Source: Streptomyces boluensis (GTDB taxonomy: Bacteria > Actinomycetota > Actinomycetes > Streptomycetales > Streptomycetaceae). Taken from it: a stretch of 54,490 nucleotides of DNA. Positions 1-54,490 of the stretch are shown here, piece by piece. Both the position numbers and the translations under genes were made by a program. The DNA lies in assembly GCF_009908195.1 (NCBI RefSeq), contig NZ_JAAAHS010000006.1, positions 1 to 54,490 on the forward strand, in the 5' to 3' direction. How positions within the stretch are numbered: the first letter of the stretch is position 1; the number at the start of each line of letters is the position of its first letter. Below the pieces are notes generated by a model. It was not told the DNA's origin and made no database searches. It saw only the letters and a list, made by a program, of their open reading frames with translations.

Positions 1-48
1 CCTGCCCAGGCCCCCGTCCAGGCCCCCGGCCCGGTGAACGGCTCCTGA
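1..48 (+). CDS. 3' end of an upstream gene (partial)
   Basis: An open frame enters from the window edge and ends at a TGA at 46-48. Its last residues are Pro/Ala/Gln-rich (PAQAPVQAPGPVNGS), a plausible disordered C-terminus. It ends about 22 bases before the start of the trypsin-like gene, so it is probably in the same operon. Ternary systems of this type often have a small trypsin-co-occurring protein in that position, but nothing visible identifies the family. A second open frame stopping at 66-68 is the alternative. Confidence 0.4.
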   Translation, partial: PAQAPVQAPGPVNGS

Positions 49-70
49 TGGCGGGCGGCCGGAAGTGAGC

Positions 71-2248
71 GTGGAGTCGGCCGACGTTCCGCTGCACCGC
101 GCCTTCGTGTCGGTCCTCGGCGCTGAACGGCCCGTGGGCGCCGGGGTGTTGATCGGCCCACGCCGGGTGCTGACCTGTGCGCACGTCGTGAACAGCGCGC
201 TGGGCCGGGACCGCTTCGACCCGGCGCTGCCCGCCTGGGCGCGCACTGTCGAGCTGCGGCTGCCGCACGTCGACCGCGAACGACGCATCACCGCCCGCGT
301 GGTGGCGGACCTGTGGCGGCCGCCCCGGTCCCGGCCGGACCCCGCACAGGCCGCGCCACCGCGGGCCGGCGCGCTGCCCTACTACGGCGATCTGGCCGTC
401 CTCGAACTCGACTCCGACGCCCCGCCGGGTGCCGACCCGGCCCCGTTCCACCCCCAGCGGGACGGCAACGAGGTCGTGGCGCAGTGGGCCAGCGGGCATG
501 CACTGACCACGCTGCGGGCGGTTCCGCGGGTCTCCGCCCACCCCTGGACCGCGCTTGACGTACTGGGCGGCAGCGTCGCGGACGGATTCAGCGGCGGGCC
601 GCTGTGGGACCGGGAGCGGCAGGCGGTCGTCGGCGTGATCGTCGCCGCGCACGACGCGGCGGGCCACACCTCGGCACCGGCGGACCCGACGGAACCCGCG
701 GCCGGCACGGCGCGCGAGCGGCGCGCGTCCGCGACCCTCTACGCGATCGGGCTGACGTCCATCGAGGCCGAACTGCCCGGACTCCCGCCCGTGGCCGTGC
801 CCACGGCCGGACACGGCAGGATCCAACTCCTCGAAAAACTGGAGGAGTTGGTGTCCACCCGGCAGGGCATCAGAGAGTGCGAGGAACGACTCGCCGCACG
901 GCTCGGCCGCAGATCGGCGGGAGCCGCCGCCGATGTCGAAGGGCTGGCCGCGATGGCCATGGGCGTACGGCGCGGCGTCCCCGAACTCCTCGACATCGTG
1001 CACGACCACCTCGCCGAGCACCGGCCCGACCACCTCGCCGCGGGCGGCGGCTGGGACGCGCTACTGCGTATCGCCCGCATCGTCAGCCCGCGCGAACGGC
1101 TCACGGTGCAGCGGCGGCGCAACCTCAACGCGCTCCTCGCCCACTGCCCGGCCACCGACCCCGGCCGGCTCCTTCGCACCGTACTGCCGTACGCCGAGGG
1201 CCTGCCCGCGCCCGTCGATCTCGCGGACGCCACGGACATCCTGGAGGGCTACGAGCCGCCGCAAGGCCGGTCGATGCCTCCGCTGCTGCAGGGCGTCGTC
1301 CAGGTCGCGGTACGCGAGCGGGCCACCGGCGGAGCGGCGGCGGACGACCTCGACTCCTGGATACGGAGCACGGCCCGCCGCCTGGGGGTGGCGCCGGAGA
1401 TCGTCAACGAGTTCCGGGCCGACGCCGCCGCGGCACTCGCCGGTGCGTCGGCGGACCGGCCGGAGGAGGCCGCTCCACCGCGCGTCCAGGTCGAGTTGCT
1501 GCCGGTCGGCCACGGGCGGCTGTTCACGTACCAGATCTGGGTGTGGAACGCGCACGGCAGGCACGAGATCGTCCGCACCCAGGACTCCGAAGTGCCCAGC
1601 GGGCAGGTCGTCGCGGACATCCGGGAGGTGATGCGCACCGAGGTGGACGCGCACCCGCAGAACGCCCGGCTCGAGTTCTTCGTGGCGCCCGCCTGGCTGC
1701 GCCTCGACGTGGACGCCTGGCGGTTCCCGCCGGAGCCCGACGACGCCGAGTACTTCCCCGGCGTCAGCCTGCATGTGATGCTGCGCAGTTCGGAGCGGAC
1801 CAGGGAGACGCACGCGGGCTGGCGGCGGCGCAGCAAGGCCCTCGCGACCGCCCCACGGCTGCTGCTCGACGAGGGCTGCCCCGACCCCGGCGTCGCCATG
1901 GCCCGCCTGGAGGTCAGCCGGGACAGCGGGATCGTCGTCGTGCGCGGGGACCATAAACGGCAGGGCTGGCTGCTTCGCCAGTGCCTGCAGGCCGGGGTGC
2001 ACACCGTCCTCTGGCACCGCGAGGACCGCGAGGACCCCGAGGCGCGGCAGGCCGCGGACCTCCTTGCGCTCGTCGCCGACCTGGACCCCACTCACATTCC
2101 CGAGGCCGTACGGGCCGAGCGGGCCAAGGCCCGCGCCGAACCGGACTGCGTCACCCACCACGGCCGCGGCCTCGCGCTGCTGCACGACGGACCCGAGCAC
2201 CGCCCGCCGCCGCTCGCGCCCGACTCCTGGGACCTCACCCAGCCATGA
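71..2248 (+). CDS. Trypsin-like peptidase / VMAP-type protein of a ternary conflict system
   Basis: About 725 residues. The N-terminal ~230 residues are a trypsin-like serine peptidase: His in LTCAHVV (~38), Asp in YYGDLAVLELD (~107) and Ser in GFSGGPLWD (~174). A helical stretch at ~250-340 resembles an effector-associated domain. The region from ~470 to the end (GRLFTYQIWVWNAHGR, then FFVAPAWLRLDVDAW) looks like the VMAP C-terminal domain. I chose GTG 71 because GGAAG at 61-65 lies 5 bases upstream; GTG 65 is in frame but overlaps that ribosome site. The stop overlaps the next start by ATGA. In the family model the peptidase is the toxic or signalling effector released when the MoxR and vWA partners sense invasion. 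That role is inferred, and the specific effector-domain subtype is uncertain. Confidence 0.8.
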   Translation: MESADVPLHRAFVSVLGAERPVGAGVLIGPRRVLTCAHVVNSALGRDRFDPALPAWARTVELRLPHVDRERRITARVVADLWRPPRSRPDPAQAAPPRAGALPYYGDLAVLELDSDAPPGADPAPFHPQRDGNEVVAQWASGHALTTLRAVPRVSAHPWTALDVLGGSVADGFSGGPLWDRERQAVVGVIVAAHDAAGHTSAPADPTEPAAGTARERRASATLYAIGLTSIEAELPGLPPVAVPTAGHGRIQLLEKLEELVSTRQGIRECEERLAARLGRRSAGAAADVEGLAAMAMGVRRGVPELLDIVHDHLAEHRPDHLAAGGGWDALLRIARIVSPRERLTVQRRRNLNALLAHCPATDPGRLLRTVLPYAEGLPAPVDLADATDILEGYEPPQGRSMPPLLQGVVQVAVRERATGGAAADDLDSWIRSTARRLGVAPEIVNEFRADAAAALAGASADRPEEAAPPRVQVELLPVGHGRLFTYQIWVWNAHGRHEIVRTQDSEVPSGQVVADIREVMRTEVDAHPQNARLEFFVAPAWLRLDVDAWRFPPEPDDAEYFPGVSLHVMLRSSERTRETHAGWRRRSKALATAPRLLLDEGCPDPGVAMARLEVSRDSGIVVVRGDHKRQGWLLRQCLQAGVHTVLWHREDREDPEARQAADLLALVADLDPTHIPEAVRAERAKARAEPDCVTHHGRGLALLHDGPEHRPPPLAPDSWDLTQP

Positions 2249-3294
2249 CCCCATCCGGCCACCGTAGCGACGAGGAGACGCCGCCCGTGCCGCACTCACA
2301 TCCCGCAGAAGCCGATAGTCCGGGGCCGGCCCCCGAGCACTGGTGGGCGTTCCGCGGCCCGGCCGCACTGCCCGAGCCGCCGCCCTGGCGCCGCTTCCCC
2401 TCCACCCAGCGCACCCGGCCGCAGCACTACCTCATGGACGCCGACGAGATCGCCGTGGTCAACGCGGCCCTCCAACTGCGCCGCCCGCTCCTCGTGACGG
2501 GCCGTCCGGGCACCGGCAAGAGCTCCCTCGCCCGCGCCGTCGCCGACGACCTGGGGCTCGGCGAGGTACTGCGCTGGCCGGTGAACAGCCGCTCGACACT
2601 GGCGGACGCCCTCTACCGGTACGACGCGGTGGGGCGGCTCCGTGAAGCCTCACTGCAGCGGGAGCGGGAGCCGCTGCGGGGCTCCGCACGCCGGCTCAAG
2701 CGGCGCACCGGGAACACCTCCGACATCGGGAACTATCTCCGCCTCGGCCCACTCGGCACCGCGCTCGCCGCCACCGCTCAGCCGCGCGTCCTGCTCATCG
2801 ACGAGCTCGACAAGTCCGACATCGACCTGCCGAACGACCTCCTCGTGGTCCTTGAGGAGGGCGAGTTCGAGATCCCCGAGCTCGCCCGGCTGCCCGAACA
2901 CCAGCAGACCACCGATGTACTCGTCACCGGCAGCCGCGACCGGATCCGCGTCCAGCGCGGTGTGGTGTCCTGCACGCACTTCCCGATCGTGGTGATGACG
3001 AGCAACGGCGAACGGGAGTTCCCGCCCGCGTTCCTGCGCCGCTGCGTACGGCTCGACCTGCGCGACCCCGACGAGGAGAAGCTGCGCGACATCGTCCGGC
3101 ACAACCTCGGCGAGGAGGCGCTCGCTCAGGCCGACGACCTGATCGAGACGTTCCTGAGCCGCCAGGCAGTGCAGAGCCAGGCGACCGACCAGTTGCTCGC
3201 GGCGGTCCATCTGCGGGTCACCGGCGCCGACTTGAGCCGCGACGAACTCCTGGGCGCGGTCATGCACCGGTTGGACGAAGCGTTCCCCGCATGA
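2245..3294 (+). CDS. MoxR-family AAA+ ATPase
   Basis: 349 residues. Walker A is GRPGTGKSS at about residue 86, Walker B is VLLIDELDKS, sensor 1 is IVVMTSN and the arginine finger region is FLRRCVRLDL. This is the usual MoxR/RavA-like AAA+ layout. The start overlaps the upstream stop (ATGA at 2245-2248) and the stop overlaps the vWA gene start (ATGA at 3291-3294), so all three proteins are probably made in fixed ratio. MoxR ATPases work with vWA partners as chaperone-like remodelling machines. Here it would be the NTP-dependent switch between the peptidase/VMAP protein and the vWA protein. The first ~45 residues are proline-rich and probably disordered. Confidence 0.88.
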   Translation: MTPSGHRSDEETPPVPHSHPAEADSPGPAPEHWWAFRGPAALPEPPPWRRFPSTQRTRPQHYLMDADEIAVVNAALQLRRPLLVTGRPGTGKSSLARAVADDLGLGEVLRWPVNSRSTLADALYRYDAVGRLREASLQREREPLRGSARRLKRRTGNTSDIGNYLRLGPLGTALAATAQPRVLLIDELDKSDIDLPNDLLVVLEEGEFEIPELARLPEHQQTTDVLVTGSRDRIRVQRGVVSCTHFPIVVMTSNGEREFPPAFLRRCVRLDLRDPDEEKLRDIVRHNLGEEALAQADDLIETFLSRQAVQSQATDQLLAAVHLRVTGADLSRDELLGAVMHRLDEAFPA

Positions 3295-6200
3295 TCGAGC
3301 GGCTGCGGGACGCGTTGAACGGCATGGGGTACGACCTCGGCGGCCCTGAACTCCTCGACGTGCTGTGGCTGGCCCAGGCGATGGCCGCCGCCGAACCGCC
3401 CGTGGCCGCCCCGCCCGACGTACCCCCGACACCTCAGGAGGAGCAGCCGGCCACTCAGGCCCCGCCCCTCGACGGGCCCACGCCCCCGGCCGACCCGCCG
3501 GACACCGCCGAGCCGGAGCCGCGTTCACCCGCCGCTCCCGAGCCGGCCGGCGACAGCGTCCTGCGCCACCGCCTGTTCGGCGCCGCCGCTCCCGCTCCCC
3601 GTACCGCGTCCGGGCCGCAGGCCCGCGCCGTCCGCGCACCGGGGCCACGCGCGCTGCCCGGACTGCACGGTCTGGCACGGTCCCTGCGCCCACTGCGGAA
3701 CTTCCGCCCGCACCGGTTCCGTACGGTGGTCGACATCGAGGCGACCGTGCGGCTCACGGCCGAATCAGGTGTGCACGACGTGGTCGACCGCCCGGCACAG
3801 GAACTCCGGCACACGGCCGTACTCCTCGTCGACGGCTCCGCGTCGATGCGCGTGTGGCAGCCGCTCGTACGGGACGTGCGCCGACTCCTCGAACGGGGCG
3901 GCGTGTTCCGCGCGGTGCACCTGCGGCGGATCGACCCGCGTGCCGGGTGGCGTGCGGCGGCCGTGCCGCGTACGGAGTCCCCCGTCACGTTCCTGCTGAC
4001 CGACGGGGTCGACGAGGCCTGGCGCGGAGCGGTGGGCCACCGGCGGCTGCGGGCGATGCAGCGCAACGGCCCGCTGGTGGTGCTCTCCCCGCTGCCGCGC
4101 CGACTCTGGCGCGGCACGGCCTTCGACGCGCAGCCCCAACTCCTGGTCGCACAGCGGCCGTTCGCGACCGACGCGGAACTCGGCATCCTCGACCCCCTAG
4201 ACCTCGGCCGGGCCGAACACCTCCCGGACACGGTCCCGGTTCCGGTCGTCGGGCTCTCCCGCACCGCACTCGGCACCTGGTCCCGGCTCCTCACGAGGCC
4301 CGGCGTACCGCACCTGATGGACACGGTGCTGGTGGGCGCGGGCCCGGCGGCGGGCGTGGGCCCGGCGGCGGGCGCGCCCGCGACCGTCGCGCCGGTGCCG
4401 GACGGGGCGCGGTCGGCGGAGCAACTCCTCGACCGCTTCCGGGCCTCCTTCTCCCCGGAGGCGTACCGCCTCGCCGTACGGCTCTCCGCGATCCGCCCGC
4501 TGAACACCCCGGTGATCCAGCTGGTGCGGCTCGCCACCCTGCCCGGGTCCACGTCGAGCGCCGTCGCCGAAGTCCTGCTCGGCGAACTCCTCGAACCCCT
4601 CGCCGACGGCCGTGCGACGGAGCTGGGACTCCCCGCGTCCCTCGGCGGCGGAGACCTCCACTACGACTTCAAGCCCGGCCTCCGCGACCTCCTCGCGGGC
4701 GGCCTCAGCACCGAGCAGAGCATCCAGACCGTCGCGGCGGTCGGCCGCGCCCTCGAACCCCACCTGGGCCGCATGCCGGACTTCGCCGCGCTCCTGGCCG
4801 ACCCCGCGGGCACCGCGCGCCTCCCGGCCGGGACCACACCGTTCGCGGAACTCGTCAGCCCTGTCCTCGACCGCCTTTACGGCGGGGCGGGTGTCACGGG
4901 CGGCGGCGGCCCCTTCGCCATGGCGGGGCGCGGCGAATCGCCCGCCGCCACCGCGCCCGAGGCAACGCCGGGACCGGTGCGGTTCAGCGTGTTCGGACCG
5001 GAACTGGCCTGGCGCGGCGACACCCCGTTCGACCTGGGCAAGCCCCAGCAGCGCGCGGTGTTCGCGGCGTTGCTGCTGCGGGCCGGCCACAGCGTGACGC
5101 GGGAGGAGCTGCTCGACGGGGTGTGGGGCGACTCCGCCCCGGAATCCGCACACCACACCTTGCGCCACCACGTGTCCCGACTGCGCGATCTGCTGCGCTC
5201 GACCGGATACGACATCGACATCGACAGCCCGGCCCGCAGCTACCGACTGCACACCCAACTCCCGGACGCGGCCTTCCCGTTGGACCTGCACGCCGCCGAG
5301 AAGCTGCACACGCGGGCCAAGGCCACGCAGGCCGACGGGGACCGCTTAGCCGCGCGCCGACTCCTGGCCGAGGCACTGGAACAGCTGCCCGGCGAACCAC
5401 TCGACGGACTGCCGGGTCCGTACGCCGAAGCGCAGCGCGCCCGGCTGAACGACTGGCGCCTCACCCTGCTCGAAGCCCGGATCGAACTCGACCTGGAACT
5501 CGGCGCACATGAGGCCCTCGAACCGGAGCTGTCCGCCCTGGCCCGGGAGCATCCCTTCCGTGAGCGGATCCGCGCCTGGCTCATGGTGGCGCTCTACCGC
5601 CTCGGCCGCCCGGCCGAGGCGCTGGCCGTGTACGCGGACACGCGGCGCCTGCTCACCCACGAACTCGGCCTCGACCCGGGCGCCGAACTGGTCGAGCTGC
5701 ACCAGCGCATCCTTCAGGCAGCCCCCGCCGACACGCTGCTGACCAGCCGTCACATCCCGGCGCAGACACGGCAACCCGATCAACCCGACCAGATCGGACC
5801 ACCCTGGCCCCCCACCGAAGGCACGTACTTCTGTGTGCTCGGCCCCGTCCGCGCCCTGCGCGAAACCGAGCCCTTGGCCACCGGTTCTCCCCAACAGCGC
5901 GCCCTGCTGGCCGCGTTGCTCCTGCGCGACGGCCGGACCGCCACGGCCCCCGAGCTGATCGACGCGATCTGGGGTGACGAACCGCCTCAGCAGGCCCTCG
6001 CGGCGATCCGCACGTACGCCTCCCGGCTGCGCAAGGCTCTGGGGCCCGACGTACTGATCTCCGAAGCCGGAGGGTACGCCGTGCGGACCGGGCGAGGGGG
6101 GCTCGACCTGCACGTCGTGGAGGACCTGGCGGCGGCGTCGGAGCGGGCACGGGAAGCCGGCGACCTGCCGACGGCCCGCAGACTGCTCGGACGGGCGCTG

Positions 6201-8723
6201 AGCCTCTGGGACGGCGAGCCGTTGACGGGGCTTCCAGGGCCGTACGCCGAGGTGCAGTGGTCCCGCCTGACGGACTGGCACCTGGAGCTCACCGAGACAC
6301 ATGTCGACATGGACCTGGAGTCGGGCGAACACGCCGAAGCGGCATCGAGGCTCACCGCGCTCACCGCCGCGCACCCGCTGCGCGAGCGGCTGCGCGAGCA
6401 GTTGATGCTCGCGCTGTACCGCTCGGGCCGCCAGGCCGAGGCCCTCGCCGTGTACGCGGACATCCGCAGGCTGCTCTCCGACGAGCTGGGCGTCGACCCG
6501 AGCCCCGGCCTCTCCGAGCTCCAGCAGCAGATTCTCCGTGCCGACGCATCCCTTGACGCGGCCTTGCCCCAGGAGTCCCCGCGGCCCGAGGAACCGCTTC
6601 GCCCTCAGCAACTTCCCGCAAGGGTCCCGGACTTCACCGGGCGCGCCTCCTTCGTGACGGAACTGAGCGAGTTCCTGTCCTCCGCCGAGGGCCGCGTCAT
6701 GGCGGTCTCCGCGCTCGCGGGCATGGGCGGTGTCGGCAAGACCACCCTCGCCGTGCATGTCGCGCACGCCACCGGCGTCCACTTCCCGGACGGCCAGCTC
6801 TACGTCGACCTTCAGGGCGCGGGCGCGCGCCCCGCCGAACCGGAGGCCGTACTCGGCTCGTTCCTCAGGGCACTCGGCGCACCCCCGTCCACTGTTCCGC
6901 CCTTGCTGGACGAGCGGGCGGCCCTGTACCGCCAACTCCTCCACGGCCGCCGCGTCCTCGTCCTGTTGGACAACGCCCGCGACGCCGCCCAGGTCAGGCC
7001 CCTGCTTCCGGGTACGGATGGGTGCGCGGCGCTGATCACGTCCCGGATGCGGATGGTGGACCTGGCCGGTGCGCACCTCGTCGACCTGGACGTGATGTCG
7101 CCGGAGGAAGCGCTTCAGCTGTTCATCCGGATCGTCGGCGAGGAGCGCGTCGCGTCCGAGCGTGAGGCCGCCCTCGACGTGGTCGCGGCCTGCGGGTTCC
7201 TGCCTCTCGCCATCCGCATCGCGGCGTCCCGGCTCGCCTCCCGGCGTACGTGGACGGTCTCGGTGCTCGCCGCGAAGCTTGCCGACGAGCGCCGTCGCCT
7301 GGACGAGCTGCAGGCCGGTGACCTGGCCGTCAAGGCCACCTTCGAGCTGGGGTACGGCCAGTTGGAGCCCGCGCAGGCCCGCGCGTTCCGGCTGCTCGGG
7401 CTCGCCGACGGGCCCGACATGTCGCTCGCCGCGGCCGCCGCGATGCTCGACCTGCCGGTGGAGGACACCGAAGACCTCCTCGAAGCCCTCGTGGACACCT
7501 CCCTTCTGGAATCCGCCGCACCCGGCCGCTACCGCTTCGCCACTCTCGTACGGCTCTACGCCCGCGCCGCGGCCGAACGAGACGAACAGCCGCCCAGCGA
7601 GCGGGAGTCGGCGCTGTCGCGGCTCCTGGACTTCTACCTGGCGACCGCCGTGGGCGTGTACGCGCTGGAACGACCGGGCGCGCGACTGGTCGATCACCTG
7701 GAACCGACGGAACGCCGGGGTCTGCGCTTCGACGACGTGCGCGATGCGCGGCGGTGGCTCCACGCCGAGGCGGCGTGCCTGTTCGCCTGCATGCGCCAGT
7801 CGCACCGCCCGGCCTTCCTGCGCCGCGCGGTCGACCTGCTGTGGATCGCCCGCGACCTGGGCGAGTCCGGCGCGTTCTTCGCCACGTACGAAGAGACCGC
7901 GCAGCTTCTGCTCGACGCCGCCGAGGCACAGGGCGACGCACGCGCGACCGCCCGCGCCGCACTGGTGCTGTGCGAGACGGGGCTCCTCTCCGGCCGGTTC
8001 GACGCCGTCGAGGAGCGGACGGGCCAGGTGCTGGCGGCAGCCCGGGAGGCCGACGACGGGCAGGTCGTGTGCGAACTGGCCTTCCTGCGCGGCACGGTGG
8101 CGGTGAACCAGGAGCGGCAGGAGCAAGCGATGGCGCACTTCGAGGTGGCGCTCAACGGATTCCGGTCCTTCGGCGATGTTCCGGGACAGGGGAGCGTGCT
8201 GTCCGTCCAGTCGCGCGCCCTGCTCGGTCTTGGGGACATCGAGGGCGCGCTGGAACTGGCCGAGGCGTCCGTCGGACTCTTCGACGGCGCCGGGCTCTCG
8301 ATGCGTGCCGCCGACGCCCGCTACTCGCTGGGACTCATACACACGGAAGCCGGGCGGTACGAGGAGGCCAGTCGCGTCCTGAACGAGGCGCGGTCCGTCT
8401 TCAAGGACGCCGGACAGCAGTTCTGGGAAGGGCACACCTGCCTGCGCCTGGCGCAGGTCGAGCTGGCGGACGACCACCCCGCCGAGGCCGCCGCCTACGC
8501 GGAACAGGCACTCGGTCTGGTGGACGACCTGATAGGCCCGTGGCGGCGCGGCCAGGTCCTCACGGTCCTTGGCCGGGCCCTCTCCGCCCTGGGCCAGACC
8601 GACCGCGCCCGGGTGTGCTGGCAGGAGGCACTCGACCTCTTCGAGCAGCGCGGGTCCTCCGGGTCCACCGGGTCCGCCGAGGCCGATGCGGTGCGCGGGC
8701 TCCTCGAAGTCCCGACGGGGTGA
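3291..8723 (+). CDS. Giant vWA - double SARP - NB-ARC - repeat regulator (SAV_2336/AfsR-like fusion)
   Basis: 1810 residues. The order is: N-terminal SAV_2336-type region and proline-rich linker (1-150); vWA domain with MIDAS start VDGSAS near 181; an OmpR-type DNA-binding plus BTAD (SARP) module at ~562-820; a second SARP module at ~844-1090; NB-ARC STAND ATPase with P-loop GMGGVGKTT near 1143, Walker B VLVLLDNA and a CGFLPLAIRIAASRL motif; then helical TPR-like repeats from ~1500 to the end. vWA proteins partner MoxR ATPases. SARP/NB-ARC proteins of the AfsR type activate transcription in Streptomyces. Fusing them suggests the ternary system reports to DNA. A TTA codon at 5346-5348 (residue 686, first BTAD) makes translation likely to depend on the bldA tRNA. 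The start is fixed by the ATGA overlap. Confidence 0.85.
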   Translation: MIERLRDALNGMGYDLGGPELLDVLWLAQAMAAAEPPVAAPPDVPPTPQEEQPATQAPPLDGPTPPADPPDTAEPEPRSPAAPEPAGDSVLRHRLFGAAAPAPRTASGPQARAVRAPGPRALPGLHGLARSLRPLRNFRPHRFRTVVDIEATVRLTAESGVHDVVDRPAQELRHTAVLLVDGSASMRVWQPLVRDVRRLLERGGVFRAVHLRRIDPRAGWRAAAVPRTESPVTFLLTDGVDEAWRGAVGHRRLRAMQRNGPLVVLSPLPRRLWRGTAFDAQPQLLVAQRPFATDAELGILDPLDLGRAEHLPDTVPVPVVGLSRTALGTWSRLLTRPGVPHLMDTVLVGAGPAAGVGPAAGAPATVAPVPDGARSAEQLLDRFRASFSPEAYRLAVRLSAIRPLNTPVIQLVRLATLPGSTSSAVAEVLLGELLEPLADGRATELGLPASLGGGDLHYDFKPGLRDLLAGGLSTEQSIQTVAAVGRALEPHLGRMPDFAALLADPAGTARLPAGTTPFAELVSPVLDRLYGGAGVTGGGGPFAMAGRGESPAATAPEATPGPVRFSVFGPELAWRGDTPFDLGKPQQRAVFAALLLRAGHSVTREELLDGVWGDSAPESAHHTLRHHVSRLRDLLRSTGYDIDIDSPARSYRLHTQLPDAAFPLDLHAAEKLHTRAKATQADGDRLAARRLLAEALEQLPGEPLDGLPGPYAEAQRARLNDWRLTLLEARIELDLELGAHEALEPELSALAREHPFRERIRAWLMVALYRLGRPAEALAVYADTRRLLTHELGLDPGAELVELHQRILQAAPADTLLTSRHIPAQTRQPDQPDQIGPPWPPTEGTYFCVLGPVRALRETEPLATGSPQQRALLAALLLRDGRTATAPELIDAIWGDEPPQQALAAIRTYASRLRKALGPDVLISEAGGYAVRTGRGGLDLHVVEDLAAASERAREAGDLPTARRLLGRALSLWDGEPLTGLPGPYAEVQWSRLTDWHLELTETHVDMDLESGEHAEAASRLTALTAAHPLRERLREQLMLALYRSGRQAEALAVYADIRRLLSDELGVDPSPGLSELQQQILRADASLDAALPQESPRPEEPLRPQQLPARVPDFTGRASFVTELSEFLSSAEGRVMAVSALAGMGGVGKTTLAVHVAHATGVHFPDGQLYVDLQGAGARPAEPEAVLGSFLRALGAPPSTVPPLLDERAALYRQLLHGRRVLVLLDNARDAAQVRPLLPGTDGCAALITSRMRMVDLAGAHLVDLDVMSPEEALQLFIRIVGEERVASEREAALDVVAACGFLPLAIRIAASRLASRRTWTVSVLAAKLADERRRLDELQAGDLAVKATFELGYGQLEPAQARAFRLLGLADGPDMSLAAAAAMLDLPVEDTEDLLEALVDTSLLESAAPGRYRFATLVRLYARAAAERDEQPPSERESALSRLLDFYLATAVGVYALERPGARLVDHLEPTERRGLRFDDVRDARRWLHAEAACLFACMRQSHRPAFLRRAVDLLWIARDLGESGAFFATYEETAQLLLDAAEAQGDARATARAALVLCETGLLSGRFDAVEERTGQVLAAAREADDGQVVCELAFLRGTVAVNQERQEQAMAHFEVALNGFRSFGDVPGQGSVLSVQSRALLGLGDIEGALELAEASVGLFDGAGLSMRAADARYSLGLIHTEAGRYEEASRVLNEARSVFKDAGQQFWEGHTCLRLAQVELADDHPAEAAAYAEQALGLVDDLIGPWRRGQVLTVLGRALSALGQTDRARVCWQEALDLFEQRGSSGSTGSAEADAVRGLLEVPTG

Positions 8724-8789
8724 CGCCGCGCGGCCGCCCGCGTCCCGCCGCCGGGGAATACTCAAGCCCCGCTCGGCCTTGGACGCACC

Positions 8790-9524
8790 ATGACCGCAGC
8801 ACACCTCACCTCCTCCCCGCACGCCCCGGCACCCGCCGCCGCGCATCCCCTCGATCAGCCCGCCATGGCCGCGCTCACCGGGCCGCAGGCGGGGTTCGCC
8901 GAGTGGCAGGGGCGGGTGGCGCGGTTTCCCGCGGACGTGGCGCCGTGGCTGGCGTTGCCCGCGGAGCCGGAGCAGCGGGACTGGGCGGATCTCGCCGCGC
9001 TCGTCGGGCCGGGCGGTGAGTTCGCGCTCGCCGCGACGACCGAGGTGACGGGGCCCGAAGGCTGGGCCGAGACGTTCCGCGTGCCCGGTGTCCAGCTCGT
9101 CGACGACGGGGTGCGGGCCCGCCCCGACGAGGAGGCCGTACCGCTCGGCCCCGACGACGTCCCGGAGATGCTGGACCTCGTCGGCCGCACCCGCCCCGGA
9201 CCGTTCATGAAGCGCACCGTCGAGCTCGGCGGGTACGTGGGCATCCGGCGCGGCGGCGCGCTCGTCGCGATGGCGGGGGAGCGGCTGCGGCCCACCGGGT
9301 ACGCCGAGATCAGCGGCGTCTGCACCGACGCCGCGTACCGGGGCCAGGGGCTCGGCGGCCGACTCGTACTCGCTGTGGCGGCGGGCATCCGGGAGCGTGG
9401 CGAGGTCCCGTTCCTGCACACCGGCGCCGACAACACGGGCGCCATCCGGCTCTACGAAGCCCTCGGTTTCCGGCTCCGCCGCCACGTGTCGTTCTTCGGC
9501 CTGCGGGTGCCGACGGACGCGTAG
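8790..9524 (+). CDS. GNAT-family N-acetyltransferase
   Basis: 244 residues with a C-terminal GNAT fold. GVCTDAAYRGQGLGGRLV contains the acetyl-CoA pyrophosphate loop (RGQGLGG). LHTGADNTGAIRLYEALGF is the typical final strand-helix pair and resembles the FR47-like subgroup. The ~130-residue N-terminal part is less conserved and may hold a degenerate second GNAT-like half. The substrate is not predictable. The gene stands 66 bases after the vWA giant gene in the same direction, but I see no functional link. The alanine/proline-rich N-terminus means the true start could be slightly downstream. Confidence 0.8.
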   Translation: MTAAHLTSSPHAPAPAAAHPLDQPAMAALTGPQAGFAEWQGRVARFPADVAPWLALPAEPEQRDWADLAALVGPGGEFALAATTEVTGPEGWAETFRVPGVQLVDDGVRARPDEEAVPLGPDDVPEMLDLVGRTRPGPFMKRTVELGGYVGIRRGGALVAMAGERLRPTGYAEISGVCTDAAYRGQGLGGRLVLAVAAGIRERGEVPFLHTGADNTGAIRLYEALGFRLRRHVSFFGLRVPTDA

Positions 9525-9679
9525 GGCGGCACGGCGTCCGGTCGGGGCGGAGGCGGTCGGTGGCCGTCGGCGGCGGTCGGTGGTGGTCCGGCGCGGTCGA
9601 CGGGCGAGTGTCAGTGCCGGGTGTCACGCTGAAAGCCACCCACTCGGCACGGACACTCTGCACGGAAGGATCCATCGCT

Positions 9680-10495
9680 GTGATCACCACCGACTTCGCC
9701 CCCGGCGCCCCCTGTTTCCTCGACCTCGGAGCCCCCGACGTCCCCGCCGCCGCTGCCTTCTACGGCACCGTGCTCGGCTGGGAGTTCGAGGCCATGACCG
9801 GCGAAGGGCCGGATGGGCAGGAGATGGAAGGCGGCATGTTCCGCAGCGACGGAAAGCTGGTCGCCGGGCTCGGCAAGCTCACCGAGGAGGGCGCGCGCCC
9901 CGCCTGGATGATCTACTTCAACGTCCCCGACGCGGACGCCGCGGCCAAGGCTGTCACCCAGGCCGGCGGCACCGTCCGGGTCGCGCCGATGGACCTCGGC
10001 GACTGGGGTCGCATGGCGCAGTTCAGCGACCCGCTGGGCGGCCAGTTCGCCATCTGGCAGCCGGGCAAGGACTCGGGCGTCGAGAAGGTCGACGAGCCGG
10101 GCTCGCTGTCCTGGACGGAGCTCTACACGACCGACGCAGCGGCCGCGAAGGAGTTCTACGGCCCGCTCCTCGGCTGGCAGTTCAGCGACATGGAACTGCC
10201 CGGCGGCGGAGGTACGTACACGCTGATCACCCCGACCGGCCTCCCCGAGGACCGTATGCAGGGCGGCGTCATGCAGCTGCCCCCGGAGCACCTCGCCCTC
10301 GCGAACGGCCGGCCGTACTGGCACCCGGTCTTCAACGTCACCGACTGCGACGCCGCGGTCGCCAAGGTCACCCAGAACGGCGGCAGCCTGCAGATGGGCC
10401 CCGAGGACGCGGAGGGCGTCGGCCGGCTCGCGGTCTGCGTCGACCCGTCCGGCGCGGACTTCGTCGTACTCACCCCGGCACCGGCCCCGGCCTGA
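9680..10495 (+). CDS. Double VOC-domain protein (glyoxalase/bleomycin-resistance fold)
   Basis: 271 residues made of two tandem VOC modules: ~8-125 (FLDLGAPDVPAAAAFYGTVLGWEF to FAIWQPG) and ~135-265 (ELYTTDAAAAKEFYGPLLGWQF to FVVLTPA). This layout matches the actinobacterial Cfp30B-like group of VOC proteins, whose substrates are mostly unknown. GTG 9680 was chosen because GGAAGGA at 9664-9670 sits 9 bases upstream; a longer in-frame extension from 9560 has no ribosome site. The gene is monocistronic, with a strong hairpin just downstream. Enzymatic function cannot be assigned. Confidence 0.85.
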   Translation: MITTDFAPGAPCFLDLGAPDVPAAAAFYGTVLGWEFEAMTGEGPDGQEMEGGMFRSDGKLVAGLGKLTEEGARPAWMIYFNVPDADAAAKAVTQAGGTVRVAPMDLGDWGRMAQFSDPLGGQFAIWQPGKDSGVEKVDEPGSLSWTELYTTDAAAAKEFYGPLLGWQFSDMELPGGGGTYTLITPTGLPEDRMQGGVMQLPPEHLALANGRPYWHPVFNVTDCDAAVAKVTQNGGSLQMGPEDAEGVGRLAVCVDPSGADFVVLTPAPAPA

Positions 10496-10508
10496 GCGCA
10501 CAACCGTC

Positions 10509-10551
10509 CCGGTCAGGGGGCTGGACCGTCCCGGTCCGGCCCCCTGACCGG
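10509..10551. terminator. Bidirectional hairpin terminator
   Basis: A 13-bp perfect stem (CCGGTCAGGGGGC with its complement) contains a nested GGACC/GGTCC stem. It lies between the convergent ends of the VOC gene and the MarR gene, so it can serve both. There is no U-tract, as is common in Streptomyces. Confidence 0.7.
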
Positions 10552-10562
10552 TTCCTCGGGCC

Positions 10563-11048
10563 TCAGCCCGCCGCGTCCGCCGTATCCGCCGAGTCCCCCG
10601 CGTCCGCCGTCTCGTCCTCCCGCGCCACCGTGTCGTTGTAGCGCAGCAGATACGCCGCGAACCGCTCCAGGTCCTCCCCGTCCCAGTCCTCGACTCGCGC
10701 GGCGAACGCCTTCCGCCTGCTCGCGGCCGCCTGGGCGAGCATCTCGGCGCCCTCCGGGGTCAGGTGCAGGACCTGGATGCGGTGGTCGTCCGGGTCGGTG
10801 CGGCGCTCGACGTAACCGAGCCGTTCGAGGCCCGCGATCTGGCGGCTGACCGTCGACTTGTCGAGCAGGTAGTGCGCCGCCAGGTCGGTGGCACGGCAGC
10901 CCTGCTGGTCCTCCAGGTGCGCCAGGAGCGTGAAGGAGACGAGCGAGAGCTCCGGGTGGGTACGCGCCGCGCTCGCCCTGGCCCGGCGGGCGAACGCCGT
11001 CATCTCCCGCTGGATCACCGTCAGTGCCTCGGCCCTGCTGTACGCCAT
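10563..11048 (-). CDS. MarR-family transcriptional regulator
   Basis: 161 residues with the winged-helix MarR signature: LLAHLEDQQGCRATDLAAHYLLDKSTVSRQIAGLERLGYVERR, followed by wing residues DPDDHRIQVLHLT. ATG 11048 is preferred because GAGG lies about 9 bases upstream; an in-frame ATG at 11093 has poorer spacing. It is divergent from a membrane protein gene. The intergenic region carries two inverted repeats, one filling the spacer between its own -35 and -10, so it probably represses both itself and the membrane gene. The ligand is unknown. The C-terminal tail is rich in Asp/Ala/Thr. Confidence 0.88.
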   Translation of the reverse strand: MAYSRAEALTVIQREMTAFARRARASAARTHPELSLVSFTLLAHLEDQQGCRATDLAAHYLLDKSTVSRQIAGLERLGYVERRTDPDDHRIQVLHLTPEGAEMLAQAAASRRKAFAARVEDWDGEDLERFAAYLLRYNDTVAREDETADAGDSADTADAAG

Positions 11049-11105
11049 CGTCCTGGTCCTCGTCCGGTCCGTTGAGGCATCTCCGTGGCCCATGAAAGGC
11101 CGCGT

Positions 11106-11165
11106 TTGTCCTCGCGCATTATTAGTTGTACAGTACAACGTAGTTCAAGAGTTGTAAAACACAAC
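11106..11165. promoter_or_regulatory. Divergent promoters with two MarR operators
   Basis: The minus-strand promoter for the MarR gene has -35 TTGAAC (11148-11143), an 18-bp spacer and -10 TAATAA (11124-11119). The plus-strand promoter for the membrane gene has -35 TTGTCC (11106-11111), a 17-bp spacer and -10 TACAGT (11129-11134). A perfect inverted repeat GTTGTAC-A-GTACAAC at 11125-11139 covers the plus -10 and lies in the minus spacer. A second, GTTGT-AAAAC-ACAAC, lies at 11151-11165. Binding would block both promoters. Confidence 0.7.
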
Positions 11166-11180
11166 TATAGGAAGCGGGCC

Positions 11181-12323
11181 ATGAGCGGAACACATCGTCA
11201 GGACGCGGCGGCGGGTGCGCGCACCCCGGAGCGCGCCTCCATGGGGGACAGGCTCTGGGGCCCGACGCCGCCGGGTGCGCTGCGCCACGTCCTGGTGCAC
11301 CTGCTCACGCCGCTCCTGATGTGTCTCGGCATGGGCCTCGCCTACCTCGGCGCCTTCGCCACCCCCGAGCCGCACCACATGCCGGTCGCCGTCGTCGGCG
11401 CCGGTCCCGAGGCCAAGGTGCTCGCGCAGACCCTGCACGACAAGGCGGGCGACGGCCTCGACGTACGCACCGTGGCGAACCGCGCCGCGGCCGTCGACGA
11501 CCTCAAGTCCCGTGCGGTGAGCGGCGCTTACGTCATGGACGGCCGGAGCCCCGAACTGCTCGTGGCCACCGCGGGCTCCGACACCAGCGCCTCCGCCGTG
11601 GAGAAGGTGTTCACCAAGGTCGCCGACGCGCAGGGCACACCGCTGAAGGTCACCGACGTGACCCGCCCCGCCTCCGGCGACCCCACGGGCCAGGGCATCT
11701 TCTTCCTGCTTGTCGCGCTGAGCATCGGCTCGTACGCCTCCGTCGCGGTGCTCGGAGCCGCCGGTTCCGTGCTGCCCATGCGGGTACGCGCACTGCTCGT
11801 CGCCGGTACGTCCTTCGTGGTCAGCCTGATCGGCGCGGCCTTCGCGGGCCCGGTGTTCCATCTGGTCGACCAGCACATGTGGGGTGTCTGGGCGATGTCG
11901 TGGCTGTATTCGGCGGGCATCCTGTTCATCGGCGTCGGGCTGCACACCTTCCTGAAGCGGTGGACCACGCTCGGCCTGATGGTGCTGTTCGTGATGCTCA
12001 ACTTCACCAGTTCCGGCGGGATCTTCCGGCCCGAGCTGCAGAACGGCTTCTTCGGCGCGCTGCACGCCTTCTGGAACGGCTCCGGATTCGTCGAGGGCGT
12101 CCGCGACCTCGTGTACTTCGGCGGCCACGACCTGGCCCGCAACGTCTGGATCCTGGCGGCTTGGCTCGCCGCCGGCCTGGTCCTGATGGCCGTCGCGGGG
12201 CTCACCGAACGCAGGCGGAACGCGATTGCCGTAACCGCAGGTCCCGTAACGGCCGCTCCCGCAACCGCCGCCCCGGCGGAGGGGGAGTCGGAGGAGGAGA
12301 TGGAGGAGGCCGTGGGCGTCTGA
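11181..12323 (+). CDS. Multi-pass membrane protein, ABC-2/YhgE-like (DUF3533-type)
   Basis: 380 residues. There is one membrane segment at ~37-58, an extracytoplasmic domain at ~60-165 (PVAVVGAGPEAKVLAQTL, then SGAYVMDGRSPELLVATAGS), then about five membrane segments from ~172 to 355 and an acidic tail (EGESEEEMEEAVGV). This plan is that of the YhgE/Pip and ABC-2 permease-like membrane proteins. ATG 11181 follows AGGAAG with good spacing. Control by the divergent MarR protein suggests induction by a small toxic compound and a role in export or envelope defence. No ATPase partner is adjacent, so transport activity is not proven. Confidence 0.75.
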   Translation: MSGTHRQDAAAGARTPERASMGDRLWGPTPPGALRHVLVHLLTPLLMCLGMGLAYLGAFATPEPHHMPVAVVGAGPEAKVLAQTLHDKAGDGLDVRTVANRAAAVDDLKSRAVSGAYVMDGRSPELLVATAGSDTSASAVEKVFTKVADAQGTPLKVTDVTRPASGDPTGQGIFFLLVALSIGSYASVAVLGAAGSVLPMRVRALLVAGTSFVVSLIGAAFAGPVFHLVDQHMWGVWAMSWLYSAGILFIGVGLHTFLKRWTTLGLMVLFVMLNFTSSGGIFRPELQNGFFGALHAFWNGSGFVEGVRDLVYFGGHDLARNVWILAAWLAAGLVLMAVAGLTERRRNAIAVTAGPVTAAPATAAPAEGESEEEMEEAVGV

Positions 12324-12353
12324 CCCTCGTCCCTGCGCGGCCCCTGCTGACGT

Positions 12354-12389
12354 GCGTGGGCCCGGCCGTTCCCGCGGCCGGGCCCACGC
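12354..12389. terminator. Bidirectional hairpin terminator
   Basis: A perfect 14-bp stem, GCGTGGGCCCGGCC and its complement, encloses an 8-base loop. It lies between the convergent ends of the membrane protein gene and dhaM. Confidence 0.75.
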
Positions 12390-12418
12390 GCGCTGTCGTC
12401 TTCAAGCAGGGGTACGCC

Positions 12419-12828
12419 TCACTCCTTGCGGTAGCCGTACGCCTCACCGGCAGCCGCGGCCACCGCGTCGAGGTCGCCGCCCGCCGAGGCTGTCACCACC
12501 GCCGCGACCGCGCCCTCGACGAACGGGGCGTCCACCAGGCGTGCCCCGTCGGGCAGTTCGTCGCCCTCGGCGAGCAGCGCCTTCACGGTGAGCACCGCAC
12601 TGCCCAGGTCGACCAGTACGGCGACGCCTGCGCCCCGGTCCACCGAGTGCGCCGCGCCGGAGATCAGCTCCGCACTCGTACCGAGACCGCCGTCCTCCGT
12701 ACCGCCCGCAGCGGCGATCGGAGCCGTGCCGCCGCCACCGGCGAGGCCGGTCGCGAGGTCCGCGACCGCCGTGGCCACCGCCGCGCTGTGCGAGACCAGG
12801 ACGATGCCGACCCGCTGGGTGTCGTCGC

Positions 12829-12832
<4 letters not shown>
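12419..12832 (-). CDS. dhaM: Dihydroxyacetone kinase phosphotransfer subunit DhaM
   Basis: 137 residues with the EIIA-mannose fold. GIVLVSHSAAVATAVADL carries the phosphorylated His near residue 15, and VAVLVDLGSAVLTVKAL is the conserved core. It takes phosphate from the PTS (HPr) and passes it to ADP bound on DhaL, which then phosphorylates dihydroxyacetone held by DhaK. It consists of this domain only, without the fused HPr and EI-like parts of the E. coli protein. The start overlaps the dhaL stop (ATGA), making it the last gene of dhaKLM. Confidence 0.92.
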
Positions 12833-13443
<611 letters not shown>

Positions 13444-13551
13444 AGGTCCTCCAAGGTGATGTTCGGTGCGTCTGTGTATCCGGTGCGTCCGGTATCTCCG
13501 GTGCCTTTCGTCCGCCGCGCCCGCCGCGGGCGCCGCGCGGAGCCGTGCTGC

Positions 13552-14544
13552 TCATACGCCCCAGCGCAGGGCGGGCGTACGCACCGGGGCGTCCCAAAGG
13601 CGCAGCAGCTCCTCGTCGATCTGGCACAGCGTCACGGAGGCGCCCGCCATGTCGAGCGAGGTCACATAGTTGCCGACCAGGACCCGGGCCACGGCCACGT
13701 TCCGCTCCGTCAGCGCGCGCTGCACCTCGGCGTGGAATCCGTACAGTTCGAGCAGCGGGGTCGCGCCCATGCCGTTGACGAGCAGCAGCACCGGGTTGCG
13801 CGGCCGCAGGTCCTCGACGACGGCGTCCACCGCGAAGTCCGCGATCTCCCCGGAGGTCATCATGGGGCGCCGCTCACGGCCCGGCTCGCCGTGGATGCCG
13901 ATGCCCAACTCCAGCTCGCCGGGCGGCAGTTCGAAGGTGGGGCTGCCCTTCGCCGGTGTGGTGACCGCGCTCAGGGCCACGCCGAAGCTCCGCGAGTTCT
14001 CGTTGACCCGCCGCGCGATCGCCTCCACCCGCTCCAACGGCGCGCCCTCGTCGGCGGCCGCGCCCGCCAGCTTCTCCACGAACAAGGTGGCGCCGGTACC
14101 GCGCCGCCCCGCCGTGAACAGGCTGTCCGTCACGGCCACGTCGTCGTCGACGAGCACCTTGGCGACCTGGATGCCCTCGTCCTCGGCGAGCTCGGCGGCC
14201 ATGTCGAAGTTGAGCACGTCACCGGTGTAGTTCTTCACGACGAACAGCACGCCCTTGCCGCTGTCCACGGCCGCCGCGGCCCGCACCATCTGGTCCGGCA
14301 CGGGCGAGGTGAACACTTCACCGGGGCACGCCGCGGACAGCATCCCCGGCCCCACGAACCCCCCGTGCAACGGCTCATGCCCGGACCCACCCCCGGAAAC
14401 CAACGCCACCTTGTCAGCCACGGGCGCGTCCCGCCGCACGATCACCCGGTTCTCGACATCGACCATCAACTCGGGGTGCGCCGCGGCCATCCCTCGCAGG
14501 GCGTCGGCTACTACGGTCTCGGGGACGTTGATCAGCATTCTCAC
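13552..14544 (-). CDS. dhaK: Dihydroxyacetone kinase substrate-binding subunit DhaK
   Basis: 330 residues, the normal DhaK length. It shows VALVSGGGSGHEPLHGGFVG near the N-terminus, NYTGDVLNFDMA, and GIGIHGEPG, whose His binds dihydroxyacetone covalently. I chose GTG 14544 (reading GTG-AGA-ATG) because GGAGG is 5 bases upstream of it; ATG 14538 is the alternative, with an 11-base gap. It is the first gene of dhaKLM. The operon converts dihydroxyacetone to dihydroxyacetone phosphate with PTS-derived phosphate, linking glycerol or DHA use to PTS state. Confidence 0.93.
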   Translation of the reverse strand: MRMLINVPETVVADALRGMAAAHPELMVDVENRVIVRRDAPVADKVALVSGGGSGHEPLHGGFVGPGMLSAACPGEVFTSPVPDQMVRAAAAVDSGKGVLFVVKNYTGDVLNFDMAAELAEDEGIQVAKVLVDDDVAVTDSLFTAGRRGTGATLFVEKLAGAAADEGAPLERVEAIARRVNENSRSFGVALSAVTTPAKGSPTFELPPGELELGIGIHGEPGRERRPMMTSGEIADFAVDAVVEDLRPRNPVLLLVNGMGATPLLELYGFHAEVQRALTERNVAVARVLVGNYVTSLDMAGASVTLCQIDEELLRLWDAPVRTPALRWGV

Positions 14545-14969
14545 GGGTACCTCCGACTGATGTTGGCAAGCAGCTTTTGACGTGCGCTTTTGCTGGTCAG
14601 GATGCGGGTGACGGGTTGTGGATCTTGGCGGTTCCTGGCGGTTCCTGGCGGCCCGGGGCGGGCTTCGGCGGGGCTGATGCTGGGTTAATGCCGAGTTTGG
14701 TGACGGGATGTCAGGTGACTCTGGGGTCGGCTCGTGAGCCCTCAGTATCGATCGAGTTCGGGCGCGGGTCACGGCTGTGGGCGAGTCCTCTGGAGGTTCA
14801 TCGCGTCGAACGTGGCGGCGGCTCGCTCGATGGTATAAATTCGAAGTCGAATCGAGTTTTAGAGTCTGGTCTGGCGGCGTGTGCGCACGGCGAGCCGGCG
14901 AGCGGCGGTAGAGCGGTGGCCGATCTCTGCGCGGGGCGTCAGGTCGATCGATACAGAGAGTTGGGTGGA
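14545..14969. promoter_or_regulatory. 425-bp divergent intergenic region with AT-rich core and inverted repeat
   Basis: No gene seen. A clear -10-like TATAAA at 14834-14839 (plus strand) would drive the amine oxidase gene with a ~125-base leader. Just downstream are an inverted repeat ATTCGA-AG-TCGAAT (14839-14852) and GAATCGAGTTT (14849-14859). A 10-bp direct repeat GTTCCTGGCG occurs twice at 14631-14650. The region is noticeably richer in A/T than its neighbours. Confidence 0.5.
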
Positions 14970-16322
14970 ATGGCCGCAGCACAGCACATACGTGAGGAGG
15001 CCTGCGACGTGGTAGTCATCGGCGCAGGTATGGCGGGGCTGATGGCGGCCACCACCCTTGCCCGTGAGTCCGACGTCGTCGTACTTGAATCGGCGGATCG
15101 GCCCGGGGGGCGCGTCGAGACGGTTCGGAAGGGCGATTACTGGATCAACGTCGGCACCCAGTTCACCGAGGGGACCGGGCCGTTGATCGACGCTCTCAAT
15201 TACCACGACATCGAGATGGGATCGCTTGCCGGAAAGAGCATGGCGCTGGTCCTCAATGGGCGACTGGTCGACATGTCCGACCCGATCGCGCTCATGTTCC
15301 GTACGCCGATGAGTTTCATGGACCGGTTCGGCATGGCGATGGTCGGTGCCCGCATTCTCTCGGCGGCCCCGTTCCTGGAGTCGGACAGCCGTATAGCGAA
15401 GAAGGTGCGTGCCAAACTCGACCGGCGCCTCGCCTCGTACCTCCTGCGCGGAGTCCGCTCCGAAGTCGCCGAGGCCATGGTCCGTTCGTGGTCGGGGCAG
15501 TGGATGGGGTGCGAGCCCGGAGAGACGGCCGCGACCCAGCTTGTGACGTCGATCGGACTCGCCCTGACGGACCCTGCCAAGGTGCCGAATTTCACCCTGC
15601 CGGTCGGCGGTAATCAGACGTTGACCGACATTCTTGCCGCCGATCTGGGCGAACGCCTCCGGCTCGAGTCGACCGTCCTGTCTGTCGAACAGAGTGGAGA
15701 CGGGGTCGTTGTGAACTATGTGCGTGCGGACCGCGCGCTTCGGGTGCGCGCGAAGCGCGCCATCGTCGCGGTTCCCAGCGATATCGCGTTGCGGATCGTT
15801 CCGGAACTCCCGCAGACGTACCGCGATGCATTCGACGACATTCGATACGGCCGGTATGTGGTTGTCGGTTTCTTCACCGACGAGGAAGGGCCCCAGCCGT
15901 GGGACAAATTCTTCGGCGTTTCCACTCCGCAGCTCTCTTTCCAGGCGATTTTCAACCACGCTGCGGCCGTTCGTAAGGACGATGTGCGGAAGCCGGGTGG
16001 TGCACTGGCCTGTTTCGCCGGCGGTGCCACGGCCGACCAATTGTTTGAGCTCTCCGACGAAGAGATCGCCGCTCGGTTCACCAAGGATCTGCTCTCGGTC
16101 TACCCGCAGCTCGAAGGCAAACTGGGGGAGGGGATCGTGCGACGGCACCACCGTGTGGTGCCGTTCTGGGCGCCGGGAGGGCGTGCGTCGTTGCCGACCT
16201 TGCGGAACCCTCTTGGGCCGATCCATCTGGCAGGCGACTACCAGCTCGACATGCCTTCGCTCGCTGATGCGGCGACGTCGGGTGAGAACGCGGCGAAGGC
16301 GGTTCTCGCGAGCCTGAAGTGA
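14970..16322 (+). CDS. FAD-dependent amine oxidase / NAD(P)-binding flavoprotein
   Basis: 450 residues. The N-terminus has the Rossmann fingerprint VVVIGAGMAGLMAATTLA, followed by VLESADRPGGRVET, the Gly-Gly-Arg motif of the flavin monoamine oxidase family. The C-terminus IHLAGDYQLDMPSLADAATSGENAAKAVL is the final FAD-binding segment. The substrate could be an amine, but related proteins include protoporphyrinogen and carotenoid oxidases, so it stays open. ATG 14970 has GAGAG 9 bases upstream; in-frame extensions upstream lie in the AT-richer leader. Codon use is less GC-biased than its neighbours (many GTT, GGT and ATT codons), suggesting separate ancestry. It is divergent from dhaKLM. Confidence 0.78.
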   Translation: MAAAQHIREEACDVVVIGAGMAGLMAATTLARESDVVVLESADRPGGRVETVRKGDYWINVGTQFTEGTGPLIDALNYHDIEMGSLAGKSMALVLNGRLVDMSDPIALMFRTPMSFMDRFGMAMVGARILSAAPFLESDSRIAKKVRAKLDRRLASYLLRGVRSEVAEAMVRSWSGQWMGCEPGETAATQLVTSIGLALTDPAKVPNFTLPVGGNQTLTDILAADLGERLRLESTVLSVEQSGDGVVVNYVRADRALRVRAKRAIVAVPSDIALRIVPELPQTYRDAFDDIRYGRYVVVGFFTDEEGPQPWDKFFGVSTPQLSFQAIFNHAAAVRKDDVRKPGGALACFAGGATADQLFELSDEEIAARFTKDLLSVYPQLEGKLGEGIVRRHHRVVPFWAPGGRASLPTLRNPLGPIHLAGDYQLDMPSLADAATSGENAAKAVLASLK

Positions 16323-16476
16323 TTCAAGGGTGCCGCGTACGCGGTCCTCGCCGACGCGATCGCGGGGCCAACTCGCTCACGGCGACGCGGCGTTCGCCGT
16401 CAACGTGACCTGCGCGGCCGTGCTGCTGAGCGTCCTCCTGCGCGGCATCGCCCTGGAACGCTCGCCCGATGGTTAG
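16323..16476 (+). pseudogene. Frameshifted C-terminal remnant of a membrane protein, probably a transporter
   Basis: Starting at 16329, one frame reads GAAYAVLADAIAG. From 16378 another frame reads HGDAAFAVNVTCAAVLLSVL and on to LERSPDG with a TAG at 16474-16476. Joined across a single frameshift near 16366-16376, they form a plausible last transmembrane helix and tail, as in large MFS exporters. No start codon or upstream body remains. The family is uncertain. Confidence 0.45.
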
Positions 16477-16541
16477 CCCGACGTTCCCGTTCCGAAGCTC
16501 CCTCGGCCGTGGAGATCTCCGGACCGTAGGCGTCATCCGGC

Positions 16542-18731
16542 TCAGCCGGGGAACGTGGTGTCGGACGGCAGACTCTGTTCCGCCCAGATCACCTTGCCCG
16601 CACGGCTGTGCCGCGTGCCCCAGCGCTCGGAGAGCTGGGCCACAAGCAGCAGTCCGCGCCCGCCCTCGTCGTTGCTCCGGGCGTGGCGCAGGTGTGGGGC
16701 GGTGCTGTTGGCGTCGAAGACCTCGCAGGTCAGCGTGGACTCGTTGATCAGCCGCAGTTGGACCGGGCTCTTGCCGTAGCGGATCGCGTTGGTCACCAGC
16801 TCGCTGACGATGAGTTCCGTGGTGAAGGACAGCTCGTCAAGGCCCCAGGCGTCCAGCCTGTCGGATGCGAAGGAGCGGGCGCCGGAGACCGCCGACGGGT
16901 CGGAGGGGAGGTCGAGCGTCGCGACGTGGTCCGGGTCAAGCGCCTGGGTTCGCGATACGAGCAGGGCGATGTCGTCGACCGGGCGGTCCGGCAGGAGCGC
17001 GGCGAGCAACTGGTCGCAGACCTCGTCCGGCGAGTCGGGTGCGTGGTCGAGGACGTGGAGCAGCATGTCGCGTGCGGTGTCGACGTCGCGCTTACGGCTC
17101 TGGATGAGTCCGTCGGTGTAGAGGGTCAGCAGACTTCCCTCCGGAAGCTCCAACTCCACGGTTTCGAAAGGGAGTCCGCCCAGGCCGAGCGGTGGGCCGA
17201 TCGGCATGTCGGGGAAGGCGGCCGAACGGGCGGCAGCGGCGTCGCGCTCGCCGTCCGGGGGAGTGGCCACAGCCGGCAGGACATGGCCGGCGCTGGCCAG
17301 GGAGCACACGCGGGAGACCGGGTCGTAGACCGCGTACAGGCAGGTGGCGCTGGTCTCGCCCGCGTCCTGCCCTTCCTCGTGCTGCAGGCGGATGACCACG
17401 TCGTCCAGGTGCGTGAGCAGCTCGTCGGGCATCAGGTCGATGTCGGCGAAGGCACGGACGGCCAGGCGGAGCCGGCCCATGGTGGCGGCGGCGCGCAGAC
17501 CGCGTCCGACGACGTCACCGACGACGAGCGCGACCCGGGCGCCGGACAGCGGGATCACGTCGTACCAGTCACCGCCCACACCCGCGCGGGATCCGCTGGG
17601 CAGGTAGCGGGAGGCGGCGGTGACGGCGGACTGCTCCACCGCGTGCTGCGGCAGCAGGCTGCGCTGGAGGGTGAGAGCGGTGGAGCGCTCGTGTGTGTAC
17701 CGGCGGGCGTTGTCGATGGAGACCGCTGCTCGGGCCGCGATCTCCTGGGCCAGGAGGAGGTCGTCCTCGTCGAAGGGCGCCGCGCTCCCCGCGCGGAAGA
17801 ACTGGACGAGGCCCAGGATCTCTCCGCGCGCCAGCAGCGGTAGCAGCAGAGCCGAAGGGAAGCCGCCGGGGCCGTGCTCGCCGCCGCCGCTGTCCGCTTC
17901 CGGCGCCCACCCTGCCCAGGATTCGGACTCCGCGAGGTGGTGCCGTGCGGGCATCCCCGTGGCCAGCGCGCGGGCAGGCGCCGCATCCGCCGGGTAGGCG
18001 TGCGTCCGGCCCGGCGCGACGGTCAACTCCCCGACATCGGCGCCGAGTTGGGATTGCTGGGCGGTGCGGCGGAGGAGCGGCGGGTCCGAGGGTGGGTACG
18101 CGTCCTCGTCGTCGAGCACGGAGACCAGGAGGTCGACGGTGACGAGACCGGCGAAGTCGTCGGTGCAGACATCCGCCAACTCCTGGCTGGTGCGGGTGAT
18201 GTCGAGCGTGCTCCCGACCCGTCGGCCTGCCTCGTTGGCCAGGAGGAGCCGACGCTGCAGCCGCCGGTCGCGCTCCTCCTGATAGGCGGCGACGACGCGC
18301 GCGGAACTGCGGTCCACGTACGCGAAACCCGCCGACATCAGTTGCATGGCCGCGCCGTGGATCAGCTCGGGGTCGCGGGTGAGCCGCGGGACCTCGGCCT
18401 GGATGAGCTGGAGCAGGCCGACATGGCCGAGCCGGTAGGCGTGCAGGAGCGTGCTGATCGGCACTCCGTTGCGGGCGAACGCGCGCGCGAGTTCGACGGC
18501 CTGGGGCGGTGCCGCGATCTCGGTCGCGTCGAGGCCGCGTTCGAGGAGGTCCAGGAACGCGGTGACGTGACCGGCCGTCTCCTCGGCGACGAGGGCGGCG
18601 ATGTCCTCGTAGGCCCACGGTTCCGGGAGCTCGCTGCGCATCCGCCGCAGCAGGGCCTCGGCCGACTCGTCCGTCCGCGGTCTGAGCTCTCGGGCCAGAC
18701 GGCGGAGGAACGCGTCGACATCGGTGCGCAT
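16542..18731 (-). CDS. GAF - SpoIIE phosphatase - HATPase regulator
   Basis: 729 residues. A helical N-terminal region (~1-170, including RNGVPISTLLHAYRLGHVGLL) precedes a GAF-like sensor (~190-350). A PP2C-type SpoIIE phosphatase follows (~375-585, with GVGGDWYDVIPL, ALVVGDVVGRG, SAGHVLP, LTLYTDGLIQSR and DDIALLV). It ends in a GHKL kinase domain (~600-725, with IVSELVTNAIRYG and EGGRGLLLVAQL). Such proteins dephosphorylate anti-sigma-factor antagonists while the kinase part can phosphorylate or bind them, tuning sigma-factor activity under stress. ATG 18731 is chosen at the start of homology; the ribosome site is weak. No anti-sigma partner is adjacent. Confidence 0.85.
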   Translation of the reverse strand: MRTDVDAFLRRLARELRPRTDESAEALLRRMRSELPEPWAYEDIAALVAEETAGHVTAFLDLLERGLDATEIAAPPQAVELARAFARNGVPISTLLHAYRLGHVGLLQLIQAEVPRLTRDPELIHGAAMQLMSAGFAYVDRSSARVVAAYQEERDRRLQRRLLLANEAGRRVGSTLDITRTSQELADVCTDDFAGLVTVDLLVSVLDDEDAYPPSDPPLLRRTAQQSQLGADVGELTVAPGRTHAYPADAAPARALATGMPARHHLAESESWAGWAPEADSGGGEHGPGGFPSALLLPLLARGEILGLVQFFRAGSAAPFDEDDLLLAQEIAARAAVSIDNARRYTHERSTALTLQRSLLPQHAVEQSAVTAASRYLPSGSRAGVGGDWYDVIPLSGARVALVVGDVVGRGLRAAATMGRLRLAVRAFADIDLMPDELLTHLDDVVIRLQHEEGQDAGETSATCLYAVYDPVSRVCSLASAGHVLPAVATPPDGERDAAAARSAAFPDMPIGPPLGLGGLPFETVELELPEGSLLTLYTDGLIQSRKRDVDTARDMLLHVLDHAPDSPDEVCDQLLAALLPDRPVDDIALLVSRTQALDPDHVATLDLPSDPSAVSGARSFASDRLDAWGLDELSFTTELIVSELVTNAIRYGKSPVQLRLINESTLTCEVFDANSTAPHLRHARSNDEGGRGLLLVAQLSERWGTRHSRAGKVIWAEQSLPSDTTFPG

Positions 18732-18833
18732 ACGGGCATTGTCCGGAGCTGAGCGGACTCCTGCCACCGGATGGCTGCGGCCCGGCCGCTGCGGGGGCCG
18801 GTGAACGGGCGCGATCAAGCCTGCGTAAACTCA

Positions 18834-18880
18834 AACTCGATTCTTTTTCGAGTTCAGGGTTCGCGGGTTCGCGGGTTCGC
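18834..18880. repeat. Inverted repeat followed by three 8-bp direct repeats
   Basis: AACTCGA-7 bases-TCGAGTT spans 18834-18854. Directly after it GGGTTCGC is repeated three times in tandem (18857-18880). The block lies between the SpoIIE gene start and the DUF485 gene, where their divergent promoters should be. The 11-mer AAACTCGATTC at 18833-18843 occurs in reverse orientation at 14849-14859, upstream of the amine oxidase. Confidence 0.55.
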
Positions 18881-18956
18881 CCGTCGCGCCCGGCTCGCGC
18901 TGCCTGCGTATGCGGCCACCGCGCGCCCGCCTCTCCCCCTGCTTCTGGAGGTCTCC

Positions 18957-19310
18957 GTGCACTTCCGCTCCACACCCGCGCCCCCTGGCCGTCCACCTGC
19001 GCCGGGTACGGGTGACGGCCCCGACGGCGCCCCGCGGCGCGTACGGCGAGCGTTCCTCGCCGTGAACGGGGCGCCCCTGGCCGTCGGCATCGTGCTGTCC
19101 TGCTCCACCGAGGCCACCGGCGTGGACGTCGTCGGGCGACTCACGCTCGGCGTCGTATGGGGCGTGCTGCAACTGGGCGTCTTCCTCGCCAGTGTGTGGT
19201 GGTACGAGGACCGGTGCGCGCGCGTGCGCCACCACGTCGAGCTGTCTCCAGCGCCCCTCGGACCGGCCGGTGCAGCAGATGCTCCGCCGATGCGAGAGGC
19301 CGGGTGGTGA
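18957..19310 (+). CDS. DUF485-like small membrane protein of a symporter pair
   Basis: 117 residues with two membrane segments: AVNGAPLAVGIVLSCS, and LTLGVVWGVLQLGVFLASVW followed by WYEDRCARVR. The second matches the typical end of DUF485 proteins. GTG 18957 has GGAGG 5 bases upstream. It stops 4 bases before the SSS symporter gene. DUF485 proteins are almost always paired with acetate- or pyruvate-type sodium symporters and are thought to be accessory subunits. Confidence 0.72.
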   Translation: MHFRSTPAPPGRPPAPGTGDGPDGAPRRVRRAFLAVNGAPLAVGIVLSCSTEATGVDVVGRLTLGVVWGVLQLGVFLASVWWYEDRCARVRHHVELSPAPLGPAGAADAPPMREAGW

Positions 19311-19314
19311 GCCG

Positions 19315-20967
19315 ATGACCACTCCTCTGCTCTTGAGTTCGGCTCCCCTCGACCCGGTCGGCTCGGCGGCTCGTGCCCCGGTGATCACTGCCTTCCTCGT
19401 CTTCATCGGCCTGTGCCTGCTGTGGGTCTTCACGCTCGCCAGCCCTGACGAACGCCCCGAGAGCCTCTACATCGCCGACCGGTCCCTCACACCCCTCTTC
19501 AACGGCTTCGCCCTGGCGGGTGAATACATCACCGTCGTCACGCTGTTCACGGCAACCGGCGCGATCGCCCTGTTCGGCTACGACGGGTTCGCCTCCGCCG
19601 TCGACAGCGTCATCGCACTCGGGGCGCTGCTGCTCCTCGCCCGGAAGGTCCGCGAAAGCGGCTGCTTCACCCTCGGCGGTCTCTTCTCCCTGCGAGCGTC
19701 AGGTCCGGGAGTGCGCACGGCGGCGGCCGTGGTGACGCTGTTCATCACCGTTCCCCTGCTCGTGGTCCAACTGCGTGCCGCCGGCATCAGCGCCGCGCTC
19801 CTGATCGGCATGTCGACCGACACGGCCCAGGTGGCCTGCACGGTGCTGATGGGCCTGCTCGTCGCCTGCTTCGCCGCGGTGGCGGACCTGCGAGGGGCGA
19901 GCTTCGTACAGATCGCCAAGGTGCCCGTCACCTTCCTTGCGCTCTCGGTGATCACCCTGCTCGCGTTGCGGAAGTTCTCGTGGAGCCCCGGCGACCTGCT
20001 CACGGCAGCGGTCGAGCAGAGCACGGATCCGGACGGGTATCTGAGTCGCGGTCTGTGGGCGCACACGGCGGGGCTCGGCCCGTTGAACACCATCAGCGAC
20101 CACATCATCGTGATCCTCGGAATGGCGATGATGCCGCACCTGCTCCTCCGCGTCGCCGCCTCGGGGAGCGGACGGTCCGCACGTCGGTCCACGAGCATCG
20201 CGGTGGGGCTGACGGGAGTCTTCTATCTCCTCCTGATCGCGACGGGCTTCGCGGCCGCGGCGGTGGTCGGCAGCGGGCAGATCGGCGCGGTCGACGCCAA
20301 CGGGCAGGCGGCCCCGATCCTGCTGGCCTCCGGCGTCCTCGGGCACGCGTCGACGGCGCGCGTGGTGGTCATCACCGTCGTCGCGTGCGTCGCCTTCCTC
20401 GCCGTACTGACGGGCGTGACCAGCGTGACCTTCGCCGCCGCGGTGTCCCTCACACACGACGTCCTCGCCCGGACCAAGCGCCCCCTAGGCGCCACCGGAG
20501 AGGTCAGGGCGCTGCGCACCACCGTCGCCGTCCTGTGCGTGGGCGGCCTCGCCCTGTCCGCCGCCGTGCACGACTACCCCGTCGAATTCCTGGTCACCTT
20601 CTCGTTGGGCACCGCGGCGACCTGTGTCTTCCCCGCGCTGATCTACTCCTTCTTCTGGCCGGGCTTCAACCGCAGAGGCCTCCTGTGGTCCGTCTACGGC
20701 GGGCTTTTCCTCTGCACAGCCCTCACGTTCTTCTCGCCCACCGTCTCCGGGACCGACTTCGCGTTGTGGCCGGAGGCGTCCTTCGACTGGTACCCGTTCC
20801 ACACCTCGGGCCTGGTCTCCGTACCGGCGGCCTTCCTCCTCGGATGGCTGGGCAGTACGAGGCAGCCGGCGCTGAGCGGCCGCGGTACGCGACGCGCGGC
20901 GTCCCAGCGGACGAGCGGCAGCGGCACCCGCCATGAGGCCCCGCCCGCCTCGGTCTGGCGGGGATGA
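19315..20967 (+). CDS. Sodium:solute symporter (SSS family, acetate/monocarboxylate type)
   Basis: 550 residues with about 13 hydrophobic segments. Recognisable SSS features include YIADRSLTPLFNGFALAGEYITVVTLF, KVRESGCFTLGGLFSLRASG, SDHIIVILGMAMMPHLLLR and VAFLAVLTGVTSVTFAAAVSLTHDVLA. This is the ActP/MctC arrangement for acetate, pyruvate or other short carboxylates, driven by sodium or proton. Pairing with a DUF485 protein supports that subgroup. The last ~35 residues are polar and cytoplasmic. The gene ends at a hairpin terminator facing the biosynthetic operon. Confidence 0.85.
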   Translation: MTTPLLLSSAPLDPVGSAARAPVITAFLVFIGLCLLWVFTLASPDERPESLYIADRSLTPLFNGFALAGEYITVVTLFTATGAIALFGYDGFASAVDSVIALGALLLLARKVRESGCFTLGGLFSLRASGPGVRTAAAVVTLFITVPLLVVQLRAAGISAALLIGMSTDTAQVACTVLMGLLVACFAAVADLRGASFVQIAKVPVTFLALSVITLLALRKFSWSPGDLLTAAVEQSTDPDGYLSRGLWAHTAGLGPLNTISDHIIVILGMAMMPHLLLRVAASGSGRSARRSTSIAVGLTGVFYLLLIATGFAAAAVVGSGQIGAVDANGQAAPILLASGVLGHASTARVVVITVVACVAFLAVLTGVTSVTFAAAVSLTHDVLARTKRPLGATGEVRALRTTVAVLCVGGLALSAAVHDYPVEFLVTFSLGTAATCVFPALIYSFFWPGFNRRGLLWSVYGGLFLCTALTFFSPTVSGTDFALWPEASFDWYPFHTSGLVSVPAAFLLGWLGSTRQPALSGRGTRRAASQRTSGSGTRHEAPPASVWRG

Positions 20968-20978
20968 CCGGATGCGGC

Positions 20979-21008
20979 TCCGGGCCAGGAGCCGCCAACT
21001 GGCCCGGA
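20979..21008. terminator. Hairpin terminator between convergent genes
   Basis: A 9-bp perfect stem TCCGGGCCA/TGGCCCGGA with a 12-base loop follows the symporter stop. It can also terminate the six-gene operon arriving from the other side. Confidence 0.6.
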
Positions 21009-21094
21009 CCGCACGTCACTTGACGACGACCGGCGGGACGCAGGTGCTCGACGCACTGCCTCGGACCGCGGCAGACAACCCCTGGCACGGCCCG

Positions 21095-22024
21095 TCAGCC
21101 CGGCAGGGCCGAAAGCCAGGCGGCATCCGCCGGGGCGTAGTCGCTGAGCGTGCGCCGGGCCTCCCAACCCCGGCGCCGCGCCTTGGTCACGTCCAGGACG
21201 ACGGAGTTGGCGAGTTGGTCGACGGCGTAGCGGGTGAGGGGCTGCTCGGTGTGCGGACGCAGCCGGGTCAACGCTGCGGCGGCGCGTACCGCTGTGGCGG
21301 TGACCGGCCGCGGCAGGTGGCCGATGCGGGCGCGGACACCGTGGGCGCGCAGCACGGTCCGGATGGCCTCGTCCCGGTCGTACGGGGCCGGATCGGCGAT
21401 GTTGTACGCGCCCTCGGGCCAGTCGGCCGCCGCCAGACACGCGTCGGTGAGGTTCTCGACGGCCGTCAGGCTGAGCCGGACGCTCGGCCCGGGGAGCATC
21501 AGCAGCCCGTGCCGGACGCGGGAGAGGAGCCGGGGCGCCAAGTGGGGGTCCCCGGCGCCGTAGACCGCGCGCGGACGCAGCACCACGGCACCGGCGTCGA
21601 GGGCGAGGGCCTCACCGGCGGCCTTGGTGCGCCCGTACGCGTTGAGGTGGCCGCGGACCGGATGGTCCTCGGTGATGTGCGTGCGGCCGGGGCCCCGCTC
21701 GTACACGCTGGCACTGCTCACCCACACCACGGGCCGCCCGGCCGCGGCCCGGAGGAGGCGGGCCGTGCCGTCGACATTGACGGCGTGCATGGCGGCCTCG
21801 GCGGGGGAGCGCGGGCACGGGTCGCCGACGGCGGCGGCGCAGTGGACGACGAGGTCCGCGCCCGACAGGTCGGGGATGTCGCGTGCCGCGTCCCAGGGGA
21901 TGTGCCGCCCGACCGGGCCGGGGCGGCGCCCGACGCACAGGACGTCGGCGCCGCGGGCGGCGGCCGTGACGGCGACGTGCGAGCCGCAGAAGCCGCTCGC
22001 TCCTGTGACGGCGATGGTGGTCAT
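21095..22024 (-). CDS. OleD-like NAD(P)-dependent epimerase/reductase (SDR)
   Basis: 309 residues of extended SDR type. The nucleotide loop is ITVTGASGFCGSH-like (TGASGFCGSHVA) at residues ~7-18. The catalytic Ser is in VVWVSSASVYERG and the Tyr/Lys pair in NAYGRTKAAGEALALDAG. The later part, VENLTDACLAAADWPEGAYNIADP, resembles 3-beta-hydroxysteroid dehydrogenase and OleD proteins. With the OleA-like and OleC-like genes in the same operon, the natural role is reduction of a 2-alkyl-3-ketoacid to the 3-hydroxyacid. The start overlaps the P450 stop (ATGA), and it is the last gene of the six-gene operon. A sugar epimerase role is the alternative. Confidence 0.75.
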   Translation of the reverse strand: MTTIAVTGASGFCGSHVAVTAAARGADVLCVGRRPGPVGRHIPWDAARDIPDLSGADLVVHCAAAVGDPCPRSPAEAAMHAVNVDGTARLLRAAAGRPVVWVSSASVYERGPGRTHITEDHPVRGHLNAYGRTKAAGEALALDAGAVVLRPRAVYGAGDPHLAPRLLSRVRHGLLMLPGPSVRLSLTAVENLTDACLAAADWPEGAYNIADPAPYDRDEAIRTVLRAHGVRARIGHLPRPVTATAVRAAAALTRLRPHTEQPLTRYAVDQLANSVVLDVTKARRRGWEARRTLSDYAPADAAWLSALPG

Positions 22025-23196
22025 GGGTGCTCCGGTGGTGCGGGGCGGGCCGTGGCCCCGCCGCTGCTGGTGGTTCGGCCCGTCCGCGTGGCCCGGACGG
22101 TGAGTGTGCGCCAGCCGGGCAGGGCCGCGCGGCGGTCGACGCGGGCGCGCAGGACGGTCGGTTGGTGGGGCGCGAGTGCGGCGAGCGTGTCGTCGAGTTG
22201 GGCACGGGCAAGCCGCGCGCCGGGACAGGCGTGCGGGCCCGCGCCGAACACGAGTTGGGCCACGTCGGCCGGTGCCGGGGCATGGGTGTCGGGCGGCTCG
22301 CAGTGGGCGCGTGCCGCGTGCCGGGCGACCAGGATCAGGCGGTCGCCCGCGCTCACCGGGCATCCGCCCAGCTCGGCGTCGGCGGCCGCCACGCGGGGCA
22401 GCAGCGGGGACGGTGCGACGACGCGCAGGAGTTCGCGTACGAGCGCCGGGCGCAGCCGGTCGTCGGCGGCCTGGTCCCAGAGCCCGGCGTCGGCGCACCA
22501 TGCGGCGGCCCGGGGCAGGGCCGCGACGGTGGTGTTGACGGCGGCGACGGCGAGCATGGCGCGCAGCGCGGACTCCGGGGCCGCGTCGCGCGGGCAGCCC
22601 GGCGCGAGGAGCGCCTCCAGATGTGCGGCCGCTGCGGCGGCGGCGCGTGCGGTGCCGGGCGGCCGGGGTCCGGGCAGATGGTCGCGTACGGCGGTGGCAG
22701 CCGCGTGTGCCGCGGCTTCGGCGATGTCCTCCGGGTCGGCCCGGGTGTCGAGGAGTGCGCGGACGGTGGCGCCGGCCAGTTCGCGGGCCAGGGGGACGAG
22801 GTCGACCGTGCGGCCGGTGCCGAGCGGGGCGAGCCGGCGGGCGAGGACGTCACGCCAGACGGGGCGCAGGAGCTCCACGCCGCTCGCGCCGAGGTCGTCG
22901 GCGAGGGTGCGCCGGGTGTTCCGGTGGTCGCTGCCGTGCTGGTCGAACAGCGTTCCCCCGGCGGAGAGTTGGCGGGCCGCGCCGCCCGTGGTGCCGGCCG
23001 CGGTGCGGTCCAGCGGGATGCGGGTGAGGGCGTGCCGGTACGGCTCGGTCCCGTGCACGAGGAGCGTGCCGCCGACCCGGGTCACGTCCTTGCGGCGCGT
23101 GGCCGCGAGGAGGGCGAAAAGCACGGGGTGGGAGCGGGTGTGGACGCGGCGGTCGCGGCGCAGGGCCCGGCCCGTGGTGGAGGTCCGGCCGGTCAT
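22021..23196 (-). CDS. Cytochrome P450
   Basis: 391 residues. The heme-binding loop is VFGAGPHACPGARLARAQL, with the axial Cys in HACPG. The K-helix ExxR is in LVRELLRVVAPSPLLPR. The I-helix region AMLAVAAVNTTVAALP lacks the usual Ala/Gly-Gly-x-Asp/Glu-Thr pattern and has NTT instead. That could mean unusual oxygen activation or simply divergence. ATG 23196 overlaps the upstream GT2 stop and its own stop overlaps the reductase start. In this operon it probably hydroxylates or otherwise oxidises the lipid-like product. It needs ferredoxin partners, which are not adjacent. Confidence 0.87.
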   Translation of the reverse strand: MTGRTSTTGRALRRDRRVHTRSHPVLFALLAATRRKDVTRVGGTLLVHGTEPYRHALTRIPLDRTAAGTTGGAARQLSAGGTLFDQHGSDHRNTRRTLADDLGASGVELLRPVWRDVLARRLAPLGTGRTVDLVPLARELAGATVRALLDTRADPEDIAEAAAHAAATAVRDHLPGPRPPGTARAAAAAAAHLEALLAPGCPRDAAPESALRAMLAVAAVNTTVAALPRAAAWCADAGLWDQAADDRLRPALVRELLRVVAPSPLLPRVAAADAELGGCPVSAGDRLILVARHAARAHCEPPDTHAPAPADVAQLVFGAGPHACPGARLARAQLDDTLAALAPHQPTVLRARVDRRAALPGWRTLTVRATRTGRTTSSGGATARPAPPEHP

Positions 23197-23966
23197 CGGA
23201 CGTGCACCTGCCCGAGCTCGGCCGGACGGTAGCGGCGGTCCCAGGACCACAGCAGGGTGCGGCGGGCGCCCCACGCCCGCAGCCGCCTGAGACTGGTGTG
23301 CACGACCATCCGCTCCGCGCGTGCGATCCGGTCGCTGTGCTCGCGGGCCCGGTTGAGCAGGACCACGTCCTCGGGCGGCCCTTCCAGCGGGGTGCGGGGC
23401 GCGCCGCCGCAGCGCAGGTACAGGTCGGCGGTGATGGCGAGGTTGTGGCCGTGGCACAGCACATAGGGGGCGCGGTAGCGCGGGTGGCGGTGTGCGGAGC
23501 GGTAGCGACCGTACAGCGCGGTCGCCCGGATCACGGCGGGGAGCAAACGCTCGACGGGGGTGGGGTGTTCGTCGCTGCGCGGGACACTCCGGCCGCAGGC
23601 CATCTCGGTTCCGCGGGCGAACTCGGCGCGTGCCGCGGCGATCCAGTCGTGCGCCGGCAGGCAGTCGGCGTCGGTGCGTACGAGCAGTCGGGCGCCGTGC
23701 TCGATGGCGTGCCGGAACCCGGTGTCGACGGCGGCGCCGGTGCCCCGCTCCTTCTCGTGGACCAGGTGCACGGGCATGGGCGCGGTGGCGGCGAAGCCGC
23801 GCACGAGCGCGGCGGTCCCGTCGGTGGAGGCGTTGTCGACGACCACGAGGGTGTAGCGGGTGTCGGTCTGCGCGGCGAGCGCGTCGAGGGTGGCCCCGAT
23901 GGACTTCTCCTCGTTGTAGGCGGGCACCACGGCCCAGAGCAGCGGACCGTTGTCGGGTGGCGTCAT
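23193..23966 (-). CDS. Family 2 glycosyltransferase (second copy)
   Basis: 257 residues with a GT-A fold: VVPAYNEEKSIGATLDAL, VVVDNASTDGTAAL and RTDADCLPAHDW, where DAD is the metal-binding DxD. It lacks transmembrane helices, so it should act in the cytoplasm or at the membrane surface. It is a clear paralogue of the GT2 at 25462-26202: same length class, the same AVDTGFR(H/Y)AI segment before the DxD, and the same CGR and DEH motifs after it. Both neighbours overlap by ATGA. The donor and acceptor are unknown; the operon suggests the condensed acyl product as acceptor. Confidence 0.83.
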   Translation of the reverse strand: MTPPDNGPLLWAVVPAYNEEKSIGATLDALAAQTDTRYTLVVVDNASTDGTAALVRGFAATAPMPVHLVHEKERGTGAAVDTGFRHAIEHGARLLVRTDADCLPAHDWIAAARAEFARGTEMACGRSVPRSDEHPTPVERLLPAVIRATALYGRYRSAHRHPRYRAPYVLCHGHNLAITADLYLRCGGAPRTPLEGPPEDVVLLNRAREHSDRIARAERMVVHTSLRRLRAWGARRTLLWSWDRRYRPAELGQVHVR

Positions 23967-25462
23967 CGTCGGCTCCGTCGGGCGGGGCGGGCGCTCTGTT
24001 CGGCGAGGCGCGCGGCGGCGAGGCGGGCGGTGGCGGCGCGGTCGGGCTTCAGGGAGCGGCCGGAGAGCGGGATGTCGGCGAGGAGCACGGCGTCCGGCCG
24101 GGCGGCGCCCATACGGTCCAGGGGCCCGGCCAGTGCGGCGCGCAGGGCGGTGCGGTCGGATCCCGGGGCGGGCTGTACGACGGCGACGAGGTGCTCGTCT
24201 CCGTCACCTGCCGGTACGCCCACGATCAGGGCGAGTTCGACTCCCGGGACGTGCAGCGCCGGTTCGTACAGACCGGGATAGATGTTCTCCGCATGCCTGA
24301 GCACCATGTCCTTGTGGCGGCCCTCAAGGACGATCCGGCCCGAGTCGAGGCGCGCCCGGTCACCGGTCGCGACCCACGGGTCCGGCTCCTCGCCGAGATA
24401 GCGGTCGCGTGCGGCCGGGCCGGACAGCAGCAGTTCGCCGTGCGCGTCGGTCTTGGCGGTCACTCCGGGCAGGGGTGCGCCGACGAGGTCGCCGTCGCCC
24501 GTGAAGGCGGCCTTGTCGGCCTGCTCGACGGCAGCGGCCGGGAACAGTTCCGTCAGGGCGTAGACGCCCCACGCCTCGGCGGCGCCCGCGTGTTTGACGC
24601 GGGTGAGGAGTTCGGTGCTCGCGGGCGCCGAACCGGTCCAGACCCGTCCGGTGAACCGCCCGCCGGCCGCCAGCACGCTCCGCAGTTGAGGAGGCGTCAA
24701 ATACGTGGCCTGTGGGGTGAGTTGACGCAACTGGCGGGACAGGGAGCGCGGGGACCGGGCGGGCAGCGCGACCGGGGCGCCGCTCGCGAGGGAGGGCAGC
24801 AGAACGAAGAAGGTGCCGCCGAGGACGGGCCGCCCGGCGGCGGGGCGGACCAGGTCGACGACCGTGGCCATGCCGGCGGCGAGCGAGGAGCGGCTGTGCA
24901 CCACGGCGCGGGGCCGTGAGGTGGTGCCCGAGGTGAATACGACGACCGCGTCGCCGTCCGCGTCGACAGGGCGCGGCAGTCCCGTCGTACGACCGCCGTC
25001 GTCCAGGGCCGGGGCGCAGCCGGGCAGTCGGGGCCCGACGGTGACGACCGGGCCGAGGTCCGAGAGCTGCGGCAGGGCGAGCCGGGCGCGGCGGGCGAGC
25101 GGTCGGGCCCAACCGGCAGCGGCCTGCGCGGTGGCGTCGGCGAGGACCAACTCGGGGCGGGCCAGGGCGAGTCGGGCGCGCAGCACGTCCGGTCCGGCGC
25201 CGGGGTCGAGCACCGCGGCCCGCGCGCCGAGCCGGTGCGCGGCGAGCATCACGGCGAGGGCACGGGGCCCGGGGCGTACAGCGACGCCGATGGTGCTGCC
25301 CCAGGTGACGCCCCGCCGGTGGAGCGCGCCGGTTAGGGCGTCGGCGAGGTCGGCCAGGTCCCCGTTGGTGACCTTGGTGCGTACGGCGCCGGTAAGGCCT
25401 GTGCCCAGGAGGGCGGGCCGGTCGGGCCGGGCCCGCAGGGCGTGGGCGAGTGTGTCGAGCAT
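23963..25462 (-). CDS. OleC-like adenylate-forming enzyme (class I AMP-binding)
   Basis: 499 residues of the ANL fold. The P-loop is VVFTSGTTSRPRAVVHS, where the usual PKG is PRA. The later motifs are WGVYALTELFP, VATGDRARLDSGRIVLEGRHKDMVLRHAENIYP and the C-terminal Lys in SGRSLKPDRAATA. In ole-type clusters the corresponding enzyme OleC adenylates a beta-hydroxy acid and closes it to a beta-lactone. Conventional acyl-CoA or acyl-ACP ligase activity is the alternative. It lies between the two GT2 genes; the start overlaps the preceding stop by one base (TGATG) and the stop overlaps the next start by ATGA. Confidence 0.72.
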   Translation of the reverse strand: MLDTLAHALRARPDRPALLGTGLTGAVRTKVTNGDLADLADALTGALHRRGVTWGSTIGVAVRPGPRALAVMLAAHRLGARAAVLDPGAGPDVLRARLALARPELVLADATAQAAAGWARPLARRARLALPQLSDLGPVVTVGPRLPGCAPALDDGGRTTGLPRPVDADGDAVVVFTSGTTSRPRAVVHSRSSLAAGMATVVDLVRPAAGRPVLGGTFFVLLPSLASGAPVALPARSPRSLSRQLRQLTPQATYLTPPQLRSVLAAGGRFTGRVWTGSAPASTELLTRVKHAGAAEAWGVYALTELFPAAAVEQADKAAFTGDGDLVGAPLPGVTAKTDAHGELLLSGPAARDRYLGEEPDPWVATGDRARLDSGRIVLEGRHKDMVLRHAENIYPGLYEPALHVPGVELALIVGVPAGDGDEHLVAVVQPAPGSDRTALRAALAGPLDRMGAARPDAVLLADIPLSGRSLKPDRAATARLAAARLAEQSARPARRSRR

Positions 25463-26202
25463 CAGCGTGGGTCCTCCCCGTGGCGGCCCGGACCCTTGTC
25501 GAGGTACCAGCGGGCGGTGCCGGTGATGCCGTAGGCGCGCAGCCTGCGGGTGGAGTTCTCCACGGCCATGTCGCGGGCGTGGACGATGGCGGTGGTGTGG
25601 CGGCGCACCCGGTTCAGGAACAGCCGGTCGGTGGGGGACGGACGGCGCGGCATGCCGCCGACGCGGTCGTACAGGGCGGCCGTGATGGCCATGTTGTTGC
25701 CGGCGTGCATCCGGTAGGGCGCGAGATAGCCGTGGCGGCGCCGGTGGGCGGGGCGGATCCGGCCGAAGAACGCGGCGATCCGGACCAGGGCGCGGAACCC
25801 GGCACGCCCGAGGGGGCCGTGCTCGTCGCGGCGGGCGTCGATGCGGCCGCACACCAGGCCCGCACCGTGGCGCAGGGCGTCGCGGGCGCCGGCGGTCCAG
25901 CCGGGGCGCGGCAGGCAGTCGGCGTCGGTACGGGCGAGGAGGGCCGCGCCGTGGTCGATCGCGTAACGGAAGCCGGTGTCGACCGCGCAGCCCACACCCT
26001 TCTCCGGCTCGCTGAGGACGTGCACCGGGAAGGGCGCCCAGCGGGCGAAGTCGTGCGCGATGGCGGCGGTGCCGTCGGTGGAGGCGTTGTCCACGACGAC
26101 CAGCGTGAAGTCGCGGTCGCGCTGGGCGGCGAGGGCCCGCAGGGTGGCGCCGATGCGCGCGGCCTCCTGGTGGGCGGGCACCACGACCCACAGGGCGTTC
26201 AC
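25462..26202 (-). CDS. Family 2 glycosyltransferase (first copy)
   Basis: 246 residues. WVVVPAHQEAARIGATLRAL starts the GT-A domain, followed by VVVDNASTDGTAAIAHDF, AVDTGFRYAIDHGAALLART, and DADCLPRPGW carrying the DxD. Later GNNMAITAALYDRVGGMPRRP is a typical acceptor-side helix. No transmembrane segments are visible. It is paralogous to the GT2 at 23193-23966 and separated from it only by the adenylate-forming gene, indicating duplication inside the operon or assembly from two related genes. The start overlaps the OleA-like stop (ATGA). Confidence 0.83.
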   Translation of the reverse strand: MNALWVVVPAHQEAARIGATLRALAAQRDRDFTLVVVDNASTDGTAAIAHDFARWAPFPVHVLSEPEKGVGCAVDTGFRYAIDHGAALLARTDADCLPRPGWTAGARDALRHGAGLVCGRIDARRDEHGPLGRAGFRALVRIAAFFGRIRPAHRRRHGYLAPYRMHAGNNMAITAALYDRVGGMPRRPSPTDRLFLNRVRRHTTAIVHARDMAVENSTRRLRAYGITGTARWYLDKGPGRHGEDPR

Positions 26203-27227
26203 GCCTTCTCCCAGACGAGGGTCATGAGGCTCACGCCGCCGCCGAGACCGACGAACAACACCCGCTCTCCCGGCCGCAGTTGCTCGTGGACGAGGTCGAG
26301 CTGCACGCCGAGCGTGGCGCTGGCCATGTTGCCGAGTTCCGGCACGGTGACGACGAGCCGGTCCCGGGGTACGCCGGTGAGTTCGGTGAACCGCTCCAGG
26401 TACGGGACGGTGACCTGGTGCACCAGGATGTGCCGGAAGTCGTTCCAGTCGAGGCCGGTGCGCTGCCGCATCCGGTCCAGGACCGACGTGCCGACCTTCT
26501 CGAAGACCTCGCGGAGTTCGCCGCCGTCGCCGTGGAAGTACGTGTGCTCGTCCCCGCGCGGGTGGCGTGAACCGCCGCCGAAGATCCCGCCGACCGGCCA
26601 GTGCTCGGAGTGGGTCTCGGTGTCCACGTCGAGGATGCCGCCCCGCTCCACCTGCTCAAGGACGACGGCCGCGCCCGCGTCCCCGAAGGTGTATCCCGCG
26701 AAGCCGTCGCGGAGTTGGCCCGGCCCGGAGGGCGCGTGCCGTACGGCCCGGCTCGGGGTCTCGCCCGTGACGACGAGGGCGCGGCGGGCGCGGCCGGCGA
26801 GGATCATCGAGCGGGCCGTGTCGATGCCGTTGACGAAGCTGTTGCAGGCGTTCGTCACGTCCAACGCGTGGGCGCGGGAGCCCAGTTCGGCCTGAACGAT
26901 GTGCGCGGTGGCCGGTTCGACCATGTCGCGTGTGGCGGAGGCGAACAGCAGCAGATCCACGTCGCACGGAGTGAGTCCGGCGCGTTCCAGTGCGGTGCGG
27001 GCCGCCCGCACGGCGAGCGTCGAGGCGTACTCGCCCTCCGCCGCGGCGCGGCGCGTGCCGATGCCGGTGACGCGTTCGAGGGTCCGCTCGGGGAGGCGGA
27101 CGCCGGAGGCGGCGGTGATCTGCTCCTGGAGGTCCCGCGACGTCACCTCGGTGTCGGGCAGGCAGGAGCCCACCGAGGTGATCCCGACACGGAGCGCCGC
27201 TCCGCGAGCAGCGTGGTCTATATGCAT
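26199..27227 (-). CDS. OleA-like condensing enzyme (KAS III / thiolase superfamily)
   Basis: 342 residues. The active-site Cys lies in ALDVTNACNSFVNGID, His in HILVHQVTVPYLERF and Asn in VPELGNMASATLG, which is the KAS III triad. RDMVEPATAHIVQAELG places a Glu where OleA enzymes carry the base for head-to-head condensation of two acyl chains; plain FabH lacks it. The enzyme is therefore predicted to join two acyl-CoAs to a 2-alkyl-3-ketoacid. ATG 27227 has no ribosome site, but TAGCGT lies 6 bases upstream as a -10, so the message may be leaderless. It is the first gene of a six-gene coupled operon. Confidence 0.78.
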   Translation of the reverse strand: MHIDHAARGAALRVGITSVGSCLPDTEVTSRDLQEQITAASGVRLPERTLERVTGIGTRRAAAEGEYASTLAVRAARTALERAGLTPCDVDLLLFASATRDMVEPATAHIVQAELGSRAHALDVTNACNSFVNGIDTARSMILAGRARRALVVTGETPSRAVRHAPSGPGQLRDGFAGYTFGDAGAAVVLEQVERGGILDVDTETHSEHWPVGGIFGGGSRHPRGDEHTYFHGDGGELREVFEKVGTSVLDRMRQRTGLDWNDFRHILVHQVTVPYLERFTELTGVPRDRLVVTVPELGNMASATLGVQLDLVHEQLRPGERVLFVGLGGGVSLMTLVWEKA

Positions 27228-27279
27228 GCGGGGACGCTACGAGCGGCGTCACGCGCCCCGCCTGAGCACGCGTACTCAG
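27228..27279 (-). promoter_or_regulatory. Promoter and palindromic operator of the six-gene operon
   Basis: CTGAGCACGCGTACTCAG at 27262-27279 is an 18-bp palindrome with one mismatched pair. On the minus strand a -10-like TAGCGT ends 6 bases before the ATG of the first gene, predicting a leaderless transcript. The palindrome would be centred near -43, the usual place for a dimeric activator. No good -35 is present, which fits activator dependence. Confidence 0.5.
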
Positions 27280-27542
27280 ATGGCCCTGCGTAGTCGGTCA
27301 CCTTGCGGGGTGCGCGAGTCGGGGCGCAGGGGGCCGTCGGCTGGATCCGGGCGACCCGGAGGCAGGCGTTCCGTGGTCCTACGGAGACGGCCGGCCCCCG
27401 GTGGGCGTGTCGCCCGGGGCGGTCCGTGGTTCACTCCTCGCCGACCAGCGGGCTGTCGTCCGGGAGGTGTAGCGGCCGCGCGCACCCTCGGCCACGGCGC
27501 GGCAGATCTCCCGCGACTCCTCGGCCGGCGGTGAGGTGGTCG
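27280..27542. other. Intergenic stretch, no gene seen
   Basis: Together with 27228-27279 this makes a 315-bp gap between the condensing enzyme start and the GMC oxidoreductase stop. Open frames exist on both strands but none has a start with a ribosome site or a recognisable domain. I see no convincing terminator hairpin for the GMC gene. Confidence 0.4.
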
Positions 27543-29114
27543 TCAGGCGGATCCCTTGCCGGTCGTGGCGCCCTTGATCAGGTCGGCTGCCTTCTCCGCG
27601 GCCATGATGGTGGGCGCGTTGGTGTTGCCGCGCGGCACGGTCGGGAACACGGACGCGTCGACGACACGCAGCCCCTCGACGTCGTACACCCGCAGCTCGG
27701 GGTCGACGACGGAGCCGATCGCGCAGGTCGAGGTCGGGTGGTACAGCGTCTGCCCGGAGCGCTGCGCCCAGGCGAGGAGGTCCGCGTCGGAGTCGGAAGC
27801 GGGTACGTCGTACGGGCTCGTGACCAGCTCGGTGACGGCCTGCTGAGCCGCGATCTCCAGCGCGATCCGGATGCCGGCGACGAGGGAGTCCCGGTCCTCG
27901 GCCGTCGTCAGATAGTTGTGCACGATGCGGGGCGCGGCGTCCGGGCGCGGCGAGCGCAGCGTCACCGCACCGCGGCTCGTCGGGGCGAGGACGCACGGCC
28001 CGAAGGAGAATCCGTGCTCGGACACCGGACCGAGGCCCTCCTGGTGGAAGAGGACCGGCGCTGCGTGGAACTGCACGTCGGCGGCAGCGAGTTCGGGCCT
28101 GCTGCGGAAGAAGCCGCCGGTCTCGGCGACGTTGGAGGACAGCGGGCCGCGCCCCTCGCTCTGCAGCAGCGCCGCGTTCTCCGGCGAAGCGGCCGACACG
28201 AGGGACTCGGTGTCGGTCCGGAAGTTCAGCAGCGTCATGTAGTGGTCCTGCAGTCCCTGGCCCACGGGCAGGTCGCGTAGGACCTCCAGGCCGAGGGCGG
28301 AGAGCAGCGCCGCCGGTCCGATCCCTGACAGCATCAGCAGCTTCGGGGACTCGTACGCGCCCGCGGACAGGATCACCTCCCGCTCGGCGCGGACCACCTC
28401 GACCGCCCCGCCCCGCTCCACCTCGACGCCCACGGCCCGGCCGCCCTCGACCACCACGCGGTGCGCACGGGCCGACGGGAGCACGGTGAGGTTGGGCCGC
28501 TCGAGCGCCGGGTGCAGGAAGGCGACGGCCGAGCTGCACCGCATACCGCCGCGCTGCGTCAACTGGTAGCGCCCCACGCCGAGTTGTGAAGGACCGTTGA
28601 AGTCGTCGTTCGCCTTGTGCCCGGCCTGTTGGGCGGCCCGTACGAAGGCCGTGGCGAGCGGGTGCTCCGACCTGCCCTCGCTGACGGTCAGCGGCCCGCC
28701 CGCGCCGTGGTGCTCGTCCGCGCCGCGCTCGTTGTCCTCGGAGCGCTTGAAGTACGGCAGGACCTCGTCGTACGACCAGCCGGTGGCCCCGGTCGCGGCC
28801 CAGCCGTCGTAGTCGGCGCGGCTGCCCCGGATGTAGATCATCGCGTTGATCGAGCTGCAGCCGCCGAACACCTTGCCGCGGGGCAGGTACGTCCGCCGGT
28901 CGCCGATGCCGGGCTCCGGATCCGAGTCCAGGTCCCAGTCGAGCCCGGACTTGAGCAACTGCGGGAAGGCGGCCGGGACATGGACCTCCTGAGCGGTGTC
29001 GGGCCCGCCGGCCTCGACGAGGGCCACCCGCACGTCGGGGTCCTCCGAGAGCCGCGCGGCGAGCACACAGCCCGCGGAGCCTGCGCCGACGATGACGTAG
29101 TCGTACATGCTCAT
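27543..29114 (-). CDS. GMC-family oxidoreductase (choline dehydrogenase-like)
   Basis: 523 residues. The FAD fingerprint is YDYVIVGAGSAGCVLAARLSE, the GMC signature 1 is GKVFGGCSSINAMIYIRG, and signature 2 is SAGAYESPKLLMLSGIGP. The active-site pair is His in LYHPTSTCAIG and Asn in PRGNTNAPTIMAAEKAADLI. These enzymes oxidise primary alcohols (choline, alkanols, polyethylene glycol) to aldehydes. ATG 29114 has GGGA upstream; ATG 29108 is two codons later. A TetR gene lies divergent across a 537-bp gap and may control it. The substrate is not predictable, and the pathway island further on may supply it. Confidence 0.88.
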   Translation of the reverse strand: MSMYDYVIVGAGSAGCVLAARLSEDPDVRVALVEAGGPDTAQEVHVPAAFPQLLKSGLDWDLDSDPEPGIGDRRTYLPRGKVFGGCSSINAMIYIRGSRADYDGWAATGATGWSYDEVLPYFKRSEDNERGADEHHGAGGPLTVSEGRSEHPLATAFVRAAQQAGHKANDDFNGPSQLGVGRYQLTQRGGMRCSSAVAFLHPALERPNLTVLPSARAHRVVVEGGRAVGVEVERGGAVEVVRAEREVILSAGAYESPKLLMLSGIGPAALLSALGLEVLRDLPVGQGLQDHYMTLLNFRTDTESLVSAASPENAALLQSEGRGPLSSNVAETGGFFRSRPELAAADVQFHAAPVLFHQEGLGPVSEHGFSFGPCVLAPTSRGAVTLRSPRPDAAPRIVHNYLTTAEDRDSLVAGIRIALEIAAQQAVTELVTSPYDVPASDSDADLLAWAQRSGQTLYHPTSTCAIGSVVDPELRVYDVEGLRVVDASVFPTVPRGNTNAPTIMAAEKAADLIKGATTGKGSA

Positions 29115-29651
29115 CCCGTCCCTTGAACGAAGAACCTGGCTGAAGTGCCTGGCTGAAGAACCTGACTGAAGTGCCTGACTGGGGAATGCGTGCGACGAAC
29201 GACGTGCCGGCGAGCGGTCAAGGAGTTGATCGTGGCTCACTGACCGGTCGTGCCGGGAGTAGAGTTCCGGCCCCGTACGGGCGAGCCCAACAGCGCGACG
29301 ACGACGTCGAGTTGACCGGACGGGCCGCGTCGCGCAGCCCGTGCCCGGCCAGGCGCGCCGCCGCGACCGCTGTCGCGCGTGTCGCCTGAGCCGTGTGCCA
29401 TGACCACACACGGTTGTCCGTCCGGGCCCGCGAGTGCGTCGCTCGTGGCCGGAAGATGCCAGGCGGCACAAGCGACGCCATGGCTGGTGAAGGTGACTTC
29501 CGCGCTGTGTCTGTCTTGCGTCCTCGTCGCGCACCGGCCCGTCCCGCGCGCAGACGACACCGGCCCGCAGGCACCGGCCCGCCGGCGGTGAACCGCAGTG
29601 CGGGGCAGCGTGCCCGCCAAGCGAGAAGGGGGGCTGCTACGATCTCGAATC
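29115..29651. other. 537-bp divergent intergenic region
   Basis: No gene seen between the GMC and TetR starts. It contains four tandem 13-bp repeats next to the GMC start and a palindrome at the TetR start, both listed separately. The middle (29185-29630) holds no ORF with a ribosome site and no recognisable domain. Confidence 0.45.
29133..29184. repeat. Four tandem 13-bp repeats upstream of the GMC gene
   Basis: The unit NNCCTGRCTGAAG occurs four times head to tail. The first two bases alternate AA, TG, AA, TG and the fourth copy ends GGGG. The array begins 19 bases from the GMC ATG, so it lies in the promoter or leader and may be an array of regulator sites or a slippage-prone tract. Confidence 0.7.
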
Positions 29652-29661
29652 GTGTTCGAGA
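29643..29661 (+). promoter_or_regulatory. Palindromic operator across the TetR start codon
   Basis: TCTCGAA-TCGTG-TTCGAGA is a perfect 7-bp inverted repeat with a 5-base spacer that contains the GTG start. A -10-like TACGAT at 29638-29643 ends 8 bases before the GTG, so the transcript may be leaderless and the operator would cover its +1. Autorepression is the natural reading. Confidence 0.55.
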
Positions 29662-30272
29662 ACATTCCGGCAAACCGGCAGCAGAAGCGCACATCCGGCG
29701 TCCAGCGCCGTGGCCAGGAGCGCCGAAAGGCGATCATCGACGCCGCCGAGTCGCTGCTCGCCGAGCAGGGTTACGAGGCCGCCACCCTCAAGGCGATCGG
29801 CGAGCGCGCGGGCATTCCGACCGCGTCGATGTACCACTACTTCCCCGACCGGCACCAGGTCGAGGCCGAGCTCCTGCGCCGGCACACGGCGGAGCTCGAC
29901 GCCCTCATCACGGCCACCCTGGACGAGCCCGAGGCGCAGACGCTGCGCGAGGCGGTCGACGTGGTGATCGACCTCCTCCGCGACTACTACCGCGCCAACC
30001 CGAGCTGCACCCAGCTGTGGTTCGCCGGCCGCCACCAGATCCTCGTCGACCTGGTGGAGGCGTTCGACGAGGTGCAGGCGGAGCGGCTCTGGCGCCACCT
30101 CGTCGACCGCGGTCTCGCCTCCGCCGACACCCCGCTGCTCGCCGTCCAGCTCTCGTTCGAGGTGGGCAACCGCCTCTTCGACGTGGCCTTCCGCCGCTCC
30201 CCGGACGGCGACGACACCACGATCGACGAGGCCCGCCGCCTGATCACCGCGTACCTGGAGTCGTACGCCTGA
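29652..30272 (+). CDS. TetR-family transcriptional regulator
   Basis: 206 residues. The helix-turn-helix is in RRKAIIDAAESLLAEQGYEA, then ATLKAIGERAGIPTASMYHYF. The C-terminal helical ligand domain (~75-200) includes LWFAGRHQILVDLVEAFDEV. The GTG at 29652 is tentative: it lacks a ribosome site but fits a leaderless message. GTG 29598 and 29610 are in frame upstream. The gene is divergent from the GMC oxidoreductase, which is its likely target along with itself. The inducer is unknown. Confidence 0.82.
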   Translation: MFENIPANRQQKRTSGVQRRGQERRKAIIDAAESLLAEQGYEAATLKAIGERAGIPTASMYHYFPDRHQVEAELLRRHTAELDALITATLDEPEAQTLREAVDVVIDLLRDYYRANPSCTQLWFAGRHQILVDLVEAFDEVQAERLWRHLVDRGLASADTPLLAVQLSFEVGNRLFDVAFRRSPDGDDTTIDEARRLITAYLESYA

Positions 30273-30465
30273 GAAGGCACGAACACGCTGTGCACCCCGA
30301 GGCGGCCGGGGTGTTCCGCGAGGCCCACCACGGGACGGGTCGTCGACCTGTCATCCGCACGGTCCCGCGGAGGATGCCCATCGCTCACGAGATGTGCAGG
30401 CTGGTGCCCCGGGCGGGGCTCGCGTCCGGGCACGTCAAGGGGGAGGGCCGCACAGAAAGGACCCC

Positions 30466-31824
30466 ATGGGCACGAGGCGCGTGACGGGCCCCGTGAGCGG
30501 CAGGGCGAGTGGCGCCGCCCGCTGGCTGGCCCGGCTTGCCGTGCTCGCGGCGACCGGCTCGCTGGTCGTACTCGCACTGGCCGTGGGCGACGGCGGTCTT
30601 GTGGTGGTCGGCGCGGGGCTGCTCGGCCTGGTGCTCTGCGCCGTGGGCATCTGGTGGTTCGTGGCCCACCGTGGTGTGGTGCGGCTGTTCGGGGCGGTTC
30701 TCGGAATTGCGGCACCCGTCGACGTGTTGGTGCTTTTCGGACACCGGGGGCTGTGGCGGACGGCCCTGGTGCTGATCCTGTGCTGGGCCGCGTCGCTGGT
30801 GTGCGCCCGTGCGGCGCTCGTACGGGCGCGGTCGCGGCGTCGGCGGCGGATCGTCCGGGCGGCCCGGCCCGAGCGGGCGGTGCTGATCATGAACCCGCGT
30901 TCCGGCGGCGGGAAGGTCGGCCGCTTTGAACTGGTCCGGCGCGCCGAGGAGTTGGGCGCCCGGGTGATCCTGCTCGACCCGGACGCCCCCGCCGACATCA
31001 CCGCCCTCGCCCGCGAGGCCGTGGCCGAGGGCGCGGACCTGCTCGGTGTGGCGGGAGGCGACGGCACACAGGCCTTGGTCGCGGCGGTCGCCGCCGAGCA
31101 CGGACTGCCGTTCCTGGTGATCTCCGCCGGCACCCGCAACCACTTCGCCATGGATCTCGGCCTGGACCGTGCCGACCCCGCCCGCTGCCTGGACGCGCTG
31201 ACCGACGGCGAGGAACTCCGCGTGGACCTCGGGGACGTCTCGGGCCGCGCCTTCGTCAACACCGTGTCCTTCGGGGCGTACGCCGACGTCGTGCAACGAC
31301 CCGGGTACCGCGACGACAAGGCGGGCACGGCACTCGCCCTCATGCCGGACCTGCTGCTGGGGGAGGGCGCACGACGGCTCGCTGCACGCGTCGGCGGCAC
31401 GGAACTCCTCGGCCGGCAGGCGCTGTTGGTCAGCAACAACCCGTACACCTCACCGGACGTGCTCGACGGCGCGGGGCGGCGGCCGCGGCTCGACGAGGGA
31501 GTGCTCGGCGTGCTCGGCATCCGGGTGGAGACCGCCGCCCAGGCCGCGGATCTCGCGGTGCGCGGCTCGCAGTCCGCGGCGCTGACCGTCATGACCGCGC
31601 GCCGCGTGGAGGTGAGCGCCGACGCGGACACGATCCCGGTGGCCGTCGACGGCGAGGCCCTCCAACTCCCCACACCCGTCGTGTGCACGCTGCGCCCAGG
31701 TGCGTTACGCGTCGTCGTACCGCGCCACCGGCCCGGCGCCATCGCCCCGCCGCCGCGCGTGAACTGGCGCCGCATCGTCGACCTCGCTTTCACCACGCCC
31801 CGCCGGCGAAAGGCACGCCCGTGA
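30466..31824 (+). CDS. Membrane-anchored diacylglycerol/lipid kinase (YegS/DagK-like)
   Basis: 452 residues. The N-terminal ~120 residues hold four hydrophobic segments (starting [20 protein letters not shown]). Then comes the lipid kinase catalytic domain: [30 protein letters not shown] (the GGDGT nucleotide loop) and [16 protein letters not shown]. The C-terminal half has [14 protein letters not shown]. It should phosphorylate diacylglycerol or a related lipid at the membrane. ATG 30466 follows GAAAGG. A TTA codon at 31705-31707 suggests bldA-dependent translation. The stop overlaps the DUF1345 start (GTGA), so the two proteins likely act together. Confidence 0.85.
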
Positions 31825-32531
31825 ACCGGACAGTGGCTGAGGGCCGGCGGAACCAGTGGCTGTCCGAGCGCCGCCGGACCGTCGCGAGCGCCGTCGTCGC
31901 GGCGGCCGCGGCCGCCCTGCTCCTGATCTTCGACGGGAGTTGGGAACAGGTCACGGCGGCGGACGTGTGCGTGCTCGTCCTGCTGACGTACCTGTTCCCG
32001 TATCTGCTGGTCACGACGGTGGCATTCTCGACCGCATCGCCGGAGCGCGTACGGAACTGGGCCCGGCGGGAGGCGCGGGGCACGGTCCTTCAGCGGTACG
32101 TGTACGGGACGGCGCCCGGTCCGGGGGTGTCCGTCTTCATCGCGGCGGCCGCGCTGGTGGCGGCGGTGGTGTGGCTGCCCGGACACATCGGTTCCGCCTT
32201 CGCGCCCGCACCGCGTGCGGCGGCCGCGTTCGTCCTGGTCGCCGTGGCGTGGGTCTGTGTGGCGGTGTCATTCGCGGTCGCGTTCCAGGCGGACAACCTC
32301 GTGGAGGACGGAGGCGCGCTGGAATTCCCCGGCGAAGGGGGCGGCGACGGGGAGACGGCCTGGGCGGACTACGTCTATTTCGCCTTCTCGGTGATGACGA
32401 CGTTCGGCACGACGGACGTCGACGTCACGTCCCGCGAAATGCGCCGGACGGTGACGGCCAATGCGACCATCGCGTTCGTCTTCAACACCGTCACGGTGGC
32501 GTCCATCGTCTCGGCGCTCGGAGGGATCTGA
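31821..32531 (+). CDS. DUF1345 membrane protein
   Basis: 236 residues with about five membrane segments. Near the C-terminus [20 protein letters not shown] precedes a hydrophobic helix ([20 protein letters not shown]). This is the conserved DUF1345 ending and recalls the pore helix and filter of two-helix ion channels. Function is unknown. GTG 31821 overlaps the lipid kinase stop. The gene is followed by a short hairpin and a convergent gene. Confidence 0.78.
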
Positions 32532-32535
32532 GCCG

Positions 32536-32557
32536 GGGCAGGCCGAAGGAACTGCCC
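32536..32557. terminator. Short hairpin, possible terminator
   Basis: GGGCAG/CTGCCC with a 10-base loop lies just after the DUF1345 stop. The stem is short, so the call is weak. Confidence 0.35.
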
Positions 32558-32633
32558 TGATTCTCAGATGCGCTCCCACCAGCCGAGGGCCAGGACGGAT
32601 CCCTTCTACGGCGACGCACCCGAACGTGCCCGG

Positions 32634-33980
32634 TCAGTTCACCGAAGCCGCCCCGCGGCGGGCATTGCGGCGGCTTCCGTTGATCAGGTCGTTGAAACGG
32701 TCGACGGTCCAGATGATCCGCAGCCCCAGCGCGCCCATCATCAGCGGGCGAGGGAACTTGGGCTTCTTCGCCCACAGCGTCTTCAGGTCCTCGTGCTGCT
32801 CCCCGTCCACGATCAGGTCGGCGATGAGGGAACCGACGTACGGCGCCTGGGCCAGGCCGTGGCCGTTGCAGGCGACCGAGTAGAAGACATCGTCGTCGAT
32901 CTGGCCGGCGAGCGGCAGCCACGACGAGGTGATCCCGATCCAGCCGCCCCAGGCGCGCGCGGCCGCGACGTCGGCGAGCTCGGGGAAGCGCGTCTCGAAG
33001 GCGCGTGCCAGATCGGCGACGACCGCCTCGTCCGGGTCCCGCCGGGGGAGCGGGTAGCTCTTTCCCCGCTGGAGCCGACGGACGCCGAACACGATGGTGT
33101 TGCGTGCGGTCAGCCGGTAGTTCTCCATGATGTTGTGCTGGGTCACCACTCCCGACCGGCTGGTCCACTCAAGCGCGGCCAGGCGCGCGGGATCGATCGG
33201 CTCGGTCTCCACCTCGCTGACCCAGATCGGCGAGGAGAGCCGCTGGGGCGTGATGGCCAGCTCGCCACCGAAGGCGTTGGTCGCGAGCACGATCTTGTGT
33301 GCGCGCACCTCGCCCCCTGGCGTCCTGACCGTGACGTGATCGCCGTCCTGCGTGACGTCGGTGACGCGGGTCTGCTCGAAGACCCGGGCGCTGGATGCGA
33401 GGACGGCGCGGCGGATGCCGAGGCTGAACTTGCCGGGGTTCAGCAGCCCGCCGACGGACTCGCGCATACCGCCGACGAATCCGCGGGGGATCCCGAGCTC
33501 CGCGCTCGTGCCCGACTCGACCTGCGCACCGGCCTTCCGCAGCAGCTTCGTCACGCGGCGCACGCGGCCCATCTGCCCCCGGGACACGGCCGCACAGACG
33601 TTGCCCGTCGCCTCGTAGTCGCAGTCGAGGTCCAGTCGTTCGATCAGCTGCTCAAGGAAGTGCGCGGAGTTCTCGGCGAATCGGACGATGCCGGGAAACC
33701 TCCTCGGGTAGAGCAGGTTCAGGAGCTGGATGTCGCCCCCCGGAGCGCCCGCCACCTGCCCGGCGTTGCGTGAGGCGGAGCCATGGCCGCAGAACTCGGC
33801 CTCAAGCAGCACCACGTCCTTGCCGCGCTCGGCAAGCCGCAGCGCCGTCGACATGCCTGCCAAGCCGCCGCCCACGACCGCGACTTCGCAGGTGACGTCT
33901 TCGCGCAGGGCGGGCCGGACGTCGCCGGGCGGGTCGACCCATCCGCTGAAGGTGGTGTATTCGACGTTGTCCGTCCTCAT
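32634..33980 (-). CDS. PuuB-like FAD-dependent amine oxidoreductase
   Basis: 448 residues. CEVAVVGGGLAGMSTALRLAE is the FAD fingerprint, followed by VVLLEAEFCGHGSASRNAGQ, where the (A/S)-x-(G/S)-RN-(A/G)-GQ pattern is typical of gamma-glutamylputrescine oxidase (PuuB) and related DAO-family enzymes. The C-terminal VACNGHGLAQAPYVGSLIADLI is the closing FAD contact. PuuB oxidises a gamma-glutamyl-amine to an aldehyde plus ammonia and hydrogen peroxide. With a glutamine-synthetase-like ligase and a PuuD-like amidase ten kb away in the same island, that role is plausible. GAGGAA lies 5 bases before the ATG. Last gene of the long operon. Confidence 0.8.
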   Translation of the reverse strand: MRTDNVEYTTFSGWVDPPGDVRPALREDVTCEVAVVGGGLAGMSTALRLAERGKDVVLLEAEFCGHGSASRNAGQVAGAPGGDIQLLNLLYPRRFPGIVRFAENSAHFLEQLIERLDLDCDYEATGNVCAAVSRGQMGRVRRVTKLLRKAGAQVESGTSAELGIPRGFVGGMRESVGGLLNPGKFSLGIRRAVLASSARVFEQTRVTDVTQDGDHVTVRTPGGEVRAHKIVLATNAFGGELAITPQRLSSPIWVSEVETEPIDPARLAALEWTSRSGVVTQHNIMENYRLTARNTIVFGVRRLQRGKSYPLPRRDPDEAVVADLARAFETRFPELADVAAARAWGGWIGITSSWLPLAGQIDDDVFYSVACNGHGLAQAPYVGSLIADLIVDGEQHEDLKTLWAKKPKFPRPLMMGALGLRIIWTVDRFNDLINGSRRNARRGAASVN

Positions 33981-33999
33981 GGCTGTTCCTCGTTCTCAC

Positions 34000-34038
34000 G
34001 TCGTACGTGGGTGTCGTACGCGGGTGTCGTACGTAGGG
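34000..34038. repeat. Three tandem 13-bp repeats
   Basis: The unit GTCGTACGYRGGT occurs three times head to tail in the 84-bp gap between the CoA ligase stop and the oxidase start. The third copy diverges at its end. It may affect spacing or local control of the last gene of the operon. Confidence 0.7.
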
Positions 34039-34064
34039 GGATGTCGTCGCAGGGCTGCTCGGCG

Positions 34065-35612
34065 TCAGGCCAGCCTGCGCTTGAGGATCTTTCCGCTGCC
34101 GGTCATCGGCAGGCTCGGCACGAGCTCGACGATGCGGGGGTACTTGTAGGAGGCCATCTGCGCCTTGCCCCAGGCGACGAGTTCGTCGGGGGTGACGGCG
34201 GCATCCTTCTCGGGGATCACGAAAGCCTTGATCTCCTCGCCGTGGCTGTCGTGCGGGACGCCGATGACCGCCGCGAGGCTCACCGCGGGATGGGTGTGCA
34301 GCACCTCTTCGATCTCGCGCGGGTAGACGTTGAACCCGCCGCGGATGATCAGGTCCTTCGCGCGGTCGACGATGTAGTAGAAGCCGTCCTCGTCACGTCG
34401 GGCGAGGTCCCCGGAGCGGAACCAGCCGTCGCGGATCACCTCGGCCGTCTCCTCGGGGCGGTTGTAGTAGCCCTTCATGACGTTGTGGCCCCGGATCGCG
34501 ATCTCGCCGACCTGGCCGGGCTCGGTGACCTCGCTCCAGTCCGGTCGGATCAGCTTCAGCTCCACACCCCAGATCGGGATGCCGATGGAGCCCGGTCGCG
34601 CGGCGAGCCGGGGGTCGCTGAACGTGGCGACGGGAGACGTCTCGGACAGCCCGTACCCTTCGAGCACGCTGACGCCGAGACGCTGCTCGACCTGGTTGAT
34701 GATCTCGACCGGCAGGGCCGCCCCGCCCGAGATCCCGATCCGTAGATTTCCGGCGATCCGGTGGACGTCGATGTCGTCGGTGAGGGCGTTGAGCAGCCCC
34801 CACCACATGGTCGGCACGCCGGCGAAGAACGTGATGGTCTCGCGGTTCATCAGCTCGACCACCTCACGGGCGGCGAAGCGCGGCACGAGATGCAGGGTCG
34901 CCGCGACCGAGAACCCCGCGTGCATCTGCACCGTCGCGCCGAAGGTGTGGAACAGCGGAAGGCACACCACATGGCTGTCGGTGGCCGGTGCACTGCCGAA
35001 CAGCCGGTTGTTGGCAAGGACGTTCAACATGACGTTCGCGTGCGAGAGTTCGGCGCCCTTGGCCTGGCCGGTCGTTCCCGACGTGTACAGGATGACCGCG
35101 GTGTCGGTCGGCTCTCGAACCACCGACTCGAACTCGGTGCTCATCCCGGCCAGCGCCTGACCCAGGGTCTCGGTGCCGGCGACCGGGCCGGCCGCTTCCT
35201 CGTCGGAGGTGATGACGAAGAAGTGCTCGACCGCCGAGATCTCGCGGAATCCGGCATGGCCCTCAACGGCCATGGCCAGCTCCGGAGTTCCCTCGAAGCA
35301 GAAGTACGCCGAGACGTCCGCGTCGTCCAGGTGGTACGCGATCTCCCGGCCCTTGAGCAGGACGTTCAGCGGCACCACGACCGCCCCGGCCTTGAGCACG
35401 CCGTAGTACACGATCGGGAACTGCGGCAGGTTGGGGCAGCTGAGCGCGACCTTGTCGCCGGGGCGGACGCCCCGCGACACCAGCAGGTTGGCGACCTGGT
35501 TCGCCGCCGCGTCGACCTCCCGGAAGGTCAGTCGCTGCGAGCCGAGCACGAGCGCGTCCCGGTCGGGAAACGTACGGGCGGAGTCCTCGAGGAGGATCGA
35601 GAGGTTCAGCAT
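34065..35612 (-). CDS. Long-chain/medium-chain acyl-CoA ligase (FadD-like)
   Basis: 515 residues with all ANL motifs: ILYTSGTTGQAKGAELSH (P-loop), LEGYGLSETSPVATF, FRSGDLARRDEDGFYYIVDR, then KDLIIRGGFNVYPREIEEVL, and the C-terminal Lys in PMTGSGKILKRRLA. It should activate a carboxylic acid to its CoA thioester with ATP. Being next to an aldehyde dehydrogenase, it probably takes the acid made there. The start is ATG 35612. It is a separate enzyme from the ligase domain in the fusion gene upstream, so the pathway has two activation steps or two substrates. Confidence 0.86.
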   Translation of the reverse strand: MLNLSILLEDSARTFPDRDALVLGSQRLTFREVDAAANQVANLLVSRGVRPGDKVALSCPNLPQFPIVYYGVLKAGAVVVPLNVLLKGREIAYHLDDADVSAYFCFEGTPELAMAVEGHAGFREISAVEHFFVITSDEEAAGPVAGTETLGQALAGMSTEFESVVREPTDTAVILYTSGTTGQAKGAELSHANVMLNVLANNRLFGSAPATDSHVVCLPLFHTFGATVQMHAGFSVAATLHLVPRFAAREVVELMNRETITFFAGVPTMWWGLLNALTDDIDVHRIAGNLRIGISGGAALPVEIINQVEQRLGVSVLEGYGLSETSPVATFSDPRLAARPGSIGIPIWGVELKLIRPDWSEVTEPGQVGEIAIRGHNVMKGYYNRPEETAEVIRDGWFRSGDLARRDEDGFYYIVDRAKDLIIRGGFNVYPREIEEVLHTHPAVSLAAVIGVPHDSHGEEIKAFVIPEKDAAVTPDELVAWGKAQMASYKYPRIVELVPSLPMTGSGKILKRRLA

Positions 35613-35652
35613 GGCGGTGCTCCCATGGTGGCTGCACGACAACGGACGGGTT

Positions 35653-37140
35653 TCACAGCGGCAGCTCCGGCGAGTCGACGCCGACCACCCGGTCACCGCA
35701 GAACACCCGGACCGACTCGGCCGGTCCGTGACCGCCGAGGCCGGCCGGCCCCCAGAAGCTCTGCGCGGAGTCGTCACCGAGGTCGGCGATCTTCGCGCCG
35801 TTGACCCGCACCTCACCGGCGAGGACGCGGGAGCCGACCTCGACCGCACGCTCGGCGTCGCCGCCGAACACGTAGGCGTCGAGCCCCGAGGGGTTGGAGT
35901 TCGCGATCCGCAGCGCCTCCTCGTCGGAATCGACGGCGTGCAGGGACACGACGGGACCGAACAACTCCGCGGTGGCCCTCGCCGGGTCGGCCCCGGCGGC
36001 GACGGTGGGGGACAGGAAGTACCCGTCGAGCTCGGGGAGTCGGGCCGGCTGGTGGACGGTCGCTCCCAGGGAGCGCAGTCCGTCGATCCGGCTCTGCAGT
36101 GTCGCGAAGTGCGGTGCGTTCGAGATCGGGCCGAGCTCGGTGCCCTCGTCGAGCGAGTGCCCGACCACGACCTTGGAGAGGCGCTCGGTCAGCGCTTCGA
36201 GCAGCGGATCGAGCAGGCTCCGGTGGGCGAGTACCTTGCCAGGACCCTCGCACCACTGGCCGTTCAGCTTGGTCATACCGTCGAAGATCCCGTCGGCGGC
36301 GACCTCGACGTCGGCGTCGTCCAGGACAAGCGCCGGGTTGTTGCCGCCCAGCTCCAGTTGCAGGACCTTGAAGTCCTCCGCCGCACCGCGGGCGATCGCG
36401 CGCCCGGCGGCCGGACCGCCGGTGAACGACACGATCCTGACGCGCGGGTCACCGGTCAGCGCGGCCCCGACATCGCCGCGGCCGTGCACCAACTGCAGGG
36501 CGCCGCTGGGCAGTCCGGCCTCGACGAAGCACTCGACGACTAGCTGCGCGCTGCCCGGGGCGTGCTCGGACGGCTTCAGAATCACCGGGCAGCCCGCGGC
36601 GACCGCACTCACCACCTTCGCCGCGGGGATGAAGCTCGGCCCGTTCCACGGCGTGAGGATCGCGGCCGGCCCCCACGGGACCTTGTACAGCCGCACGTCA
36701 CGTCCGCCCGCCGCCAGCGGCCGTACGCGGGGAATGCTCAGCAGGTCCGCCGCCGTCGCCCGGATCCGGGCGGGCAGGAAGGCCGTCACCTTCCGGGTGA
36801 CACCGATCGGCACCCCGCTGGTCAGGGAATCGGTACGGGCGATGTCCTCGGCCCGGCCCTCGATGAGCGCGGCGACCCGTTCGAGCATGTCCGCCCGCTC
36901 GCGACGCGCCTCCTCGTCCCACCGGCCGACGCCGTACACGCGCTCGGCATGCCGCAGGGCGCGTTCGACGTCGCGGGGTGCGGTCGTGGCCATGCGATGC
37001 ACCGGCTGCCGGGTGTTGGGGTCGATGTTCCACGCGTCCCGGTCGTCCCGTACCGCCTCGCAGTCGCTCCAGGCGTCCGCGATGTAGTTCACCGGCCGGG
37101 GGAGCGCCGTATCGGCCGTCACCGTCTCGCCGTTCGACAT
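35653..37140 (-). CDS. Aldehyde dehydrogenase (NAD(P)+)
   Basis: 495 residues. The general base Glu is in LQLELGGNNPALVLDDAD and the nucleophile Cys in KLNGQWCEGPGKVL. ILTPWNGPSFIPAAKVVSAVAAG and SFTGGPAAGRAIA form the cofactor site. It oxidises an aldehyde to the acid. In this operon the aldehyde could come from the alcohol dehydrogenase or from the PuuB-like oxidase. ATG 37140 is preferred: GAGGTG lies 6 bases upstream, and that site is duplicated. The C-terminal end departs from the usual family ending, so substrate prediction is unsafe. Confidence 0.86.
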   Translation of the reverse strand: MSNGETVTADTALPRPVNYIADAWSDCEAVRDDRDAWNIDPNTRQPVHRMATTAPRDVERALRHAERVYGVGRWDEEARRERADMLERVAALIEGRAEDIARTDSLTSGVPIGVTRKVTAFLPARIRATAADLLSIPRVRPLAAGGRDVRLYKVPWGPAAILTPWNGPSFIPAAKVVSAVAAGCPVILKPSEHAPGSAQLVVECFVEAGLPSGALQLVHGRGDVGAALTGDPRVRIVSFTGGPAAGRAIARGAAEDFKVLQLELGGNNPALVLDDADVEVAADGIFDGMTKLNGQWCEGPGKVLAHRSLLDPLLEALTERLSKVVVGHSLDEGTELGPISNAPHFATLQSRIDGLRSLGATVHQPARLPELDGYFLSPTVAAGADPARATAELFGPVVSLHAVDSDEEALRIANSNPSGLDAYVFGGDAERAVEVGSRVLAGEVRVNGAKIADLGDDSAQSFWGPAGLGGHGPAESVRVFCGDRVVGVDSPELPL

Positions 37141-37143
37141 GTG

Positions 37144-37167
37144 AGTCACCTCTGCAGTCACCTCTGC
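37144..37167 (-). repeat. Tandem duplication of the aldehyde dehydrogenase ribosome site
   Basis: GCAGAGGTGACT occurs twice head to tail just before the ATG, so two GAGGTG ribosome-binding sequences stand 12 bases apart. The nearer one has good spacing. The duplication is perfect. Confidence 0.7.
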
Positions 37168-37179
37168 ATCCCTTGCGTG

Positions 37180-38277
37180 TCAGGCCTGGAGGTCGACGAC
37201 GATGCGGGTCACATCGCCGCTGCGCATGGCCTTGAAGCCCTCGTTGATCTCGCCGAACGGGATGACCTGCGTGACCATCTCGTCGAGCAGCAGCCGCCCC
37301 TGCCGGTACAGGCGCGCGAGCTGGGCGATGTCCTGGCGTACCTGCCCCGAGCCCATGTACGAGCCGATGAGGCGCTTCTCCTCGAAGAAGAAGTCCGGGG
37401 CGGGCAACCGGAGTTCGGTGCCTTCCGGGGCGATGCCCACCAGGCAGGCGGTTCCGGTGGGCCGCAGCACCGACAGGGCCGTGGCCGCCGTACGGGCCGA
37501 GCCGACTGCCTCGAACGAGTAGTCCACCCCGTCGCCAAGGAGGTTCCGCACTTCTGCGGCGACGTCTTCGGCGCCCCCGTTCACGACGTGGGTCGCCCCG
37601 TAGCCGCGCGCGGCCTTCAGGCGCGCTTCGTCCAGGTCGATCGCGACGACGGCCGAGGCTCCCGCGAGCCTTGCTCCCTGGATGATGGCCGACCCGACGC
37701 CGCCGCAGCCGATCACCGCGACGGTGCTCCCCGGGCGCACCCGGGCAGCGCGGAAGACGGCTCCCACACCGGTGATCACACAGCACGCGAGGAGACACCC
37801 CACGTGCAGCGGCACCTCGTCGTCCAGCTTCACCAGGGCGTTCTCACGTATGAGCGTGTGCCGCGAGAACGCGCCGATGTCGCCGAGCCGCTCGACCGGC
37901 TTGCCGTCCTTCAACTGAAAGGCGGGGCGCGGGCGTTCACGTACTTCCGCGACGCGCAGGCACTGCGTCGACCGGCCCGCCTCGCAGTTGACGCACCGGC
38001 CGCACGACGGAGTCAGCGCCCCGACCACGCGGTCGCCAGGCCTCAGCCCGGTCACCGCGGAACCGGTCGCCTCGACCACGCCGGCCACCTCGTGGCCCAC
38101 CACCACCGGCAGAGCGGTAGGGACCGTTCCGGTCATGTAGTGCAGGTCGCTGTGGCACAGACCCACGTGGGAGACCGCGACGCGCACCTCGTCGGGCTCG
38201 GGGTCGTCCACCTGGATCGCCGTCATCTCGAGCGGCTCGTTCAGCGCGGTGAGCACCGCGGCCTCTGTCTCGATCAC
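37180..38277 (-). CDS. Zinc-dependent alcohol dehydrogenase (MDR superfamily)
   Basis: 365 residues. The catalytic zinc site is GLCHSDLHYMTG plus GHEVAGVVEATG, and the structural zinc loop has four Cys (CGRCVNCEAGRSTQC). The cofactor loop is VAVIGCGGVGSAIIQGARLAGA, with Asp in VVAIDLDEARL favouring NAD. Class III-like actinobacterial alcohol dehydrogenases look like this. GTG 38277 has GAGGAG 8 bases upstream; GTG 38283 is too close to it. The start lies next to the stop of the ligase-crotonase gene, so translation is probably coupled. It would oxidise an alcohol or hydroxyacyl intermediate. Confidence 0.86.
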   Translation of the reverse strand: MIETEAAVLTALNEPLEMTAIQVDDPEPDEVRVAVSHVGLCHSDLHYMTGTVPTALPVVVGHEVAGVVEATGSAVTGLRPGDRVVGALTPSCGRCVNCEAGRSTQCLRVAEVRERPRPAFQLKDGKPVERLGDIGAFSRHTLIRENALVKLDDEVPLHVGCLLACCVITGVGAVFRAARVRPGSTVAVIGCGGVGSAIIQGARLAGASAVVAIDLDEARLKAARGYGATHVVNGGAEDVAAEVRNLLGDGVDYSFEAVGSARTAATALSVLRPTGTACLVGIAPEGTELRLPAPDFFFEEKRLIGSYMGSGQVRQDIAQLARLYRQGRLLLDEMVTQVIPFGEINEGFKAMRSGDVTRIVVDLQA

Positions 38278-40790
38278 GTCCACGTCTCCTCTGTCGTACG
38301 GGCGTCACGGCGCTGTTCGCCGGCGCCCTTCGCGTTCCAGAAGCCCTCGATGCCCGCGCTGAACACGCCGCTCTCCCAGGCCTGTTGCGCGGCGGCGTCC
38401 TCACGGGCGAAGGCCTGCTCGATCTCGTCGGGCCGCGGCCGGAGCAGCGCGAGGTGCAGCGCCGTCGTGTTGTTCTCCGGCGTCCACTCGACGACCAGGT
38501 CGACGGCCCGTTCGAGCAGCTCCTCCGGCGCGACGATCTCGTCGAGGAGACCGATCCGCCGGGCCTCCTCGGCGCCGATCCGCGGCGAGCCGAGGACCAT
38601 GCGCGTCGCGTGGTTCCGTACGAGGCGGGTGAGCAGCAGGCTCGACGCGTTCGAGATCGTGATGCCGCGGCCGTTCTCCGGCTGGTAGTACTCCGCCGCC
38701 GGGGTGCCGATCCGCGCGTCGCAGCAGAGCGTGATCTCGGAGGCGCCGCCCACCGCCAGGCCGTTCACCGCGGCGACGACGGGGACCCGTGTCTCCACGA
38801 CGGCCCGGGTGATGTCGTGGAAGCTCTCGACGGCCGCACGGACCTGCGCGTACGAGGTCGGCGCGGCCTCGAGATCCTCGCCCGACGAGAATGCCCGGCC
38901 CGTACCGGTGAGCACGATCCCGCGTACGTCCGCGCCTGTGCCGAACTCCCGTACCGTACGGGCAAGTTGCAGCCGGGTGGCGACGTCCATGGCGTTGAGC
39001 TTCTCCGGACGGCGCAGGGTCAGCACGGCCACATCGCGGACGACGTCGACGCCGAGGCGGCCCTCGGCCGGGACGGCGGACGCGCCGCCGGTCCTGCCAC
39101 GGGAACCCAGGTCGTACGTGACACCGGGCTCGTTGGCGGCGCGGGTCCTGAGGGCCGGCTTGGACACGCGCGCGGACGGCGTCCGTGGGAAGTCCGCGAC
39201 GAATTCGACGTAGCGCGGCACCTTGAAGCGGGCGAGCTGCCGGCCGGCCCGGTCGACGATCCTCTCGGCGGTCGACCGGTCGGCCGCCACTCCGGGGACC
39301 AACTGCACGAACGCCTTGACCTCTTCACCGAGCGTGTCGTCGGGCTCGGCGACGACCGCGGTCGCCATGACCGCGTCGTCCCGTTCAAGCGCGGCCTCGA
39401 CCTCGGCGCTGGCGATGTTCTCGCCGCCCCGACGCACCATGTCCTTGATCCGCCCGACCAGTTGAAGCCCGCCGTCCGGCCGGCGGACGACGACGTCACC
39501 GGTGTGCAGCCAGCCTCCCCCGGCGGCTACGCCCTCATTGCCGGGGGGACCCCCACTCCGCAGCACCCGTGCGGTGTCCTCCGGACGGTTCCAGTAGCCG
39601 CGCATCATCGGCTTCCCGGAGACCACCAGCTCACCGGGCGCACCGTCGCTCAGGTCGGCGCCCTGCGAGTCGACCACCCGCACCTGCTTCGTCGGCACCG
39701 GCTGCCCGAGGCTCCCGGTCCCCACGGCCCGCACGTCGTCGACGGGCGCGAAGAGGTCCACGCCTGACTCGGTCATGCCGTAGATCTCCCGCCACGGCGC
39801 GCCCCAGCGCTCCTCCAGCTGCGCGTGGATCCCCACCGGAATGCCCGAACAGAGCACCAGGCGCAGGTCGTTGTCCAGGTCGTCGGCGCTCGGTGGCTGC
39901 TTGAACAGCAGCGTCGGCATGGACCCGAGTACGTAGAAGAACGTGGCGCGATGGCGGCGGACATCGGCGAAGAAGCCCGATGCGGAGAACCGCGGCAGCA
40001 CCACAAGCGGCGCCCCGATGGTCAGGGCGAGCGCGGTGTTCCACTGCGGATCCATGTACGAGAACGGCTGCGCGGTGAGCAGCACGTCCTCGGCCCCGAG
40101 CCCGGTCACCCCGGCGCAGGTCCAGCCGAGCCGCACCCAGTAGTCGTGCGTGAGCATGCACGCCTTGGGGAAGCCGGTGGTGCCCGAGGTGTACTGCAGG
40201 TTCGCCAGCGTCCCGGCGGTGACGCGCAGCGGGGGAGCGGTCGCGGGGAAGGGCGCGGACCCGTCCGCGGCGACGTCGACGACCCGCAGGTCCGCCAAGT
40301 CCCGCTCGGCGTCGGTGACTTCCTTCAGAAGACCGGCCCGCTCGTCGTCGGTGAACACGACCCGCGCTCCCGAGTCCCGCAGCAGAAAGGTGAGATCCGC
40401 CCGCTGGTACGAGGAGTTGACCGGTACGACCACAGCGCCGGCCTTCAGCGCGGCCAGCCATACGACCGGCCAGTGCACGATGTTCGGAAGCATGATCGCG
40501 ACGCGGTCACCGGTCCGGACTCCGTCGACCTCGATCAGCCGGTGCGCGAGCCTGGACGTCCAGGCCTCGATCTCGGCAAAGGTCCAGGACTCTTCCCCGA
40601 AGCGCAGGAATTCCCGGTCCGGCGATTTCCGGGCACGCTCGGAGAGCAACCCGGTCAGCGTCGCGATATGCGGGTCTTCGCCCATCTGGTCGGCTCCGAC
40701 GGCCGGTCGGGGGTGGCGAGAGGACACGTTTCCCAGCTCCCCTGCTGTTTGATTCACGACATCTCCGTCGACTCGGCGCTCCTCAGACAT
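38274..40790 (-). CDS. Acyl-CoA ligase - enoyl-CoA hydratase fusion protein
   Basis: 838 residues. An N-terminal adenylate-forming ligase (~35-570) has QYTSGTTGFPKACMLTH, IYGMTESGVDL, GWLHTGDVVVRR, then RIKDMVRRGGENIASAEVE, and a C-terminal Lys near RVSKPALR. It is joined to a crotonase domain (~590-838) with GRAFSSGEDL and NGLAVGGASEITLCCD forming the oxyanion hole. Glu in GGASE and Glu in YYQPENG match the two catalytic Glu of enoyl-CoA hydratase. One chain could thus activate an acid and hydrate its enoyl-CoA. A 14-residue insert encoded by a GC hairpin element lies just before GWLHTGD. ATG 40790 overlaps the upstream stop by 8 bases; ATG 40685 is an alternative. Confidence 0.82.
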   Translation of the reverse strand: MSEERRVDGDVVNQTAGELGNVSSRHPRPAVGADQMGEDPHIATLTGLLSERARKSPDREFLRFGEESWTFAEIEAWTSRLAHRLIEVDGVRTGDRVAIMLPNIVHWPVVWLAALKAGAVVVPVNSSYQRADLTFLLRDSGARVVFTDDERAGLLKEVTDAERDLADLRVVDVAADGSAPFPATAPPLRVTAGTLANLQYTSGTTGFPKACMLTHDYWVRLGWTCAGVTGLGAEDVLLTAQPFSYMDPQWNTALALTIGAPLVVLPRFSASGFFADVRRHRATFFYVLGSMPTLLFKQPPSADDLDNDLRLVLCSGIPVGIHAQLEERWGAPWREIYGMTESGVDLFAPVDDVRAVGTGSLGQPVPTKQVRVVDSQGADLSDGAPGELVVSGKPMMRGYWNRPEDTARVLRSGGPPGNEGVAAGGGWLHTGDVVVRRPDGGLQLVGRIKDMVRRGGENIASAEVEAALERDDAVMATAVVAEPDDTLGEEVKAFVQLVPGVAADRSTAERIVDRAGRQLARFKVPRYVEFVADFPRTPSARVSKPALRTRAANEPGVTYDLGSRGRTGGASAVPAEGRLGVDVVRDVAVLTLRRPEKLNAMDVATRLQLARTVREFGTGADVRGIVLTGTGRAFSSGEDLEAAPTSYAQVRAAVESFHDITRAVVETRVPVVAAVNGLAVGGASEITLCCDARIGTPAAEYYQPENGRGITISNASSLLLTRLVRNHATRMVLGSPRIGAEEARRIGLLDEIVAPEELLERAVDLVVEWTPENNTTALHLALLRPRPDEIEQAFAREDAAAQQAWESGVFSAGIEGFWNAKGAGEQRRDARTTEETWT
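39515..39556 (-). repeat. GC-rich palindromic element inserted in frame in the ligase gene
   Basis: CCCCCGGC (39517-39524) pairs with GCCGGGGG (39540-39547) across a 15-base loop. A second small GGGGG/CCCCC hairpin follows at 39543-39554. The type resembles the GGGGGTCCCCC-bearing intergenic repeats I recall from Streptomyces chromosomes. Here it encodes Gly/Pro-rich residues (SGGPPGNEGVAAGGG) between VLR and GWLHTGD, where ligases normally have one or two residues. Confidence 0.6.
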
Positions 40791-41481
40791 CGGCACGGTC
40801 GTGCACCTGCCGGTCCTTCTCCGCATCGGCCGATTCGCCCAGCCGGTGCAGGGCGCGGTACGCGAAGTAGTACATGCACATCTGGAATCCCCAAGTGCTC
40901 AGCGCCGCCGTGTAGAAGAGGGTGTGCGCCGCGTCGTCGCCCGGGATGTGGACGTAGTCGTAGATCGAGGCGATCCCGAATGCGGCAGCGGTCGCGAGCC
41001 CCGCACCGATCGCCATTCCCTTAGCGCCGGCCGCCCAGAGCCGCCGCGAGAAGTAGAGGAGAAACAGCGTGGTCAGCACATTGACCACGACGTAGAAGAC
41101 AGCAAGACCGCGACCCAGCTCCTCGCCGAAGATCTGCAGGACGAGCCCGACCCCGGCGGCGAACGCGAACACCCCGACATCCACGGCCACGGACGGCCTG
41201 TACCGATGCGTCACGGCCATCAGACCCATCACGAGAATCAACGTGATGCCGACCGACCGGGAGAACGCGTCGAGGAAATGCGCGGCGGTGTACATGGGGC
41301 TGTCTTCGCCGGCCCCCACGGCCGCGTAGACGAAGAAGTTCGACCCGGAGGTGGCGACGATGATCCATTCGAGGCCGAGAAGATAGTTCCGGAATTCCTT
41401 GATGAATTTCCAGCCGAAGGTGAATCCGACGACGACCATCCAGACGTCGGCAAGCAGGAAGAGTAGATCTCTGAGTGCCAT
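40783..41481 (-). CDS. Integral membrane protein, function unknown
   Basis: 232 residues with about seven hydrophobic segments (for example LLFLLADVWMVVVGFTFGW, VGITLILVMGLMAV, VFAFAAGVGLVLQIFG, GMAIGAGLATAAAFGIASI). The last ~25 residues are polar. I do not recognise the family. GAGGAAAC precedes ATG 41481. It is the second gene of the long catabolic operon, after a 48-aa protein and before the ligase-crotonase fusion, whose start overlaps its stop. A transporter, sensor or membrane anchor for the pathway enzymes are all possible. Confidence 0.7.
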   Translation of the reverse strand: MALRDLLFLLADVWMVVVGFTFGWKFIKEFRNYLLGLEWIIVATSGSNFFVYAAVGAGEDSPMYTAAHFLDAFSRSVGITLILVMGLMAVTHRYRPSVAVDVGVFAFAAGVGLVLQIFGEELGRGLAVFYVVVNVLTTLFLLYFSRRLWAAGAKGMAIGAGLATAAAFGIASIYDYVHIPGDDAAHTLFYTAALSTWGFQMCMYYFAYRALHRLGESADAEKDRQVHDRADV

Positions 41482-41511
41482 TGTTTCCTCAATCCGTGCT
41501 CGGGTATCGGG

Positions 41512-41658
41512 TCAGATCGTCGCGGGCTGGCCGGCGTCGATCGACGGGTAGTCGTCCCGCTTGAGCAGGTCCATGGGGTCGGACATCTGACCGGCGACCC
41601 GGTCGACTTCGGCGACCGCAGCAGGCCTCCACCTTCGAGTGAGCTCACGCTGCTTCAT
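41512..41658 (-). CDS. 48-residue small protein heading the catabolic operon
   Basis: The reading frame starts MKQRELTRRWRPAAV and ends DDYPSIDAGQPATI. Nearly every codon in the second half ends in G or C, as in real genes here, which supports coding. The first dozen codons are less biased. It has no membrane segment and no Cys. A weak GGTGA lies upstream of ATG 41658. It ends 30 bases before the membrane protein gene. I do not recognise it; a short regulatory or complex-assembly peptide is possible. Confidence 0.5.
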   Translation of the reverse strand: MKQRELTRRWRPAAVAEVDRVAGQMSDPMDLLKRDDYPSIDAGQPATI

Positions 41659-41756
41659 CTTGGTCACCCGATCGAGTCAAATGTACAACTGTTTTCGTTC
41701 GAGAGCTACGGTCTGCGCCGATCCAGGCAAAACCGCCTGTTAACCTGGTGAGCGAC

Positions 41757-41772
41757 TTGATCGATCGTTCAA
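41757..41772. promoter_or_regulatory. Palindromic operator in the TetR/operon divergent region
   Basis: TTGATCGATCGTTCAA is a 16-bp palindrome with one mismatched pair, 18 bases before the TetR start. A second inverted repeat, CAGGC-6 bases-GCCTG, lies at 41724-41739. Both are in the 132-bp gap between the TetR gene and the divergent catabolic operon and are candidate TetR sites. Confidence 0.5.
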
Positions 41773-41790
41773 CTTCGGTAGGGGGCAGAT

Positions 41791-42384
41791 GTGGCACGCG
41801 TACCAGCGGCCGAGCGACGCAACGACCTGGTGAATGCCGCTATCCATGTGATCGCGAGCCACGGTGTCGAAGGCGCGACCACTCGGCGGATCGCCGAGGA
41901 GGCGAACGCCCCGCTGGCGACGCTGCACTACTGCTTCCACACCAAGGAGCTGCTGTTCGAGGCCGTCATCGAGAGGCTCACGGAGCAATACCGTGAGGTC
42001 CTGATCGAGAACGACGTGCACGGCGACGTGGCCGCGACCGCGCGCGGAGTCCTCCGCGGACTCCTGAACTGGTATCTCGAAGGCGATCCGGATCTCGCGT
42101 CCGCGACCATCGAGCTGGTCAGCTGGGCGCAGCGGCAGAAGGACCATCCGGCCGTCTCCGTCTACAGCGAGGCTTTCAACGTGATGCGCTCGATCCTCGC
42201 GAGAGCGGCCTCCGGACAGGAGGTCGCGCCCGAGACGATCGACCAGATCGGCTATGTCGTCGGGGCCCTTTCGGACGGCTTCGCCGTGAACTGGCTGACG
42301 TACGCCGACCGTTCCCAGGCCGCCGAGCAGGCCGAGACCATCGTCGGTGTGCTCGACGCCTGGCTGGCCGCGAACCTCGCCTGA
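41791..42384 (+). CDS. TetR-family transcriptional regulator of the catabolic operon
   Basis: 197 residues. The helix-turn-helix is in LVNAAIHVIASHGVEGATTRRIAEEANAPLATLHYCF, followed by a helical ligand domain. The N-terminus MARVPAAERRNDLVNAA is typical. GTG 41791 follows TAGGGGG. It is divergent from the operon that starts with the 48-aa protein, so it probably represses that operon and itself. The inducer might be a CoA ester or the amine substrate. A hairpin terminator follows. Confidence 0.85.
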   Translation: MARVPAAERRNDLVNAAIHVIASHGVEGATTRRIAEEANAPLATLHYCFHTKELLFEAVIERLTEQYREVLIENDVHGDVAATARGVLRGLLNWYLEGDPDLASATIELVSWAQRQKDHPAVSVYSEAFNVMRSILARAASGQEVAPETIDQIGYVVGALSDGFAVNWLTYADRSQAAEQAETIVGVLDAWLAANLA

Positions 42385-42410
42385 CGGCAAGCCCGTCGAC
42401 GGGGGCGCGA

Positions 42411-42452
42411 ACCCGAGTGCGTCCACCGGCGAGCCCGCGGGCGCACTCGGGT
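42411..42452. terminator. Hairpin terminator between convergent genes
   Basis: An 11-bp perfect stem ACCCGAGTGCG/CGCACTCGGGT with a 20-base loop lies between the TetR stop and the PuuD-like stop. Confidence 0.65.
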
Positions 42453-42462
42453 CGGCCGCGTA

Positions 42463-43236
42463 TCAAAGGCGTTTGGCGGATTCCTCGACGATCCACGTCA
42501 TCGTCGGATCGTCGCTCTCCATCCATTCCGGGTGCCACTGGACTCCGAGCACCGGCGCGTCCGGGAGCTCCACCGCCTCGATCACACCGTCGGCCGTCCG
42601 TCCCGTCACGAGGAGTCCCGTGCCGCAGCGATCGACGGCTTGGTGGTGCCACGAGTTGGTGACTGCCCGTGCTCCGAACAGTCCCGCCACGGTCGAGCCC
42701 GGCTCGAACGTCACGAGGTGATCGGCCGTGCCGTCGGTGGGCGCCGCCTCCTGCGACAGATGCCGCACCTCACCGGGCGGAAGGTCGGCGACGAGGGTGC
42801 CGCCGAGCGCCACGTTGAGGACCTGCATGCCCCGGCACACGGCGAGCACCGGGATCCCTCGATCGACGGCGGCCCGGACGAGCGCGAGTTCGTAAGCGTC
42901 CCGTTCGGCGTCGTGGGCCATCGGGTCCGCACGCGGGTCGACATCGCGGACCACGGACGGGTCCCCGCCCCAGCACGCCGGATGCAGGTCCTGCCCTCCG
43001 GTGACGACCACGCCGGAGAGCCAGTGGCACACGGCCTCCGCTTCGGTCTCGTACGAGAGGTTCACGGGGAGGCCGCCGGCGCGGGCGATGCGGATCGCGT
43101 AGTCGGACATGTAGGTGTCGGTGCACCGGTCGCCGTACCGGCGGTCCGCGCCCGCGATCAGTTCCAGGCGGATCCGCCGCCCGGTGATCCCGATGAGCGG
43201 CCGCACCACGTCCGGCCCAACTCCGTTGGTGCTCAC
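42463..43236 (-). CDS. PuuD-like gamma-glutamyl amide hydrolase (class I glutamine amidotransferase fold)
   Basis: 257 residues. The nucleophile is Cys in IPVLAVCRGMQVLNVALGG, with the triad His and Glu in LGVQWHPEWME. VVVTGGQDLHPACWGGD and SWHHQAVDRCGTGLLVTG are characteristic of PuuD, which cleaves gamma-glutamyl-GABA to glutamate and GABA. GTG 43236 overlaps the stop of the glutamine-synthetase-like gene (GTGA), so ligase and hydrolase are coupled. This matches the first and last steps of a gamma-glutamylation pathway. A role like TdnT in aniline or IpuF in isopropylamine breakdown is equally possible. Confidence 0.83.
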   Translation of the reverse strand: MSTNGVGPDVVRPLIGITGRRIRLELIAGADRRYGDRCTDTYMSDYAIRIARAGGLPVNLSYETEAEAVCHWLSGVVVTGGQDLHPACWGGDPSVVRDVDPRADPMAHDAERDAYELALVRAAVDRGIPVLAVCRGMQVLNVALGGTLVADLPPGEVRHLSQEAAPTDGTADHLVTFEPGSTVAGLFGARAVTNSWHHQAVDRCGTGLLVTGRTADGVIEAVELPDAPVLGVQWHPEWMESDDPTMTWIVEESAKRL

Positions 43237-44636
43237 GGCAGTTCGAAGTATCGGGCGGACTCCCACTCGGAGAGTTCGGCGAACGGATCGCCGCCCGCGG
43301 TGTGGAACTGCATCCACTCCCAGCGGCGCGATCCGACCCAGTAGTCCACGAACTCGGCACCGAGGAGTTCGCGGAGGATCGGATCCGCTTCGAGCGCGGC
43401 GGCGGCCTTCGTGATGGTGTCCGGCAGTCGCTCGACCCCGACGCCGGGCGGCATGCACCACGCCATTTCGCTGACCGGGTCCGGCGGTTCGATCTTGCGC
43501 TCAAGCCCTGCGATCACACCGGCAAGCACTCCGGCCAACGCGAGGTACAGATTCGCGTCCGCCCCCGGCACCCGGTACTCCAGACGCGAGTACGACGGGT
43601 GCCCGCACACCGCGCGGATCGCGGTGGTCTTGTTGCTGATGCCCCAACTGGCGGTCACCGGCGGCCCGCTGAGATCCACCAGGCGTCGGTACGAGGTGAT
43701 CTGCGGGAGCACGATCGACGTGTTGCCCTCGATGGTCGCGAGCAGCCCGCCGACCGCGTGGCGCATCGCCTCCGACGGGCCCTCCTCCGCGTAGAACACG
43801 TTGGCGCCGTCCCGCTGGAGGGAGATGTTGATGTGGGACGCCTGCCCGTAGCCCTCGGTGGGCTTGGCCATGAAAGTGACCGTGTGGCCGCGCTCGAACG
43901 CGACCTCGCGCATGATCTGGCGGGTCCGCGCCCAGGAGTCGCACACCTTGACCGGGTCGCCGGGCGCCAGGTTGATCTCGATCTGACCGGCGGCGTCCTC
44001 GTCGCTCCACGCCTCCCACTCGATGCCGACCGCGTCGAGCCGGTCGGCGACAGCGTTCATGTACCCGTACCAGTCCTTCGACTTCGCGAGGTGGTACGCC
44101 GTGCCCGCGCTTCCGCCGAGCGGTGTCAGTCCGCGGTACCCGCGGGCGCGCGCCTCCTGGATGGACTCCTCGAAGACGGTCGCCTCGATCTCCACGGCGA
44201 CGGTCGCGGTGAAGCCGAGTGACGCGAGCCGGTCGGTCAACTTGCGAGTGAGGTTACGCGGACAGAGCGGCACGGGTGTGCCGTCCTTCAGCCAGTAGTC
44301 GCCGATCACGGCGTCGAGCCCTGGCTCCCACTCGATCTGTGTCGACACGTCGGGGTGGAAGAAGACGTCGTCCAGATGCCCGCGCCAGTCGGGGTAGGCG
44401 AAGCCGAAGGCCGGGGCGTTGCCGAGGTCGAGCCCGAACAGCAGGTCGGCGAAGGCGAATCCCGACTCCGCACCGGACGCGAACTTCTTCGGTGCCACGG
44501 TCTTGCCGAGGAACGAGCCCTCGAGGTTCGTCGCCTCCAGGCGCACTGCCCGCGCCCCGTTCGACGCCGCTTCCGCGGCTGACACGGAGGAGCTACGGGC
44601 GTCAACTCCGTTGTCGGGCAAGGTGAGTTCAGACAT
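43233..44636 (-). CDS. Glutamine-synthetase-like gamma-glutamylamine ligase
   Basis: 467 residues of the GS fold: AVEIEATVFEE (metal ligands), GQIEINLAPGDPVKVCDSWARTR, HTVTFMAKPTEGYGQASHINISLQ (ATP and metal loop), and then IRAVCGHPSYSRLEYRVPGADANLYLALA. It lacks the adenylylation loop and the length of ammonium-assimilating GlnA and looks like PuuA/IpuC-type ligases. These use ATP to attach glutamate to a primary amine. ATG 44636 has GGAAGG 9 bases upstream and overlaps the previous gene by 8 bases. Substrate candidates are polyamines, alkylamines or anilines. Confidence 0.84.
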   Translation of the reverse strand: MSELTLPDNGVDARSSSVSAAEAASNGARAVRLEATNLEGSFLGKTVAPKKFASGAESGFAFADLLFGLDLGNAPAFGFAYPDWRGHLDDVFFHPDVSTQIEWEPGLDAVIGDYWLKDGTPVPLCPRNLTRKLTDRLASLGFTATVAVEIEATVFEESIQEARARGYRGLTPLGGSAGTAYHLAKSKDWYGYMNAVADRLDAVGIEWEAWSDEDAAGQIEINLAPGDPVKVCDSWARTRQIMREVAFERGHTVTFMAKPTEGYGQASHINISLQRDGANVFYAEEGPSEAMRHAVGGLLATIEGNTSIVLPQITSYRRLVDLSGPPVTASWGISNKTTAIRAVCGHPSYSRLEYRVPGADANLYLALAGVLAGVIAGLERKIEPPDPVSEMAWCMPPGVGVERLPDTITKAAAALEADPILRELLGAEFVDYWVGSRRWEWMQFHTAGGDPFAELSEWESARYFELP

Positions 44637-45294
44637 CGTAGCGAACCTTCCAGGAGGCGCCGATCAGGACCGACAGCTGAGAGAGGGTGCCCTGAAGTCC
44701 GAGCGCACCCGAGGACAGGACGGCGAGCATGTCGTCGGTTCCGGAGAACACCCCGGCGAGCGTCTCGGGGGCGCCGGCGATCAGGTAGTGGGTGGTGCCT
44801 TCGCCGAGAACGACCTGTTCGATGCCGTCGGCGCCTTCGGTCACGGCGATGAGCACGTCCGGAATCCCCGGCACGGCGCGTGCGGCGGTCCAGAAGTGTT
44901 CGGCGGCCGCCTGCCAGTCCGGTATCGGCGGCGCCAGTGCGAGCAGCACATCCGCGGCGAGGTCGGCGTCGCCCTCGGGTGCGGCGGCGGGCGCGAACCG
45001 GGCGTTCAGGTCGACGGTGAGCGTGGCATCGGGGTCGACGAGGACACCGCCGGCCACCTCGACGACGCCGCTGCCGAAGGTGATCGTCGCCGCCTGCGGG
45101 GTGTCGTGGGAACGGATCGCCACTGTGGCCGTGGGCTTCCGCAGCGCGGCGAGAGCGTGGCCCGTACGGGCGGAATCCCGCAAGGTGCGGCCGAGCAGGC
45201 GAACGATCGGAGTCGCGTCCTCCTCGATCCGTACGTCGACCTCTCCGGCTGCATCTGCGCCGGACACCGCCGGGGCCGTCGTGGTTTCGGTCAT
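44629..45294 (-). CDS. SCP2-like (sterol carrier protein fold) protein
   Basis: 221 residues. The C-terminal part resembles the end of SCP2 domains, where LAGVFSGTDDMLAVLSSGAL is followed by a GLQGTLSQLSVL segment. The earlier strands (ATVAIRSHDTPQAATITFG, DPDATLTVDLNARF) fit the same fold. SCP2-like modules bind hydrophobic molecules. It is the first gene of the three-gene SCP2-ligase-amidase operon and overlaps the ligase start by 8 bases. Such a partner suggests the amine being glutamylated is hydrophobic. The fold call is from pattern only. Confidence 0.5.
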   Translation of the reverse strand: MTETTTAPAVSGADAAGEVDVRIEEDATPIVRLLGRTLRDSARTGHALAALRKPTATVAIRSHDTPQAATITFGSGVVEVAGGVLVDPDATLTVDLNARFAPAAAPEGDADLAADVLLALAPPIPDWQAAAEHFWTAARAVPGIPDVLIAVTEGADGIEQVVLGEGTTHYLIAGAPETLAGVFSGTDDMLAVLSSGALGLQGTLSQLSVLIGASWKVRYDV

Positions 45295-45409
45295 GCCTCA
45301 GTCCTTTCGACTTCTGGAGATCACATGCGCCGCGAATCGGCAGCTTCAGATCTCGCATGGACCATGATCACGGTCAAGCGTCTAGATCAGATGACTAGGA
45401 TGGTGGGGT

Positions 45410-45425
45410 ACAGGTCACGACCTGT
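45410..45425. promoter_or_regulatory. Perfect palindrome between divergent operons
   Basis: ACAGGT-CACG-ACCTGT is a perfect 6-bp inverted repeat. It lies in the 174-bp gap between the SCP2-ligase-amidase operon and the esterase gene, 43 bases before the esterase ATG. A minus-strand TTGACA overlaps its edge. It is a probable regulator site; no dedicated regulator gene is adjacent. Confidence 0.5.
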
Positions 45426-45468
45426 CAATGACTTCGCAACGGCCCCGCAGTGAACGGAGAGCCTCACA

Positions 45469-46434
45469 ATGAACGAAGCGCAGCCCCCGTACTGGGACCA
45501 ACTGGACGCCGACGCACGGTTCGTGGCGCGTGTCATCGCCGAAACCCTCGACAGGCCCGTACGCGAACTGGGTGTGGAAACGGCCCGGAAGCTCCTGGCG
45601 ACCCCGCCGCCCAGGCGGCCCCTCACGCACCTCGACCGGGTCGAACACCTGACGCTGCCGGCCCGCTCGGGCGAGCTCCGGGCCCGCCTCTATCTGCCGG
45701 ACGGCCCGCCGGAATCCGGCCGACAGCGTCCGGCGCTCGTCTATCTGCACGGCGGCGGATTCGCCCTCGGCACCCTCGACGGGGTCGACGAGGTCTGCCG
45801 CGCGATCGCCGCCCGTTCCGGGTGGGCGGTGTTCTCCCTGGAGTACCGCCTCGCACCGGAGAACCCCTATCCGGCGGCGCTCGACGACTGTTTCGACGCG
45901 TACGCCTGGCTGTGCGGAGCGGCCCCCGGGTTCGGCATCGACGCGCACATGATCGCCGTCGGGGGTGATTCCGCGGGCGGCAATCTCGCCGCCGCGCTCT
46001 GCCTCATGCTCCGGGATCTCGGGCTTGCCCGGCCCGTGTCCCAGGTGCTCGTCTATCCCGCCGTCGATGGTGCGTTCGCCACCCCGTCCTGGACGGAGTT
46101 CGCCGACGCACCCCTGCTGACCAGCGCGGATGCCCGATGGTTCTGGGAGCAGTACATCGGGCCCGGCGGTGCGGTCGACCACTTCGCGGCCCCGATGCGT
46201 GCCGCATCGCTGCGGGATCTCCCGCCGGCACTCGTTCTCACCGCCGCGGTCGACCCGCTCCGCGACGACGCCGAGGCGTATGCGGAGCGGCTGCGGCGCG
46301 ACGGGGTCGAGGTCACGGCGACCCGCTATGACGGCGTTTTCCACGGCTTCTTCACCGAAGTGGGCCTGTTCGCCAGGACGGACGAGGCGCTCACGCAGGT
46401 GGCGCGCCACCTGCGGGGCATAGCCGGCGCTTGA
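45469..46434 (+). CDS. Alpha/beta hydrolase (hormone-sensitive-lipase family esterase)
   Basis: 321 residues. The oxyanion motif is VYLHGGGFALGTLDG, the nucleophile elbow is VGGDSAGGNLAAAL, the catalytic Asp is in LVLTAAVDPLRDDAE and His in GVFHGFFTEVG. HSL-type esterases hydrolyse short acyl esters or lactones. Located just before the BVMO-like gene, it could open a lactone or ester made by an oxygenation step. ATG 45469 has GGAGAG 8 bases upstream. The gene is divergent from the glutamylation operon. Confidence 0.87.
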   Translation: MNEAQPPYWDQLDADARFVARVIAETLDRPVRELGVETARKLLATPPPRRPLTHLDRVEHLTLPARSGELRARLYLPDGPPESGRQRPALVYLHGGGFALGTLDGVDEVCRAIAARSGWAVFSLEYRLAPENPYPAALDDCFDAYAWLCGAAPGFGIDAHMIAVGGDSAGGNLAAALCLMLRDLGLARPVSQVLVYPAVDGAFATPSWTEFADAPLLTSADARWFWEQYIGPGGAVDHFAAPMRAASLRDLPPALVLTAAVDPLRDDAEAYAERLRRDGVEVTATRYDGVFHGFFTEVGLFARTDEALTQVARHLRGIAGA

Positions 46435-46481
46435 GGTGCCCGAGGCGCCCGAGGTCGGGAAACTCGATCGGCGTTCCACTA

Positions 46482-46542
46482 TTGACGCCGCCCGGGGCCG
46501 TGGTTAGCCTCTGTTGGTCATATGGCTAAGTCGTATGACCAA
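46482..46542 (+). promoter_or_regulatory. Sigma-70-type promoter with overlapping 9-bp inverted-repeat operator
   Basis: -35 TTGACG at 46482-46487, a 17-base spacer and -10 TAGCCT at 46505-46510. The inverted repeat TTGGTCATA-11 bases-TATGACCAA begins at 46514, exactly where transcription should start. A bound repressor would block initiation of the BVMO-hotdog operon. The leader to the ATG is about 180 bases. Confidence 0.7.
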
Positions 46543-46696
46543 GACGGCCTGGATCTGTGTGCAGGCGCACCCGAGAGGTGCACGCCCCACAGCCGCGGCG
46601 AAGTCCGTAGAGCCGGGCGCTACCTCCGCCCCCACATCCCCTCACTCACGTCCCCTCTCTCACGTCCCCGCATTTCGACTACTCGAAGGCAGACGC

Positions 46697-48361
46697 ATGA
46701 CCGACAAAGCTCCAGTCACCGCCCCCGTCGTCGACATCCTCTGTGTCGGTGCGGGATTCTCCGGCCTCTACGCGGCGTACAAGGTCGCCGAGAAGGGCTG
46801 GACCTTCGCCGGATTCGAGACCGCGCCGGACGTTGGCGGTACGTGGTACTGGAACACGTACCCCGGCGCCCGGTGTGACGTCGAGAGCGTCTACTACTCG
46901 TACTCCTTCAGTGAGGAGCTTCAGCAGGAGTGGACGTGGAGCGAGCGCTTCGCTCCGCAGGCCGAGATCCTCAGCTACATCAACCACGTCGCGGACCGCT
47001 TCGACCTGCGCAGGCACTTCGGCTTCAACTCCCGTGTCACGTCCGCGACTTGGCTTCCGGATCAGCGGCTCTGGGAGGTGACCCTCGACTCCGGCGAGAC
47101 CCGGCGGGGGCGCCATCTGCTTGCCGGTTCGGGCGGCCTCTCCGCACCCAAGGACCCGGATGTGCCGGGCCTGGACAACTTCACCGGGACCACGGTCTCG
47201 ACGAGTCGGTGGAACATTCCGCTGAGCGACCTCGCGGGGAAGCGGGTCGCCGTGATCGGCACCGGATCCTCCGCGGTGCAGTGCATTCCGCTCATCGCCG
47301 AAGTGGCCGAGCACCTCACCGTGTTCCAGCGCACCCCCAACTACGTGTTCCCGGCCCGGAACGCCCCGTTGGCCGCGGGCTTCGTCGACGAGATCAAGAG
47401 CGGTTACGCGGCCCTCCGCGAGGAGTGCCGCCACTCGCTCGGCGGCATCCCGGACCGCATCCCGGACGCCGCGGCGTTCGACGTCTCCGACGAGGAGCGG
47501 CGCGAGCGCTACGAGAAGGCCTACGAGCGCAGCGGATTCACCGGCGTCGGCGGCGAGTTCTCCGATCTGCTGACCGATGCGAGGGCCAACGAGACTGCCG
47601 CGGACTTCATGCGCCAGAAGGTCCGCCACATCGTCCACGACCCGCGGGCCGCCGCCGTCCTGGAGCCCCGCTTCCACCCGCTCGGCGCCAAGCGAAGCTG
47701 TTTCGGCACCGATTACTACGAGACCTTCAACCGCCCCAACGTCTCGGTGGTCTCCCTGCGCGACGAGCCGCTCGAGACCATGACGGCCGACAGCGTCGTC
47801 ACGAGCGGCGGTGCGTACGAGGTGGACGCCGTCGTCCTGGCCATCGGGTTCGACGCCTTCACCGGACCGCTGTTCTCGCTGGGCGTCTCCACGCCCGAGT
47901 CCGGCAGGCTGCAGGACTCGTGGAGCGAGGGCGTCCGTACGTATCTGGGCGTCATGACGGCCGGGTTCCCGAACTTCTTCATGATCGGCGGGCCGCAGAG
48001 CCCTGCGCTCGTGAGCAATGTCGTCGTCACGATCGAGCAGGCCGTCGACTGGATCACCGATCTGATCGAGCATGCGAAGGCGGAGGGTGCCGACGTCGTC
48101 GAACCGACCGTCGAGGCCCAGGACGAGTGGGTGCGGATCACCGAACTCACGGTCAACCAGACCCTGTACGCGACCACCGACTCCTGGTACCGCGGTTCGA
48201 ACGTGGCCGGCAAGCCGACGACCTTCCTCGGCTATGTGGGCGGTGTCGGCAAGTACCGCCGGATGTGCACCGAGATCGCCAAGCACGGCTACCCGGGCAT
48301 CCAGCTCGACGGCGAGGCCGTGGCACGCCGTATCGGTCGCATCGACCAGGAGATCGCATGA
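46697..48361 (+). CDS. Baeyer-Villiger monooxygenase-like flavoprotein with altered fingerprint
   Basis: 554 residues. ILCVGAGFSGLYAAYKVAE binds FAD, GGTWYWNTYPGARCDVES is the long BVMO motif, and KRVAVIGTGSSAVQCIPLI binds NADPH. The core BVMO fingerprint FxGxxxHxxxW reads FTGTTVSTSRW, with Ser in place of the His. Other parts (AKRSCFGTDYYETFNRPNVSVV, DAVVLAIGFDAFTG) are normal for cyclohexanone-monooxygenase relatives. It may oxidise a ketone to an ester or lactone, or the His change may mean a different reaction such as oxidase activity. ATG 46697 has GAAGG 7 bases upstream. The stop overlaps the hotdog gene (ATGA). Confidence 0.85.
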   Translation: MTDKAPVTAPVVDILCVGAGFSGLYAAYKVAEKGWTFAGFETAPDVGGTWYWNTYPGARCDVESVYYSYSFSEELQQEWTWSERFAPQAEILSYINHVADRFDLRRHFGFNSRVTSATWLPDQRLWEVTLDSGETRRGRHLLAGSGGLSAPKDPDVPGLDNFTGTTVSTSRWNIPLSDLAGKRVAVIGTGSSAVQCIPLIAEVAEHLTVFQRTPNYVFPARNAPLAAGFVDEIKSGYAALREECRHSLGGIPDRIPDAAAFDVSDEERRERYEKAYERSGFTGVGGEFSDLLTDARANETAADFMRQKVRHIVHDPRAAAVLEPRFHPLGAKRSCFGTDYYETFNRPNVSVVSLRDEPLETMTADSVVTSGGAYEVDAVVLAIGFDAFTGPLFSLGVSTPESGRLQDSWSEGVRTYLGVMTAGFPNFFMIGGPQSPALVSNVVVTIEQAVDWITDLIEHAKAEGADVVEPTVEAQDEWVRITELTVNQTLYATTDSWYRGSNVAGKPTTFLGYVGGVGKYRRMCTEIAKHGYPGIQLDGEAVARRIGRIDQEIA

Positions 48362-48723
48362 AGGTCGTGCACCAGCGGTACGTCGCCCACTCCGATGCGC
48401 ACTACGCGGGCAACCTCGTCGACGGTGCGTACAGCCTGAAGCTGTTCGGTGACGCCGGCACGCACCTGGCGATCACCGTCGACGGCCACGAGAGCCTGTT
48501 CGCCGGGTACTCCTCGGTCGAGTTCCTCGCTCCGATCCGCGGCGGCGACGTCATCGAGGCCGAGGCGCGCCTCGCGTCCAGGGGCAACAGGAGCCGGACG
48601 GTCGAGTTCGAGCTGCGCATCATCTGCCGGTCCCTGGACGAGACCGGCCGAGCGGAGGTGCTGGCCGAACCCATTGTGGCCACGCGTGCGCGAGGGACGG
48701 GTGTCGTGCCGGCCGATGGGTGA
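48358..48723 (+). CDS. Hotdog-fold protein resembling 3-aminobutyryl-CoA ammonia lyase
   Basis: 121 residues. HSDAHYAGNLVDGAYSLKLF near the N-terminus, GYSSVEFLAPIRGGDVIEAE and NRSRTVEFELRII match, as I remember it, the small hotdog enzyme Kal of lysine fermentation and beta-alanyl-CoA ammonia lyase. Those enzymes remove ammonia from a beta-aminoacyl-CoA to give an enoyl-CoA. A thioesterase of the same fold is the alternative. ATG 48358 overlaps the BVMO-like stop. Together with the ligase-crotonase fusion, it suggests beta-amino acid breakdown in this island. Confidence 0.72.
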   Translation: MKVVHQRYVAHSDAHYAGNLVDGAYSLKLFGDAGTHLAITVDGHESLFAGYSSVEFLAPIRGGDVIEAEARLASRGNRSRTVEFELRIICRSLDETGRAEVLAEPIVATRARGTGVVPADG

Positions 48724-48754
48724 TTGCGCTTGGCAGTAGCGGACGCCCTGCCGG

Positions 48755-48777
48755 GGGCCGGCGTGTGATGCCGGCCC
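48755..48777. terminator. Hairpin terminator between convergent genes
   Basis: GGGCCGGC/GCCGGCCC forms a perfect 8-bp stem with a 7-base loop. It is between the hotdog gene stop and the TPP enzyme stop. Confidence 0.6.
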
Positions 48778-48796
48778 TCGGGGAGATACAGGTGGG

Positions 48797-50494
48797 TTAC
48801 CGGTCGATCGGGATGAGGGAGTGCATGTCGATGTCGATCAGGGTCGGACCGTGGTGTCGTGGCGCCCTTGCGAACGCCTCGTCGAAGTCGGGGGCGCTCG
48901 CGACCCGTACGCCCCGCGCGCCGAACGAAGTGGCGAGCGCGGCGAAGTCGGGGGTGCGGAGGTCCACGTCGTGGAGCGTTCCGTCTCCGCGCCGGGCCTC
49001 GATGGTGCGCAGCATCTGGTACCCGGAGTCGTTGAACAGGCAGATGACGATGGGGAGTTGATGCTGGACGGCGGTGGCGAGCTCGCCGACGCTGAGCATG
49101 AACCCACCGTCGCCCTGGAGCACGACGACCGGTTCGTTACTGCCCAGTGCCGCTCCGATCGCGAGCGGAAGACCCGGCCCGATGCCTGCTGCCGTCGAGC
49201 GGATCGAGGTGCGTGCGTGGTGGATCGGCAGCAGCGTCTCGCCCCAGGCGTAGGCGGGCACGGTCGCATCCCGTACGACCACACTCCGCCTCGGCCGGTG
49301 CTGTTCGATCGACCGGCAGATCGCCGTATGGTCCGTGCCCACTCGGCCGGCCACCAGGGCGTGAGTCCGCGCGAGAGCTTGCCGCCCCTCCTCCAGGTGC
49401 CGCTTCCGATCGAGCGCCACGTCCGTGTCGGGGGAGGGCAGGGCGGCATACAGGGCCCGCAGTCCCGCCTCCGCGTCGCCCACCAGCGCCTGAGCCGACG
49501 GGTAGGAGCGGCCGATGACGGTCGGGTCGGCGTCCAGATGCACCAGCCGCTCCGGCAACCGCAGGCTCCACTCGGCGGTCGGGTACTGCTGGAACCGCGT
49601 GCCCACCGCCAGCATCGCGTCGCAGGAGGCGAGATACCCGGGCATGTCACCGTCGATCGCGCTGCCTCCCAGGCTCAGCGGATCGTGCTCGCCGATCGCG
49701 CCCCTGCCCTCCCGGCTGGTGATCACGGGCGCCTGCCAGTGCCGCGCAAGGGCGCGCAGCGCCTGCGGAGCGCCCTCGGAACGGATGACCCCGCCGCCCG
49801 CCCAGATCACGGGACGGCGCGCCCCGGCGAGTAGTTCGGCCGCCCGCGCGACCGCGTCGGCGGACGGAGTGCGCCGGGGGAGGGGCCGCGCGGCTGCTGC
49901 CGTCAGGGCTTCGAGGTCCACAACGGTCTCGTACGCCTCCTGCACGTCTGTCGGGATCTCGACGGCGACCGGACGCGGACGTCCGCTCAGCGCTGAGCGG
50001 CCGAGCCGGACGACCGTCTCCGCCAGCGTGTCCGCCTCGGTCACCGTGACGACCTCGCGGCACTGCGTGCGCAGCATCGCCGCCTGCTGCTCGGCCTCGT
50101 GGACGTACGCGCGCCCGCGGCCGAGGTGGTGCGTGGGTACCTGACTGGTGATCAGAAGGACGGGAGATGAGGCGTACTGCGCCTCGTACAGACCGCCCAT
50201 CGTGTTCGCCGTGCCGGGCCCCGTGCTGGCGACGGCGACGCCGAGCCGGCCGGTTGTACGGGCGTACGCGTCGGCGGCGTGCAGCACTCCTTGCTCGTGC
50301 CGGCAGCCCACGACCCGTATACGTCCGCGCTGGTGGACGGCCTTGAGGATGGCGAGGGTGTGGGCGCTCGGAATCGTGAAGACCGTCTCGACGCCGAGCG
50401 CCTCCAGAGCGAGGGCGACGGCTCCTCCGCCGTCGACGGTGTGCAGTGTCATGGGCACGGGCGTTGGCGCGGGCGTGGGGTTGGGGTTGGGCAT
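48797..50494 (-). CDS. Thiamine-diphosphate-dependent enzyme (acetolactate synthase-like)
   Basis: 565 residues with the three-domain ThDP layout. The cofactor-activating Glu is in VVGCRHEQGVLHAADAYAR. The middle domain has ARRPVIWAGGGVIRSEG. The ThDP/magnesium motif is VVVLQGDGGFMLSVGELATAVQHQLPIV, continuing to FNDSGYQM. The reaction could be 2-oxoacid decarboxylation or ligation; family alone does not decide. The N-terminus is an NP/TP-rich stretch, and ATG 50494 has GAGGAG just upstream (ATG 50452 is an alternative). It lies 69 bases after the MFS gene in one operon, hinting that the enzyme acts on something the transporter moves. Confidence 0.83.
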   Translation of the reverse strand: MPNPNPTPAPTPVPMTLHTVDGGGAVALALEALGVETVFTIPSAHTLAILKAVHQRGRIRVVGCRHEQGVLHAADAYARTTGRLGVAVASTGPGTANTMGGLYEAQYASSPVLLITSQVPTHHLGRGRAYVHEAEQQAAMLRTQCREVVTVTEADTLAETVVRLGRSALSGRPRPVAVEIPTDVQEAYETVVDLEALTAAAARPLPRRTPSADAVARAAELLAGARRPVIWAGGGVIRSEGAPQALRALARHWQAPVITSREGRGAIGEHDPLSLGGSAIDGDMPGYLASCDAMLAVGTRFQQYPTAEWSLRLPERLVHLDADPTVIGRSYPSAQALVGDAEAGLRALYAALPSPDTDVALDRKRHLEEGRQALARTHALVAGRVGTDHTAICRSIEQHRPRRSVVVRDATVPAYAWGETLLPIHHARTSIRSTAAGIGPGLPLAIGAALGSNEPVVVLQGDGGFMLSVGELATAVQHQLPIVICLFNDSGYQMLRTIEARRGDGTLHDVDLRTPDFAALATSFGARGVRVASAPDFDEAFARAPRHHGPTLIDIDMHSLIPIDR

Positions 50495-50563
50495 GGGGCT
50501 CCTCGACGTGTCAGGTGTGTCTACGGGAAGGCGTGGACGTCGCGCCGTGTCCGTCGCAGAGGT

Positions 50564-52045
50564 TCAGTGCGCGCCGGACACGGCGCCTCCGCTCGCGGGG
50601 GTCCGCCCGTCCCGTCGGGCGAGGCCGATGGCCAGGGCGACCAGCGCACAGGCGGCCGCGACCAGGAAGACGGTCCGGTAGCCCTCCCAGGTGAAGGCGA
50701 ACCGGCCGGCTCCGCCCGTGCCGAGGGGGTAGTGGAGGAGCAGCGCCGTTAGGCCGGCCGTGGCGAGAGAGCCGCCCAGGCTCTGCACCATGAAGTTCAT
50801 GGACCCGCTGATGCCCTGCCGGTCGGCGGGGACCGTGTCGACGATGAAGTTCTGCGTACCGGCCTGGAAGAAGCCCGCCGCTGCGCCGTCGGTGAACGAC
50901 ATCAGCCGGAAGATCCACGTGTTGTCCGTCTCCGGCGCGACGAAGGCCACCATCACGCACGCCGCGACCAGCAGCAGAGCGCCCAGGATCAGCACGACGC
51001 GAGGCCCGGAGCGGCGGGCGAGCCAGCCGCCCAGGGTGCCGCAGAGCATGGTGCCCAGGCCCATCGGCAGCCCGTGCCAGAGCGCCAGCTCGACCGCGTT
51101 CAGGCCGAACCCGTACTCCGTACCGGGCCCGTGCGGTGTCATCAGCAACTGCGGGAACAGGAAGCCGTATCCGGCCCAGGCGACGGTCAGGGAGCCCGTG
51201 GTGGCGAGGGTGAGGTAGAAGGCGGGGCGGCCGAGGATCGACGCGTCGATCAGGGGCGAGGCGGCCTTCCGCTGGCTCAGGCAGAACGCGGTGAGCAGGC
51301 TCGCCGAGACCAGCAGGGCGGCGACGATCGCAACACCCTTCATGCCGAGGGCGATCAGCAGCACGGCGCAACCGAGCGCGAGCAGGAGCGCTCCCCGGTA
51401 GTCGATGCGCTGCCGGATGCGGACGGACGACTCGGGCAGGAAGGCGATCACCGCGAGCAGCAGCACGCCCATGTACCCGAAGAGGAACCAGAACGTGGCC
51501 CGGAAGCCGTACGAATCGATCAGCCAGCCGCCGAGGAACGTGGAGAGGATCGCGCTGATGCCGGTGCTGGTGGCCAGGCAGCCCAGGCCGAGCGGCACCA
51601 GGCGGGCGGGGAGCAGGTCGCGGATCAGCCCGTAGCCGAGGACGAAGAACGGCAGAGCGGATGCCTGCAGGGCGCGGCCGGTCATGAACACCAGGAACGA
51701 GGGGGCAAGCGCGCACACCAGAGTGCCCGCGAGGAAGCAGACCGCGCACCGCACGAGCATCTTCTTCTTGCCGTGGATGTCGGCGAGCTTCCCGACCACC
51801 GGGACGACGACCGCGCCGCCCAGGTACAGAATCGTCAACGCCCAGGCCACCTGCTGGGTTTGGAACTCGGCGGCGATCTGCCCGACCGCCGGGTAGATGA
51901 AGGTGAACTCGAAGCCGACGACCTCGGTGGCCAGGATCAGCAGCCCGACGATCGAGAAGTAGGAGAGCTTCGACCGCTCTCGCTCTCCCGCCGAAGTGGC
52001 GGGCGAATCGGTGCCGGCCAGGGCCTGTTGGCTGTCTTCCCGCAT
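50564..52045 (-). CDS. MFS transporter, 14-helix DHA2 (EmrB/QacA) type
   Basis: 493 residues with about 14 hydrophobic segments. Motif A-like GKLADIHGKKKMLV follows helix 2, and LATSTGISAILSTFLGGWLIDSYGFRATF is the motif C region with the signature STFLGG. DHA2 exporters are proton-driven drug or metabolite efflux pumps. ATG 52045 has GAGGGAG upstream. It is the first gene of an operon with the ThDP enzyme. The substrate is unknown; a metabolite of the neighbouring catabolic island is one guess. Confidence 0.85.
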   Translation of the reverse strand: MREDSQQALAGTDSPATSAGERERSKLSYFSIVGLLILATEVVGFEFTFIYPAVGQIAAEFQTQQVAWALTILYLGGAVVVPVVGKLADIHGKKKMLVRCAVCFLAGTLVCALAPSFLVFMTGRALQASALPFFVLGYGLIRDLLPARLVPLGLGCLATSTGISAILSTFLGGWLIDSYGFRATFWFLFGYMGVLLLAVIAFLPESSVRIRQRIDYRGALLLALGCAVLLIALGMKGVAIVAALLVSASLLTAFCLSQRKAASPLIDASILGRPAFYLTLATTGSLTVAWAGYGFLFPQLLMTPHGPGTEYGFGLNAVELALWHGLPMGLGTMLCGTLGGWLARRSGPRVVLILGALLLVAACVMVAFVAPETDNTWIFRLMSFTDGAAAGFFQAGTQNFIVDTVPADRQGISGSMNFMVQSLGGSLATAGLTALLLHYPLGTGGAGRFAFTWEGYRTVFLVAAACALVALAIGLARRDGRTPASGGAVSGAH

Positions 52046-52443
52046 GGTGCGGCTCCCTCGGGACGGTGTGGGTGTCGAGGCGTGGGGGAGGTGAACGCCG
52101 CGGGCTCAGCTGGGAGACGGGACGGACCTGCGGCTCCGGAGCGCTGTGCTGTGGCAGGGGTCGGGTCTAACAGCCGCTTGGTACGAGCGGCAATGGATCC
52201 GGTGAGTGATCGGCTCCGTTTTCCCGGTCGGCGGGAAAACCGGGAGGGGTGGAGGGGGTGACCTGGCTCGCGGCGTGCGCGCAGCCGTGCGGCTGACTCG
52301 TCCGTTGGCTGCACGGCTGCACGGCTGCACGGCTGCACGGCTGCACGGCCGTTGGTCGCATGGCCGTTGGTCGTATGGCGTGGGGTTCGAGCGCGGTGCC
52401 AGCCCGGCCGACGCGCCGCGGTCGTGCCGGCGGCTGACCATCA
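52046..52443. other. Intergenic region with tandem repeats
   Basis: No gene seen between the MFS start and the transposase remnant; open frames here lack ribosome sites and domains. The stretch to 52306 should hold the MFS promoter on the minus strand, but no clear -10/-35 pair stands out. The tandem repeats are listed separately. Confidence 0.4.
52307..52376. repeat. Two adjacent tandem repeats (5 x 8 bp and 2 x 15 bp)
   Basis: GGCTGCAC is repeated five times in tandem at 52307-52346. Directly after it GGCCGTTGGTCGCAT is followed by a copy with one change (C to T) at 52347-52376. Such short arrays arise by slippage and may vary between strains. Confidence 0.8.
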
Positions 52444-52536
52444 GCCTTCGACCGCGATGCCTACAAGCAACGCAACACCGTCGTGCGCTGCATCCACCGC
52501 CTCAAACAATGGCGCGGCCTGGCCACCCGCTACGTG
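52408..52536 (+). pseudogene. IS5-family transposase C-terminal remnant
   Basis: The plus-strand frame reads RRGRAGG, then a TGA stop, then PSAFDRDAYKQRNTV, RCIHRLKQWRGLATRY. This matches the end of IS5-type transposases, where FDxxxYKxRNxVER and LKxWRGLATRYDK are conserved (the DDE Glu region). The stop replaces the expected Arg of GGRPPAFD. No start codon, N-terminal part or inverted repeats remain, so it is a dead fragment next to ohrR. Confidence 0.75.
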
Positions 52537-52552
52537 ATCCAGAAGAAACGCC

Positions 52553-53017
52553 CTAGCGCTCCCCCGCCGAGTCCAGCGCACGCGTCAACGTGTCGAGGCG
52601 CTCGCGCAGTTCGTGGAACTCATCGAGCGTGAGGCCGGTCGCGGCGGCGATCCTGCGTGGGACCTCCAGGGCCTGCGCCCTGAGTTCCCGGCCCGCCTCG
52701 GTGGGGCGGACCACGACGGAACGCTCGTCCTCGGCGCTGCGCCGACGCTCCACGTATCCGACCGCTTCCAGGCGTTTGAGCAGCGGCGACAAGGTTCCGG
52801 AGTCGAGGCGCAGGAGGGCGCCGAGGCGCTTGACGGCCAGCTCGTCGTGCTCCCAGAGCACCAGCATGACGAGGTACTGCGGGTAGGTGAGCCGCAGCTC
52901 CTTGAGGGGTTCGCGGTACACGCCGTTGAACGCCCGCGAGGCGGCATGCACGGAGAAGCAGACCTGCCGGTCGAGTCGGAGCAGGTCCTCGTCACGTACG
53001 TCACGGGTCGTAGCCAT
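52553..53017 (-). CDS. ohrR: Organic hydroperoxide sensor OhrR (MarR family)
   Basis: 154 residues. The N-terminal LRLDRQVCFSVHAASRAFN carries the redox-sensing Cys of OhrR proteins. The winged helix includes VLWEHDELAVKRLGALLRLDSGTLSPLLKRLEAVGYVERRRS and ERSVVVRPTEAG. Organic hydroperoxides oxidise that Cys and release the repressor from DNA. ATG 53017 starts MATTRDVRDED; a longer version would run into the operator region. It is divergent from ohr. Confidence 0.9.
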   Translation of the reverse strand: MATTRDVRDEDLLRLDRQVCFSVHAASRAFNGVYREPLKELRLTYPQYLVMLVLWEHDELAVKRLGALLRLDSGTLSPLLKRLEAVGYVERRRSAEDERSVVVRPTEAGRELRAQALEVPRRIAAATGLTLDEFHELRERLDTLTRALDSAGER

Positions 53018-53050
53018 GCACACAAGGTTACCGGCGCAGCTACCCACAGG

Positions 53051-53087
53051 CAATTTAGTTGTGCACAACTGAATTGTGCGCTATCAA
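53051..53087. promoter_or_regulatory. OhrR operator and ohr promoter
   Basis: AGTTGTGCACAACT at 53057-53070 is a perfect 14-bp palindrome. It is flanked by CAATT and AATTG, giving a 26-bp palindrome (53051-53076) with one mismatched pair. The ohr promoter is -35 TTGTGC (53059-53064), a 17-base spacer and -10 TATCAA (53082-53087), so the operator covers the -35. The leader to the ohr ATG is about 100 bases. Confidence 0.75.
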
Positions 53088-53195
53088 TGTGGGAACGGTT
53101 CGTCCACGACGCAGAAGTCGTCCCGGACGCCGGCCCAGCACATCAAGCAGCACATCGAGCAGCACGCATCCCGCAGCACAGGACAGGACAGGATC

Positions 53196-53609
53196 ATGGA
53201 CGCCATATACACCGCAGTCGCCACCGCCAACGGCCGCGAGGGCCGCGCCGTCAGCTCCGACGGTCAGGTCGACCTGCCGCTCGCACACCCGGCCGCCCTT
53301 GGCGGCAACGGTCAGGGCACCAACCCCGAGCAGCTCTTTGCCGCCGGTTTCGCGGCCTGCTTCGCCAGTGCGATGGGCGCCATCGGCCGCCAGGAGAAGA
53401 TCGACGTCAAGGACGCCTCGATCACCGCCGAGGTCTCCATCGGCAAGGACACCGACGGTGGCTTCGGCCTCGCCGTCGTCCTGCGCGCCGAGCTCCCGGA
53501 CCACCTCCAGGGCGACGCGGGCCGCGACCTCCTGGAGAAGACCCACGCCTACTGCCCGTACTCCAAGGCGACCCGCGGCAACATCGACGTGGAGCTCGTG
53601 ATCGAGTAA
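53196..53609 (+). CDS. ohr: Organic hydroperoxide reductase Ohr (OsmC family)
   Basis: 137 residues. The two catalytic Cys are in FAAGFAACFASAMGAIG and HAYCPYSKATRGNIDVEL. The substrate Arg/Glu pair typical of Ohr is consistent with NGREGRAVSSDG near the start. It reduces lipid and other organic peroxides to alcohols with dihydrolipoyl thiols. ATG 53196 follows ACAGGA. It is divergent from ohrR and shares its operator. Confidence 0.92.
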   Translation: MDAIYTAVATANGREGRAVSSDGQVDLPLAHPAALGGNGQGTNPEQLFAAGFAACFASAMGAIGRQEKIDVKDASITAEVSIGKDTDGGFGLAVVLRAELPDHLQGDAGRDLLEKTHAYCPYSKATRGNIDVELVIE

Positions 53610-53637
53610 CCCGACGTGATCGCGTAACCCGACCGCC

Positions 53638-53672
53638 CCCGGCAGCTGCAGCAACTACATCCAGCTGCCGGG
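53638..53672. terminator. Hairpin terminator of ohr and the IclR gene
   Basis: CCCGGCAGCTG/CAGCTGCCGGG is a perfect 11-bp stem with a 13-base loop. It lies after ohr and overlaps the last codons of the convergent IclR gene. Confidence 0.65.
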
Positions 53673-54490
53673 CCAGGCCCACCGCCTCATGTTGTCCAGC
53701 GGTACCGGAACCGTTGCCGGTGGGGCCTCGATGGGCGGTGCGAACCGGGCCGCGCGCCCACGGCCGTACAGCTCGGCCCAGATCGACCGGGCGCAGGACT
53801 GGAGCAGCGGTGCGAGCCGTTCCAGAGCGCGGTGACCACCCAGCGACGCCACGGAGACCGCGGCGATCGCCCGCCCCGCGCCCCGCAGCGGAACCGCTGC
53901 GGAGACCAGCCCCTGGCAGGTCCCCTCCCGGTCGTACGCGATGCCGTCCGCGCGCACGGCGGCCAGTTCCGTACGGAAGAGGAAGGGGCTTGTCACCGTG
54001 CGGGGCGTGCGCGGGTGCAGTCCGGCCGCCAACACCCGCTCCACGTCGGCCGGATCACCGAAGCCGAGGATGGCCTTGCCCGCGGCCGTGCAGTGGGCGG
54101 GGAGTCGGGCGCCGACGTGGGTCGGCAGGGCATGGTCGTCGAACGAGCCGATACGTTCCAGGCAGACCACGTCGGTGTCCGCCAACACGAACAGTTGCGC
54201 CGGCTTGCCCGTCGCCTGATGGAGCTGGTCGAGTCGGGGCAGGGCCACGCGGAGCAGCCGGTTGTGATGGGCGGCGAGCCCGCCGTGCTCAAGCAGACGC
54301 ATGCCCATGCGGTAGTCCCGGCCCTCGCGGTCCAGCCAGCGCAGCTGCACGAGCTGGTCGAGGATGCGGTGGGCGGAGGAGCGGCTCAGGCCCGAGCGGC
54401 GGATCACCTCGGTCAGCGAGAGCCGGGGGTGCGAGCCGTCGAAGGCGGCGAGCACTTGCTCGGCCTTCTCCAGGAGGGAGGGTGGGGGCG
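53655..54490 (-). CDS. IclR-family transcriptional regulator (5' end beyond the window)
   Basis: About 278 residues visible. The winged helix is in SLTEVIRRSGLSRSSAHRILDQLVQLRWLDREG. The effector domain has LPRLDQLHQATGKPAQLFVL, CTAAGKAILGFGDPADVERVL and AVSVASLGG. The frame stays open to the window edge (upstream residues read PPPSLLEKAEQVLAAFDG), so the start lies outside. IclR proteins control catabolic genes in response to small acids. No target is visible in this window. Confidence 0.88.
   Translation of the reverse strand, partial: PPPSLLEKAEQVLAAFDGSHPRLSLTEVIRRSGLSRSSAHRILDQLVQLRWLDREGRDYRMGMRLLEHGGLAAHHNRLLRVALPRLDQLHQATGKPAQLFVLADTDVVCLERIGSFDDHALPTHVGARLPAHCTAAGKAILGFGDPADVERVLAAGLHPRTPRTVTSPFLFRTELAAVRADGIAYDREGTCQGLVSAAVPLRGAGRAIAAVSVASLGGHRALERLAPLLQSCARSIWAELYGRGRAARFAPPIEAPPATVPVPLDNMRRWAWPGSWM

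Follow-up and report, generated by a model that had tools for sequence, protein, structure and literature searches.

A palindromic repeat read in frame within an acyl-CoA ligase gene of Streptomyces boluensis

The window analyzed here, a stretch of 54,490 nucleotides from Streptomyces boluensis, encodes a fused acyl-CoA ligase in which 14 residues, SGGPPGNEGVAAGG, stand directly before the GWLHTGD motif, where the nearest relatives have one Asp. An earlier note, made from the sequence alone, described the responsible DNA as a GC-rich hairpin and proposed either a captured repeat serving as a loop or a recent insertion that damages the enzyme. The questions raised by this locus are what the inserted DNA is, and how the protein accommodates it. 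By far the best explanation is that the insert belongs to a dispersed family of GC-rich palindromes, each about 30-46 bp long, which also occur in genes, and that this selfish or neutral repeat has been incorporated into the protein and is tolerated as a loop.

The insert and its host gene

The features of the locus are as follows.

39516..39555, minus strand: copy of the hairpin element, TGGGGGTCCCCCCGGC-AATGAGGGCGTAGCC-GCCGGGGGA, a 40-bp variant of the family
39516..39557, minus strand: whole inserted stretch, 42 nt against one GAC codon in relatives, a net gain of 39 nt or 13 residues
39495..39515, minus strand: GWLHTGD codons, directly 3' of the insert; G, W, H, T, G and D are invariant in 17 aligned rows
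38274..40826, minus strand: host gene, an AMP-binding acyl-CoA ligase fused to an enoyl-CoA hydratase/isomerase (PF00501, PF13193, PF00378)

The 42-nt insert starts with AGTGGGGGTCCCCCCGGC and finishes with GCCGGGGGA, its hairpin arms are arranged as TGGGGGTCCCCCCGGC-N15-GCCGGGGGA, and it is read in frame within the ORF 38274-40826. The earlier note had its size right (42 nt, 14 residues), while the position given, 39515-39556, is one base off from the actual 39516-39557. In the closest relatives, L066 (genome G098) and L070 (Streptomyces aureus NRRL B-2808), the empty site CTGCGGGACGGCTGG is found; CTGCGG-GAC-GGCTGG of the relatives corresponds to CTGCGG-(42 nt)-GGCTGG in the window, with the frame kept. 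The relatives that bracket this insertion do so at only ~84% protein identity. Alignment with orthologues, proposed earlier as a check, bears out an in-frame GC hairpin adding ~14 residues just before GWLHTGD in an open ORF, as the inserted residues are found in 0 of 84 aligned relatives, which comprise four from the genus search, where 5 of 150 genomes including the own one had a match, and the best 80 of at least 593 loci from a named genome collection. The shortfall of these 84 relatives at the insert is 7 to 17 residues, mostly 12-13.

The longest ORF encodes 850 aa, and the alignment to the nearest orthologues starts near 40760. The protein joins an AMP-binding ligase domain with its C-terminal domain to an enoyl-CoA hydratase domain. 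The host enzyme belongs to the ANL superfamily (acyl-CoA ligases and NRPS adenylation domains) and carries the features of ANL acyl-CoA ligases, including the AMP-binding domain, the P-loop YTSGTTGFPK, the TGD motif and the C-terminal domain; an insert before the TGD motif sets it apart from the 84 relatives (best 80 of at least 593 loci included). The insert lies between the helix following GYWNRPE and the strand beginning with GWLHTGD. An AlphaFold2 model built from 17 sequences has a mean pLDDT of 79.8, and the insert (residues 377-390 of the fragment) falls within a segment of pLDDT <50 (378-391) that forms a loop between helix and strand. The top Foldseek match of the model is feruloyl-CoA synthetase 8weu (TM 0.63-0.69). 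Next after the ligase-hydratase fusion, at 35653-38283 of the window on the minus strand, come genes for an alcohol and an aldehyde dehydrogenase, for which the best NCBIfam matches fall below their cut-offs. Because of these dehydrogenase neighbours and the feruloyl-CoA synthetase fold match, the genes look like a cassette for aromatic-acid catabolism, with a putative ferulate-like substrate.

Damage to the enzyme was considered in this context. A recent hairpin insertion that harms the ligase, the gene being on its way to a pseudogene, is unlikely, even though the TGD Asp comes seven residues after the end of the insert and two other copies of the family lie between reading frames. The arms are still well matched in a gene ~13% diverged from its nearest relative; therefore, the insertion may be fairly young. 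However, the frame is open through both domains, which are both recognised, and the substitutions seen only in the window lineage (28 nonsynonymous against 84 synonymous, the former counted only with outgroup support and the latter without) show no excess of amino-acid changes over those of two relatives (25 and 53 in one, 8 and 37 in the other, together 33:90; Fisher p 0.77), although counts of this kind would not yet betray a young pseudogene. Judged from these substitutions, the host gene is under ordinary constraint, with no sign of relaxation. With the insert also placed in a low-confidence predicted loop, the damage proposed earlier fits less well than its counterpart, and the reading of a captured repeat tolerated as a predicted loop in the ligase is well supported by sequence and model. 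Tolerance would be favored by the lack of stop codons in the frames used, by the flexible Gly/Pro-rich peptide and by the predicted surface position of the loop.

A dispersed hairpin family in Streptomyces

The family has the pattern TGGGGGNNCCNCCCGGCCGRAGGCYGGGGGA, with a 31-bp core and longer forms of >40 bp. Its common form, TGGGGGNNCCNCCCGGCCGRAGGCTGGGGGA, has 18 copies at <=3 mismatches in the draft genome of the host strain (G000), with none for the reversed control, and the window copy lies outside these 18. A second form has the interior TGCTCGAGCGAAGCCGAGAGCTT. The family consensus picks up 119 copies, spread over 32 of the 41 genus genomes searched, the own genome included, and the reversed control again gave 0. 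The genus is taken to be Streptomyces from its nearest named relatives. When <=2 mismatches are allowed, 6 of 197 genomes across the class contain the consensus, made up of 6 of 16 within the genus and 0 of 181 in other genera; the family thus appears genus-restricted within the sample examined. The search of the genome for other copies of the hairpin, suggested in the earlier note, was accordingly productive, yielding 18 further family copies. Both refuting conditions set by that note came out in its favour, with the residues absent from the 84 aligned relatives and further hairpins present in the genome. The 17-nt left arm GTGGGGGTCCCCCCGGC occurs exactly at 4 places in the 8.2-Mb genome, the one in the window included, and at <=2 mismatches it occurs at 24 places versus 7 for the reversed-pattern control. 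Three copies of the same genome, on contigs C16, C290 and C445, share the 18 nt AGTGGGGGTCCCCCCGGC exactly, and all three score as non-coding.

The window copy is, on the present comparison, an atypical member of the family, with a unique interior and an unusual codon phase of its TCCCCCC arm. Its 15-nt interior is in no other copy compared, and further 40-bp copies of its kind number 0 among 11 exact-arm places in 150 genomes and none among the other loci examined. Given its composition, the single strand folds with ordinary stability (z +0.38; an equal or better fold is reached by 120 of 200 shuffles), and fold energy was rejected as proof of a hairpin on this ground. Matches inside the window at <=3 mismatches (4 versus 1.74 expected, with 10 of 100 shuffles reaching 4) are not significant. 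The significance of the element comes from its recurrence across genomes and from the empty sites, not from fold energy.

The ordinary fold energy and the unique interior, together with the GC-richness of the local coding DNA, are what might be expected of a Gly/Pro linker of the usual variable kind, with GC-rich codons that happen to look like the hairpin, and the loops of two further host proteins described below, Pta and a flavoprotein, vary by other means too. Such a coincidence is nevertheless very improbable, given an 18-nt left arm shared with three copies scored as non-coding in the same genome, the reversed-pattern control of 0 in 41 genomes and the consensus count of 0 in 181 genomes of other genera. 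It is further contradicted by in-frame copies of the element in unrelated genes whose orthologues are empty, and no such linker is present in the 84 ligase relatives (best 80 of at least 593 loci included).

Several features of the family go beyond the core. Five hairpins of the second form (L035, L037, L040, L042, L043) have nearly identical flanks on both sides and therefore lie within a longer repeated unit. In L228, L246, L257, L270 and others, GCGAGCGAAGCGAG or a similar sequence precedes TGGGGG, adding residues such as GERSE; these copies possibly represent a longer form of the element. Hairpin copies are also located at the very ends of contigs C9 and C497 of G000, and the repeat may break the draft assembly of this genome. 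Regarding a mover, five Y1_Tnp matches are present in the own genome, and no hairpin was found in the 1.7-3.3 kb read around each; the nearest known hairpin copy to a Y1 match is 2.4 kb away, on contig C781. No RAYT-type gene was seen beside a hairpin copy in this genome. A Y1/RAYT mover is not supported in the own genome, the five Y1 matches being free of hairpins in the stretches read. The family would have spread as a selfish repeat.

Copies within genes and their empty orthologues

Codon usage was scored on both sides of each copy, with a codon model trained partly on the same loci that were scored, and 115 of the 119 copies were classified. Outside the own genome, 97 of 101 copies were scored (four neighbours in G002, on contigs C195 and C151, were left out): 39 are in frame in one open codon-biased gene, 1 separates two frames of the same strand, 23 are coding on one side only and 34 on neither side. 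In the own genome, most of the 18 copies (13) have no coding side; 3 are in frame, and the other two are one-sided and between frames, respectively. In total, 42 of 115 copies are in frame in open codon-biased genes versus 2 between two frames (binomial against 1/3, p 4e-18, copies treated as independent; the 42 hosts form 33 sequence clusters, and the independent number is below 42). The earlier view that such palindromes normally lie between genes holds only in part, as 42 of the 115 classified copies are inside genes. Copies are also rarer in genes than neighbouring positions would be: among 188 control positions, taken 550 bp away on both sides, an in-frame location in a gene is seen for 132 (with 43 one-sided, 11 non-coding and 2 on opposite strands), as compared with 39 of 97 copies outside the own genome and 3 of 18 within it. 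Frame-shifting copies would have been removed by purifying selection on the host gene. The two copies between reading frames of one strand, L158 (C54:1455, own genome) and L230, are where a frame-shifting insertion, a pair of neighbouring genes or an assembly error would put them.

Two codon phases are used among the 33 sense hosts outside the own genome, by 21 and 12 hosts, respectively. At its 3' end, the window copy follows the phase of the 12, but 0 of the 18 sense hosts that have a TCCCCCC arm read it in the codon phase found in the window. The scanned host genes belong to many unrelated families; one copy, L256 (G011:C39), is in frame inside a TnpB/Cas12f-like (PF07282) gene. In G036, a hairpin is found at six places (genes or modules) just before MYRTGDL, which we take to be an adenylation-domain motif, in the same part of the ANL fold as the insert of the window ligase. 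Because the family sits in many unrelated genes, closeness to a catalytic motif does not appear special to the ligase.

Empty orthologues confirm the insertion in 11 of 12 hosts compared, including the essential gene pheT, pta and topA; the twelfth, L302, has no orthologue other than itself, and two hosts of the own genome classed as in frame, L163 and L166, were left out of the comparison. The pheT and pta genes have one match each in all 41 genomes. The pheT gene of G002 is longer by 27 nt, 29 of 29 other loci are read without the insert, and the solved PheT structure 7k98 has a gap at the insert position. The pta gene of the own genome is likewise longer by 27 nt, with 26 of 29 other loci read without the insert; the nine-residue gap is single in 25 of the 29 and split in L363. 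The pta genes of G022, G025 and G028 (L340, L345, L346) have insertions of other sequence at the same turn, which suggests that this turn is a hot spot for tolerated insertions. All relatives shown are without the element for the glyoxalase/HPPD-like gene (9 relatives), the GH38 alpha-mannosidase (5), UvrD (5, insert in a variable linker), AraC (3), the FAD flavoprotein (9, loop of varying length), the FAD oxidase (2) and topA (6). In the flavoprotein and UvrD hosts, the loop varies also among relatives without the element. For IucA/C, two relatives are without the insert and one, L399 from a second genome, has a diverged copy; therefore, the insert has been kept while drifting.

This retention across species (L237/L399), the related in-gene copies in genomes G024 and G038 (L264, L265, L289, L290) and the six G036 sites in the part of the ANL fold matching the window ligase could be read as signs that the element is useful in genes, for example as an RNA hairpin slowing translation or as an adaptive loop, the in-frame copies being selected for instead of tolerated. 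Since copies are depleted in genes and the scanned hosts come from many unrelated families, such a benefit is improbable. Tolerance of a selfish or neutral repeat remains the preferred reading.

In 6 of 11 hosts (ligase, pta, pheT, GH38, FAD oxidase and topA), a GAC codon followed by G is missing at the 3' junction, as read by eye and against other species; at the pta junction, the second-nearest relative has GAG. The GAC-G junction is a lead from sequence comparison, not a rule. A bolder proposal, tentative and on balance doubtful, is that of a genus-specific mobile protein-coding palindrome of Streptomyces that prefers GAC-G (Asp-Gly turn) sites and thereby equips essential and biosynthetic enzymes systematically with surface loops, which would make it an independent GC-rich counterpart of the Rickettsia palindromic elements, with a target choice favoring tolerated turns.

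Relation to known palindromic elements

In-frame palindromic repeats within genes have been described from Rickettsia and Wolbachia and, as REPs, from several further genera (PMC3767692, PMC10969869, PMC3733652). No report of in-frame palindromic repeats in Streptomyces was found in a full-text literature search of partial coverage with few subscription journals, and hence priority is not established; the main text of PMC3733652 contains no word beginning Streptomyces or Actinobacteri, and the string gggggtcccccc occurs in one paper, PMC2707616. A separate family in a free-living, genetically tractable genus, with many species as empty controls, would allow tests of how repeats move and are absorbed into proteins, and of their possible role in shaping enzymes, NRPS adenylation domains among them. 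For annotators, the family is a warning that Gly/Pro-rich inserts in Streptomyces enzymes, including PheT and TopA, can be repeat DNA.

Two known systems invite comparison. GTAG/CGTC-tagged REPs are described as 20-40 bp palindromes that are mostly intergenic, some lying wholly inside ORFs, including those of UvrD-type helicases and tRNA synthetases, and intragenic REPs are known in several other genera (PMC3733652). The 31-bp core of the Streptomyces family falls within this size range, whereas its longer forms exceed 40 bp, and the family is not marked by a GTAG/CGTC tag, such a tetranucleotide lying close to an end of 16 of 97 copies as against 400 of 940 positions drawn at random. The Rickettsia palindromic elements (RPEs) are, according to PMC3767692 and PMC10969869, repeated palindromes in frame in unrelated genes at solvent-exposed places, with pheT also among the host genes. 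The Streptomyces family shares with the Rickettsia and Wolbachia elements both the dispersal of a palindrome and its in-frame position in unrelated genes. RPEs belong to obligate intracellular bacteria and are 100-150 bp long (PMC3767692), in contrast to a GC-rich family of 30-46 bp in a free-living actinomycete genus. By analogy, the Streptomyces family would work like the Rickettsia palindromic elements, in a shorter form.
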